From positions 1-49,809 of the forward strand of contig CAMDOA010000015.1 in the NCBI GenBank assembly GCA_945903305.1: a stretch of DNA of 49,809 bases. Direction: 5' to 3'. Each line of letters starts with the position of its first letter. The stretch's first letter is position 1. Source of the stretch: Chitinophaga pinensis. GTDB lineage: Bacteria; Bacteroidota; Bacteroidia; Chitinophagales; UBA10324. The notes under the pieces are model-generated. The model ran no database searches and was not told the origin of the DNA. It saw only the letters and a list, made by a program, of their open reading frames with translations. A program made the translations under genes and the position numbers. Positions 1 to 49,809 of this stretch are shown here, piece after piece.

Positions 1-3000
1 GAAATTTAGAAGCAACACTTGCTGTGAATCGTTTACCGCAATCGTTAAGCATACAGCATGCTTCTTTAGCAACTGCACTGAACTCAACCGGAGTCGCTTC
101 AGGATTTTTTAATGGAAAGCTGGATGAAGTCCGCATCTGGAATTATTCACGCACTCAGGCTGATATTCAGAACAACCTCGCTCTTGAAATAAGCAGCGCA
201 ACCGGATTAACAGGCCGATACAGTTTAAATGAAAATACAGGAACAGTTGCTGCTAATACCGGTTCAGCAGGAACCGCAGTAAACGGAACTTTGGTAAACA
301 CGCCTACCTGGATTGCCGGTTCAACTTTCACACCACTTAACAGCAATTCATCGTTACAATTTGGTGGAACAAATTCATATGTCACCTTTGGTAATAATGC
401 ATCGCTCGGTTTGTCGCAATATACTTTGGAATGCTGGTTCAGAAGAGAAGGAACAGGTACTACTACCAGCACAGGCACAGGAGGAGTGACAGCAATACCA
501 ATTATTTCTAAAGGAAGAAATGATGGAACTAATGGAACCACCAAAGACATTAATTATTTTCTTGGTATAAGAGCCAGCGACAATAAAATTGTTGCTGACT
601 TTGAAGAAGGCTACGGCCAGCCAGCACCCGGGTTGAATCATCCTGTTGCAGGTGTTACAGTTATCCAAACAAATGTTTGGTATCATGTTGCTGCAACTTA
701 TGACGGTGTAAACTGGAAAATTTATCTCAATGGAAATTTAGAATCAACACTTGTTGTAAATCGTGCAGTGCTGTCATTAAGTATTGAACATGCTGGAATC
801 GGAAGTGCAATGACATCAACGGGGACTGCTTCAGGATTTTTTAATGGTAGAATTGACGAGGCAAGAATATGGAATACAGCAAAAACTCAATCAGAAATTC
901 TGAACAATATTAATTCACAAATCACAACCACTCAATCCGGATTAGTTGCAAGATGGGGGATGAACGACAAATGCGCAACCACAGTTACCGGTATTGGAAC
1001 CACAACAATAAACGGAACAATTACCGGAAGCCACTGGAACTGGAACAGTGGTGCACCTTTTAATATTGGTGTGGCCTGCACAATTCCAACTGTTCTTTCC
1101 GCAACATCAATAACTTCCTCGACTGCTTTACTCAATTGGGATGCAATCGCATCAGCAAGTTCATACAATGTACAATACAGAATTGCAGGAACATCAACCT
1201 GGACCAGCACCACATCAACTGCAAATAACAAATCAATCAGTCTGCTTAGTTCCTCATCAAATTATGAATGGCAGGTTCAAAGTGTTTGCGCTTCAGGTAC
1301 AAGTAGTTTTTCATCTTCATCAGCATTCACCACACTTTCACCTTGTTCAATTCTGGTAAACCTGATTTCATCGTCCATCACTTCAAATTCCGCTCAACTA
1401 AATTGGACTGGTTCAACAGGAGCTACCGGATATAATATTCAATACAAAGTAGCAGGAACTTCAACATGGACCGCAACTACTTCATCAACAAATACCAATT
1501 TAATTAGTGGGTTATCGGCATCTTCCATTTATGATTGGCAGGTACAGAGTATTTGTGGTATAGAGATTAGCAGTTGGTCTTCAGTGCAAACATTTACTAC
1601 AGGTACTTCTGTATCATTTACAGATTCCTTAGTTGCAACAAATGCAGTTTGGAAATATCTTGATAATGGAACAAACCAGGGCACTGCATGGACTTCAACT
1701 TCATTCAACGATGGAACATGGGCATCCGTAGCGGCACAATTAGGTTATGGTGATGGTGATGAAGTAACAGTGGTGAGTTACGGGCCAAGTTCAACTGCAA
1801 AATATATAACTACTTATTTCAGAAAAACATTTACTGTTTCTAATCCTTCGGCTTATAATTTTTTAAAAATGCAATTGATGCGCGATGATGGCGCAGTGGT
1901 TTACATTAATGGTGTGGAAGTTTTCAGAAGCAATATGCCGACTGGAACAATTTCATATACAACCCTTTCACCGGTTGCTGCTGCAGGAGCAGAAGAATCA
2001 ACTTACTTCAATACCGATTTAAATATATCATCACTTATTTCTGGGACAAATGTTATTGCGGTTGAAGTACATCAGAATGCTGCCACAAGTTCTGATGTTA
2101 GTTTTAAATTAAGGTTAGTAGCAAGATTTTCTGTTCAAAGTTCTGTTCTAATTCGGGGAGCTTATTTAAATTCTGTTACACCAATTGGAATTGTTATTCG
2201 TTGGCGAACTGATATTGCAACGGACAGTAAAGTTTCATTCGGAACAACTTTGGGTTCATACACTTCTTCAACAACAAATTCCACTGTTACAACAGAACAT
2301 ATTGTTCAGCTGAACGGACTTTCATCAGCCACAAAATATTATTATCAAATCGGAAACAGCAACACGGTATTGCAGGGCGACGCTGAAAATTATTTTAGTA
2401 CATCACCAGTATCAGGCAGTTTAACACCTGTTCGCATTTGGGCACTTGGTGATTTTGGTGCCGCCACAACCATTGAAGCTGCTGTACGAGATGCGTACAT
2501 GAATTACACCGGTTCAACTTATACCAATCTGTTTATCTGGCTTGGTGATAATGCTTATGAAACAGGAACAGATGCAAATTATCAAACGAATGTTTTTGGT
2601 TATTTCGGAAGTCAGTTTAAACATTTTCCGGTTTTGCCTGCACCTGGAAATCATGATTATGCAAATGTTGGTTATCAAAGCGCTTCTGCTCTAACAACAA
2701 ATTGGCCTTATTACGACAACTTTACTATGCCTATTGCAGCTGAAGCCGGAGGTGTTGCATCCGGTTCTGAAAAATACTATTCATACAATTATGCGAATAT
2801 TCACTTCATAACTTTAGATAGTTATGGAGCATTAAATAATTCTTCGAGCCCTATGTATCAATGGCTTGTTTCGGATTTAGCAGCAAATACACAACGATGG
2901 ACCATTGTTTATTGGCATCATCCACCATATACAAAAGGAACTCACAACAGTGATTCAGATGCAGAACTGATTGCCATGCGGCAAAACATTATTCCACTGC

Positions 3001-3656
3001 TTGAGCAATATCATGTTGATCTGGTGCTAACCGGACATTCGCATGTAAACGAAAGAAGTTATTTAATCAAAGGGCATTATGGTTTAGCTAACACTTTCAC
3101 TCCAGCTATGAAAGTGAATACAGCAACAAACACATTTACAAAAACACCGCCTTACGATGGAACTATTTATGTAGTGGCTGGCACAGGTGGCAAAGCACCG
3201 GGTGGTCCACAATCAGGATGGCCAATGCCTTGTATGGCTTTTTCGAACAACACACTTAATTGCAGTGTTGTGTTGGACATTAATGGCGATAATCTTTCCT
3301 GCAAATTCATTGCAACTGATGGCAGCATTCCTGATCAGTTTACCATTACAAAAACCGGAGCAGGAAGATACGATGCTTCAGATGGTGAAAGTTTATTGGG
3401 ACTGAATGTTTTTCCAAATCCGTCAAGTGATGAGTTTACGGTTTTTTATGAATTAATGCAGGAAGGAAATGTTAGTTTGCAGTTAATGGATATTACCGGT
3501 AGAGAAATTAAAGGAAGTAATCGAACAGTTTTTCAAAACACAGGAGGTTATCAGATGCACTTCAATAAATGCCAATTGAATTTAGCAAGTGGCATTTACT
3601 TGTTCAGTATTTCGGTGAACGAAAAAAAATATTTGAGAAAAGTGGTGATTGAATAA
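1..3656 (+). CDS. 5'-truncated secreted LamG/FN3/purple acid phosphatase-like metallophosphoesterase with T9SS sorting domain
   Basis: The reading frame is open to the window edge and its first codons match the inside of a repeat, so the true start lies upstream. A GTG at 24 is not the real start. Residue numbers count from that GTG. The order is: tail of one LamG domain (1-50), a complete LamG domain (about 112-295), two fibronectin type III domains (about 355-530), a jelly-roll-like domain (about 533-707), a purple acid phosphatase N-domain-like Ig fold (about 710-790), then a calcineurin-like phosphoesterase. Metal-site motifs are visible: GDFG near 809, GDNAY near 841, GNHDY with His877, WHHPPY with His965/966, and GHSHVNE with His1005/His1007. 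A type A sorting domain with FPNPS follows near 1130. Likely an exported or surface phosphohydrolase; the substrate is unknown. The two LamG units share a near-identical GFFNG..DE.RIWN ending. Confidence 0.87.
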   Translation, partial: NLEATLAVNRLPQSLSIQHASLATALNSTGVASGFFNGKLDEVRIWNYSRTQADIQNNLALEISSATGLTGRYSLNENTGTVAANTGSAGTAVNGTLVNTPTWIAGSTFTPLNSNSSLQFGGTNSYVTFGNNASLGLSQYTLECWFRREGTGTTTSTGTGGVTAIPIISKGRNDGTNGTTKDINYFLGIRASDNKIVADFEEGYGQPAPGLNHPVAGVTVIQTNVWYHVAATYDGVNWKIYLNGNLESTLVVNRAVLSLSIEHAGIGSAMTSTGTASGFFNGRIDEARIWNTAKTQSEILNNINSQITTTQSGLVARWGMNDKCATTVTGIGTTTINGTITGSHWNWNSGAPFNIGVACTIPTVLSATSITSSTALLNWDAIASASSYNVQYRIAGTSTWTSTTSTANNKSISLLSSSSNYEWQVQSVCASGTSSFSSSSAFTTLSPCSILVNLISSSITSNSAQLNWTGSTGATGYNIQYKVAGTSTWTATTSSTNTNLISGLSASSIYDWQVQSICGIEISSWSSVQTFTTGTSVSFTDSLVATNAVWKYLDNGTNQGTAWTSTSFNDGTWASVAAQLGYGDGDEVTVVSYGPSSTAKYITTYFRKTFTVSNPSAYNFLKMQLMRDDGAVVYINGVEVFRSNMPTGTISYTTLSPVAAAGAEESTYFNTDLNISSLISGTNVIAVEVHQNAATSSDVSFKLRLVARFSVQSSVLIRGAYLNSVTPIGIVIRWRTDIATDSKVSFGTTLGSYTSSTTNSTVTTEHIVQLNGLSSATKYYYQIGNSNTVLQGDAENYFSTSPVSGSLTPVRIWALGDFGAATTIEAAVRDAYMNYTGSTYTNLFIWLGDNAYETGTDANYQTNVFGYFGSQFKHFPVLPAPGNHDYANVGYQSASALTTNWPYYDNFTMPIAAEAGGVASGSEKYYSYNYANIHFITLDSYGALNNSSSPMYQWLVSDLAANTQRWTIVYWHHPPYTKGTHNSDSDAELIAMRQNIIPLLEQYHVDLVLTGHSHVNERSYLIKGHYGLANTFTPAMKVNTATNTFTKTPPYDGTIYVVAGTGGKAPGGPQSGWPMPCMAFSNNTLNCSVVLDINGDNLSCKFIATDGSIPDQFTITKTGAGRYDASDGESLLGLNVFPNPSSDEFTVFYELMQEGNVSLQLMDITGREIKGSNRTVFQNTGGYQMHFNKCQLNLASGIYLFSISVNEKKYLRKVVIE

Positions 3657-3760
3657 ACAATTTTATTTCACTTCATATGATAGGTACAATTGAATAAGAA
3701 TTAAAATCAATTCCTTTTGCTTTTTTCTTCAAAGCTTGTACACTTATCTTAAAACAAGTT

Positions 3761-4693
3761 TTATGATTTCACTATATTTTTTCTGAATACTTCACCCTTT
3801 TCGTTTTTAAATTCAAGCAGGTATAATCCAACGGGTAATTTTTCAATATCTAATAAATAGGATTGAAGGCCAGAAATGTTTTTTGTCAATATTATTTTAC
3901 CTGTTGAAGAAATAACTTGTAGTTGTTCGAAAGAACCCGGTTTATTAAAATTAATTTTTATAATTCCATCAGTTGGGTTTGGAAATATATTAATTCCAAT
4001 AATTTTATCATCAGGAGTTTCAACCGAAGTAGCGAAATCAATAATTACTTGATCAACAAAAAATATTCCGCCAGCTAATGCCGAATCAGGGTTTGATGAG
4101 AAAAAAGCCACAACTATTGAATCGGGATTAACTGCTGCATTCCAATCACTGATTGCTACTTCAAATAATTCATATCCACCTGCAAGAGGTAATTTCTTTA
4201 TTCCAAATCCAATAGTATCAGGTGCGTTAAGAGAGGCATTCCATTTTTTATTAATTACAATTACCCAGGCAGAATCGCCGGAAGTAACTGAAGAAAATTT
4301 ATAGAAACCCCTTACATTAATTGGTTTTCCGGTTACAGTTTGACCTCCTGTTATTGGGAAAATTGTGTATGAAGGCGAAGTTTCAGTTTTTGCTTTACCG
4401 CATACTAATCCACCGGCCCTGTTAGTGCCGAATACATTTAAAGTTCTGATTTGCGAAGCAAAATTTCCGCTGTGAGAATCGGTTGTTTTTGAAATTCCGG
4501 CCCCTATAAACTCAGTTACAGGATTAGTTGATGACCAATCAGTAGGTTGCAGCCAATTAAAAGGGGCTGGTGAACCTGATGAATCCCATTGTTCAAATCC
4601 AGCATTTGGAATAACAATTTGCGCCTGAGAGATAGAAACCAACCCAATTACATTGACAACTAAGCATGTAAATTGTTTTAAAAAATTTTTCAT
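3761..4693 (-). CDS. Secreted protein with T9SS type A sorting domain (PCMD/CBM-like N-terminal part)
   Basis: This 310-residue protein has a signal peptide ending near residue 25 (SISQAQ). The following segment has an N-x-GFE-x-W pattern and a Trp-rich stretch resembling the PCMD/carbohydrate-binding-like domains common in Bacteroidota outer-surface proteins. The last 80 residues form a type A sorting domain containing FPNPTDG near residue 235 and a terminal strand ending in basic residues. It should cross the inner membrane by Sec and the outer membrane by T9SS. It is the last of three co-oriented T9SS cargo genes and is separated from the previous one by a hairpin terminator. No catalytic residues were recognised, so a binding role is only inferred. 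Confidence 0.8.
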   Translation of the reverse strand: MKNFLKQFTCLVVNVIGLVSISQAQIVIPNAGFEQWDSSGSPAPFNWLQPTDWSSTNPVTEFIGAGISKTTDSHSGNFASQIRTLNVFGTNRAGGLVCGKAKTETSPSYTIFPITGGQTVTGKPINVRGFYKFSSVTSGDSAWVIVINKKWNASLNAPDTIGFGIKKLPLAGGYELFEVAISDWNAAVNPDSIVVAFFSSNPDSALAGGIFFVDQVIIDFATSVETPDDKIIGINIFPNPTDGIIKINFNKPGSFEQLQVISSTGKIILTKNISGLQSYLLDIEKLPVGLYLLEFKNEKGEVFRKNIVKS

Positions 4694-4728
4694 GACGGTT
4701 AAACTTTGTTTAGCTAATCAGTGCTTTT

Positions 4729-4764
4729 TAAAAAATAATTTTACTATGGGATTACATAGTAAAA
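4729..4764 (-). terminator. Intrinsic terminator downstream of the 256-residue T9SS protein gene
   Basis: A perfect 10-bp inverted repeat, TTTTACTATG (4739-4748) and CATAGTAAAA (4755-4764), encloses a 6-nt loop. Read on the minus strand it is followed by a T-rich tract. It lies 44 bp past the stop at 4808 and before the start at 4693, so it separates the two T9SS genes transcriptionally. The stem is AT-rich and therefore weak. Confidence 0.6.
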
Positions 4765-4807
4765 AAATTCTAACTTCATTTAACAACGAAAAAGTATTAA
4801 CGAAAAT

Positions 4808-5578
4808 TTATTTTCTGTCAATAATTAATCGACGGGTTAACGAACCTGCGGATGTACTTACTGAATAAAAATAAACGCCTTCTGATAATGACGAAGCATC
4901 ATAATTTATTGTATTGATACCACTTTTTGCATCAATGTATTTTTCATAAAGTACATTACCAATCAAATCAAAAACTTTAAATGTTGCATAACCTTTTGCT
5001 GGCATGTTAAATGAAATATTTGTTTTATAGTTGAAAGGATTCGGAAAATTTTGTGATAAATCAAATTTGCTGTTACTTATTGAAGGAACAGCGGTATTGG
5101 GTTCAACCACAATTTTATAATAAGTGATTGTGTAGGATTGTGTTAAAGGTTGTGTGGTTCCTGTTATGTGAGCATGTGCAGTTACTGCAACAGCTAAATT
5201 GTATGTGCCGGCGCTTCCAATAGAAGGAGTACCTGTTAAGTTGATGCAACTTACACTGCCACCCGGAAAAATGCCATTAGCTGGATTTGGAACATAAGTA
5301 AACGGAGAAATATTGGGAATTGTGCTTAAACCGGTTACACCTGTTATTGTAATATCATCAATCGTAACGGGAATTGTGCCCTGATAAAGTGTATCCAATG
5401 GAGCTTTAAATTGAATGGTAGCATCGTATGCAACTCCTTCAAAAGCATGAGGAAGATTGGTTACGCTGTCTGGTGATATTCCTGTTCCGCCCCCAGTAGG
5501 CCAAGATGGAGTACATTGTCCCCAGCTTTTTATTCCCATAGTAAAAATCAGTATTACCGCGAGTAAAGTTTGTTTCAT
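4808..5578 (-). CDS. Secreted protein with T9SS type A sorting domain, function unknown
   Basis: This 256-residue protein has a signal peptide ending near SWGQ. The mature part is Gly/Thr/Pro-rich, with beta-sandwich-like strands and a pair of cysteines spaced like those in a secreted Ig-like domain. From about residue 170 the canonical NFPNPFN sorting-domain start appears, followed by the VFDLIGN and EGVYFYS strands typical of this domain. A well-formed Bacteroidota promoter precedes it (5640-5669). It probably acts at the cell surface or is released. I recognise no enzymatic motif. Its upstream neighbour (5678-7462) begins with a similar Ig-like theme (the words 'PCPG/IYPNP..GTQG'), so they may be distantly related cargo proteins. 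Confidence 0.8.
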   Translation of the reverse strand: MKQTLLAVILIFTMGIKSWGQCTPSWPTGGGTGISPDSVTNLPHAFEGVAYDATIQFKAPLDTLYQGTIPVTIDDITITGVTGLSTIPNISPFTYVPNPANGIFPGGSVSCINLTGTPSIGSAGTYNLAVAVTAHAHITGTTQPLTQSYTITYYKIVVEPNTAVPSISNSKFDLSQNFPNPFNYKTNISFNMPAKGYATFKVFDLIGNVLYEKYIDAKSGINTINYDASSLSEGVYFYSVSTSAGSLTRRLIIDRK

Positions 5579-5639
5579 CTATGAATCATTTTTCGTTTGC
5601 AATGTAGCAATTTTATTAAATCTATAAATTTTGCCTGTC

Positions 5640-5669
5640 CAAAAGTAATATTATTTGCCTCAAAAACAA
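5640..5669 (-). promoter_or_regulatory. Bacteroidota-type promoter for the 256-residue T9SS protein
   Basis: On the minus strand TTG (5669-5667) is followed by exactly 19 bases and then TACTTTTG (5647-5640), which matches the Bacteroidota consensus TTG-N19-TAnnTTTG. It sits 62 bases before the ATG at 5578 and starts just past the stop of the upstream gene. This is the best-formed promoter seen in the window. Confidence 0.65.
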
Positions 5670-5677
5670 GTCAGGCA

Positions 5678-7462
5678 TCATCTCTGAACGATAATTTTTC
5701 TATTTATCACTTTTTTATCAGATTGAATTTTTAACGAATAAATTCCATTCGTCAAGATTTTTGTATCAATTGTAAAAACATTTTTTTTCATCACGGTTGC
5801 CATTTTAATATCATATGCAATAATTTTTTTTCCGGAAATATCGTTTATTGAAACTTTTAAATTTTCAATATTGCCTTCTATTAGTTCAACATGGATAAAA
5901 TCTTGTGCAGGAACAGGATAAATTGATAGCTCGTTTTCATCATCTTCATTTATTATAAAATCAAAATTCAAATGAAATGTATCAGAACTTCTTTGACAAC
6001 CTAATTCATCAATAGCAATTAAATAATAGTCGCCTGTTTGTGTATAAACATATACCGAACTTGTAGCTCCTGAAATTGGTAATCCATTTAAACACCACTG
6101 TAAATTGTACTGGGTTAAAAAAGCAGTGAGCGTATCATTTGAAATCTGAAAATTAATAGCTGGTAACGCTGGTAATTCTGTGATAATAACTGAATCAGAA
6201 TAGGAGGCACATCCATCAGTATTTATAACAGTAACAGCAAATGCACCAGTTTCAGTAACTGAAATCTGATTATTTGTTCCGTTGATAATTTCCAAACCAT
6301 TTTGAATCCATTGAACGGCATCACCATTGCTGTTGCTAATTGATAAGCTAACACTATCGCCAAAACAAATAGAATCATTTGGCGAAATAGAAATTACAGG
6401 AATAACCGGCGAATTTGAAATATGAATAATCGAAGTATCATTAAAAGTGGAAAGTATTGTTGTTCCGATATTTAAAGAACCGCTTGTACCACCAGCGCCA
6501 TTGTATGGGAAATTTCCAGCTGCATTTCCGTTAAAAGCAAATGAGCCGAGATTATCGTTTGCCGAAATAACATCAATATCCCAAATAGTTATTGAATATG
6601 GTGGGTTACTTAATGCAATGTTTAAACCATTCCAACTACCAGAATTTTGATCGGTTAACTCGGGTGAGGTATACAAAGTATTTCCGCCGGCATCGGTAAT
6701 AACGGCTACTAAATCTGGATCGCCCTGACAACCGAAAATATTTGGCTCCTCCACATCGCCACACCAATTGTTGTTTACCGAATTCACTGCAATATCGGTT
6801 AATATAAATCCGAGAATTTCTGTTTGAAGGGTTACTTCATAATTACCCGAATCAGTATAAGTTTGTGTTTCGCTTATTTGTGTTCCTGTATTTCCATTTC
6901 CAAAATCCCAGTTATAAGTTACCGGATTTGTTGCGCTTGTTATAAGTGCCAAAAAATCAATTGTCGCAGAATCGCAGCCACCAAGAGGAGTATAAGAAAA
7001 TCCACTATTGCCTCCTGAAGCAGGCAAAATTGTAACAACTATATCAATAGTTGAATACTGATCACCAACCGGAAAAGGAAAATTTGCAACCACATTTACT
7101 GCAACTGTAAAAGTTCCGGTTTGCAATGGAATTCCACAAACTTTTACACAACCGTAAATACTTACTTGAGGATCGTATTGGCAACCATTTCCGGTGCTGT
7201 TGCACTGCCAGTTTAAACCAAAGGGAAGATTATTTACTCCTAAAATTTTAAAATAGTTAACAGTAAATCCGCTTGTATCTGTAAACATGACAAAGGTTAC
7301 ATCCTGATCATAAGGCTGCCCCTGCGTTCCATCAGGCAAAGGATTGGGATAAATGCCCGGTGATGTAAATCCGGTATTAATTAAACACCCCGGACACTGT
7401 GCAGAAATTTCGGTTGTAAAAATTAAATTGAAAAGAAAAGCCGTGAGTAAAAATCGTTTCAT
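5678..7462 (-). CDS. Secreted PKD/Ig-like multidomain protein with T9SS sorting domain
   Basis: This 594-residue protein has a signal peptide ending near EISAQ. The first 150 residues are an Ig-like segment with several Cys residues. A PKD-type domain follows (about 180-220) with YNWDFGNG and a following TYTDSGNYEVTL strand. Residues about 245-330 contain DPDLV and a later WDIDV..NDNLG stretch that resembles a C2-like calcium-binding fold. Two Ig-like repeats come next (about 360-500), each with a central WxxNGxxI pattern, and the last 80 residues are a type A sorting domain with IYPVP. The architecture suggests an adhesin or matrix protein rather than an enzyme. It is divergent from the alkB-like gene at 7595. 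Confidence 0.82.
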   Translation of the reverse strand: MKRFLLTAFLFNLIFTTEISAQCPGCLINTGFTSPGIYPNPLPDGTQGQPYDQDVTFVMFTDTSGFTVNYFKILGVNNLPFGLNWQCNSTGNGCQYDPQVSIYGCVKVCGIPLQTGTFTVAVNVVANFPFPVGDQYSTIDIVVTILPASGGNSGFSYTPLGGCDSATIDFLALITSATNPVTYNWDFGNGNTGTQISETQTYTDSGNYEVTLQTEILGFILTDIAVNSVNNNWCGDVEEPNIFGCQGDPDLVAVITDAGGNTLYTSPELTDQNSGSWNGLNIALSNPPYSITIWDIDVISANDNLGSFAFNGNAAGNFPYNGAGGTSGSLNIGTTILSTFNDTSIIHISNSPVIPVISISPNDSICFGDSVSLSISNSNGDAVQWIQNGLEIINGTNNQISVTETGAFAVTVINTDGCASYSDSVIITELPALPAINFQISNDTLTAFLTQYNLQWCLNGLPISGATSSVYVYTQTGDYYLIAIDELGCQRSSDTFHLNFDFIINEDDENELSIYPVPAQDFIHVELIEGNIENLKVSINDISGKKIIAYDIKMATVMKKNVFTIDTKILTNGIYSLKIQSDKKVINRKIIVQR

Positions 7463-7544
7463 TGGTTATTGGATTTTTCGAAATGTATAAAATGTTTTCA
7501 GTAACTGCAGTATTTTCCTGTGTGAAGATTTCAAGCGGGGTTTA

Positions 7545-7577
7545 TTGAATAAAAAAAAATTTCGCAGATTAACTTTG
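7545..7577 (+). promoter_or_regulatory. Candidate promoter for the AlkB-like gene
   Basis: TAACTTTG at 7570-7577 matches the TAnnTTTG -7 consensus exactly. A TTG occurs at 7545-7547, but the 22-base spacer is slightly longer than ideal. Transcription would begin about 10 bases before the ATG at 7595, giving a very short leader. Confidence 0.45.
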
Positions 7578-7594
7578 AAATTACATTTACAAAA

Positions 7595-8611
7595 ATGAAA
7601 TCTGCATCGGCATTCAATTATTTATTAAGTCTTTCACCGGTTCCACTGGTCATAATCGGAAATTTATCGGGTGGGATTTTTACTACGATGAATGCGTTTT
7701 ATGGATTAGTGATTCTGATTTTTTCAGAAGGATTTTTAGCTGAAAATAAAAAGGACAATCATGCCTCACCGTTTATTTCAAACCTGATTTTACTACTTCA
7801 TCCATTAACTTTAACAGCGTGTGTTATTAGTTTTATATATGGAATGCGAATTGGAATTATTTCGGAAGGTTGGATAATTACTGCTGCAATTTCAACCGGA
7901 TTAAACAGTGGAATGGCAGGCATCACATCGGCGCATGAATTAATTCATCGGAAAGAAAAATTTTTAAGAATAATCGGAATCTGGAATTTAGTATTAGTCA
8001 ACTACGGTCATTTTTATATCGAACACATAAAGTGTCATCATAAATTAGTGGGTACAAAAAAAGATCCGGCTACTGCGCGATATGGAGAATCGGTTTATCA
8101 TTTTTTTTTAAGAACTGTTCCTGCCCAATTCATCAGTTCTTTTCGAATTGAATCCAATCGGTTGCAAAATGAAAATAAATCTTCTTTCTCAATTCTAAAT
8201 TTTGTTTTAATGATTTCGATACTGGAAATCACAAGTTGCATTTTGCTGTGTTATTTTTTAGGTCCAATAGTTCTGCTTGCATTTTTACTGCACAGCTTAG
8301 TGGCCATTTTTCTTTTAGAATATACCAACTACATTGAACATTATGGTTTGGAACGGAATGAAAACGAACGGGTGAATGCTACTCACAGTTGGCAATCAGA
8401 TTTTTTATTGAGCCGGTTTTCATTGTTAGAATTATCTCGACACGCCGATCATCATTATTATGCTTCAAAACCATTTCATACTTTAAAATCTTACACCGAA
8501 AGTCCTGTTTTACCGAGTGGTTATTTCGGTTCATTTTATACAGCCCTCTTTCCACCATTGTGGTTTAAAAAAATAAATCCGATTATTGACCGCATGAAAA
8601 TTTCTTCTTAA
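7595..8611 (+). CDS. AlkB-like membrane di-iron alkane 1-monooxygenase/fatty acid hydroxylase family
   Basis: A 338-residue integral membrane protein of the alkane hydroxylase branch of the fatty-acid desaturase superfamily. All histidine motifs are present: HELIH (His114, His118), EHIKCHH (His144, His148, His149) followed by a KDPATAR stretch, NYIEHYGL (His249, the AlkB-typical HYG motif), and RHADHH (His283, His286, His287). These ligate the di-iron centre. Hydrophobic segments near 10-45, 60-105, 125-140 and 195-240 supply the membrane helices. The family hydroxylates terminal C-H bonds of alkanes or related chains using rubredoxin-delivered electrons. No rubredoxin or rubredoxin reductase gene is adjacent, so the electron donor and substrate are open. 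It is shorter than the roughly 400-residue Pseudomonas AlkB, mainly at the N-terminus. Confidence 0.9.
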   Translation: MKSASAFNYLLSLSPVPLVIIGNLSGGIFTTMNAFYGLVILIFSEGFLAENKKDNHASPFISNLILLLHPLTLTACVISFIYGMRIGIISEGWIITAAISTGLNSGMAGITSAHELIHRKEKFLRIIGIWNLVLVNYGHFYIEHIKCHHKLVGTKKDPATARYGESVYHFFLRTVPAQFISSFRIESNRLQNENKSSFSILNFVLMISILEITSCILLCYFLGPIVLLAFLLHSLVAIFLLEYTNYIEHYGLERNENERVNATHSWQSDFLLSRFSLLELSRHADHHYYASKPFHTLKSYTESPVLPSGYFGSFYTALFPPLWFKKINPIIDRMKISS

Positions 8612-8679
8612 AAAAATGTATTTCTCCTTATTATTGAAACCAATCATTCAACTCTTTCAGTTTAAATTAATTTAACACC

Positions 8680-9447
8680 ATGAAAAAAATTATTGCAATT
8701 GCTTTTCTATTGTTTTCTTTTCAATATTTAATAGCACAATCATCCGATGCACCACTGTTAGTGAAGCAGGGAAAAGATTTATTAGCCCAAACGAAGGAAG
8801 AAGATGCGCTTGAAAAATTTAAAGGCGCTTTAAAAAGCGATCCGAATAATTATGAAGCTGCCTGGCACGCAAGTTTAATGTGTTCCAGAATAGGAAACCG
8901 ACAGGCTGATGAAAATAAAAAGAAAGAATATTTTGTGGTGGCAAAACAGTATGCCGTAAAGTCTTTAAAATTAAATCCGGCCGATGCTGAATCTAATTTT
9001 GTAATGGCAGTAGCCATGGGACGAATGGCATTAATCAGCGGCTCCAAAGATAAAGTTGCCGCCAGTCGCGATATAAAAAACTATGCAGATCTTGCGATTA
9101 AATACAATCCCAATCACGCAGGCGCATGGCATGTGTTAGGAAAGTGGAATTATGAAGTGGCAAATTTAAATTTTGCCGAGCGTGCAGTTGCTAATTCATT
9201 ATTCGGTGGTTTGCCAGAAGGTGCCGATGTGAAAACAGCCATTGATTGCTACAACAAAGCCATTAGCCTCGATTCAGAAAATGTGTTGTTTTATCTTGAT
9301 TTAGCGAAGGCTTATCAAAATATTGAATTGGATCCGAAAGCCAACGAAACTTTAAAAAAAGCGCTCACTTTAAAACCCAAAGTAAAAGATGATAACAACT
9401 ATCTTTTACAATGTAAAAAAATGCTTGACGATATTCAGGCCGATTGA
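8680..9447 (+). CDS. Secreted or periplasmic TPR-repeat protein
   Basis: A 255-residue protein with a signal peptide (cleavage near YLIAQ) and tetratricopeptide repeats. One repeat lies near residues 30-65 (DALEKFKGALKSDPNNYEA), another near 120-155 (LAIKYNPNHAGAWHVLGKW), and more toward the end (CYNKAISLDSENVLFYLDLAKAY). TPR arrays mediate protein-protein contacts. The gene is separated by only two bases from the TraB/GumN gene downstream, which is then six bases from sua5, so the three form a likely operon. Similar TPR proteins are common next to TraB/GumN genes in Bacteroidota, as far as I recall; no partner can be read from sequence. Confidence 0.83.
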   Translation: MKKIIAIAFLLFSFQYLIAQSSDAPLLVKQGKDLLAQTKEEDALEKFKGALKSDPNNYEAAWHASLMCSRIGNRQADENKKKEYFVVAKQYAVKSLKLNPADAESNFVMAVAMGRMALISGSKDKVAASRDIKNYADLAIKYNPNHAGAWHVLGKWNYEVANLNFAERAVANSLFGGLPEGADVKTAIDCYNKAISLDSENVLFYLDLAKAYQNIELDPKANETLKKALTLKPKVKDDNNYLLQCKKMLDDIQAD

Positions 9448-9449
9448 AT

Positions 9450-10775
9450 ATGCGGGTACTGATACTTTCTTTTTTTTTGTTTTCAGAATTTGCCATAGCT
9501 GAAAAGGCACCTACCAGCGGTTCATTACTCTGGAGAATTTCAGGCAATGGATTGCATCAATCTTCCTATTTATATGGAACAATGCATACCCGCGACCGAA
9601 GAGCTTTTCATTTCAGCGATTCGGTTTTGCATTGTTTTATGCGATGCAAGTCATTTGCAATGGAATTAAAATTAGATGACTTAAACAGTGAGACGGTAAT
9701 CAGTAGTATGATGATGGACAGCGGAAAAACCATTGAAAATTATCTTTCGAGAAATCAATATGATTCGCTGCAACAAAAAACTCAATCTGCCACCGGCTTT
9801 CCGCTGAGCTTATTTGAAAGAATGAAACCAATTTACCTGGCTACTATGCTGTCGAATAACGAACTACTGAATGATACTTCTTCTGAAAATCCGAATGCCT
9901 GTTTTTTAGATGAGTATTTTGAATTGCTGGCAAAACGCTCGGGTAAAAAAGTATATGCTTTGGAAATGCTGCAAACTCAATTAGATGTTTTTAATTTTCT
10001 TTCCATTGAAGAGCAGATTGTCATGTTAATGAAATCCATTCGGGAAGGAAACAATAAATCCGAGGTTGATACTTTCATCATGCATTATATAAATGGTGAA
10101 TTGGAAGTTTTAATTAATAATAAAGAAAATGAATTGTGGCCTGCTGATTTTGTGAATCAGATTTTGTATCAGCGTAATAAAGGGATGGCCGATAATATTG
10201 AAAGTTTAATAGTAACACATAGCACATTCGCAGCATTTGGTGCGGCACATTTAACAGGCGATTCAGGAATAATTTCATTGCTGCGCAAAAGGGGATTTAA
10301 TGTAGAGCCAGTTGATGCCTATTACAACGACATCAGTGAAGAAGGTTGGCTGTATGTTTATCCGTGCAGCGTGATTGCTGTTCCAATGCCCGGCTTTCCT
10401 CAATTTTCTTACGATACTTTGCCAACTTCAAATCTCATTTATCAAAAATGGACATCAATGCAAAGCAACAATTATGTGGTGGCGCATTTTGATAAATCGG
10501 TATCAATAAATAAAAAAGTACTTGAAGAATTTGCACAGAATGAATTAACAAATCAGGCAAATTTATCCCGCACCAAAAATGAATTTGTTTCTCACAGAAA
10601 TGTTAAAACTTTCAGTCTGACTGAGAAATCGGCGAACGGAAATGCATTTATTATTGAAAACGGAAATGAAAAAATTGCTGTGTTGGTTTTGAAAGATGAC
10701 TCATTAAATGAAAAGGAATTAATACGATTTTTCTCCCTTATTCGATATAAAATTTCATCTGTTTTTTCATATTAA
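9450..10775 (+). CDS. TraB/GumN family protein
   Basis: A 441-residue secreted or periplasmic protein, starting at the ATG two bases after the preceding stop. An in-frame TTG six bases earlier overlaps that stop and is less likely. The signal peptide ends near AIAEK. Family signatures are seen: SYLYGTMHTRD near residue 45, the GTMH motif that carries a putative metal ligand, and FGAAHLTGD near 260 followed by a GII.LLRKRGF strand. TraB/GumN proteins are related to the Tiki metalloprotease fold, with Glu and His residues in these motifs. The C-terminal 140 residues after about 295 are not part of the usual domain and carry no recognised motif. The exact substrate is unknown. Confidence 0.85.
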   Translation: MRVLILSFFLFSEFAIAEKAPTSGSLLWRISGNGLHQSSYLYGTMHTRDRRAFHFSDSVLHCFMRCKSFAMELKLDDLNSETVISSMMMDSGKTIENYLSRNQYDSLQQKTQSATGFPLSLFERMKPIYLATMLSNNELLNDTSSENPNACFLDEYFELLAKRSGKKVYALEMLQTQLDVFNFLSIEEQIVMLMKSIREGNNKSEVDTFIMHYINGELEVLINNKENELWPADFVNQILYQRNKGMADNIESLIVTHSTFAAFGAAHLTGDSGIISLLRKRGFNVEPVDAYYNDISEEGWLYVYPCSVIAVPMPGFPQFSYDTLPTSNLIYQKWTSMQSNNYVVAHFDKSVSINKKVLEEFAQNELTNQANLSRTKNEFVSHRNVKTFSLTEKSANGNAFIIENGNEKIAVLVLKDDSLNEKELIRFFSLIRYKISSVFSY

Positions 10776-10781
10776 GTTGAA

Positions 10782-11750
10782 ATGAAACTATCAGTAGAAG
10801 AAGCGATCAAAATTTTATACAAAGGGGGTGTCATTGCCATTCCCACTGAAACTGTTTACGGTTTAGCGGCTGATGCGACAAATAAAAAAGCCATTGAACG
10901 GATTTATGAAATAAAAAATCGCCCAACTGACAATCCGCTCATCTGTCATTTTTATTCTTTTGTTCAGGCAAAACCATTTCTGGCTTCTTATCCAAAATAT
11001 GTTGAGATGTTGGTCAATCAATTTACTCCGGGGCCGGTCAGTTTTTTATTGCCATTAAATATGCCTTCATCTTTACAAGCAGCCACACGAGGTTCGGCGC
11101 ATGTTATTATTCGCATTCCGATGCATGAATTATTATTGAAACTGCTTAAAAAAATTTCATTTCCATTAGCCGCACCATCAGCCAACACATCAGGAAAATA
11201 CAGTGCTACCACTGCTGAAATGGTGGAAGCTGATTTAGGAAAAAAAATTGAGGGAGTTTTAGATGGTGGTGCAAGTTCTATTGGTTTGGAATCAACTATT
11301 CTCGATTGTCGAAACAAAGATGAAATCAAAATTCTTCGACCGGGGGTAATTGGCAAGGAAGATATTGAATGGTGTTTGCGAAATGAAAATGTAAAAGTGA
11401 TTGATACTTTATCCTTTGAGCTTGCAACTCCCGGAAGCAAGTACAAACATTATTCGCCTGCAACACCAGTTTTTCAAATTCATACTGAAAGTGAAATTCC
11501 TGTTAAAAAAAATATTGCAGTAATTGGATTTGAAGAAGATTTTAAAAATGTTTCTTCCAGTGAAAATCTGAAATTTATTTCATTGGGTTCAGAAAATAAT
11601 TTATCTGAAGTTGCTTCATCGCTATACCGAAAAATGTTTGAACTGGATGCGCTGAAAGTTTCAGAAGCGTACCTGTTACAAAGAGATTTTGGAAATTCAG
11701 CAATCGGAAAAGCAATTTCCAATCGCCTCGAACACATGCTATCGCGATGA
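10782..11750 (+). CDS. sua5: L-threonylcarbamoyladenylate synthase (Sua5/YrdC/YciO family)
   Basis: Makes threonylcarbamoyl-AMP from threonine, bicarbonate and ATP, the first step of t6A37 modification of ANN-decoding tRNAs. The protein is 322 residues. The YrdC-like domain occupies about 1-200, with GVIAIPTETVYGLAADA near 15-31, the K-N-R..DNPLI substrate-site stretch near 45-55, and SAN in the APSANTSGKYSATT segment. The C-terminal Sua5 domain (about 215-322) ends in the conserved NSAIGKAISNRLEHM-like tail. It therefore belongs to the long Sua5 type rather than the short TsaC type. It is the last gene of a probable TPR-GumN-sua5 operon and overlaps the convergent SET-domain gene by 12 bases. 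Confidence 0.95.
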   Translation: MKLSVEEAIKILYKGGVIAIPTETVYGLAADATNKKAIERIYEIKNRPTDNPLICHFYSFVQAKPFLASYPKYVEMLVNQFTPGPVSFLLPLNMPSSLQAATRGSAHVIIRIPMHELLLKLLKKISFPLAAPSANTSGKYSATTAEMVEADLGKKIEGVLDGGASSIGLESTILDCRNKDEIKILRPGVIGKEDIEWCLRNENVKVIDTLSFELATPGSKYKHYSPATPVFQIHTESEIPVKKNIAVIGFEEDFKNVSSSENLKFISLGSENNLSEVASSLYRKMFELDALKVSEAYLLQRDFGNSAIGKAISNRLEHMLSR

Positions 11751-12236
11751 TTTCTTCGGGTGATGATGCGGCTCCACTTTTATAATAATTTTTTTATGAG
11801 CTGCTTTTGCTTTTTCCTCAGCCCGCTTCTTTTTCTTTTGGGCCTTAATACTTTCTATCCATGGCAACCAATAATCAGACCCGTACCAAACAAAAATTTC
11901 TTCCCCTGGTTTTATGTGACGGCTTGCAATAATATATGACCTGCGATTGCGCACTGCATAGTAACTGTTGTTTCTGCAACCTTTTTTCCGCGTTAATCCG
12001 CGTGCATCATTTGCATAGCGCGCCAGGTTTTTGGGTTCGGCATATGCATCAATGCATTTATACTTTGTGATGTAAAAAACATAACCGCCCTTTCCATCAT
12101 CATCGCGTTTTTCGGCTTCGGCCCAGGTGATAATTTCGCCTATGTATTCTAAAACCTTATCGTCTTTTTTAATTAATGTATCAGTGTACAAACCCATGCC
12201 TGCCTCGGGTATCTGACTCTTTTTAACAAATAACAA
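11739..12236 (-). CDS. SET domain-containing protein (predicted lysine methyltransferase)
   Basis: The SET fold is recognisable in this 165-residue protein: an N-terminal strand with GMGLYTD, then YIGEIITWAEAEKR, YVFYITKYKCIDA, an ARYANDARG segment in place of the eukaryotic NARFxNHSC motif, and a C-terminal EEIFVWYGSDYW that supplies the catalytic-tyrosine-type motif. The tail is strongly basic (many Lys, then His-rich). The start is TTG because the first in-frame ATG would remove the conserved first strand; no in-frame ATG is available upstream. SET proteins in bacteria can methylate ribosomal or other basic proteins; here the target is unknown. The gene is convergent with sua5 and overlaps its 3' end. 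Confidence 0.82.
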   Translation of the reverse strand: MLFVKKSQIPEAGMGLYTDTLIKKDDKVLEYIGEIITWAEAEKRDDDGKGGYVFYITKYKCIDAYAEPKNLARYANDARGLTRKKGCRNNSYYAVRNRRSYIIASRHIKPGEEIFVWYGSDYWLPWIESIKAQKKKKRAEEKAKAAHKKIIIKVEPHHHPKKSSR

Positions 12237-12277
12237 TGAGTAAGTAATTTAACTATGAAAATAAATTGTACTGGATG

Positions 12278-12350
12278 TGATCCGGATTGGAATCGAACCA
12301 ATGACCCACAGCTTAGAAGGCTGTTGCTCTATCCCCTGAGCTACCGGACC
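12278..12350 (-). tRNA. tRNA-Arg (anticodon UCU)
   Basis: Reverse-complemented, positions 12350 to 12278 fold as a 73-nt cloverleaf. The acceptor stem GGTCCGG pairs with CCGGATC, with one G-U pair. The D stem is GCTC/GAGC. The anticodon stem ACAGC/GCTGT encloses loop CTTCTAA with anticodon TCT at positions 34-36. The T stem ATTGG/CCAAT encloses TTCGATT. The discriminator is A and the 3' CCA is not encoded, so it is added post-transcriptionally. It reads AGA/AGG arginine codons. Confidence 0.95.
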
Positions 12351-12401
12351 TGAATTATTTTTTATCTTTTTTTAATACTGAACTTGAATTTTTTAGCGCC
12401 G

Positions 12402-12409
12402 CAAATATA
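12402..12409 (-). promoter_or_regulatory. Candidate -7 element for the tRNA-Arg gene
   Basis: On the minus strand TATATTTG (12409-12402) matches TAnnTTTG exactly, about 52 bases before the tRNA 5' end. The adjacent GCGGCGC is a GC island in otherwise AT-rich DNA. No TTG lies at the ideal upstream spacing. Confidence 0.45.
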
Positions 12410-12511
12410 TTAAAGCAAGTCAATGCTTTATGGCTAAAATAAAACAAGGTTTCAGAAAGATTGAAGACATTAATTCAGAATCATTTAGGTTTGTTTGCAT
12501 TCAATTCAAAT

Positions 12512-13210
12512 ATGACTGTGCAAGAAAATTTAACTACACTAAATATTAATCCCGTATTGGAAGAAAGCTGGAAACAAGTGATGAAGGAAGAATTCACCAA
12601 GACTTATTTCCTAGAACTGAAAAAATTCTTGCTGCAAGAAAAGGCGGAAGGACAAATTTTGTATCCTGCAGGTTCGTTAATATTCAATGCCTTTAATCTC
12701 ACGCCATTTAATGATGTAAAAGTTGTGATACTAGGGCAAGACCCCTATCATGGTGATGGTCAGGCACATGGCTTGTGTTTTTCAGTTCCTGATGGAGTGA
12801 AGCCGCCACCATCGTTACTAAATATTTTTAAAGAAATTAAATCCGACTTAGGAAATGAAATTCCTGTACTTGGAAATTTAGAACGATGGTCAAAGCAAGG
12901 AGTGTTATTGTTGAATTCGTTGTTGACTGTTTGTGCCAATCAACCTGCTTCGCATCATAAAAAAGGTTGGGAACAGTTTACTGATAAAGTGATAGAAACC
13001 ATTTCGAAAGAAAAATCAGGAGTGGTGTTTTTGTTGTGGGGGCGATTTGCGCAGGACAAAGAATTGCTGATTGATCATTCAAAACATTTTATTCTGAAAG
13101 CCGCACATCCATCACCATTGTCATCATACAACGGTTTTTTTGGTTGCAAACACTTTTCTAAAACGAATGAAATTCTGCTACAACAAAAAAAGGCAGCTAT
13201 TAACTGGTAG
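12512..13210 (+). CDS. ung: Uracil-DNA glycosylase, family 1
   Basis: Removes uracil from DNA as the first step of base-excision repair. With the ATG at 12512 the protein is 232 residues, the usual family length. An earlier in-frame TTG at 12461 would add an unlikely 17-residue extension. Visible motifs are GQDPYH with the catalytic Asp77, the PPPSLLNI stretch (Pro-rich loop), LLNSLLTV, VVFLLWGRFAQ, and the leucine-intercalation loop HPSPLSSYNGF with His199. All catalytic residues of the E. coli-type enzyme are conserved. Its 3' end overlaps the convergent DUF4199 gene by 11 bases. Confidence 0.96.
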   Translation: MTVQENLTTLNINPVLEESWKQVMKEEFTKTYFLELKKFLLQEKAEGQILYPAGSLIFNAFNLTPFNDVKVVILGQDPYHGDGQAHGLCFSVPDGVKPPPSLLNIFKEIKSDLGNEIPVLGNLERWSKQGVLLLNSLLTVCANQPASHHKKGWEQFTDKVIETISKEKSGVVFLLWGRFAQDKELLIDHSKHFILKAAHPSPLSSYNGFFGCKHFSKTNEILLQQKKAAINW

Positions 13211-13697
13211 TTGATTTTTTAGACCTGACAAAAGCCGATATAACGAGGGATACAAATAACCCGGCAATCATAGTACCTCCTGATTCAGCTGTAACCTGAC
13301 CCATAGGCGAAAAATAAGCGCGGGCATTTTCTTCAACCTGTTTAATTTCTTCAGGCGATTTTTTTTGCTTGATCATTTCATTTTGAAATTGGGCAACCAT
13401 TTTTTCTTTTCTGTTTGTATCCACAACACTATTGAAAACATAGGCATTTATCCCCATCATCAGGGCAACAACAAAACAAATAACCATTCCGCTATAAAAG
13501 GATTTTCCAAAAAATAATATTCCATTATTTATTGATCTGATCTCCCGAACACCCATGTAAGTACCTGTTGCTAATAATAAAATTCCGATATATGCGCTGT
13601 ATTGCCCAAAAGTTTTATCGGGCCATCCCATATAAAATTCAAAGGCTCGCCATATCACACAAGCCATTCCGGTTAACATTCCAAACTTCAATTCCAT
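13200..13697 (-). CDS. DUF4199-family integral membrane protein
   Basis: This 165-residue protein has about four hydrophobic segments. Near the N-terminus (LKFGMLTGMACVIW), the second segment (SAYIGILLLATGTYMGV) and the third (SGMVICFVVALMMGINAYVF) match the layout of the Bacteroidota DUF4199 family. An Asn/Lys/Glu-rich hydrophilic loop follows, then a final helix near the C-terminus (GTMIAGLFVSLVISAFV). The ATG at 13697 aligns with the family start; a TTG at 13715 lies in a hairpin and is less likely. The function is unknown. The start codon directly follows the U-tract of a strong intrinsic terminator, so how it is transcribed is unclear. Confidence 0.72.
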   Translation of the reverse strand: MELKFGMLTGMACVIWRAFEFYMGWPDKTFGQYSAYIGILLLATGTYMGVREIRSINNGILFFGKSFYSGMVICFVVALMMGINAYVFNSVVDTNRKEKMVAQFQNEMIKQKKSPEEIKQVEENARAYFSPMGQVTAESGGTMIAGLFVSLVISAFVRSKKSTTS

Positions 13698-13740
13698 AAA
13701 AAAAATTTCCCGCAAAGAAACTTAAATTCTTTACGGGAAA
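13698..13740 (-). terminator. Strong intrinsic terminator abutting the DUF4199 start codon
   Basis: On the minus strand, TTTCCCGTAAAGAA (13740-13727) and TTCTTTGCGGGAAA (13719-13706) form a 14-bp stem with a single G-U pair and a 7-base loop. Eight Ts follow (13705-13698), and the next three bases are the ATG at 13697. It ends the transcript of the heme/copper protein gene whose stop is at 13763. The T-run is missing on the plus strand, so it works in one direction only. Confidence 0.85.
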
Positions 13741-13762
13741 AATTAAGATTACAAACTATTTT

Positions 13763-15337
13763 TTACTTAAAGATTATCAATTTGGAAGCAGCATTACTAT
13801 TTCCATTTAATTCTACTAAATAATTGCCCGATGGTAATTCTCCGATTGAATACTGAAACCGATAATTTCCTATTTCCATTTTTCGATTTGGAAATAATTG
13901 TTTTACAGTTTTTCCTAAAACATCTTTAATAATTAAGGAGTAGTTTCCGTTTTCTGAAATGGTAAATTCAGTAATCAGTTTATTTGTAGTCGGATTAGGG
14001 AAAAGTAATAAACCGGAATTTTGATCTTGCAATTCAGAAATTCCTGAGCTGATATCAACCAACGGCGAATTATCGATAACAATGTTTTCATCACCCGGAA
14101 AATAAATGGTGAACTCAAAAAAAGTAATCATCATTTCATTCAAGGTGCCTTCGCCGGCGTTAACTAATTGAGGCGGGTTGTTAGGGTTATTATAATTATT
14201 CAAAGTATTATCATAGGTAGCTACTGAATATAACATGGTTCCATTTGGCACCTTTATAATTTTTCTGAACTGATACAATCCCTGCCAGTGAAAATCCCAA
14301 TCGTTAATTGAAACAAATGGAATGGTATCGTTGGTGGGTGTAACACCAAACGCATTGATTGTTTTTCCGATTAAATGCATGTGCGGTGCAACACCTATAA
14401 AAGATAAATCATAAGGAATCGAAAATTGTTCATGCATGGTTTTAACAGTATTGGCCGGAATGTTTAATGGCCATTCCTGTAACACAGTTGGGTCAACATG
14501 ATTTAACGGCGCATTAAAAAACACAGGTCGGATAAATCCTGCACTTTGGTAAAAGAAATTAATTACAGAGTTATCCGACAGCCCGTTACTGCCCGGCGCG
14601 TAATGATACTGCACAACAATATCAGCGTTGGCAGGTATATTAATTCCCATGCCTGTTGGCAATACAAATGGTGTTGATCCTGGAACCCAGGCCCCAATTA
14701 GTTCAGCAGCAGAAACGCCAACACCCCCAAATCCTTCGTAGCCGGGATTTGGATCCTGAATATCCAATTGCGCACAACCTCCTGTTGTATCCCAATAAAT
14801 TAATGTGTGATGTACAATGGCCAGGTTACCCGGAATAAATTCAATTGCCTTCATCATCTGATCTGCTATATATCCTGATGGAATTACAAAACATCTGAAA
14901 TCATCTGTTGCTACCGCAACAGTATAATTGGGCAATTGCAAAACATCATCCGGAATACCAATTTGGCTACCGATTGGAAAGTTGGGTAATGAAGGTAAAT
15001 TCGCTGTATTTCCTTCCGGCATTCCACCACTAACCCAAGCATTAATTTTTTGAATGTCTTGCTGGCTTAACAAGCGTTCATGTGCTAATCTACTAAAGTC
15101 CGGATCAGGCGGCCAGGGTGGCATACGATGATTGGTTACTGCATCTGAAATTAAATTGCCGGAATTGAATGCATCAGTGTAAGTGATTAATTCGAATGGG
15201 GCAATATTTCCCGGACGATGACAACCCGTGCAATTCTCATATAAAATCAAAGCAATATCATCGCAAAAAGTGGGTGTTTGCGCAAATAAAAAATTGGAGC
15301 AAAACAAAAGAGCAAAAACTGAAAAAAATTTTTTCAT
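13763..15337 (-). CDS. Secreted cytochrome c / copper type II monooxygenase-like fusion protein with T9SS sorting domain (copy 1)
   Basis: The protein is 524 residues. A signal peptide ends near LFAQ. A c-type heme site CTGCH (Cys36, Cys39, His40) lies in a short cytochrome domain that also has the MPPWPP motif near 72, whose Met could be an axial ligand. The next region matches the peptidylglycine alpha-hydroxylating (copper type II ascorbate-dependent) monooxygenase fold. Its probable copper ligands are all present: His176-His177 and His245 for one copper, His319-x-His321 in APHMHLIG, and Met402 or Met403 in NEMMI for the other. A type A sorting domain (LFPNPT) closes it. A paralogue lies upstream at 15425-16966. 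The family hydroxylates C-H bonds; the real substrate and donor are unknown, and a purely electron-transfer or binding role remains possible. Confidence 0.88.
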   Translation of the reverse strand: MKKFFSVFALLFCSNFLFAQTPTFCDDIALILYENCTGCHRPGNIAPFELITYTDAFNSGNLISDAVTNHRMPPWPPDPDFSRLAHERLLSQQDIQKINAWVSGGMPEGNTANLPSLPNFPIGSQIGIPDDVLQLPNYTVAVATDDFRCFVIPSGYIADQMMKAIEFIPGNLAIVHHTLIYWDTTGGCAQLDIQDPNPGYEGFGGVGVSAAELIGAWVPGSTPFVLPTGMGINIPANADIVVQYHYAPGSNGLSDNSVINFFYQSAGFIRPVFFNAPLNHVDPTVLQEWPLNIPANTVKTMHEQFSIPYDLSFIGVAPHMHLIGKTINAFGVTPTNDTIPFVSINDWDFHWQGLYQFRKIIKVPNGTMLYSVATYDNTLNNYNNPNNPPQLVNAGEGTLNEMMITFFEFTIYFPGDENIVIDNSPLVDISSGISELQDQNSGLLLFPNPTTNKLITEFTISENGNYSLIIKDVLGKTVKQLFPNRKMEIGNYRFQYSIGELPSGNYLVELNGNSNAASKLIIFK

Positions 15338-15375
15338 AAAAAATTTAACGGCTGATTTTGAGGAATTATGATTTT

Positions 15376-15383
15376 CAAATATA
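15376..15383 (-). promoter_or_regulatory. Candidate -7 element for heme/copper protein copy 1
   Basis: On the minus strand TATATTTG (15383-15376) matches TAnnTTTG exactly, 39 to 46 bases upstream of the ATG at 15337. No TTG sits at the preferred distance. It suggests copy 1 can be transcribed separately from copy 2, although the two genes are only 87 bases apart. Confidence 0.4.
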
Positions 15384-15424
15384 GAAAAGGTTTAATTAAA
15401 ATTTGAAAATGCATTTTAAAACAA

Positions 15425-16966
15425 TTAATGAATTATGGCTATTCGTTTTACAATATTCAAATTATTGCTGTTAATTTTCAAAAAATAAATTCCTGATGTT
15501 AACTCAGACAGGTTAATAAGTTGTTGATGCGTGTCAGGTTTTATTAATAAATTACTAAAAATATTTTTAACCCTTGCTCCTGTAACACTATACACGGAAG
15601 CTGTAATTATTTGTTCATTAATAAAATTAAAATTCACAGTAAAATTTCCATTTGTAGGATTCGGATAAATTGAAATTTCACTTTCAAAAACAGATGTATC
15701 GGCTGAATAAAGAAAAATATTTTCATCCCCTTGTTTGTATGGCACAGTTAAAAAAGCGGTTACCATCATTTCATTATCACTTCCGTTTCCATAATAAACA
15801 GTTTGCGGAGGAGAATTCGGATTTAATAAATTAGAAGAAGTATTGTCGTAAGTAAATTCAGATTTTATAATCGTGTTCGTTGGCCACAGTACTAATTTTT
15901 CATAAACATAAAATCCCTGCCAATGAAAATCCCATCTGGGAATTGATACTAATTTCATAGTGTCTCCATTAGGTTGAACGGCATAAGTAACCGTATTTTT
16001 CCCAAGCAGGTGCATGTGGGGCATTACAGCGAGAACAGAAGTATTTATTGGGATAGTTGATTCAGCATGAAATGTTTTAATACTATCAGCAGGAATAACC
16101 AAAGGTCCATCAATGATATGTATAATATTGATTGTAGTTTTGAGTTTTACATTTCTGATATTAATACCACTTTGCAAAAAAATATTAAGTTTTGAACTAT
16201 CAACCAATCCAAAGCTAGCTTCAGGGTAATGCATCTGGACAATAATATCTGCATTAGCCGGAATCCGATAGCCGAAATTTGGAGGTAATATCAAGGGTGG
16301 TGATCCTGGAACCCAAATGGAAATTTTTTGTGCGTTATCAGTTCCTGCAAAAGAGCTGGCTGAATTATATCCCAGTTCAATTGTTGAATCATCCAGTTGC
16401 TGACACACTCCGCTTGTATCCCAAAAAATTACTGCATGATGGTCAATCAATTTATTTCCAGGTAAAAACTCAAAAGCTTTAATATATACCTCCTGCGAAA
16501 ACTGTGAAGGAATTACAAAACATCGATATTCATCTTGATTGGTAGTTAATGTATAAACAGGTAAATTAAACTGAACATCAGGAATACCGATTTCACTTCC
16601 TTCAATAAAAGTTGGCAATGGAGGAATTAATGATGTATCGCCTAAAGGCATACCAAATGAAACCCAATCGTTAATAGCTTGGATTTCTGAACTGGAAAGT
16701 ACTCGCTCGTTTAAAAAATGGTGGTAATCCGGATCGGGTGGCCATGGAGGCATTAACTTGTTATTCACGGCATCTAAAATCGAATTGGCTGCTCCAAAAA
16801 CTTCGTTATAATTTGTTAATGAAAACGGCGCAATATTATTCGGTCGATGACATTTTGTGCAATTTGAAAAAATTATTGGAGCAATGTGTTCACTAAAAGT
16901 TGGAATCTGTGCAATTAAAATATTGTTCCACAGAATTAAGATGATACTATAAAATATTTTATTCAT
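15425..16966 (-). CDS. Secreted cytochrome c / copper type II monooxygenase-like fusion protein with T9SS sorting domain (copy 2)
   Basis: This 513-residue tandem paralogue of the preceding protein has the same architecture. The signal peptide ends near LIAQ. CTKCH gives Cys36, Cys39 and His40, and MPPWPP is present near 72. The predicted copper ligands are conserved at nearly the same positions: His176-His177, His246, His317-x-His319 in MPHMHLLG, and Met400 or Met401 in DNEMMV. Both share a conserved DYRCFVIPS-type stretch near 147 and WDFHWQG near 346. Between the shared motifs the two diverge widely, so the duplication is old. A type A sorting domain (IYPNPT) is at the C-terminus. With copy 1 it forms a surface or extracellular redox pair. 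Confidence 0.88.
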   Translation of the reverse strand: MNKIFYSIILILWNNILIAQIPTFSEHIAPIIFSNCTKCHRPNNIAPFSLTNYNEVFGAANSILDAVNNKLMPPWPPDPDYHHFLNERVLSSSEIQAINDWVSFGMPLGDTSLIPPLPTFIEGSEIGIPDVQFNLPVYTLTTNQDEYRCFVIPSQFSQEVYIKAFEFLPGNKLIDHHAVIFWDTSGVCQQLDDSTIELGYNSASSFAGTDNAQKISIWVPGSPPLILPPNFGYRIPANADIIVQMHYPEASFGLVDSSKLNIFLQSGINIRNVKLKTTINIIHIIDGPLVIPADSIKTFHAESTIPINTSVLAVMPHMHLLGKNTVTYAVQPNGDTMKLVSIPRWDFHWQGFYVYEKLVLWPTNTIIKSEFTYDNTSSNLLNPNSPPQTVYYGNGSDNEMMVTAFLTVPYKQGDENIFLYSADTSVFESEISIYPNPTNGNFTVNFNFINEQIITASVYSVTGARVKNIFSNLLIKPDTHQQLINLSELTSGIYFLKINSNNLNIVKRIAIIH

Positions 16967-17058
16967 TGGCTTGCAAGTTAATGAACATTACAGAAAAAGA
17001 AAACTTTCAGTTTATGCTAAAACATTTTTTAACTTTTTACAAGTTGATTTTATAAAAA

Positions 17059-17083
17059 TGATTTCAAAATATTTTTGAAATCA
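17059..17083. repeat. Perfect 11-3-11 palindrome in the divergent intergenic region
   Basis: TGATTTCAAAA and TTTTGAAATCA flank the 3-base centre TAT, giving 25 bases of perfect dyad symmetry. It lies between the divergent heme/copper copy 2 gene (start 16966) and the PKD/SprB protein gene (start 17194). It could be a regulator's operator or an RNA hairpin, though it is AT-rich. Confidence 0.6.
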
Positions 17084-17163
17084 CTTCGACAAAAAAATGT
17101 TTAAAAAACCCTGACGGTGTAAGAAATTAAAAAAGCAAAAATCAAATTCAGTTCATCAAAACT

Positions 17164-17171
17164 TATGTTTG
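17164..17171 (+). promoter_or_regulatory. Candidate -7 element for the PKD/SprB-repeat protein
   Basis: TATGTTTG matches TAnnTTTG exactly and ends 22 bases before the ATG at 17194. No TTG lies at the preferred 19-base spacing, so only the -7 half is supported. Confidence 0.4.
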
Positions 17172-17193
17172 AGTTAATAAATAAAAAAAATTC

Positions 17194-20013
17194 ATGAAAT
17201 CATTTTACTCAAAATCAATTTTTAATGCAATTATTATTTGCATTGCTTCATTAACCTTTTCGCAAAAAGGATTTGCTCAGATTACTGCAAACTTCAGTGT
17301 TGCGGGACCCAACATTGTTTGCCAGGGAAGTACGGTTGCATTTATTGATTCAAGTACCGGCAATCCTGTTTCGTGGCGGTGGTTTTTCCCCGGCGCATTA
17401 CCTGATTCTTCCAATCTGCAAAATCCAATGGTGCAATATTTTGCTCCGGGCATATGGGATGTAACATTAATTGTAACCGACGCAGGTGGAAATGCAGATA
17501 CAATGATAATGCCCGGTGCCATTACTGTTGATTTTATTATTCTGACTATGATGCCAACTAATCCGTTTTGTGGCAACAGCAATGGTTCCATTACTACAGC
17601 CATCAACGGCGGGTTTCCTCCATTCATTTATACATGGAGCAATGGTGCCACTACTCCAAATCTTACAAACCTTCCTCCTGGAAACTATAGTTTAACAGTG
17701 GTGGATGGAATGGGATGCATGACCACCCAAAGTATCTTTCTTCAAAACACCGGCAGCCTGGTAACCTTCGCCGAATCGCATATTGATGCCACTTGCGGAA
17801 ACAGTGATGGCAGTATAGATGTTGTTATGCAAGCCGGAAATCCACCCTATACTTTTTTATGGAGCAACGGAGCAACAACTGAAGACTTAACTAACCTCGC
17901 TGCAAATATTTATACTTTAACTATTACCGATGCGCTTAACTGTCCGGGTGGTGGACCAATAACCATTGCAAATATTAATGGTCCGGTAATATCGGCATCC
18001 TTATTAAATGCAACTTGCGGAAATGCAAATGGAAGCATTGATATGACAGCTACAGGTGGAGTTTCTCCATACACTTACATGTGGAGCAATGGTGCAACCA
18101 CTGAAGATTTATCGTCATTATTATTCGGAAATTATATTGTTACGGTTACGGATGTAAATTTTTGCATTGGAAACTTAAGTGTATTTGTTGCTGATTCAAA
18201 TGTGCTTTCGCTAACATCGGTCATGAGTAATCCTTCATGTGGTAATTCCGGAAATATTAATTTGACTTTAAGTGGCGGAACTCTTCCATACACTTATTCA
18301 TGGAACAATGGCTCTACTGATAGTGATTTAATAAATGTGCAGGCCGGAATTTATTTTGTTACGGTAACTGAAACCAGTGGCTGCTCATTGATACAATCTT
18401 ATAACTCTACTTTTTATTCGTATGTATATATCAGCAGCACCATTGCCAATTGCGGAAACAACGGAACCATGACTGCAACTATGTATAGCGGCAATGCACC
18501 TTTTAACTATTTGTGGAGCAATGGCGGAAACACACAAACCATTACAGGTCTTGCTCCTGGAAGTTATTCAGTTACTGTAACCGACAATGCCGGATGTGTA
18601 ACAACCGGACAATCATTTATGGCCTCATCGTGCAACAACATTATTGAAGGAACAGTTTTTAACGACCTCAATGCAAATTGCATTCAGGATTCAGGCGAAG
18701 TGGCTGTACAAGGGATTGTAATAACTGCAACTATTGGTTCAGGAAATTATTATGCCTACAGTAACAGCGATGGGTATTATCAAATCGCAACCAGTCAATC
18801 AGGTAGTTTTTCGCTTACTGCATCAAGCAGCGGACTTGTTTGCGGAAGTTTATTTGTCTGTACCGCAACCGGAATCGTTAATTTTCCTTCAGTGGGCGAT
18901 ACTGCTTCCAATAATAATTTTGGATTTGTTACAACAGGTGCAAATTTCGATTTGCGCTTACATCCAGGATGGAACAGTGCTAATCCGGGTTTCGATAAAC
19001 ATTACTGGATTTTGTATCACAATGCTGCTCCCATTGCTTTTACTGATACTGCTACCGTAGTATTTACTTACGATGCGAATCTTATTTACTTCGATAGTAT
19101 TGCGCCATTTCCGATTCATAATTTATCGGCACACACACTTACATGGGAAGTACCCAATGTTCCGAATCCAAGTTGGAACTGGCCCGATCGTTTGCATGCT
19201 TTCTTTCACACGCCCGCTTCACTTCCGATTGGAACTTTATTGCAAACCGAATATGATATTTATCCAACCAATGATGATTGCAACGCATCAAATAATCATC
19301 AGCAGTTTTCAGAAATACTTACCGGCTCTATGGATCCAAATTCAAAAGAAGTTTCTCCTGAAGGACCAATTACATTGCAGGATTCAGTGTTGACTTACAC
19401 CATCAATTTTCAAAACACGGGTAACGACACTACTAATTTTGTAATTTTAATAGATACACTTTCACAGTATCTTGATCCGACAACTGTTGTAAATATTGCT
19501 TCGAGTCATCCGTACGAATCTTTTGATATTTCAGGAACCGGAATTTTAAAATGGGTTTTTAATCCGATACTTTTAGTGGATAGTGCAACCAATGAACCGG
19601 AGAGCAAGGGATTTGTAAAATTCACCATTGAACAAAAACCAAACATAGCATGGAACACATTTATTGATAATACTGCTTTCATTTATTTCGATTACAATAC
19701 GCCCATACAAACTAATACAGCCACAAGTCATGTCTATGTTTGGGGAGCGGTAAATACTATTTCTGGTGAAAATATTTCTGTCTCTTCTTATCCAAATCCA
19801 TTTTCAGAATCAACAACAATTGTAGTGGATGGAATGAAGGGCGCATATGATTTCACAATCAACAATGTATTAGGAATGAAGATGAATGAATTGAAAAATA
19901 TAAATACTTCACAATTCAATTTCAATCGGAACGATTTACCTGCCGGAATTTATTTCTATTCCATTTCTGTTGAAGGAAAAAACAGAGCGAATGGAAAGTT
20001 GGTGATTGAGTGA
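17194..20013 (+). CDS. Large secreted PKD/SprB-repeat adhesin-like protein with T9SS sorting domain
   Basis: The protein is 939 residues, with a signal peptide ending near KGFAQ. A PKD domain lies at about 33-100 (SWRWFFPGALP core). Five SprB-type repeats follow at about 123-468, each beginning CGN and containing PYTYxWSNG and a closing YxVTVTD. Next is an SdrD-B-like/CNA-B-like segment beginning EGTVFNDLNANCIQDSGE near 485. Residues about 720-830 match a conserved DUF11-type beta-sandwich (DPNSKEVSPEG...TYTINFQNTGNDT). The C-terminus is a type A sorting domain (SYPNPFSES). SprB repeats are named after the mobile gliding adhesin of Flavobacterium johnsoniae, so a surface adhesion role is plausible, although this protein is far smaller than SprB. 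Its transcript ends at the hairpin at 20040. Confidence 0.87.
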   Translation: MKSFYSKSIFNAIIICIASLTFSQKGFAQITANFSVAGPNIVCQGSTVAFIDSSTGNPVSWRWFFPGALPDSSNLQNPMVQYFAPGIWDVTLIVTDAGGNADTMIMPGAITVDFIILTMMPTNPFCGNSNGSITTAINGGFPPFIYTWSNGATTPNLTNLPPGNYSLTVVDGMGCMTTQSIFLQNTGSLVTFAESHIDATCGNSDGSIDVVMQAGNPPYTFLWSNGATTEDLTNLAANIYTLTITDALNCPGGGPITIANINGPVISASLLNATCGNANGSIDMTATGGVSPYTYMWSNGATTEDLSSLLFGNYIVTVTDVNFCIGNLSVFVADSNVLSLTSVMSNPSCGNSGNINLTLSGGTLPYTYSWNNGSTDSDLINVQAGIYFVTVTETSGCSLIQSYNSTFYSYVYISSTIANCGNNGTMTATMYSGNAPFNYLWSNGGNTQTITGLAPGSYSVTVTDNAGCVTTGQSFMASSCNNIIEGTVFNDLNANCIQDSGEVAVQGIVITATIGSGNYYAYSNSDGYYQIATSQSGSFSLTASSSGLVCGSLFVCTATGIVNFPSVGDTASNNNFGFVTTGANFDLRLHPGWNSANPGFDKHYWILYHNAAPIAFTDTATVVFTYDANLIYFDSIAPFPIHNLSAHTLTWEVPNVPNPSWNWPDRLHAFFHTPASLPIGTLLQTEYDIYPTNDDCNASNNHQQFSEILTGSMDPNSKEVSPEGPITLQDSVLTYTINFQNTGNDTTNFVILIDTLSQYLDPTTVVNIASSHPYESFDISGTGILKWVFNPILLVDSATNEPESKGFVKFTIEQKPNIAWNTFIDNTAFIYFDYNTPIQTNTATSHVYVWGAVNTISGENISVSSYPNPFSESTTIVVDGMKGAYDFTINNVLGMKMNELKNINTSQFNFNRNDLPAGIYFYSISVEGKNRANGKLVIE
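17560..18597 (+). repeat. Five tandem SprB-type protein repeats
   Basis: Five degenerate repeats encode units of roughly 65-75 residues, each with a CGN start, an aromatic PY/PF-x-Y-x-W-x-NG core and a YxVTVTD-x-x-x-C end. The first three share the ATxDLTNL or ATTEDL wording closely; the fourth and fifth are more divergent. Confidence 0.8.
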
Positions 20014-20039
20014 AATAAATAATAAAGTATAAAATTTTC

Positions 20040-20082
20040 AATGGGTTGCTTCTTAATTGAAGTAGCCCATTTTTATTTTTTC
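20040..20082 (+). terminator. Intrinsic terminator after the PKD/SprB-repeat gene
   Basis: ATGGGTTGCTTC (20041-20052) pairs with GAAGTAGCCCAT (20059-20070) in a 12-bp stem with two G-U pairs and a 6-base loop TTAATT, followed by TTTTATTTTTT. The ATG at 20041 that would extend the next protein is the first base of this stem, which argues against using it as a start codon. Confidence 0.85.
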
Positions 20083-20127
20083 AATTACTCTTCATACAAA
20101 TTACATTCGCTCTTACAAACTCATTCA

Positions 20128-23100
20128 ATGAAAAAAATACTTTTTGCAATTTTCTTTTTATCGGCGTTCAATTCACTTGCTCAAATTCCATATGCTGCCC
20201 CGCAATTAAAAGGCAATGAGCCGGAATGGGTGCAGTTGCTGTTTCAACCTACAGCCGACCCCGGAATTGTTTCAGAAAAATTTAAAGCGTATTACAAAAC
20301 ACATATGTTCGAAAAAAATTATTACACCCAGTACTACAAGCACTGGATGATGCTTCACTCAAGTGATAACAATGGTTCGCAGTTTGGTTTACTGTTGGAT
20401 GATGCAAAATATAATCAGACTCAGTATTTAGAAAAAAGCAAACTAACGGCATTAGAAAAAGCTGCCAACTGGCAGTGCATTGGTCCGTTTGATTTTGATA
20501 AAGAAGCCGAAGGTAGAAGTTATGCTGCAGGTGCGGCGCATGTTTACACCACCGAACAATCTATTTCGAACACCGATATTTTATATGCAGGAACCGCCAA
20601 TGCCGGTGTATGGAAAAGTATTGATAAAGGAAACAACTGGGTGAACCTGACAAAAGATATGATGCTCGGTTCTGTAATCGCATTGGAGATTGACCGTACA
20701 AATCCCGACATCGTTTATTTCGGTGGTGCCGGAAAAGTTTATAAAACCATTGATGGTGGTGCAATATGGACTATCACAGGCGATGCAACATTTAATGCTG
20801 CTGCAAAAACTATCAGAGACATAGTTCAATCGCCGGTGAATGCTGATGAATTGTGGATGGCTGCCGATCAGGGATTTTATCATACAACGGATGGTGGTGC
20901 GAATTGGGTGTTGCAGTATTCAAGTGCGTGGAAGGAAATTGAAATTCATCCAACCAATTCGCAAATCATGTATGCGATAAAACTAAACGGAGTGAAAACA
21001 GAATTTTATAAATCGTATGATGGCGGACAAAATTTTGTAAATATTATTAATGGTTATCCAACTGCTGCTGCACCTGATGAACAAAAGCGAACTGAAATTG
21101 CAGTTACTCCTGCTGCACCGAATATTGTTTATGCACTGGCAACCGGAGAAGCCGATGGCGGAACCGGTTTGTATGGAATTTATGTGAGTCATGACGCCGG
21201 TGAGAGTTGGTCGTTTCAATGTTGTGGCACAGGGCCCGGTGGGTTGCCCGATACAAGTACCAATAAAAATTTATGCGGATGGGATGATCATGGTGGTGAT
21301 GATGGCGGGCAATGGTATTATGATTTGGCATTGGAAGTTTCTCCGTTCGATTCGAACGAAGTGCATGTGGGTGCAGTGAATCACTGGATCAGTTATGATG
21401 GTGGTTCCACTTGGTTTTGCCCATCGAAGTGGAGTCATTCCGGAAAAGTAAATTATGTGCATGCCGATATTCACGACATTCATTTTTATGGTAACGATTG
21501 GTGGATCAGTTGCGATGGTGGAATTTTTTATTCGCAATCACTCGGCGATACTTTCAATCGAAAACAATTCGGAATTGCCGGAACAGATTTCTGGGGCTTC
21601 GGAATGGGCGAATGGGAAGGCAACGAAGTAATGGTTGGCGGCACTTATCACAACGGAACATTGCTTCGAGATTTTAATACCTACACCAATGGCTGGCTCA
21701 GCACCATGGGTGGCGATAATGTTTTAGGTGCAGTGAATTACGGTGACTCACGCATTATTTTTTCTGATTACGGAAGGCATAAAATTCCAGGTGACCGCAC
21801 CGTTAATTTATCAAATCTCGGAACTTCATTGATTCCGAATAATTCATACATAGTGGGTGAAGCAAGCGAGTTCGAATTTCATCCCAATCTTTTTAATACC
21901 ATTTATATTGGTAAAGATTCCTCTATCTGGAAATCAGATGATCAGGGAACCACTTATTCGTTGCTCTATAATTTTGGTGATGGAATAATAACATCCATTG
22001 AAGTTTCACCAACCAATCCATCAGTTATTTATGCTTGTTATTACCTGAGTTACAGCGGGGCTAAAAAATTATTTCGAACTGCAAATGCCGGTCAATCGTG
22101 GATGGATGTAACACCTGCAGCATCTGTATTTAACAATATTTCGTTGGGAGTTCCTTTTGATATTGCTGTAAGCAGTACCAACGAAAACGAATTATTCCTG
22201 GTGCGTGTTCAACAGAGTTCGCAACAAAGTAATTTGAATGGTTATAAAGTTTTTAAAACCACCGATGGCGGAACCAACTGGACAAACATTACCACACCCA
22301 TGCTGGATGGCGAATATCCCACCTGCATTGAACACCAACGCGGAACTGATGGTGGAGTTTATATCGGAACACGCAGAGCTGTTTATTACAGAAACAATTC
22401 GATGACCGATTGGGAACTTTACAACAGCGGATTGCCGGCAAGTATTGGTAGCACACAAGTGTTAATTGATTATAAAGAAGGAAAAGTAATTAATGCAACC
22501 GACCGCAGTGTTTGGGAATCTCCTGTTTACGAACCATCTATTCCGCAAGCAATAATTTCTGCTGATAAAAATGTAAGTCATTGCACACGCGACACCATTT
22601 ATTTTCATGACCATTCAAATTTATTAAATCAAAGTACAACTTCAACATGGAGTTTTCCGGGAGGAAATCCATCTTCATCCACACTTCGGAATCCGAAAGT
22701 GCTTTATGCAGCGCCTGGCCTTTATTCTGTTACTTTAACAGCTGCTAACTCAGTTGGCACTTCAACACAAACACTTACAAATTTTATTACTGTTTATAAT
22801 GAATGTTTTGCCGATACTGTTCCCGGAAATTGTTTATCACTTAACGGAACAAGTGCTGATGCCATTGGCCCGAACCTGAATTTGAATTCAAATACTGTAA
22901 CCATGACAGCCTGGATAAAACCGAATGGAGCGCAGGGCGATTGGAGCGGAATTATTTTTTCCCGTGGTGGTAATACCACTTCCGGAATCAGTATGAAGGA
23001 TGACAATGAAATAAGAATGCATTGGGATGGAACTGAGTGGGGATGGTCGTCAGGATTGTATGCGCCAATTGATGAATGGTCGTATGTTGCATTGGTCGTT

Positions 23101-24165
23101 ACACCAGATTCAGCTACCATTTATGTAAATGGAATTACTGCAACAAATATCGGATCAATGCCTGCTGAAGAATTTGATTGCCCACTAACAATTGGATTAG
23201 ATAATTGTTGCGACCGTTTTTTCAATGGCTTGATTGATGAAGTGTGTATTTACAATCGTTCGCTTTCGAAAAATGAAATTCGTGATTTAATGCACCTCAC
23301 AAAAAAACCGTTGAGCGATACATCGTTGGTTCGGTATTATCAGTTTGATGAAAGCAGTGGGCCGATTCTCGATAAAGTAAAAGTGGGTCATGCCAATTTA
23401 AATGGCGGTGCATCGCGTGTTATTTCTTCCGGACCGTTTGGTGGTGGAAATAGTTTCCGTAAAAATATTTCTGTTTCAGGAAATCATGATTTTATAAATA
23501 CAGGTTTTATTGCTGATTGGACCAGTGGTGCAACTCTTCCAAACGGCGAAGTGGTAGTTACCAGAATTAACTTACATCCCGATGAAACTCCGGCGCAAAA
23601 CTGGAATGCACGCAGTTACTGGATATTGGATAATTATGGAGCGAATGAATTTTTTGATTTGCCGCAGCAAATCGCATTTGATAAAATCGGAACAGTGAGC
23701 GCAGCAGACCAACAAAATCCAAATCGTTTTAAAATTTATTTGCGCCATCACAATGCTGATGGAAACACATGGGGAACTCAGAACGACAGTGCCAATCAAT
23801 GCACAACAGGTACTGATGGTTCAGTACAATTTGCAAACATCGGTTCATTTGTTTCTTCATCGCAGTTCGATATTATTAATTCATCCATCGTAGTAATCGG
23901 AACACAGGAAATTCTTTCTGAGAATTATGAAATGAATGCAACCATATTCCCTTCTCCGATACTCAACACCGATAAACTTTTTGTAAAAACAATTTGCACG
24001 AGTGAATGCCGGATTGAATTGTTTTCTTCCATTGGACAAAAAGTATCCGACCAGAAATTCACAAAGGAAACTTCTGTATCATTAAAAGGATTACCGGCTG
24101 GAATTTATCACTACACTTTTTATTCTTCTGACTATGAACAGAATGGTGAGATTGTAGTTCAGTAA
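20128..24165 (+). CDS. Giant secreted Asp-box (sortilin/sialidase-like) propeller protein with PKD and LamG domains and T9SS-type C-terminus
   Basis: This 1345-residue protein starts at the ATG at 20128, which gives a good signal peptide (cleavage near NSLAQ); the ATG at 20041 is in a terminator. From about 120 to 800 it carries at least seven Asp-box-like motifs (for example TIDGGAIW, TTDGGANW, SYDGGSTW and TTDGGTNW), the pattern of sortilin/VPS10 and sialidase beta-propellers. A PKD domain sits near 835-890 (WSFPGGNP), a LamG domain near 900-1055, and a further beta domain follows. A type A-like sorting domain is at about 1270-1345 (IFPSP..., LPAGIYHY). Some propellers of this type hydrolyse glycans, but no FRIP motif or catalytic nucleophile was seen, so binding or structural roles are equally possible. 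Confidence 0.85.
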   Translation: MKKILFAIFFLSAFNSLAQIPYAAPQLKGNEPEWVQLLFQPTADPGIVSEKFKAYYKTHMFEKNYYTQYYKHWMMLHSSDNNGSQFGLLLDDAKYNQTQYLEKSKLTALEKAANWQCIGPFDFDKEAEGRSYAAGAAHVYTTEQSISNTDILYAGTANAGVWKSIDKGNNWVNLTKDMMLGSVIALEIDRTNPDIVYFGGAGKVYKTIDGGAIWTITGDATFNAAAKTIRDIVQSPVNADELWMAADQGFYHTTDGGANWVLQYSSAWKEIEIHPTNSQIMYAIKLNGVKTEFYKSYDGGQNFVNIINGYPTAAAPDEQKRTEIAVTPAAPNIVYALATGEADGGTGLYGIYVSHDAGESWSFQCCGTGPGGLPDTSTNKNLCGWDDHGGDDGGQWYYDLALEVSPFDSNEVHVGAVNHWISYDGGSTWFCPSKWSHSGKVNYVHADIHDIHFYGNDWWISCDGGIFYSQSLGDTFNRKQFGIAGTDFWGFGMGEWEGNEVMVGGTYHNGTLLRDFNTYTNGWLSTMGGDNVLGAVNYGDSRIIFSDYGRHKIPGDRTVNLSNLGTSLIPNNSYIVGEASEFEFHPNLFNTIYIGKDSSIWKSDDQGTTYSLLYNFGDGIITSIEVSPTNPSVIYACYYLSYSGAKKLFRTANAGQSWMDVTPAASVFNNISLGVPFDIAVSSTNENELFLVRVQQSSQQSNLNGYKVFKTTDGGTNWTNITTPMLDGEYPTCIEHQRGTDGGVYIGTRRAVYYRNNSMTDWELYNSGLPASIGSTQVLIDYKEGKVINATDRSVWESPVYEPSIPQAIISADKNVSHCTRDTIYFHDHSNLLNQSTTSTWSFPGGNPSSSTLRNPKVLYAAPGLYSVTLTAANSVGTSTQTLTNFITVYNECFADTVPGNCLSLNGTSADAIGPNLNLNSNTVTMTAWIKPNGAQGDWSGIIFSRGGNTTSGISMKDDNEIRMHWDGTEWGWSSGLYAPIDEWSYVALVVTPDSATIYVNGITATNIGSMPAEEFDCPLTIGLDNCCDRFFNGLIDEVCIYNRSLSKNEIRDLMHLTKKPLSDTSLVRYYQFDESSGPILDKVKVGHANLNGGASRVISSGPFGGGNSFRKNISVSGNHDFINTGFIADWTSGATLPNGEVVVTRINLHPDETPAQNWNARSYWILDNYGANEFFDLPQQIAFDKIGTVSAADQQNPNRFKIYLRHHNADGNTWGTQNDSANQCTTGTDGSVQFANIGSFVSSSQFDIINSSIVVIGTQEILSENYEMNATIFPSPILNTDKLFVKTICTSECRIELFSSIGQKVSDQKFTKETSVSLKGLPAGIYHYTFYSSDYEQNGEIVVQ

Positions 24166-24185
24166 AATATTTTTCTTCAGCACAA

Positions 24186-24220
24186 AGATGCCATCCCTTC
24201 ATGGGATGGCATCTGTTTTT
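24186..24220 (+). terminator. Intrinsic terminator after the Asp-box protein gene
   Basis: GATGCCATCCC (24187-24197) and GGGATGGCATC (24203-24213) form a perfect 11-bp stem (12 bp counting the flanking A-T pair) around the loop TTCAT, followed by TGTTTTT. It lies 21 bases past the stop at 24165. Confidence 0.88.
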
Positions 24221-24251
24221 GGTAATCGTTACAACCTCAAAAAACTCCTCC

Positions 24252-24307
24252 CCAACCGAGTCTCTCTGTGTAGTGCCTTGCGTATTGCGAGGACGCGGTG
24301 GTTTTTT
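24252..24307 (+). other. Structured T-tailed intergenic element (possible small RNA end or second terminator)
   Basis: CCAACCGAGTC (24252-24262) pairs with GACGCGGTGG (24292-24301), with one bulged A and one A-G mismatch. It encloses a second hairpin, CTTGC/GCGAG with loop GTATT (24277-24291), which stacks directly on the outer stem, and it is followed by six Ts (24302-24307). It is more GC-rich than its surroundings. The minus strand reads through the segment in two open frames with repetitive Arg/Pro-rich translations, which look non-genic. It lies between the terminator at 24186 and the nuoL start at 24460. Confidence 0.5.
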
Positions 24308-24459
24308 ACGCTTGACCAATAAAAAAATCCTTGTCGCGCATGGCTCAAATTAATGGCTTGTAAAGAAAGGGCTTAGATTAGAAATTTCTATTAAAAAATA
24401 TTCTGTATGAACAAAGAAACTTCTCATTAATATATTTAGCGCCGAAATAGAATCGAAAA

Positions 24460-26391
24460 ATGTTGCATGCATCCACGCTCTTATTAATTCCACTTCTTCC
24501 GCTGTTGTCGTTTTTGTTCATTACATTCTTCGGAAAGAAATACCTGCCACAGGCATCCGGAATTATTTCGGTTTTCATATTGGGAGTGTCCACTTTGCTC
24601 TCGTTGCTCGTTGCTTACCATTATTTTTTTGTAGTGGGAATGACGAATGGAATTTACGAAACTATTATTCCATTAAAGATGGAGTGGTTGCAATTTTATC
24701 CCGGCGTTAGTATTGATATGGGAATTATTATCGATTCGATTAGTGTGATGATGTTAGTGGTTGTCGCATTCATTTCATTGATGGTGCACATTTACAGTTT
24801 GGGATATATGAAGGGCGAAGAACGGTTTGCTGTGTATTATTCGTTTCTCGATTTATTTACTTTTTCTATGCTCGGATTGGTGGTTGCAACCAATCTTTTC
24901 CAACTCTATTTTTTCTGGGAACTGGTGGGTGTTTCGTCGTACTTACTTATCGGATACTATTTTACAAAACCATCAGCAGTGGCAGCGGCAAAAAAAGCAT
25001 TCATCGTTACCCGGTTTGCCGATTTAGGATTTCTTATTGGCATTCTCCTACTCTCGTTTCATGCGGGCACGCTTGATATTCAAACACTCATTGCGCGGCT
25101 CACAACAAGTGATAGCTCGTTTTATACATCAGCCGCCATCACCGGATTCTTAGGAGTGAGCTCCCTTACCTGGGGGTTGGCTTTAATTTTTATTGGCGGT
25201 GCCGGAAAGTCGGCCATGTTTCCATTGCACATCTGGTTACCCGATGCCATGGAAGGACCCACGCCGGTTTCGGCTCTCATTCATGCGGCCACCATGGTTG
25301 TGGCGGGTGTTTATTTAGTTGCGCGGTTGTTTCCCATCTATGCTATCTCTTCACCGCATCTTTTAGAAATCATTGGATACATCGGCATTATTTCATCGGC
25401 TCTTGCTGCAATTATCGCATGCACACAAACTGATATTAAGCGCGTGCTTGCATATTCTACTATTTCGCAAATCGGATACATGCTTGCTTCGCTTGGTGTT
25501 TCGCAATATGGTGGTGTACAGGGTGCGGGTTTTAGTGCTTCTATGTTTCATTTGTTTACGCATGCATTTTTTAAAGCGCTTTTGTTTTTATGCGCCGGTT
25601 CTGTCATTCATTATGTACATAGTAACGAAGTGAAAGACATGGGCGGACTGCGAAAGAAAATGCCCATCACACATTTTTGTTTTCTGCTGGCATGTTTAGC
25701 TATTGCGGGTATTCCTCCGTTGAGTGGTTTCTTCAGCAAGGAAGAAATTCTGGCGGCTGCTTTTGCACACAATCAAACTATTTTTTATATCGCGTGGCTC
25801 ACAGCAGGTCTTACTTCGTTCTACATGTTCCGGTTATACTATTTAACTTTTTGGAATAAAGAATATGCACCGGCTAACCACAATCATCACAACGAAGGTT
25901 CGTGGAATATGAAATTGCCGTTGCTTATTTTAATGCTTGGTGCAGTAGTTGCCGGGTTTGTTCCATTTCATCATTTAATTACGAGCGACGGGCAACCATT
26001 TGAAATACATTTTCATTTGAACATTACTTTAATGGCAATTGGATTATCATTAATTGCAATTATACTCGCCACCGTTTTTTACCGAAAGCAAAATTCAATT
26101 CCTGATAGTATTACCCGCCATTTTTCTCAATTGTATCAATGGGCTTATCATAAATTTTATTTTGATGAATTGTATCAATTTGTTTCTCAACGAATTTTGT
26201 TCAATTTAGTTGGCGCTTTCTCATCGTGGTTTGATAAAAACATAGTGAATGGTGCAGTGAATACTACCGCATTTATTACCGAAGCATTTTCTGAAACTAT
26301 CAAGCCGGTTCAATCGGGCAAAGTGCAGGGGTATGCGCTCGCATTTTTGTTCGGAATATTGGGATTGATTGTGATTTTATTTTTCTTTTAG
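24460..26391 (+). CDS. nuoL: NADH-quinone oxidoreductase subunit L (complex I antiporter-like subunit)
   Basis: A 643-residue membrane protein with about 16 helices. It is the distal proton-pumping subunit of NADH dehydrogenase I, homologous to Mrp antiporter subunits. Functional residues are visible: Glu154 in FFWELVGVSSYLLIG, Lys250 in GGAGKSAMFPLHIWLPDAMEGPTPVSALIHAA, and the later FFKALLFLCAGSVIHY helix. The C-terminal lateral helix and last transmembrane helix are present (FYFDELYQFVSQ, then VQGYALAFLFGILGL), which distinguishes a true NuoL from NuoM/NuoN. The other nuo genes are not in the window: its neighbours are an unrelated propeller protein and a convergent peptidase. A TATATTTA at 24431-24438 is a 7-of-8 match to the -7 consensus. 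Confidence 0.93.
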   Translation: MLHASTLLLIPLLPLLSFLFITFFGKKYLPQASGIISVFILGVSTLLSLLVAYHYFFVVGMTNGIYETIIPLKMEWLQFYPGVSIDMGIIIDSISVMMLVVVAFISLMVHIYSLGYMKGEERFAVYYSFLDLFTFSMLGLVVATNLFQLYFFWELVGVSSYLLIGYYFTKPSAVAAAKKAFIVTRFADLGFLIGILLLSFHAGTLDIQTLIARLTTSDSSFYTSAAITGFLGVSSLTWGLALIFIGGAGKSAMFPLHIWLPDAMEGPTPVSALIHAATMVVAGVYLVARLFPIYAISSPHLLEIIGYIGIISSALAAIIACTQTDIKRVLAYSTISQIGYMLASLGVSQYGGVQGAGFSASMFHLFTHAFFKALLFLCAGSVIHYVHSNEVKDMGGLRKKMPITHFCFLLACLAIAGIPPLSGFFSKEEILAAAFAHNQTIFYIAWLTAGLTSFYMFRLYYLTFWNKEYAPANHNHHNEGSWNMKLPLLILMLGAVVAGFVPFHHLITSDGQPFEIHFHLNITLMAIGLSLIAIILATVFYRKQNSIPDSITRHFSQLYQWAYHKFYFDELYQFVSQRILFNLVGAFSSWFDKNIVNGAVNTTAFITEAFSETIKPVQSGKVQGYALAFLFGILGLIVILFFF

Positions 26392-26447
26392 AAATCTCAA
26401 TTCAAATTTCAGTAAATTATATTTTGTTGAACATCCGAAATTAAAAT

Positions 26448-28244
26448 TCAATTTATCCATCTCAACACCGGATAGCGATTTACCGAGCTTTCAAAATTAA
26501 TGGAGTGCCTGTAAATAAAATCGAGTTGAGCGTTGGCATTTTTGCTGAAATCAGCATTCGTTTTCTTTTCCAGTTCAAAGCGATTTTTTAATTCCTGATT
26601 CGTATTCAGCAATTCAAATGCTTTGTCTTCCCACACATAATCGCTGTAATATTCTTTTTGCATGAGTATGCCATCAAAATAATTCCAGCTAAAAAATCCA
26701 TCACTGCTTTGCGGTTCAAGCGATTCAACAATTAATTTATTCCCCGGCTGATTCACTTTTACCATTACATCGCCGGCATAAATTTTAATTTGTTGTGTAT
26801 CTTTTTTTACCGCTACTGAATAATGCATGTAGTGCGATTCATAAGGATGCTCAGTAGTTTTATAATCAGTGATGTAATAAACTTCTACCAGTAATGTGGT
26901 ATCCCGCACCATTCGTTTCATTTCAATTCCATTATTTTCAAAAATGGAAATTATTTTTTTACAGTATTGAGGAATAATGTAGGCAACTGGTTTTTGAATT
27001 TTTATTGTGGCCTTATAATTATTAAAGAATAAAATTTCTTTGGTATATGGTTTTTGTCTGTTGTAAAACAAGCGCGGTGCACCGGTTACATCACTTGGTT
27101 TATGTTCCGCTTCAAATCCGTTGAACGAAATAAAATCAACTTTCGAATAATCGGGTTTGTAATTAATATGAAATACTTCCTGTTGCACCACTTCCATATT
27201 TGCCCGAATACTTAATTGCCTAATCAATTTAAAATCATCATTTGCTTTTTGTATCCAGCAATTTAAAAAAGCATAAGTGGCATTTACTCTTTGGTCGAAT
27301 GGTTTCAGCATGTGTGTTTCTGTTACAAAACCAATACAATTAAAAAGTGAAGCATATCCGGTTGAATACTTTGGCGATTCGAGAAAAGCTACAATGCCGG
27401 AATCGGGTGTTTCTTTAATGGTATTTACATAAGGAGCCATTTCAAAATTTTGTTTTTCCATTTCCTTATTCAGGTATGGAACTAAATTTTTCTGCTGGTA
27501 ATCAGCAAGCATATCGGGTAATTTATTATGCTGAGTCGCTATGTAAGTCATGGTATATTGATAGTCGGCGCCATTGCTCACATGCGTATCTACAAACCAA
27601 TCCGGTTTCCATGCTGTAAATATTTCATGGAATGAAAATGTTTCGTCGGCATCGCATTTAATAAAATCGCGATTCAGATCAAGGTTTTGCGATGTGCCTC
27701 TGAACCCATATTCATCAGGGCCATTTTGATTAGCGCGGCTGCAACAATTACGGTTTAATGCGCCACTGATATTATATACCGGAATAATCAGCAGCACTAC
27801 ATGTTCTAACAGGGGTTTCAAATTCTGATTCATTATTAAATCGCGCGACAGCATCATGCACGCATCAACCCCATCAGGTTCGCCGGGGTGAATGGCATTA
27901 TTGACAAGCAATATTGCTTTATTTTCTAAATTAATTTCACTTGCATTTGTAATTCCTTCCTTCGAAATAATAATCAGATGAAGGGGTTTCCCTACACTCG
28001 TATTTCCATATTGTTTTACTTTAATACCTGGCGAAATTTTGCTCAGCATCTGATAGTATTCAATACACAATTCATAGGTTGCTGTTTGTTTACCTCCGCT
28101 TTTTTCAAAAGGGGTAAGCAAGGAACTATCGGCAATTTCTGGTTTTGAATTGACATGCTGCTCAGTCAAAAAATATTTATTACCGGCAACCTGGTTAAAC
28201 AATAACCCGGAAAAAAGTATGGCTGACATCAGATGAACATTCAT
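26448..28244 (-). CDS. Secreted M14-family zinc metallocarboxypeptidase
   Basis: A 598-residue protein with an N-terminal signal-like hydrophobic segment. The M14 catalytic set is present: the zinc ligands His119 and Glu122 in NNAIHPGEPDG and His221 in FVDTHVSNG, the NR substrate-binding pair Asn191-Arg192 in LDLNRDF, and the catalytic Glu309 in GFVTETHML. The C-terminal 250 residues form an extra beta-rich region usual in Bacteroidota M14 members. It probably removes C-terminal residues from extracellular or periplasmic peptides. Some family members act on peptidoglycan peptides, but nothing here indicates which. It is convergent with nuoL and stands alone on its strand. Confidence 0.9.
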   Translation of the reverse strand: MNVHLMSAILFSGLLFNQVAGNKYFLTEQHVNSKPEIADSSLLTPFEKSGGKQTATYELCIEYYQMLSKISPGIKVKQYGNTSVGKPLHLIIISKEGITNASEINLENKAILLVNNAIHPGEPDGVDACMMLSRDLIMNQNLKPLLEHVVLLIIPVYNISGALNRNCCSRANQNGPDEYGFRGTSQNLDLNRDFIKCDADETFSFHEIFTAWKPDWFVDTHVSNGADYQYTMTYIATQHNKLPDMLADYQQKNLVPYLNKEMEKQNFEMAPYVNTIKETPDSGIVAFLESPKYSTGYASLFNCIGFVTETHMLKPFDQRVNATYAFLNCWIQKANDDFKLIRQLSIRANMEVVQQEVFHINYKPDYSKVDFISFNGFEAEHKPSDVTGAPRLFYNRQKPYTKEILFFNNYKATIKIQKPVAYIIPQYCKKIISIFENNGIEMKRMVRDTTLLVEVYYITDYKTTEHPYESHYMHYSVAVKKDTQQIKIYAGDVMVKVNQPGNKLIVESLEPQSSDGFFSWNYFDGILMQKEYYSDYVWEDKAFELLNTNQELKNRFELEKKTNADFSKNANAQLDFIYRHSINFESSVNRYPVLRWIN

Positions 28245-28358
28245 AAGCAGTATTTAAAAACCAAGATTAATTTTTAATGGGTTCGTCAAATCTCCAATTA
28301 GTTTACTTAAAACTCTCCGCATTCCTTCTTCCAAATTACAAGTCATTTATACCCGGCA

Positions 28359-28646
28359 CTATGGATTTAAATGTAATCGCTGACTTAACATCATTGTAAA
28401 AAGTTTTGCGCCCCTTGCATTCATATGGTCATAGGTGGAATAACAATTATCAGGAAATACTTCGTTGGAATAATCAATCACTTCTACACCTTGTTCTTCA
28501 AAATAGGTTTTCATCGTATCATATCTAACAATAAATTTTTCAGGAACCGAAAGATAAAAAATTATGAACAAATAATTTAGATGGAATAATTTTTCTTTCA
28601 ATTGAAAATTACTAAAGGAACAAATAAAAAAAATTAATGAAGCCAA
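28359..28646 (-). pseudogene. Remnant: C-terminal tail of an SGNH-type hydrolase
   Basis: From about residue 34 of this 95-codon frame the text reads as the end of an SGNH/DUF1574-like hydrolase: VPEKFIVRYDTMKTYFEEQG, then a STYDHMNARGAKLFTMML stretch, which has the Asp-x-x-His-type C-terminal catalytic pair followed by the usual N-x-(R/K)GA-x-x-F. The N-terminal GDSL and glycine/asparagine blocks are absent. The only start is a TTG inside the 5-base gap from the DUF4123 stop, and the first 33 residues are hydrophobic and unrelated. It is best read as a decayed gene fragment, most probably not expressed as an active enzyme. Confidence 0.55.
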
Positions 28647-28651
28647 CTATT

Positions 28652-29269
28652 TTAATCTATAATGGAAAATCGTCCTTTATTTCCGGCTGGTTTATCTTGC
28701 TTTATTTCCGGTTTGGCTGAAGGTGCTTTCTGATCAGGTGAAATTATAAATTCGAGTCCCTGTGCAATTACTTTGGTGAAATTTTCTTTTGAAATTTTAT
28801 TGGTGATAAGTTCATTGGAATCAGACAACATAAAAACAACAGCAAATTCCGGATTTTCATCTTCCATTAAAAATGCTTTTACCGGACCAAAAAATTCTTT
28901 GAGTTGCTCGGAATCGCAGGTTGGTAAAAATATCCGCAATACGCGCGGATCATAAAACCGGAAATACATTTCTTCACCATCTTCCGTTTTTACCAATATA
29001 AATTTTTTGAAGTGCTTATATAAATCATCAAATTCTTTATAGCATAAAATAAAAACTCCCCATGAATTTCCCCACCCCTTTTCATCCATCCACAGTGCCA
29101 TTTCTGATTTATTGTTATAACTAAACAGGTAGGGCGAAACAACTTCAAGCATTTTATCTTTCGTCCCGGCAAATAATGACAAACCTTTTTTATTAAACTC
29201 TAATGCCTTATCAATATTATCTTCCATTCTTGCTGCATCAAGTAAAATAAAATTTGCTCCAATGTTCAT
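28652..29269 (-). CDS. DUF4123 domain-containing protein (type VI secretion effector-adaptor family)
   Basis: This 205-residue protein matches the DUF4123 family: an ILLDAAR start, PYLFSY then LWMDEKGWGNSWG, and the distinctive block FKKFILVKTEDGEEMYFRFYDPRVLRIFLPT (about 87-118). DUF4123 proteins (Tap/TEC) are known in type VI secretion, where they load effectors onto VgrG. No VgrG, Hcp, PAAR, ClpV or sheath gene is present nearby. Downstream, after 5 bases, is an SGNH-hydrolase tail, which would fit a vanished effector. The gene is intact from ATG to stop. Whether it serves T6SS elsewhere in the genome cannot be judged here. Confidence 0.72.
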   Translation of the reverse strand: MNIGANFILLDAARMEDNIDKALEFNKKGLSLFAGTKDKMLEVVSPYLFSYNNKSEMALWMDEKGWGNSWGVFILCYKEFDDLYKHFKKFILVKTEDGEEMYFRFYDPRVLRIFLPTCDSEQLKEFFGPVKAFLMEDENPEFAVVFMLSDSNELITNKISKENFTKVIAQGLEFIISPDQKAPSAKPEIKQDKPAGNKGRFSIID

Positions 29270-29313
29270 AGCATGTTTATTTATTTTATTTATCTGTGTT
29301 TAAATTCTACCAC

Positions 29314-29568
29314 TTAAAAAAAATTATAAAAGGGTTTGCCAATTCTTAAATTCGACATGCACATGTGATACTTCATTAAATCCAAGTGATAATTTACTTT
29401 CCAAAATTGGTCGCTGTTGTTTAAGTAACCGGCAAGGCAGTAGCATTCTTTAGTGTAATAATTAAATATTGCATCTAATATTTGAGTTGTAATTTTTATT
29501 TCTTTTACGGTTGGTTTTACAAAAGTTAATCGGGTATGCTGATTTAAAGATGTTAATTGAATGGCCAT
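29314..29568 (-). CDS. Hypothetical 84-residue protein
   Basis: An ATG-initiated frame of 84 codons ends 44 bases before the DUF4123 gene on the same strand, so they may be co-transcribed. The product has no signal peptide. Its composition is mixed and aromatic-rich (many Tyr/Phe/Asn, four Cys/Met clusters), with a central ILDAIFNYYTKECYCLAGY segment. I recognise no family. Its place directly upstream of an adaptor gene would suit an immunity or effector-associated protein, or it may be a relic. The next gene upstream (ftsZ) is 372 bases away and belongs to a separate transcript ending in a terminator. Confidence 0.45.
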   Translation of the reverse strand: MAIQLTSLNQHTRLTFVKPTVKEIKITTQILDAIFNYYTKECYCLAGYLNNSDQFWKVNYHLDLMKYHMCMSNLRIGKPFYNFF

Positions 29569-29763
29569 TAAATTAATTTGAATTTATAAAACCTGAAAAC
29601 TGAATTGCAAAATTAGAAGCGCAAATTAAAAAGGAATCAGAATTTTTAGTTCATCTTTTTTTTCAGGCATTATCAATATTTATTTCTGCAAGAAAATATT
29701 ATTCTTAGAATAAATATTTTAGCTGTTCAATATTCAGATAATCGTTTTTTCGGAGCAAGACAC

Positions 29764-29805
29764 AAAATAAAAAAGTCCCGCAGGCTTCGCAGCATGTCGG
29801 GACTT
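29764..29805 (-). terminator. Intrinsic terminator of the dcw cluster after ftsZ
   Basis: On the minus strand, AAGTCCCG (29805-29798) pairs with CGGGACTT (29780-29773) around a 17-base loop with an internal GCGAAGC piece, followed by TTTTATTTT (29772-29764). It lies about 135 bases past the ftsZ stop and probably ends the whole cluster transcript. Confidence 0.85.
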
Positions 29806-29854
29806 ACCAAACCAAAACCCACTTACTGGGTTCTCTTTAATGTCCTGAGTCTAT

Positions 29855-29901
29855 TAGTCCTCAGTCCTTAGTTTTTTGTCCAGAGTATTTACTGAGGACT
29901 A
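29855..29901. repeat. Imperfect palindrome of AGTCCTCAGT-type words
   Basis: TAGTCCTCAGT (29855-29865) and ACTGAGGACTA (29891-29901) are exact inverted copies separated by 25 bases. A second nested pair, CTCAGTCC (29860-29867) and GGACTGAG (29910-29917), overlaps it, so alternative foldings are possible. The words GTCC, GACT, TGAG and AGTC recur across about 80 bases. Confidence 0.6.
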
Positions 29902-29940
29902 TTGACTATGGACTGAGTACTTCCGATTCATGACTAAATC

Positions 29941-31431
29941 TTAATCAACTTTATCGTGACCATGAAGAAAAGAGTTGTTCTTTTTTAATTCATGTTTTCC
30001 ATCGGGGCTTTCGCTCAGGTACAAAGTGCTGATGTTTGATTCTGAACTGTGCGGTATGTCTTTCAGATTCAGGTTTCTTCTTTTGTAGGCAGGTTCTTTT
30101 TCCAATTCGGAAAGTGATTCGCCTTTAGGCATACTTAATTCACGAAGCTTTTGTATTCGACGCATTTTTTCATCGTGTGACAGTCCGCTATCATCTACCG
30201 GATTATTTTCTGCTTTTATTTCTTTAGTTATCAATCGCATTTGCCCCTCTAAGTTCTCAGCTGAAGCCATTCCGGGTTCTACTATTACTTTGGCGGTAAT
30301 ATTGGGCGTGAGTTCTATTTCATTTTCGTTTTCGGCTTCGGCGGCCGGTTTAGCATGTATTGGTGGTCGGTTTATTTCTCTCAAATTTCCATCCAATGCC
30401 TGTGTTACGGTTTTTCCTTCGAGCAATAGTTTTTCAACTCTGCTTCCTGAATCTTTTCTTCCGAAACTCTGTGATTCAATTCCGGTTGCGATTACTGTAA
30501 CACTTATTGCTTTTCCTAAAGATAAGTTGGTGCAATTTCCCCAAATAATATTCGTATCAAATCCGGCTTCGCTCTGAATATATTCGGTAATACTTGTTAC
30601 TTCATCAAGGGTTACTTCTTCTTCACCTGATGTTACATTCAGTAAAATATTTTTTGCCCCTTTTATCATTGTATCATTCAGTAGCGGTGAATTCAACGCT
30701 GCTTCAATTGCGCGCTCGGCTCTGTCTTCGCCTTCGGCACTGGCTGTTCCCATAATGGCCACACCGCTGTCGCGCATTACAGTATTCACATCTTCAAAAT
30801 CAACATTCACATGACCCGGCACCGTAATTATTTCGGCAATGCTTCGTGCTGCATTTGCCAGTATGCTATCGGCATGAGAAAACGCATCGCTGAGTTTTAA
30901 GTTTCCATATACTTCACGCAGTTTATCGTTGCTGATAACTAAAATTGAATCAACATAACTTTTCAATTCGTTAATTCCATCCATTGCCTGACTTAATCGT
31001 TTTGGACCTTCGGCCCCAAATGGAGTTGTGACCAATCCCACTGTAAGAATTCCTAATTCTCTTGCAGCTTTTGCAATTACGGGAGCACCTCCGGTGCCGG
31101 TTCCTTTTCCCATTCCTGCGGTGATAAATACCATCTTGGTATTGTCTTCCAATACTTTCATTATTTCCGCAAGCGCTTCAATAGTGGCGCGCTTTCCAAC
31201 TTCGGGATTCATTCCTGCACCGCGACCTTGCGAAATATTATTTCCCAATTGAATTTTAAATGGAACAGGACTCAGGTCAAGCGCCTGTTGGTCGGTGTTG
31301 CACACCACAAAATTTACTCCCACTATTCCCTGGCGGAACATGTGATTCACGGCATTGCCGCCGCCACCTCCCACGCCAATTACTTTGATGATGGATGTTT
31401 TTGTAGCTGGTACATCGAATTGTATGCTCAT
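29941..31431 (-). CDS. ftsZ: Cell division protein FtsZ
   Basis: Tubulin-like GTPase that forms the division ring. The protein is 496 residues. The N-terminal GGGGGNAVNHM nucleotide-binding loop is near 20-31 and the tubulin signature GMGKGTGTGG lies at 106-115. A T7-like NVDFEDVNTVM stretch is in the middle. The tail after about residue 330 is a long acidic-basic linker. The end carries the Bacteroidota-type PAYKRRN...HSSESN...LKKNNSFLHGH motif rather than the E. coli-type FtsA/ZipA-binding peptide. It is the last gene of the dcw cluster, 83 bases after ftsA, and is followed by a strong terminator. Confidence 0.97.
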   Translation of the reverse strand: MSIQFDVPATKTSIIKVIGVGGGGGNAVNHMFRQGIVGVNFVVCNTDQQALDLSPVPFKIQLGNNISQGRGAGMNPEVGKRATIEALAEIMKVLEDNTKMVFITAGMGKGTGTGGAPVIAKAARELGILTVGLVTTPFGAEGPKRLSQAMDGINELKSYVDSILVISNDKLREVYGNLKLSDAFSHADSILANAARSIAEIITVPGHVNVDFEDVNTVMRDSGVAIMGTASAEGEDRAERAIEAALNSPLLNDTMIKGAKNILLNVTSGEEEVTLDEVTSITEYIQSEAGFDTNIIWGNCTNLSLGKAISVTVIATGIESQSFGRKDSGSRVEKLLLEGKTVTQALDGNLREINRPPIHAKPAAEAENENEIELTPNITAKVIVEPGMASAENLEGQMRLITKEIKAENNPVDDSGLSHDEKMRRIQKLRELSMPKGESLSELEKEPAYKRRNLNLKDIPHSSESNISTLYLSESPDGKHELKKNNSFLHGHDKVD

Positions 31432-31460
31432 AATTTAATTAGTTATTAGGTGATTATTAT

Positions 31461-31473
31461 TCGTTGATTAGTT
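31461..31473 (+). repeat. Dispersed intergenic 13-mer, copy A
   Basis: TCGTTGATTAGTT lies in the ftsA-ftsZ spacer (31432-31514). The same 13 bases occur on the opposite strand at 37645-37657 in the murD-ftsW spacer. The surrounding words ATTAGTTATTAG and GTTCAATGGTTCAATTG show the repeated low-complexity character of these spacers. Confidence 0.45.
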
Positions 31474-31514
31474 CAATGGTTCAATTGTGCCTGTAACAGT
31501 TGGCTTTTTCCTGC

Positions 31515-32882
31515 CTAATTTTTCCCAGTGAAATTTTCATCTACTTCTTCACTGAAAACTTCTTTGATTCTTTTTGTGATTTCGTTGAAAAAATTTTTTT
31601 TTGGTTTTTTTTCTTCCTGCTCTTCAATTTCCATTACCGGCATTTCAATTTTATGCGGTTGCGGTTGCGAAAGAATTTCTTCTTTTCTTTTTTCTAATTG
31701 AATAGCTTGCTCTCTGTCTTTCTCTTCCCAATCTTCAATTCCCTTCAATATCAATCCAACACCGGTTGAAAACATGGGATGCTTTAACTGATCAACTTTT
31801 ACTGAAGCTAAATGTTCAGTAGGCAATCCTATCCGTGCATCCATTCCTGTTTTAAATTGTACCAATTGCACCAAATGTTTCATGTATGAACCTCCTCCAG
31901 TCAGTACAATGCCTGCAATCAATTTGTGTTTATATCCTGATGACATAATTTCCGCATCAATCATTTCAATCATTTCTTCCATTCGCGCTTGTATGATGCG
32001 CGAAAGATTGCGGACTGAAATTTCACGCGGCTCTCTGCCTCGCAAACCCGGAATGCTTACTACCTGATTGTCTTGTGTCTCTTGTTCCAGAGCAGACCCG
32101 AACCTTACTTTTAATAACTCGGCATGCGCACGCATGACCTGACATCCATCCTTAATATCTTCTGTTATAATATTTCCGCCGAATGGAATTACACAAGTGT
32201 GGCGAATAATTCCGTCCTGAAAAATGGCGATATCTGAAGTGCCGCCACCAATATCAACCAATGCTACACCTGCTTCCTTTTCATCTTCACTTAAAACTGC
32301 GCAAGAAGAAGCATGCGGTTCTAAAAACATTTCGACCAGATTCAACCCTGCTTTCTCAATGCATTTACGGATGTTTTGTATGGCACTCACTTGTCCGGTT
32401 ATGATGTGAAAATCTGCTTCCACTTTTGCGCCGCACATACCAACAGGGTCTTTTATTCCCAACTCATTGTCGACAATAAATTCCTGCGGAAGTGAATCTA
32501 TTATGCGATCGCCGGCGGGAACGGCGAGTCGGCGCATGTCTTGCACTAATTTTTTTATTTCGTCGATAGTAATTTCTGTTTCTGCATTGTTGCGCAATAA
32601 TTGTCCGCGATGCTGCATACTTCTTATATGCTGACCGGCAATACCAACATATACATTTTTTATTTCAACCCCACTGTTGTCTTCCGCTTCCTTGATTGCC
32701 TTTTTAATTGCATCAACCGTTTTATCAATGTTCGATACCACACCGCGCATTACCCCATGCGAATCAGATTTTCCGATTCCAACGATTTCAATTTTTCCGT
32801 GTTCGTTTTTTCTTCCGACCAGCACACATATTTTGGTTGTACCTATGTCGAGTCCGACAATGAATTCCTGAGAGTCAATCAT
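31515..32882 (-). CDS. ftsA: Cell division protein FtsA
   Basis: An actin-fold ATPase of 455 residues that tethers FtsZ to the membrane. The phosphate-binding loop VGLDIGTTKICVLVG is near 9-23. The second phosphate-binding segment is GVALVDIGGGTSDIAIF near 205-220. A third nucleotide-binding part, IVLTGGGSYMKHL, lies near 325-337. The C-terminal region (about 380-455) is charged, with Glu/Lys-rich segments and FFNEITKRIKEVFSE near the end that may be an amphipathic membrane-targeting helix. It is 13 bases downstream of ftsQ. The usual divisome partners FtsQ and FtsZ flank it. Confidence 0.96.
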   Translation of the reverse strand: MIDSQEFIVGLDIGTTKICVLVGRKNEHGKIEIVGIGKSDSHGVMRGVVSNIDKTVDAIKKAIKEAEDNSGVEIKNVYVGIAGQHIRSMQHRGQLLRNNAETEITIDEIKKLVQDMRRLAVPAGDRIIDSLPQEFIVDNELGIKDPVGMCGAKVEADFHIITGQVSAIQNIRKCIEKAGLNLVEMFLEPHASSCAVLSEDEKEAGVALVDIGGGTSDIAIFQDGIIRHTCVIPFGGNIITEDIKDGCQVMRAHAELLKVRFGSALEQETQDNQVVSIPGLRGREPREISVRNLSRIIQARMEEMIEMIDAEIMSSGYKHKLIAGIVLTGGGSYMKHLVQLVQFKTGMDARIGLPTEHLASVKVDQLKHPMFSTGVGLILKGIEDWEEKDREQAIQLEKRKEEILSQPQPHKIEMPVMEIEEQEEKKPKKNFFNEITKRIKEVFSEEVDENFTGKN

Positions 32883-32895
32883 TTTTTTGTTTGGT

Positions 32896-33750
32896 TTAAT
32901 TCAGCTTGCTTGAATCATTAACAGCAATCTGTGTAAGTATTTTCGGCTGCGGTGCCGCAACATCTCTGCGAGTTGCATACACCTGATTTTTAAATTTCAA
33001 ATTCACTAAACTGTATTGCTGCCATCCAACATTGTTTAATCCATCGCAATAAAATGCGTGCAATTTTTCAGTTTTCTCGTGTAAATTATTTATGTCTCCC
33101 AATAAAATAATGTGATTACCGATTTTCGGAACCAGTTCAAATTCATTTTCGCTGTTGATAAAAACCTGTTCGGTTAATGCGCTGAGTAACGAATCTGAAT
33201 TAATGAATGATGCCAATTGAAATAATTTGTTTGTTAAAGCCGAGTCAGAAAAATCTTCGTTCAATCCTGAATCAACAATGTTTCCTGTCGCGACCGGAAC
33301 ACGCGCCGTAAATTTATCAGAGAGCGGAAGCTTTTTCCCTTGCTCATCAATGTAAAATCCAACACCGTTTTTGTTAATAATCCTCAATATCGGAAATCGG
33401 GGTTGCACATACACATCCACAGCACCGGTTGGTGATAAAATAATTTCAGATTTTTCAGCGAACGGATTGTTCTCTATAATTTTTTCTAACCGATTGTAAT
33501 CAATTTCGCCCGATGCTGTTCCCTTTCGAGAAGCATAATTATTATCCTTGATAATCTGATTCACATCGGTTTTATCGAGAAAATAAATTCCGTTTTCGGT
33601 GTTGATGTGAATGCGATAATCAGTGCAAGGAATACTCTGCTGATGATTAATGGCAGCGACTGAAACAATAAGAAATACCAATCCGATAGAACAATATCCT
33701 GCAATTCGCAGAACCGGTTTTAATTTTTGGAATTTCTTTTTCACGCGCAC
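32896..33750 (-). CDS. ftsQ: Cell division protein FtsQ/DivIB
   Basis: A bitopic divisome protein of 284 residues. A basic cytoplasmic segment (MRVKKKFQKLK) precedes one membrane helix near 15-33. The periplasmic part then has a POTRA-like beta-alpha fold (IHINTENGIYFLDKTDVNQII..., near 46-130) and a FtsQ beta domain. The start codon is GTG, since no in-frame ATG lies nearby and a second GTG is two codons on. It probably stabilises FtsB/FtsL and FtsW-FtsI; FtsL is encoded in the same cluster. Sequence is poorly conserved in this family, so assignment rests on topology and its place between murC and ftsA. Confidence 0.88.
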   Translation of the reverse strand: MRVKKKFQKLKPVLRIAGYCSIGLVFLIVSVAAINHQQSIPCTDYRIHINTENGIYFLDKTDVNQIIKDNNYASRKGTASGEIDYNRLEKIIENNPFAEKSEIILSPTGAVDVYVQPRFPILRIINKNGVGFYIDEQGKKLPLSDKFTARVPVATGNIVDSGLNEDFSDSALTNKLFQLASFINSDSLLSALTEQVFINSENEFELVPKIGNHIILLGDINNLHEKTEKLHAFYCDGLNNVGWQQYSLVNLKFKNQVYATRRDVAAPQPKILTQIAVNDSSKLN

Positions 33751-33820
33751 TAAAGTATTTTTTGAATACCTCCCATAACGGAATTGTATTGCACATCAAT
33801 ACATCTGTTAGTTGATTTTT

Positions 33821-35185
33821 TTAGGCAGTCTTCGAAAAATATTTTCGAATGGGCTCTAATAACATATCAATATCACCTGCACCGCAAGTAACCAATACTT
33901 CAGGTTTACTTACTTCCAACGCACGAATCAACTCTTCTTTTTGTACCACGCGAACATTCACTCCTTCCATTTTATCACGAATCATTTCAGATGTTACTCC
34001 GGCAATCGGTTCTTCTCTGGCTGGATAAATGGGTAAAAGAAAAACATCATGAGCCAGTGAAAGTGATTCAGCAAATCCATCAGCAAAATCGCGGGTGCGT
34101 GAATACAAGTGCGGTTGAAATATGCAAGTGATTTTTTTATCTGGAAAAATTTCGCGCACCGCGGTGAGAAATGCTTTTAACTCCTGCGGATGATGCGCGT
34201 AATCATCAATAAAAATAAAATCTTCGGTGCGAATGATGTATTCAAACCGGCGCTTTACTCCTTTGAATGATTCGAGTGCTTCGCGGATTTTTTGCGGAGA
34301 AATTTTCAGCAACATTCCGACTGCTGCTGCTGCCACTGCATTTTCTACATTATGCATGCCTGCAACTCCCAAATGAATTTCGTTGATGGTATTTTCTCCG
34401 GTAATTAAATCGAATTGAAAAGTTCCGTTCAATAATTGTTCGTTGGTGCAGGTGAAATCGGCATCATAGTCAGCAACAGAATACGAGAAATGTTTTAACT
34501 CGTGCAACGAATTCCGGAAAGGCAACTCATGTTTTACAATTAAACTTCCATCTTTTTTTAATTGATGTGCAAAAGCAATAAACGATTTTACTACTTCTTC
34601 GCCTGTTCCATAAATATCCAAGTGGTCGGCATCGGCGGAAGTGATGATGGAGATATCAGGATGCAGTTTTAAAAATGAGCGGTCGTATTCATCTGCTTCC
34701 ACAACTATCACATTATTTTTTCCGGAAAGAAAATTGGTGTTGTAGTTCACCGTAATTCCTCCGAGAAAAGCAGTGCAATCGTAACCGGATGATTTCAGCA
34801 AGTGCGCAATCATGCTTGTTGTTGTGGTCTTCCCATGTGTGCCCGCAACTGCAATGGTGAATGCATCTTTTGTCACTTGCTCTAATAAATCAGAGCGCTT
34901 TATGACTTCGAAATTATTTTTTCGGAAGTAAACCAATTCAGCATGTTCATTGGGAACTGCAGGTGTGTAAACAACCAATTCAATATCTTTCGTGACTAAA
35001 GAAATATTTTCTTCAAAATGAATTTTGATTCCTTCCGCTTGCAATTCATCAGTAAGTTGCGAAGGAGTTTTATCGTAACCTGAAATTTTTACTCCGCGAT
35101 TATTGAAGTATCGTGCCAGCGCACTCATACCAATTCCACCGATACCGATGAAGTAAATAGATTTTATTTCAGAGAGGGATTTCAT
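33821..35185 (-). CDS. murC: UDP-N-acetylmuramate-L-alanine ligase
   Basis: Adds L-Ala to UDP-MurNAc in the cytoplasm, the first peptide-forming step. The protein is 454 residues, the family length. The Rossmann-like FIGIGGIGMSALA is at 12-25, the ATP loop GTHGKTTTT at 115-123, and a VEADEYDRSF stretch and HHPQEL segment (Mg/substrate) lie in the central and C-terminal domains. It is followed 70 bases later by ftsQ and preceded by murG 42 bases upstream. In many bacteria ddl or murB occurs between murC and ftsQ; here neither does, as is usual for Bacteroidota. Confidence 0.97.
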   Translation of the reverse strand: MKSLSEIKSIYFIGIGGIGMSALARYFNNRGVKISGYDKTPSQLTDELQAEGIKIHFEENISLVTKDIELVVYTPAVPNEHAELVYFRKNNFEVIKRSDLLEQVTKDAFTIAVAGTHGKTTTTSMIAHLLKSSGYDCTAFLGGITVNYNTNFLSGKNNVIVVEADEYDRSFLKLHPDISIITSADADHLDIYGTGEEVVKSFIAFAHQLKKDGSLIVKHELPFRNSLHELKHFSYSVADYDADFTCTNEQLLNGTFQFDLITGENTINEIHLGVAGMHNVENAVAAAAVGMLLKISPQKIREALESFKGVKRRFEYIIRTEDFIFIDDYAHHPQELKAFLTAVREIFPDKKITCIFQPHLYSRTRDFADGFAESLSLAHDVFLLPIYPAREEPIAGVTSEMIRDKMEGVNVRVVQKEELIRALEVSKPEVLVTCGAGDIDMLLEPIRKYFSKTA

Positions 35186-35227
35186 TCATTGAATTTGCGC
35201 CTGCAAATAAAAGCAACAATATCACTT

Positions 35228-36319
35228 TTACTTCCTGAACAGTTTGAGAATCTCATCGCAAATCAATTCATCAGCATTGTGCATTGCGAGTCCCAGGATA
35301 TTTTTTTTTAGGTCAGTTAATTTAATTTCATCATTCAAAACTGAAATCGTAGTTGCAACTAATTTTTCTTTTGCTTCTACATCCTTCACTAACACTGCAG
35401 CATTTTTATTCACCAATGCCATTGCATTTTTTGTTTGATGGTCTTCCGCCACATTGGGTGATGGAACCAGCACTGTTGCTTTTCCCAATACACACAACTC
35501 CGAAATGCTCAATGCACCTGCACGACTGATTACAAAATCAGCAGCACCATAAGCCATGTCCATGCGATTGATGAAATCAAAAACTTTTACATCCGAATTT
35601 GTAACTGCGACTTCTTTTGCTTTTGCGAAATAAGTTTTTCCGGTTTGCCAGATGAGTTGACTGTTATTGGTACTGAAAGCAGAAATATTTTGTGCAATGG
35701 ATTCATTAATTGTTCTTGCACCCAAGCTTCCGCCGATTACTAAAATTGTTTTTTTATTTGGTTGCAATTGAAAAAAATCCAGCGCTTCTTCTTTTGAGAT
35801 TGTATGTTTCGTAACATCTTTTCTCACTGGATTTCCAGTGAGTACAATCTTTTTCTCACTGAAAAATTGGTTCATTCCTTCGTATGCCACACAAATTTTC
35901 TTTGCTCTTCTTCCCAGAATTTTATTGGTGATTCCTGCAAAAGAATTTTGTTCCTGAATCAAAGTTGGAATTCCCTGCAACGATGCGGCAAACATAACCG
36001 GACCACTTGCATACCCACCAACACCCACCACCACATCGGGTTTAAACGACGAAATAATTCTGCTTGCCCTCCATAAACTGTTCAGCACTTTGAACGGAAG
36101 AATAAAATTTTTTAAATCAAGTTTTCGCTGCAAACCTGCTATCGGCAATCCGATAATTTTGTAACCCGCAGCAGGAACTTTTTCCATTTCCATTCTGCCT
36201 TCCGCGCCGATAAATAATATTTCAACTTTCTCGCCGAGGCGATTTTTAATTGCGTTCGCAATAGCAACGGCAGGGAAAATATGTCCGCCTGTTCCGCCAC
36301 CACTGATGATTACTCTCAT
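35228..36319 (-). CDS. murG: Undecaprenyldiphospho-muramoylpentapeptide beta-N-acetylglucosaminyltransferase
   Basis: A 363-residue GT28 glycosyltransferase that adds GlcNAc to lipid I to make lipid II on the inner membrane face. The N-terminal glycine loop SGGGTGGHIFPAVAIA is at 6-21. The second glycine-rich loop (VIGGSLGARTINES) is near 195-208, and the UDP-GlcNAc-binding motif of the C-terminal domain (DFVISRAGALSISEL) is near 263-277. It lies between ftsW and murC on the same strand, 67 and 42 bases away respectively. Confidence 0.97.
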   Translation of the reverse strand: MRVIISGGGTGGHIFPAVAIANAIKNRLGEKVEILFIGAEGRMEMEKVPAAGYKIIGLPIAGLQRKLDLKNFILPFKVLNSLWRASRIISSFKPDVVVGVGGYASGPVMFAASLQGIPTLIQEQNSFAGITNKILGRRAKKICVAYEGMNQFFSEKKIVLTGNPVRKDVTKHTISKEEALDFFQLQPNKKTILVIGGSLGARTINESIAQNISAFSTNNSQLIWQTGKTYFAKAKEVAVTNSDVKVFDFINRMDMAYGAADFVISRAGALSISELCVLGKATVLVPSPNVAEDHQTKNAMALVNKNAAVLVKDVEAKEKLVATTISVLNDEIKLTDLKKNILGLAMHNADELICDEILKLFRK

Positions 36320-36386
36320 TAGAGATTAAAAATTAAAAATGAAAGATTAAAATATTTGATGCTACCACCGATACAAATTCTGCATA

Positions 36387-37538
36387 CTATTCACTGATGA
36401 ATGGCTCTTCTCCCTTTTCATTCTGCTCCACAAACCTGCTCACACTTAGAATTATTCCGATTGCCAAGCTGGTGAACCACAATGATGTACCTCCCATACT
36501 GACTAATGGTAGTGTAACACCTGTTACCGGAAGCAAGTTGGTAACGACAGCCATATTAATCATTGCCTGAATAACCAATGCAAAACTTAACCCGACCGCG
36601 AGGAAGGCGCCGAATGCGCCCGGGCACTTGACAAAGAGTTTTATACATCGCAGTAAAAACATGATGTAAATAAAAAGTATCAGGAAGCCGCCGAACAATC
36701 CATATTCCTCAATGATGATGGAAAAAATAAAATCGGCATATGGGCTTGGTAAAAAATTTCGCTGTGTACTGTTGCCCGGACCTTTACCAAAAAAACCGCC
36801 TTGTGCAATGGCTATTGTTGCCTGCTGTACCTGATAACTTCCTTTTGGGTCATTTGCAAAATTTTCTATGCGACTTTTCCAAGTATAAACACGCGCTTTG
36901 AATGGAGTATATAAAGCAATGAGTATAATAAAAGTAAGCACCAGTAAACCTCCTCCGAGTGTAATAAAAATATATTTCATACTCACTCTTCCAATGAACA
37001 TCAGTAGCAAACAGGTGGCAAATAAAATGGCGGCTGTTGAAAGATTAGATGGAGCAATGAATGCGCAAGTGATTAACGGGGGAACCATAACCGGTACAAA
37101 TCCTTTCCAGAAATCTTTTATTTTCTCCTGCCTCTTGGATAATACCCTTGCCATATACATGATGAGCGCCAATTTTGCTAAATCAGAAGTTTGAAACGAC
37201 ATGTTGATTATTGGAATAGTGAGCCACCTTCTTGCATCATTTATTTCTACTCCGAAAAAAAGTGTAACTAACAATAATGGAAGCGTGATAAATAATAACA
37301 ACAATGAAATGCGTGAATAGAATTTATAATTCACTAAATGGGCGAGATACATCAGGAACAAACCGAAAGCAAAAATGCCAAAGTGTTTTATCAGGTAGTA
37401 TTCTGTATTTCCTCCCTGATACTTAAACGCAAGCGAACCAGTACTACTATAAACTGCTAGCATGGAAATAAGCGTGAGCACAATCACGATTAACCAGATA
37501 AACCGGTCGCCCTTTGTTCTGTTGAATATTGCCTGCAC
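36387..37538 (-). CDS. ftsW: Peptidoglycan polymerase FtsW (SEDS family)
   Basis: A 383-residue integral membrane protein with about ten helices. FtsW polymerises lipid II with FtsI at the septum. Visible landmarks include an Arg-rich cytoplasmic start, MYLAHLVNYKFYSR, WKSRIENFANDPKGSYQVQQATIAIAQGG (near 220-248), and GNSTQRNFLPSPYADFIFSIIIEEYG (near 254-280). The last of these carries the SEDS core with a conserved catalytic-type Asp. The start codon is GTG at 37538; there is no nearby ATG. It follows murD after a 139-base spacer, the longest inside the cluster, which holds repeat words. Confidence 0.93.
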   Translation of the reverse strand: MQAIFNRTKGDRFIWLIVIVLTLISMLAVYSSTGSLAFKYQGGNTEYYLIKHFGIFAFGLFLMYLAHLVNYKFYSRISLLLLFITLPLLLVTLFFGVEINDARRWLTIPIINMSFQTSDLAKLALIMYMARVLSKRQEKIKDFWKGFVPVMVPPLITCAFIAPSNLSTAAILFATCLLLMFIGRVSMKYIFITLGGGLLVLTFIILIALYTPFKARVYTWKSRIENFANDPKGSYQVQQATIAIAQGGFFGKGPGNSTQRNFLPSPYADFIFSIIIEEYGLFGGFLILFIYIMFLLRCIKLFVKCPGAFGAFLAVGLSFALVIQAMINMAVVTNLLPVTGVTLPLVSMGGTSLWFTSLAIGIILSVSRFVEQNEKGEEPFISE

Positions 37539-37644
37539 TCTTTAGTTCGTTATTAGTAGATTAGTTAATCAGTTACTGGTAATTGCTGATTTATTCAAAT
37601 GCTAATTTGTAAATAATCAATTCATTGACAGCTTGTATTCAAAT

Positions 37645-37657
37645 AACTAATCAACGA
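37645..37657 (-). repeat. Dispersed intergenic 13-mer, copy B
   Basis: On the minus strand this is TCGTTGATTAGTT, identical to the copy at 31461-31473. The same spacer (37539-37677) contains TAGATTAGTTAATCAG (37558-37573), so GATTAGTTA and TAACTAATC form a perfect 9-base inverted repeat across the spacer. Confidence 0.45.
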
Positions 37658-37677
37658 GTTAACTTGAAACTGCCTAT

Positions 37678-39021
37678 TTATTCAGGAAGGGAATTTACTA
37701 CCTGTTTAAATTTCTGACCGCGCTCTTCGTAGTTTTCAAACAAATCGAAACTCGCACATGCTGGGGAAAGCAAAACTGCATCACCTTCATTTGCAAAATG
37801 CTGCGCTGCTGCAATTGCATCTTCCATGCTTTCAGTATTTACAATTAAGTCAACAGATTTTGAAAATGCCTCGTGAATTTTACGATTGTCTTTTCCCAAA
37901 CAAACAATGGCTTTTACTTTTTCACGAACAAGGTCAGTGATTTTTGAATAATCATTGCCTTTGTCTACTCCACCTGCAATCCAAACAACTGGTTGCTCCA
38001 TGCTTTCCAAAGCATACCAAACAGAATTCACATTTGTAGCCTTTGAATCGTTGATGTAAACGATTCCTTTTTTGTAACCGGCTTCCTCTAAACGATGTTC
38101 AAGTGAATGAAAATCGCTCATAGATTCCCGAATGACTCCTTCTTTTAGGCCGATTGAAGTGGCTGCAAGTCCTGCTGCCATGGAATTGTACACATTGTGT
38201 TTGCCGCGAAGGCTGAGTTGGTTAAGGTTCATGGTGGTGGTGTTTTGATTATTGTTTATGAAAAGTTTTTCGTTGTTGGCGTAGGCTCCCTCAAGGATTT
38301 TTCGTTCAAGACTGAATGGGAGTTTTTTGGCTGAGATATTATGTTGTGATAACATATAAGTAAGATAGAAGCTATCTGCTCCGTAGATAAAGTAGTCTTT
38401 TTGGGCAAGGGTTTGAGCAATCCGAAACTTAGCGGCTGCATATCCCTCAATTTTATAATTATATCGATCCAAATGATTCTCGGTAATATTCAGCAGCATG
38501 GCGATGTGTGGGTGGAAATCATAACAATCTTCTAATTGAAAACTGCTTATCTCCATTACATAGTAGGCAGCATCGCGCTCAGCAACCTGACGAGCGAAGC
38601 TGTAACCGATGTTGCCAACCATCGCAGCATCCAATCCGGCTTTAGTCAGAATGTGATGTGTGATAGATGTGGTTGTTGATTTACCATTGGTACCGGTGAT
38701 GGCAATGATTGGAGAATTAGTATAGCGAGCTCCGTATTCAATTTCAGAAATGATTGGTATTCCTTTCGATTTTATTGTTTGTATCAATGGAACCTTCGCA
38801 CTGATGCCCGGACTTTTAATAACTTCTGTTGCCTTCAGAATTTTTTCTTCCGAGTGATTATTTTCTTCGTACGGAACATTGTTTTCAATTAATACTTGTT
38901 TGTACTTGTCTTTTATTTCTCCCTTTTCAGAAACAAATACATCAGCTCCCTGCTTGATGGCAAGCAATGCTGCACCAATTCCACTTTCCGCCGCTCCGAG
39001 TATCACTATGAATGGTTGCAT
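37678..39021 (-). CDS. murD: UDP-N-acetylmuramoyl-L-alanine-D-glutamate ligase
   Basis: A 447-residue ligase that adds D-Glu to UDP-MurNAc-L-Ala. The start is ILGAAESGIGAALLA; the ATP loop GTNGKSTTTS is at 110-119. The NITENHLDRYNY, LEHRLEEAG and NDSKATNVNS motifs of the central and C-terminal domains are present. It is eight bases from the preceding mraY stop. Its order (mraY-murD-ftsW-murG) is that of the common bacterial cluster. Confidence 0.97.
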   Translation of the reverse strand: MQPFIVILGAAESGIGAALLAIKQGADVFVSEKGEIKDKYKQVLIENNVPYEENNHSEEKILKATEVIKSPGISAKVPLIQTIKSKGIPIISEIEYGARYTNSPIIAITGTNGKSTTTSITHHILTKAGLDAAMVGNIGYSFARQVAERDAAYYVMEISSFQLEDCYDFHPHIAMLLNITENHLDRYNYKIEGYAAAKFRIAQTLAQKDYFIYGADSFYLTYMLSQHNISAKKLPFSLERKILEGAYANNEKLFINNNQNTTTMNLNQLSLRGKHNVYNSMAAGLAATSIGLKEGVIRESMSDFHSLEHRLEEAGYKKGIVYINDSKATNVNSVWYALESMEQPVVWIAGGVDKGNDYSKITDLVREKVKAIVCLGKDNRKIHEAFSKSVDLIVNTESMEDAIAAAQHFANEGDAVLLSPACASFDLFENYEERGQKFKQVVNSLPE

Positions 39022-39028
39022 TAAATTT

Positions 39029-40288
39029 CTATCTGAGTTTTAGCGTGATGATGGTGAGTACTGCGAGCATGATTCCAACAATCCAGAACCGCGTTACAAT
39101 TTTTGGTTCAGGATAATTTAATTTCTGATAATGATGATGAAGCGGCGACATTATAAATACTCTTCTGCCTTCGCCATATTTTCTTTTGGTGTATTTGAAA
39201 TATGCGACTTGAATAATTACTGAAAGATTTTCTACCAAAAAAATTCCGCACAGAATCGGAATCAATAATTCTTTGCGTAGCACTAATGCAAGTGTGCCAA
39301 TGATTCCGCCGAGCGCAAGCGAACCGGTATCGCCCATGAAAACCTGCGCCGGATAGGTATTGTACCAGAGGAAACCAATGCAGGCTCCAATGAGCGCTGC
39401 CAGAAAAATCACCAACTCACCTGAGTTGGGTATGTACATGATGTTTAAATAATTCGCTGTGTTGATGTTGCCACTTACATAGGCGAACACACCAAGCGTT
39501 GCACCAATAATAGCAGAAGAACCTGCTGCGAGCCCATCAATTCCATCAGTAATATTGGCACCATTTGAAACTGCGGTGATAATAAAAATTACAACTAATG
39601 TGTAAAGTATCCAGGTGTATTTTTCTAAATCATCATTAATCCATGTAAGTAGTTTTGAATAATTGAATTCATGATTTTTTACAAATGGAATGGTGGTGAT
39701 TGGCAAATGCACATCAACAAATTTTGCCGATACACTTGTATCGCGTTCAGTTGCGGTTTGAAACTCGCTCATCTCAATTCGTTCAGCCGGATTAATTTTT
39801 ACAATCTCTCTTCGAACAGTAACCGAATCAGAGAAAGTGAGAATTAAGCCGACTACTAATCCAAGAATTACCTGACCAATGATTTTGAATTTTCCGGCTA
39901 ATCCTCTTTTATCTTTTTTGAAAACTTTTATACAATCATCAATGAATCCAATTAAGCCTAACCAGATGGTGCACACCAACATGATGATGATATATATGTT
40001 ATGCAGTTTTGCAAACAGCAATGTGGGAATCAAAATAGCAGCGAGAATAATGAGCCCGCCCATTGTTGGCGTGCCTTGTTTTTTTAATTGTCCTTCTAAT
40101 CCAAGGTCGCGAACAATTTCTCCAACTTGTTTTTTCTGTAAGTATTGAATTAAAGTTTTACCAATGATTAATGAAATAATTAACGAAGCAATAATTGCAA
40201 ATCCTGCGCGAAACGAAATGTATTGAAAAACTCCTGCTCCCGGAACATCGAAGTACTGATTCAGATATTGAAAGAGATAGTACAGCAT
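39029..40288 (-). CDS. mraY: Phospho-N-acetylmuramoyl-pentapeptide transferase
   Basis: A 419-residue integral membrane enzyme that transfers phospho-MurNAc-pentapeptide to undecaprenyl phosphate, giving lipid I. Catalytic landmarks include Asp117-Asp118 in [16 protein letters not shown], the [10 protein letters not shown] motif (245-254) and [10 protein letters not shown] (319-328). An insertion of about 70 residues (about 155-225), mostly hydrophilic, separates helices after the first half and makes the protein longer than the roughly 360-residue E. coli enzyme; this is a Bacteroidota-typical feature as far as I recall. Its ATG shares one base with the murE stop, so the two are probably translationally coupled. 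Confidence 0.97.
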
Positions 40289-41754
40289 TATTTCATTTGT
40301 GATTTAAAAGTTTCATCTAAAACTTGCTTATCATCAAAAGGATGTTTTACTCCTTTAATCTCCTGGTATTTTTCATGGCCTTTTCCTGCGAGAATTATAA
40401 TATCTCCGCTGTGCGCGAGTGATACTGCTGTTTTGATCGCTTCTTTTCTGTCAGCTATTGAAAGCACATTCGGAATCATGGTTAATGGAATTCCGGATTT
40501 CATCTGATTCAATATTTCATCCGGATCTTCGCTGCGTGGATTGTCGGATGTGAGAATTACTTTATCACTCAACTCTGCGGCAACCTGTGCCATCATTGGG
40601 CGCTTGCCATTATCTCTGTCGCCGCCGCAACCAATAATTGTTAAAATCCGCTCGTTATTAGTGCGAATACTTTTTACGGTCGACAATACTTTTTCCAATG
40701 CATCAGGCGTGTGCGCATAATCAACGATGCCTACAATTTTCATTTTATCGGAAATAATAAAATCAAATCTTCCTTCGGCAGGTTGCAAGGCACTGAGTGC
40801 GGTGAGCACTTTTAATTTTTCTTCTCCAAGTAAAACAGCAGCAGAATAAATTGACAATAAATTATACGCATTGAATTCGCCAACGAGGTGAGTGGATACA
40901 TCTACTCCATCAATATTCATCAACAAACCATTAAAAGAATTTTCTAAAATCTTCGCTGTATGATCTGCAGCTGTACTAAGACTATAAGAATATTTTTTAG
41001 CTTTTGTATTTTGAATCATCACGATGCCGCACTTGTCATCAATGTTTGTCAGTGCAAATGCATCTGCTGAAAGATTATCGAAGAGTTTCTTTTTTGCTGC
41101 GATATAATTTTCAAAGGTTTTATGATAGTCAAGATGGTCGCGGGTGATGTTGGTGAAAATGGCGCCGGCAATAGTTAATCCGCTCAATCTGTTCTGATCA
41201 ATGGCATGCGAGCTTGCTTCCATAAAACAATAAGTGCATCCTGCATACAACATGTCTTTCAATAAACGATTTATCTGAATGGCATCCGGAGTTGTATGTG
41301 TTGCTTCAATAACCGAATCATTGATTCTGTTTTCTATTGTCGAGAGTAATCCGCATGGATGGCCAAGTGATTGAAACAACCGATACAACAAAGTGGCAAC
41401 CGTAGTTTTTCCATTGGTGCCGGTAACACAAACAATTTTTATTCTTGCTGATGGTTGATCGAAATAATTATCGGCAATGATTCCAAGTGCTGCGGAACTA
41501 TCCGGTACTTTCAGGTAAGTGATTCCATCTTTTATATCTGATGGGAACTTATCGCATACAATGGCAACCGCACCTTGTGCAATGGCGAGGTCAATATATT
41601 TATGCCCATCAGCTGCAACGCCTTTCACCGCAATAAATAATGAACCTTCCTTTACATCGCGCGAATCAAAAGTGATATCGAGCACATGAATACCTGTGTC
41701 GCCCTTCAATTCCTGAAGATTCACTTTGTATAATATGTCGGAAAGTTTTTTCAA
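40288..41754 (-). CDS. murE: UDP-N-acetylmuramoyl-tripeptide synthetase (meso-diaminopimelate type)
   Basis: A 488-residue ligase that adds the third amino acid to UDP-MurNAc-L-Ala-D-Glu. The ATP loop TGTNGKTT is at 111-118. DNPR at 404-407 followed by SEDP is the motif that marks meso-diaminopimelate specificity, so the wall should be DAP-type. The start is TTG and overlaps the ftsI stop by four bases, so coupled translation is likely. An HTTPD stretch near 155-160 and [12 protein letters not shown] near 340-350 are conserved for the family. It is the first ligase gene of the cluster in transcription order. Confidence 0.96.
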
Positions 41755-43865
41755 GTATTGAGTATGATGGTGATAAGCTGACCTTTTAAAATTTTTGTTC
41801 CTGCCTGAAGCGATTGATTTTTTACCATTCCTCTTCCTTCCACTTTTACCTGCAATCCGCTGCTTTCCAATAAATAAATTGCATCGCGCAGGCCCATTCC
41901 TTTTACATCAGGAACAACTCCAGTTATTACCGTTTTGTTGGATGAAGTGAGCTCAACTAATTTTTCATTTGCAATTTGTTGCGCCCATGTTCCTTCTTCA
42001 TTGTTAATAAATGGAATTTCTAATGTGCTGAACAGGAATTTTAAATCGGAACTGAAACCGGTTTTAACAATTGGCAATGTTGCATTGTAGTTAGTCGTGT
42101 CATTCTCCATTGAAGGATGCATATCCAGATTAGTAGAAAAAATATTATCAGCAATTTCTTTGAACACCGGACCGGCAACCGCAGAACCATAATACACTCC
42201 ATTTGAAGGAGCATTAATAACTACTGCAATGGAATATTGCGGAACATCGGCCGGGAAGTATCCAAAAAATGATGATTGATAAACTTTGGTTTTATAACCA
42301 CCCCCATCATTTGTTATTTGAGCAGTTCCTGTTTTTCCGGCAACACTGTAATAGGGATTGAAAAGATTGTGAGCTGTGCCGTGAATAACCACTTCATTCA
42401 ATATTTCTTTTAACGATTGAAGTGTTGCATCACTGCAAATTTTAGGGATGATGATAGTTGGCTGAAATTCTTTTGTTGGTTGCCCATACTCCTGAATGGA
42501 TTGAACGATGTATGGTTTCATCATCACCCCATTATTGGCAACAGCATTGTACAAGGTAAGTAAGCGAAGCGGAGTAATATTCAATTCATATCCAACCGAC
42601 ATCCAAGGGAGTGAAACATTGCTCCAGAATTTATCGTCCACTTTTTTAATGTATGGCTTTTGTTCGCCCGGTATTTCAATTCCAACAGGCTGATCCAATT
42701 GTAAATCGCGAAGGTGCTTTAAAAATTTATCGGGGTTATTGATATAATTCTGATAAATCATTTTTGAAATTCCGACATTGGAACTGATGGCAAAACATTT
42801 TTTAACAGTTACACGCGATTCGCCATGATCTTCGGCATCCTTCATAACCTGCCGGCCATACTGTTTGTGTCCATGTTCAGTATCGATTGTATCCGAAAGT
42901 TTTTTATACCCATCTTCCAATAACGCAAGCATGGATGCGAGTTTAAATGTTGAGCCCGGTTCGTGCGCTTCACCTATTGCGTAGTTGTATAACTCTTTAT
43001 AAGTTGAATCATATTTATCAATACCAAGATTGGCAATTGCTATTATCGCTCCGGTTTTTACATCCATTACCACTACACTCCCATGATGTGCATTGTGCTT
43101 TAACAAAGTTTTCAGCAATGCATTTTCCGCCACATCCTGAATGGATACATCAATCGTGGTGATTATATCTTTTCCGTTTTTGGGTGCCAGTTCATTATCG
43201 TCGTTCACAGGCATCCAGTTGCCTCCAGAAATTTTCTGCATTAATCTTTTTCCCTGAGTACCGTTTAAATCATTATTGAATTTTGCTTCGAGTCCAACAG
43301 GCTTGGTTCCATTGTCTCTTACATAACCAATGGTTCGGTTGGCTAAAACACGGAATGGATAAGCGCGTTTATTTTTTTGTGTAACAATTAATCCGCCTTT
43401 ATATTGACCATCTCTGAAGATCGGAAAGTTTTTAATTTTCTGCAATTGTGTGTAAGAGATTTCGCGCTTTAACAAATGATAACGCTCATTATTTTTTCGT
43501 GCATTGGTTAACTCAAACCGGTAATCGATCGATTTTTTATCATGAAATAACCATGCAAGTGAATCGGCCAATTTTCCAATGGTGGAATTGAAATAGTCAT
43601 TCTCCAAACCTTCGGCTCTTGCATCAAACCGAATTTCAAATCTTGGAAGCGAAGTAGCCAACAAACGATTATCACTTGAATAAATATTTCCGCGGTCGGC
43701 GGGAATAGCCACATATCTGGTGGTTAAACTATCAGCCATGGCACGCCAGTAATTACCTTCCACATTTTGAATCTGAAAAATTTTCCAGAGAATTGCGAGC
43801 GCAAACACAACCATCACAATAAATGAAAAGGCAATTCTCCAGTAGATGTCGCGCTTAATTCCCAT
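41751..43865 (-). CDS. ftsI: Septal transpeptidase (class B PBP, FtsI/PBP3) with C-terminal PASTA domain
   Basis: A 704-residue bitopic protein with one membrane helix at about 12-30 that crosslinks septal peptidoglycan. The transpeptidase core has Ser305-x-x-Lys308 (STFK), SSN (361-363) and KTGT (511-514), the three penicillin-binding motifs. The N-terminal pedestal domain lies at about 45-220. Residues about 648-704 form one PASTA domain (VPDVKGMGLRDAIYLLESSG). A PASTA domain in a Gram-negative FtsI is typical for Bacteroidota. It overlaps ftsL by 11 bases and murE by 4. Confidence 0.95.
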   Translation of the reverse strand: MGIKRDIYWRIAFSFIVMVVFALAILWKIFQIQNVEGNYWRAMADSLTTRYVAIPADRGNIYSSDNRLLATSLPRFEIRFDARAEGLENDYFNSTIGKLADSLAWLFHDKKSIDYRFELTNARKNNERYHLLKREISYTQLQKIKNFPIFRDGQYKGGLIVTQKNKRAYPFRVLANRTIGYVRDNGTKPVGLEAKFNNDLNGTQGKRLMQKISGGNWMPVNDDNELAPKNGKDIITTIDVSIQDVAENALLKTLLKHNAHHGSVVVMDVKTGAIIAIANLGIDKYDSTYKELYNYAIGEAHEPGSTFKLASMLALLEDGYKKLSDTIDTEHGHKQYGRQVMKDAEDHGESRVTVKKCFAISSNVGISKMIYQNYINNPDKFLKHLRDLQLDQPVGIEIPGEQKPYIKKVDDKFWSNVSLPWMSVGYELNITPLRLLTLYNAVANNGVMMKPYIVQSIQEYGQPTKEFQPTIIIPKICSDATLQSLKEILNEVVIHGTAHNLFNPYYSVAGKTGTAQITNDGGGYKTKVYQSSFFGYFPADVPQYSIAVVINAPSNGVYYGSAVAGPVFKEIADNIFSTNLDMHPSMENDTTNYNATLPIVKTGFSSDLKFLFSTLEIPFINNEEGTWAQQIANEKLVELTSSNKTVITGVVPDVKGMGLRDAIYLLESSGLQVKVEGRGMVKNQSLQAGTKILKGQLITIILNT

Positions 43866-44250
43866 TATTGGTTTTAACTATTTTTTTTGGTGGTACTCTT
43901 AATTCCTGTAAGCCGGTGGTTACAACCATTTTACTTACCTCCGACATTTTGCTTGAATATTCCAGTTCGCTTTTTGAAGTAGTGTACTCCCATTTCAATT
44001 CCTTCATTTGTTTTTCAATGGTGTTTGATTCACGAACCGATTTTTCTACCTGATGCGAATTCCAGATATAAATTATTCCCAGAAAGGCAATGAAAAGAAC
44101 AAATGGAAGATTGCGGATAGCAGTTTCGTAACTCACCCACTGACTTACATCCAGCAGATCCATGAGATTCGATTTTTTCTTCCTGCTCTTTTTTTCTTCC
44201 TGAACAGGTTCTGTGTTTCCAATAAGTTCTTCTTCCTTCTCTCTTTTCAA
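43855..44250 (-). CDS. ftsL: FtsL-like cell division protein
   Basis: A small bitopic protein of 131 residues. A Lys/Glu-rich cytoplasmic segment of about 45 residues precedes one membrane helix near 46-64 (LPFVLFIAFLGIIYIW). A predicted coiled coil follows, with heptad-like IEKQMKELKWEYTTSKSELEY (about 80-105). This matches the FtsL-like proteins found between rsmH and ftsI in Bacteroidota. The start is an inferred TTG at 44250, because the nearest in-frame ATG is 29 codons on and would remove most of the cytoplasmic segment. It ends inside ftsI. FtsL sequence is weakly conserved, so the assignment rests on topology and position. Confidence 0.8.
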   Translation of the reverse strand: MKREKEEELIGNTEPVQEEKKSRKKKSNLMDLLDVSQWVSYETAIRNLPFVLFIAFLGIIYIWNSHQVEKSVRESNTIEKQMKELKWEYTTSKSELEYSSKMSEVSKMVVTTGLQELRVPPKKIVKTNNGN

Positions 44251-44254
44251 TGCA

Positions 44255-45157
44255 TTAATTTTTTATTGCTATTCTCAATTTTGCGCTTCTTGCTCTTGGG
44301 TTTTCTTTTATTTCTTCTTCGGTTGCAGTGATTGGTTTTTTATTTACCAGCGTAAATATTTTTTCACTGTGTCCGAATAAATCCTTCTCCTCTTCGCCTG
44401 ATGCATTTCCGGCTTTGAAAAAATTCTTTACCATTCTGTCTTCAAGTGAGTGATAAGTAAGCACCACCATTCTGCCGCCCTTGGCTAATACCTCGCTGCT
44501 TTGTTTCATCAGTTCTTCCAGTGAATTCATTTCCTGATTTACTTCCATTCGCAATGCCTGAAAAACCTGAGCGAGGTATCGTGGGCGATGACCTCTGATG
44601 CAAGAATCTATTCTTGAAATAAAATCAGTTGTGGTTTTGAATGGAGCATTTAATCTTTCCTTCACAATTAATTCGGCCAGTGTTTTTGAATTTCGTAATT
44701 CGCCATAGCTGCTGAAAATATTTTGCAACTGCTCTGCTGAATAAGTGTTCAGAATATCTGCAGCTGTTGTTTCCAATGAAACATCCATTCTCATATCAAG
44801 GTTTGCTTCGTATCGAATAGAAAATCCTCTTTCAGGTGTATCAATCTGGTAAGAAGAAATTCCGAGGTCGGCTAATATTCCATTATAACCATTGGCACTA
44901 TCGGCATCATATACTTTCAGAAAACGATGCAGATGACGGAAGTTTTGTGGAACAAAAGTCAAGCGCTCATCATCAACAATATTTTTAACTGCGTCCTTAT
45001 CCTGATCGAAGGCAAATAATTTTCCGTCTGAATTTAATTGTTCCAAAATGGCACGGCTATGACCACCGCCACCGAAAGTGACATCTATATATTTTCCTGA
45101 AGGATTAATTTCCAAAGCGTTCATACATTCTTTTAGCATTACCGGTTTATGAAACAT
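44255..45157 (-). CDS. rsmH: 16S rRNA (cytosine(1402)-N4)-methyltransferase
   Basis: A 300-residue enzyme that methylates C1402 in the ribosomal P site (also called MraW). The SAM-binding motif DVTFGGGGHSRAIL is near 25-38, the AFDQDKDA acidic loop near 54-61, and ILADLGISSYQID near 94-106. Conserved FRALRME-type text (QALRMEVNQEMNSLE) and SYHSLEDRMVKNFF are present. It overlaps the end of mraZ by 11 bases and precedes ftsL by 4, the normal conserved order. Confidence 0.97.
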   Translation of the reverse strand: MFHKPVMLKECMNALEINPSGKYIDVTFGGGGHSRAILEQLNSDGKLFAFDQDKDAVKNIVDDERLTFVPQNFRHLHRFLKVYDADSANGYNGILADLGISSYQIDTPERGFSIRYEANLDMRMDVSLETTAADILNTYSAEQLQNIFSSYGELRNSKTLAELIVKERLNAPFKTTTDFISRIDSCIRGHRPRYLAQVFQALRMEVNQEMNSLEELMKQSSEVLAKGGRMVVLTYHSLEDRMVKNFFKAGNASGEEEKDLFGHSEKIFTLVNKKPITATEEEIKENPRARSAKLRIAIKN

Positions 45158-45620
45158 TTCCGGTTCCGTTAATTTTTCCCATTACCTGTTCTGCGAGTTT
45201 CACAAAATCACGAGGTTCATCATCCATTTGCGATTGATACAATTTCTTACTCCATACTTCAATGCGGTTAGAGTAAGCGAACAACACCGCATCTTTTTCT
45301 ATTCCTGCATAATCCAATAATGGTTTTGGCAGCAACACACGACTGTTGGCATCTAGATTTAATTCGGTTGCACCACGATAGAAATAGCGAACAAAATCGC
45401 GATTGTCCTTCATGTATAAATTCAGCTTGTTCAACTCAGTGGTAATAATTTCCCATTCATTGTACGGATACAAAACCAGGCATTTTTCGAAGCCGCGATT
45501 GATAACTAATTTATCATTTGCCTCTTTTGGTAACTGACGCTTTAATCCGGCTGGAATCATCACACGGCCTTTTGCGTCCATGCTGATTTCAAATTCGCCG
45601 ATCAAGTGTGTTTGCTTCAT
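45147..45620 (-). CDS. mraZ: Transcriptional regulator MraZ
   Basis: A 157-residue DNA-binding protein that represses the dcw promoter in E. coli. Two AbrB-type swapped-hairpin halves are visible, each with a D-x-K-G-R or D-x-N-S-R core: SMDAKGRVMIPAGLKR near 13-28 and NLDANSRVLLPKPLLDYAGI near 88-107. It is the first gene of the 13-gene cluster, and probable MraZ sites lie 42-65 bases before its ATG, so autoregulation is likely. Confidence 0.96.
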   Translation of the reverse strand: MKQTHLIGEFEISMDAKGRVMIPAGLKRQLPKEANDKLVINRGFEKCLVLYPYNEWEIITTELNKLNLYMKDNRDFVRYFYRGATELNLDANSRVLLPKPLLDYAGIEKDAVLFAYSNRIEVWSKKLYQSQMDDEPRDFVKLAEQVMGKINGTGNVS

Positions 45621-45641
45621 TGCAGTTTATCGAGTGCGGTT

Positions 45642-45649
45642 CAAATGTA
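45642..45649 (-). promoter_or_regulatory. -7 element of the dcw cluster promoter
   Basis: On the minus strand TACATTTG (45649-45642) matches TAnnTTTG exactly, 22 to 29 bases before the mraZ ATG. No TTG occurs at 19-base spacing; instead the MraZ-type repeats occupy the -33 region, so repressor binding there would directly compete with RNA polymerase. Confidence 0.6.
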
Positions 45650-45661
45650 AATAAGTGTATT

Positions 45662-45685
45662 CCACTTTTCGCCACTTTTCTCCAC
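45662..45685 (-). promoter_or_regulatory. Probable MraZ operator (three GTGG repeats)
   Basis: On the minus strand, GTGGAGAAAA, GTGGCGAAAA and GTGGAATACA occur in direct order with GTGG at 45685, 45675 and 45665, giving an exact 10-bp period. MraZ boxes in other bacteria are direct repeats of GTGG(G/A)-type words with the same one-turn spacing. Position just upstream of the mraZ -7 element supports the call. Confidence 0.75.
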
Positions 45686-46114
45686 AATCTTTCACACTAA
45701 CGACTGATTATAGCATTTAAGTATTGAAAACCAATATTTTAAGTTTTCAACACCATCCCAATTATTTATACAATTTCAATTTATAAAAGGTAAACGATAG
45801 AAGAAAAGGATACGATTAAAATACTGTGAAATCAGTTTTTACCAATGAAAAACATTGCAATTTGATTGCATTTAATAATTGAACCAATCTCCTGAAATGG
45901 AGAAAAGTGGGGAAAAATCTACTATCTAAAAAAAATGATTCGGGAAATTTGCTTGCATAAATTAAATATCATTTTGAGAAAATGTTTTTTCAGCACGCAT
46001 AAGAACTCTGGCTAAATTCATTTATTTATAAAATTAAATATCAATCGAAACATAATTTGAATGAAATTGTAATAGGCCCTTAACTTCCCCTAAATCACCA
46101 AAAAAAGGGAGAAA
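45686..46114. other. Intergenic region between the mraZ operator and the 163-residue T9SS protein gene
   Basis: No gene was found here. At 45897-45910 on the plus strand, ATGGAGAAAA and GTGGGGAAAA repeat with 10-bp period, resembling an MraZ box facing away from mraZ. AAATTAAATATCA occurs twice (near 45961 and 46032). The rest is AT-rich without clear hairpins; an AGGGAG run 5-10 bases before the ATG at 46115 is purine-rich. Confidence 0.5.
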
Positions 46115-46606
46115 ATGAGAGTCCTTTACATTTTAATCATTTTTATGTGCGTCAGCTTTTTAAAAGTTGAAGCACAAAGTATTTCGCCACAGGTTTTCGG
46201 TTCGGCAGGTAATTATTATGCAGTGGGCGGAAGTTCCTTATCATTTACAATAGGTGAAGCCGCAACCACTACACTATCGAATTCAAGTTATAAAATCACA
46301 CAAGGTTTCCAACAACCTTCTTATAATACCACATCAATAAACGAAGTTGAAAATCCGATTTATGATTTAAGTATTTATCCAAATCCAACAAGCAGTGTGA
46401 TTACAATTTTAAATAACGGAATTACTTTTTCTAACAACACAAAATTATTTCTGATTGATGTGTTGGGGAGAAAACTGATTGAACAACCATTAAACGACAA
46501 CCAAACTTTAATTGACCTGCAACAACTAAGTGCCGGCACTTACTTTATTGTGATTGATGAAAATGGCTTCAACTCATTCACACACAAAATCACCAAAGTC
46601 CAATAA
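46115..46606 (+). CDS. Small secreted protein with T9SS type A sorting domain
   Basis: This 163-residue protein has a signal peptide ending near KVEAQ. The mature region (about 22-75) is a short beta-rich segment containing TIGEA and TQGFQQP, a wording common at the N-terminus of Bacteroidota sorting-domain proteins. The last 80 residues (IYPNPTS onward, through LSAGTYFIV) are a type A sorting domain, so almost all of the protein is sorting domain. The function is unknown. It lies only 16 bases before the S74 tail-spike-like gene on the same strand, so the two are probably co-transcribed. Confidence 0.8.
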   Translation: MRVLYILIIFMCVSFLKVEAQSISPQVFGSAGNYYAVGGSSLSFTIGEAATTTLSNSSYKITQGFQQPSYNTTSINEVENPIYDLSIYPNPTSSVITILNNGITFSNNTKLFLIDVLGRKLIEQPLNDNQTLIDLQQLSAGTYFIVIDENGFNSFTHKITKVQ

Positions 46607-46622
46607 CTAAATAAAACATAAA

Positions 46623-49600
46623 ATGAAAACGCTTATTGCCAGTATCGAATCTATACTTCTTCGGAAGATTGGATTATTTGCACTCACTCTTTTACTGAGT
46701 TTGCAATTTGCATTAGCACAAGTTCCTCAACGATTCAACTACCAGGGTGTTGCAAGAGATGTTTCAGGAAATATACTTTCATCAAACATTATCGGCTTGC
46801 GTATATCTGTTTTGAATGGTGGTGCAACCGGTGCTTCTGTTTATCAAGAAACACACAGTGTAGTAACCAATCAATTTGGGTTATTCAGTATACAGATTGG
46901 TGGCGGCACTGTTTTATCTGGAACTTTTTCGGGTGTGCCGTGGACCCTAGGAAATCAATGGCTTAAAGTAGAAATGGATGCCAATGGTGGAAGCAGTTAT
47001 TTGGAAATGGGAGTTACACAACTATTAAGTGTACCCTATGCAATGGTTGCCGGAAAAATTGGTGGAAATATGAATTTAGATGACATAGGTGATGTTGATG
47101 TATCAACCGCAGCATCGGGTCAGGTATTAAAATATAATGGCACAAGTTGGATTCCCGGAAATGATAATACAGGTTCGGGCGGAACAGGTGGAACTTATTA
47201 TTCCGGTACAGGTATATCAATTTCAGGAACTAATGTTGTAAATAATACAGGAGATATAAATGCTGCTGATGACATTACAATTACAACTACTGCAAATGGT
47301 GATTTATCAGGAATATATCCGAATCCAGTTGTAGATGGAATTCAGAATAAACCCATATCACCAACGACCCCAACTACAGGTCAGGTTTTAAAATTTGATG
47401 GTACACAATGGAAACCGGATACAGATAATATGGGTGCGGGTGGAACCACTTACACAGCCGGAACAGGAATAAGCATAGCCGGAACTGTAATAAGCACTTC
47501 ATCTATGTTAGGTGATGTTACAGGAAGCAGCATAGCAAACACACTTTCAAAAATTCAGGGCAAACCGGTTTCAGCATTATCGCCGACTACGGGACAAGTT
47601 TTAAAATTTGATGGAACTCAATGGACACCCGGAACTGATATTCAAGCTGCCGGTGGTGCTACCTATTCTGCCGGAACAGGAATTACAATTAATGGAAGCA
47701 ATGTTATAAGCGTTTCAAATTTAGGTGGCGATGTTACAGGAACTTCTACTTCCAATTCAATAAGCAATTTACAAGGGAAGCCTGTTGTTGCAGGTTCTCC
47801 ATCAACCGGTGAAGTATTAAAATATAACGGAACTCAATGGGTTCCATCAACTGATATTGTTGGCAGCGGTACAACCTATACCGCCGGAACAGGTATCACT
47901 ATTAATGGCGCAAATGCTATTTCGGTGAATGCACTTTCGGGTGATGTAACCGGAAATCCGAATGCAACTGTTGTTGGAAAATTACAAACAGTAAGTGTAT
48001 CAAGCACAATTCCAACAAACGGACAGGTTTTAAAATACAATGGAACATTGTGGGCTCCGGGTACAGATAATGGGGGTTCAGGTGGAAGTTACACAGCTGG
48101 AACCGGAATAGATATTACCGGTACGGTGGTTAGTACACAACCAATGGGTGGCGATGTTACAGGTTCATTAACTGCAAACACGGTTTCTAAAATTCAGAAC
48201 TATTCGGTTTCGAACACAGCGCCTACAAGCGGGTATGTTTTAAAATGGAACGGAACCTCGTGGGCACCGGCACCTGATGCCACTGTTGGCGGCAGCGCAA
48301 ACCTGTGGATTCAAAGCGGAAGTGATATTTATAATTTTAATGGAGGCAATGTTGGAATCGGAACAACCACTCCGGTTTCGTTATTGGAAGTTGCAAGTTC
48401 AACTGCAACCAATGTGATTGCGCAATTTCAAAACAACAATGCTTCTAATGCAAGCAATACAGTTAATATTTTAAACAACGGAAACGGTTACAACTTAAAT
48501 GTAAATAAAACCGGTCAGGGCGAAGCAGTTTATATAACGAAGGACAATACCGGATCAGGCACTACTGCCATGGTGGTTACAAATAACGGAATCGGAAACA
48601 GTTTTGATGCATTTGCAACGGGCACCGGATATGCCGCAAAATTTAATGGCGGAACCAGTTCGGCCGGTGGATTATATTCTATGACAACAGGCGTTCAATA
48701 CGCCGGAATATTTGATGGCGGTGCAGTAGGTAATGGTGTAAAAGGATTGGTAACAGGTTCAGGATTTGCCGGTTATTTTTCGGGTAAAACAAAGGTTGAT
48801 TACAATTCTACTTCTTCGGCCAATCCGCACATTGCTGTTTATGAGCAAACCGTTGGTGATTGGGCACGAATTAATTATTACAGTGGCGGTTCATCATTTT
48901 GGAGTACGGCAGGTTTAGTTGGCGCAGGACCCGCCTCATCAAAATTTTCATTAAGCTATTCCGGTTCTTCAAATATTATTACAGCTACTGGCGATGGATT
49001 TGTTGGTATTGGAACAAGTACACCAACCTATCGACTTCATGTTTATGGCGATGCAGCGTATGCCGATAATTTTATGCGGATAGAAAACAATAATTCAACG
49101 AACAACACCACCATGCTCGATATTTTCACCCTGTCGAGTTCCGTTTTAGTTAACGGTGCAAAATCAGGAATCGGATATGGAGTAAATATTCAAAAAACAG
49201 GCACCCTATCGAGTTCAGCAGCCATATATGCACTTACTGCCGGAACCAATGGCGAAGGAATAAGAGGTGTAGCAGCAGGAAACGGCGGTTATGCGGTATA
49301 TGGCAATGCAGCAGGCAGCGGCGCTAATTCTTATTATGGTGTTTATGGTTATGCTTCAGGAAGTGCAGGTGCCGACTACGGAATTTATGGTGTACAGGGT
49401 TCGGGAGCAAATGATTGGGCTGGTTACTTCAGCGGTAATGTTGGATACACCGGCATGTTGTTAAGCACATCAGATAATAAACTCAAACAAAATGTACAAA
49501 ATTTCAGTGGTGCATTGCAACAGGTTATGCAATTGCAACCTAAAACTTATGAATACAAACACGATGGCGATTATGCACACATGAATTTGCCACAAGGCGA

Positions 49601-49809
49601 ACAGGTTGGTTTAATTGCACAGGATCTGGAAAAAATTATTCCTTCGCTCGTGCAGCCGGCTACTTTTTCTTATGCAGTAAAAGATGATAGAAAAGATGGT
49701 GAAGAAGGCGCGGTTACTACTACTCAAATTGATTACAAAGGTGTTAACTACATTGGTTTAATTCCGGTGTTGATTGGTGCCATACAAGATCAGCAAAAAG
49801 AAATTGAAG
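46623..49809 (+). CDS. Large secreted repeat protein with C-terminal S74 intramolecular chaperone (tail-fiber-like), 3'-truncated
   Basis: The frame is open from the ATG at 46623 to the window edge (1062 codons, no stop). The signal peptide ends near LALAQ. The N-terminal PQRFNYQGVARDVSGN domain (about 35-140) is a Bacteroidota secreted-protein start, followed by six VLKxNGTxW repeats (about 165-555). A long Gly/Ser/Asn-rich beta region has VGIGTTTP-type phrases. From about 945 the SDNKLKQN segment (Ser950) and IAQDLEKIIPSLV, then YKGVNYIGLIPVLIGAIQDQQKE, match the Peptidase S74/endosialidase chaperone domain. In phage tail spikes this domain trimerises the protein and cleaves itself off at the Ser. 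Here it sits on a bacterial secreted protein, where it presumably aids trimer assembly; the C-terminal end is not seen. Confidence 0.87.
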   Translation, partial: MKTLIASIESILLRKIGLFALTLLLSLQFALAQVPQRFNYQGVARDVSGNILSSNIIGLRISVLNGGATGASVYQETHSVVTNQFGLFSIQIGGGTVLSGTFSGVPWTLGNQWLKVEMDANGGSSYLEMGVTQLLSVPYAMVAGKIGGNMNLDDIGDVDVSTAASGQVLKYNGTSWIPGNDNTGSGGTGGTYYSGTGISISGTNVVNNTGDINAADDITITTTANGDLSGIYPNPVVDGIQNKPISPTTPTTGQVLKFDGTQWKPDTDNMGAGGTTYTAGTGISIAGTVISTSSMLGDVTGSSIANTLSKIQGKPVSALSPTTGQVLKFDGTQWTPGTDIQAAGGATYSAGTGITINGSNVISVSNLGGDVTGTSTSNSISNLQGKPVVAGSPSTGEVLKYNGTQWVPSTDIVGSGTTYTAGTGITINGANAISVNALSGDVTGNPNATVVGKLQTVSVSSTIPTNGQVLKYNGTLWAPGTDNGGSGGSYTAGTGIDITGTVVSTQPMGGDVTGSLTANTVSKIQNYSVSNTAPTSGYVLKWNGTSWAPAPDATVGGSANLWIQSGSDIYNFNGGNVGIGTTTPVSLLEVASSTATNVIAQFQNNNASNASNTVNILNNGNGYNLNVNKTGQGEAVYITKDNTGSGTTAMVVTNNGIGNSFDAFATGTGYAAKFNGGTSSAGGLYSMTTGVQYAGIFDGGAVGNGVKGLVTGSGFAGYFSGKTKVDYNSTSSANPHIAVYEQTVGDWARINYYSGGSSFWSTAGLVGAGPASSKFSLSYSGSSNIITATGDGFVGIGTSTPTYRLHVYGDAAYADNFMRIENNNSTNNTTMLDIFTLSSSVLVNGAKSGIGYGVNIQKTGTLSSSAAIYALTAGTNGEGIRGVAAGNGGYAVYGNAAGSGANSYYGVYGYASGSAGADYGIYGVQGSGANDWAGYFSGNVGYTGMLLSTSDNKLKQNVQNFSGALQQVMQLQPKTYEYKHDGDYAHMNLPQGEQVGLIAQDLEKIIPSLVQPATFSYAVKDDRKDGEEGAVTTTQIDYKGVNYIGLIPVLIGAIQDQQKEIE
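47115..48290 (+). repeat. Six tandem repeats of about 71 codons in the S74 protein gene
   Basis: Copies begin at 47115, 47376, 47589, 47805, 48018 and 48228, with spacings of 261, 213, 216, 213 and 210 bases. Each starts with a T/S-G-x-V-L-K-(Y/F/W)-(N/D)-G-T-x-W block; copies 1-5 then have a Y-x-(A/S)-GTGI stretch and a GD(V/L)-type segment. The last copy is partial and merges into the next domain. Confidence 0.85.

Follow-up and report, generated by a model that had tools for sequence, protein, structure and literature searches.

In an uncultured Bacteroidota species and in its five sequenced congeners, a terminator-like hairpin adjoins the start codon of the next gene, which encodes a DUF4199 protein, and as a matter of sequence this conserved fusion of hairpin and start is real with near certainty. 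Quite possibly the hairpin ends transcription of the upstream gene as an intrinsic terminator and shares its bases with the DUF4199 promoter, the 3′ arm of the stem doubling as a −7 element; we hold this reading tentatively. The features concerned, located in the window (the whole stretch of 49,809 nucleotides that was analysed), are as follows.

13763–15337, minus strand: gene preceding DUF4199 (524 aa), whose product ends in a T9SS C-terminal sorting domain and matches Cu2_monoox_C below threshold
13741–13762, minus strand: spacer of 22 nt from the upstream stop codon to the hairpin
13727–13740, minus strand: 5′ arm of the stem; six congeners agree at 11 of its 14 columns
13720–13726, minus strand: hairpin loop of 7 nt, 5 of 7 columns invariant in six congeners
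13712–13720, minus strand: candidate −7 element TTTCTTTGC, overlapping the 3′ arm, of putative function; consensus from selected passages of PMC6847099 and PMC9723704
13706–13719, minus strand: 3′ arm of the terminator stem, 14 of 14 columns invariant in six congeners
13698–13708, minus strand: predicted DUF4199 leader of 11 nt (AAA then T8), overlapping the U-tract, with a putative +1 at 13708
13698–13705, minus strand: U-tract (T8), abutting the ATG
13200–13697, minus strand: DUF4199 gene (PF13858, E 2.9e-22), 165 aa

Gene layout and the terminator-like hairpin

The DUF4199 ATG (13697–13695, minus strand) lies 65 nt beyond the stop codon of the T9SS-tailed gene, whose product matches PF18962 (E 7.6e-9) and, below threshold, PF03712 (E 8.8e-4, 19.2 bits against a cut-off of 23). 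This ATG is likely the real start, the homologous reading of DUF4199 beginning at MEL. A TTG located 18 nt upstream, which would open a 171-aa ORF, is in frame in L035 and L037 and out of frame in L033, L034 and L036, and was rejected because changes in T-tract length shift the frame in these three of the five congeners. At its other end the DUF4199 gene overlaps ung (12461–13210, plus strand) tail to tail by 11 nt, and a bacterial SET-domain protein (PF00856, E 9.3e-16) is encoded at 11739–12236. The region 13763–16966 holds two tandem genes 5′ of DUF4199 that are alike in domains (T9SS tail and weak Cu2_monoox_C), and this pair seems to be kept, judging by partial reading frames in L033, L035, L036 and L037.

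The hairpin comprises 14 pairs, including one G-U and five G-C, a loop of 7 nt and, directly after the stem on the minus strand, eight T. The original prediction of a 14-bp stem whose eight T run into the ATG at 13697 was thus correct both in coordinates and in sequence. The 73-nt region has a predicted folding energy of −21.4 kcal/mol, shuffled sequences averaging −9.2 (z −4.7, none of 200 shuffles equalling it), so that a stable G+C-containing stem, a short loop and a U-tract straight after it, as in intrinsic terminators, are all present in the sequence. On the plus strand, by reading, no T run follows the stem.

Such an arrangement is rare. Of 879 gene starts sampled in two genomes, four lie no more than 14 nt from the end of a terminator-like stem, namely those of the window locus, of its orthologue in G003, of a MauE/DoxX gene and at L074; the last was discarded as an abutting case, its start having probably been called too far upstream, with a signal-peptide-like start following (by eye). 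The dyad pattern CCCGNAAAGN{3,25}CTTTNCGGG occurs at a single place in the genome, and a dispersed repeat family matching this pattern was rejected. A search of seven genomes for CTTTGCGGG followed by ATG listed 31 matches, 30 of them with loci; among the matches listed, six are this locus and the other 24 contexts are, by eye, without a hairpin and T tract. Of 51 tandem terminators only two carry the hexamer CTTTGC in the 3′ arm, those of this locus and of its orthologue in G003, and of 48 convergent ones none does; the hexamer is therefore no general feature of terminators here.

Conservation among congeners and beyond the genus

Among 119 relatives searched for orthologues with more than 50% protein identity, six were found: five congeners (63–71%) and G010, which belongs to another genus (54%). 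The gene pair, the hairpin, the T-rich tract and the zero spacing to ATGGAATT are all retained in the five congeners found, so that a hairpin with abutting ATG is present in all six genomes of the genus; the tract itself is T7 or T8 in four of the five and AAT5 in L034. In G010 the hairpin is kept after the same upstream gene and 75 nt separate its T7 from a GTG start. The stem-to-ATG spacing, proposed earlier as a point to compare among relatives, is thus constant in the six genomes of the genus found and is not kept in G010.

Invariant columns among the six congeners amount to 30 of 35 in the hairpin, against 1 of 29 fourfold-degenerate sites in the DUF4199 gene; the genomes are therefore well diverged and the hairpin has been held in sequence as well as in pairing. 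Substitutions in the stem are confined to the 5′ arm, whose segment facing CTTTGC differs from GCAAAG in four of six genomes, with pairs broken in L033 and L037; this asymmetry between the arms amounts to about 4–5 events, counted by eye, and is weaker still given the tolerance of G-U pairs. In G010 the 5′ arm carries an extra base opposite CTTTGC and the 3′ arm ends in T rather than A. Pair counts revealed no position of the DUF4199 stem changed on both sides, and the case for the structure therefore rests on energy and conservation and not on covariation. As a yardstick, 12 orthologous terminator pairs were compared between G000 and G003: identities ranged from 0.50 to 0.96 and the DUF4199 hairpin ranked third at 0.86, the top-ranked pair being one that may lie in coding sequence. 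The conservation of the hairpin is high but not unique among these pairs. By reading, the MauE and LytTR terminators are not kept in sequence in G010 and the DUF4199 hairpin largely is.

The upstream gene is identical in kind in all seven genomes with a DUF4199 orthologue above 50% identity. The 3′ neighbour of DUF4199 varies among the six genomes where it is visible (the contig of L035 ends there), being ung in the window, an isocitrate-dehydrogenase-like gene in L036 and L037 (by eye) and other frames in L033, L034 and L008.

Outside the six congeners and G010, 21 more distant DUF4199 homologues were examined, L020, L025 and second matches within genomes being left aside. The seven closest homologues from the same family (L009–L015, 25–34% identity) all carry TA[CA]CTT[TCA]G ending 8–18 nt before the start, a motif found near the start in 6 of the 94 genes of the family that follow a gap of at least 50 nt. 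The motif was absent from the 14 weaker homologues, both the two from the same family (L022 and L031) and the 12 from other families, two of the latter carrying a different TAnnTTTG. A CTTTGC-type box before DUF4199 may thus be old within the family, a suggestion that was made after the hypothesis had been formed.

A candidate promoter within the hairpin and its rivals

A −7 box for the clade was learned from stretches of G000 and G003 (603 gene starts, leaving the window locus out and its G003 orthologue in). The resulting box, TAnnTTTGC, is concentrated 5–39 nt before the start and is in line with Flavobacterium and Bacteroides promoters as described in selected passages of PMC6847099, PMC9723704 and PMC7366714. 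When both the window locus and its G003 orthologue were left out (602 gene starts), TA..TTTGC was counted 46 times near starts against 2 and 3 times in control windows. The element TTTCTTTGC is this clade box with one mismatch (T for A at −11) and ends 13–14 nt before the ATG in the six congeners, inside the 5–39-nt peak; the G010 copy, at 87 nt from the start, falls outside it. It is the best-scoring −7-like site within 160 nt in L033–L037, and the window box is identical. The promoter positions T(−12) and T(−8)T(−7)T(−6)G(−5) are matched, with TTTCTTTG present in all six congeners and in G010.

The A at −11 is absent, all seven genomes having T, and this mismatch tells seriously against the promoter reading, A(−11) being nearly invariant in F. 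johnsoniae promoters according to selected passages of PMC6847099. Near starts, TTnnTTTG is not enriched (45 occurrences against 41 and 36 in controls), TTnnTTTGC is mildly so (15 against 9 and 5) and TT.CTTTG more clearly, although in small numbers (13 against 5 and 4). At the clade spacing of 18–19 nt for a −33 TTG or TTTG, the alignment reads TTT without the G; among 77 clear promoters of the clade, TTG at this spacing occurs just 13 times. The favoured A at −3 is also missing from the DUF4199 leader in all six congeners. A window promoter 5′ of the hairpin, TTG-N19-TAGTTTG, looked good by eye and was rejected, its TAGTTTG in the spacer not being kept in congeners; a sigma-70 promoter scan is not informative for this phylum.

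On the promoter-overlap reading, a polymerase arriving from upstream would make the whole hairpin, with the fold and sequence described above, and would be released on the U-tract. A separate polymerase on the same DNA would recognise TTTCTTTGC, in the 3′ arm, as a degenerate −7 box of the Bacteroidota sigma-A type and would begin DUF4199 transcription at about 13708, leaving a leader of 10–11 nt; this +1 was placed from the −7 box position (−12 to −5) given in selected passages of PMC9723704. The DUF4199 mRNA would then open with AAAUUUUUUUUAUG and, lacking the 5′ arm, would therefore contain no hairpin, whereas read-through RNA would carry a stable hairpin 7–8 nt before the AUG and should be poorly translated. 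In each of the six congeners the AUG is predicted to be more accessible in mRNA from the putative start (0.60–0.79) than in read-through mRNA (0.29–0.69); published passages on F. johnsoniae describe its translation as tuned partly by structure around the start. One 43-nt stretch would in this way serve as the end of one transcript and as core promoter element and leader of the next. In a more far-reaching version, upstream polymerases pausing and releasing on the U-tract would occupy the downstream start, and DUF4199 would be gated directly by how heavily the upstream gene is transcribed. The complete scheme, in which these 43 nt are terminator, core promoter element and whole leader, upstream traffic gates DUF4199 and only RNAs without the 5′ arm are well translated, is unlikely to hold in every part.

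The original prediction stands on two points: any transcript coming from upstream has to get through what looks like a strong terminator, and the terminator and the ATG leave no room for a promoter between them. Its list of options for expressing DUF4199 did not include a promoter overlapping the terminator itself, which we provisionally consider the best supported. A promoter inside the end of the upstream gene, which the list did include, finds no support: among the best four −7-like sites per locus in the 160 nt before the start, only the 3′-arm site recurs in the five congeners. Nor is a leaderless mRNA beginning at the ATG itself the preferred option, the predicted leader being 10–11 nt long.

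The main rival of promoter overlap, plausible although we doubt it, is read-through past a partial terminator within a two-gene unit: DUF4199 would be promoterless and made at a low level, and the terminator would, with the same reservation, fix how much of the secreted upstream protein is made relative to the downstream membrane protein. This would suit the constancy of the upstream gene in the seven genomes beside a differing 3′ neighbour, the absence of A(−11) and of the −33 TTG from the candidate promoter, and the existence of internal terminators that set gene ratios (selected passages of PMC9045158). It also gains from the MauE/DoxX gene (PF07291; L064:8604–9600, minus strand; orthologues L128–L133 and L135), a pair present in six of six congeners and G010 whose stem has changed while remaining paired and which has no constant −7 box. 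There the start directly follows the T tract in G000 and comes 2 nt after it in the other five congeners; the stem sequence differs between G000, the other congeners and G010, where the layout also occurs with the stem entirely changed, and the pairing stays (all by reading). Within the hairpin, four congeners carry TTTATTTG and G010 a perfect TACATTTG; neither is found in G000 or in G001, the latter having GTAATTTG. A near-identical layout thus recurs in the lineage and can persist across two genera. Because it does so without a constant −7 box, abutting does not require promoter overlap, and read-through stays alive. Against read-through, however, the 14-bp stem with T8 resembles a strong terminator, the hairpin 7–8 nt before the AUG lowers predicted AUG accessibility in all six congeners, and both CTTTGC and the conservation of hairpin sequence beyond pairing are left unexplained. 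A further locus, G003 L087:19196–19837 (minus strand; orthologues L189–L192 and L194), has a −7 box, TAC[AT]TTT[AG], in six of six congeners; by a count made by eye the box precedes the start by about 17–19 nt, and the leader after it is T-rich. The locus was rejected as an abutting-terminator case, since the box is conserved whereas the hairpin is complete in G003 only. A −7 box with a T-rich leader of about the length predicted for DUF4199 therefore does occur in the lineage. Separately, at about 18432–18471 of L064 (minus strand), just after tRNA-Ser (18472–18557), the T-rich tract of another terminator-like hairpin adjoins the ATG of a 104-aa ORF, a putative gene.

A regulated attenuator or a binding switch, in which a factor on the hairpin RNA or on the 14-bp DNA dyad controls passage into DUF4199, would account for primary sequence conserved in both arms and loop and for the survival of the hairpin in G010. 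It nevertheless appears improbable, and the earlier proposal that the stem acts as a switch gained little: the dyad, at the pattern searched, is found once in the genome and so gives no sign of a regulon, and no Rfam family reached its gathering score in 13000–14500, where Rfam 15 (E up to 1) returned only a weak mir-891 match (27.9 bits against a cut-off of 90) outside the element. We consider it equally improbable that a plain compact terminator touches the ATG by chance, with an unrecognised DUF4199 promoter upstream of the hairpin or in its 5′ side. A weak TAnnTTT[TC] at the 5′ foot of the hairpin in L034, L035 and L037 fits that account, as does the enrichment of TAnnTTTH near starts (152 against 94 and 96), but the site varies in position and sequence, and a start of this kind would put a complete terminator within roughly the first 45 nt of the mRNA.

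Comparison with known systems

If the promoter-overlap reading is true, a −7 box (TAnnTTTG) can make up one half of a stem, which allows compact Bacteroidota intergenic regions to use shared bases for terminator, promoter and leader; tools that predict promoters and terminators separately would class such genes as promoterless or as operon members. Across the titles, abstract openings and selected passages searched, no paper was found to describe this locus or a Bacteroidota terminator with a −7 box in one of its arms. Terminator-promoter overlap as a concept is already in print: selected passages of PMC7055797 describe an inter-operon overlap at tufB-secE of Salmonella that is reported to affect expression and, when interrupted, to reduce fitness. 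The two cases would be alike in that an upstream terminator overlaps a downstream promoter between tandem genes of conserved order; they differ in that the DUF4199 pair does not belong to that ancient gene cluster and would have a putative Bacteroidota-type promoter in the 3′ arm and the U-tract as leader.

The ABC importer operons of Clostridia (selected passages of PMC9045158) similarly have a terminator between co-directional genes and an extracellular upstream product; those internal terminators have lower U content and longer GC-rich stems, whereas here the tract is mostly T7–T8 and in contact with the ATG. The '3′-PT' transcripts of Flavobacterium psychrophilum, in the selected passages of PMC9723704, are a case of transcription past a predicted intrinsic terminator in a Bacteroidota; the DUF4199 locus is not known to give such a transcript. 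Set against Bacteroidota sigma-A(Bfr) promoters of the TTTG and TAnnTTTG type (selected passages of PMC6847099, PMC9723704 and PMC7366714), the candidate box is without A(−11) and a −33 element but resembles them in T(−12), in TTTG, in the C that follows and in its distance from the start.
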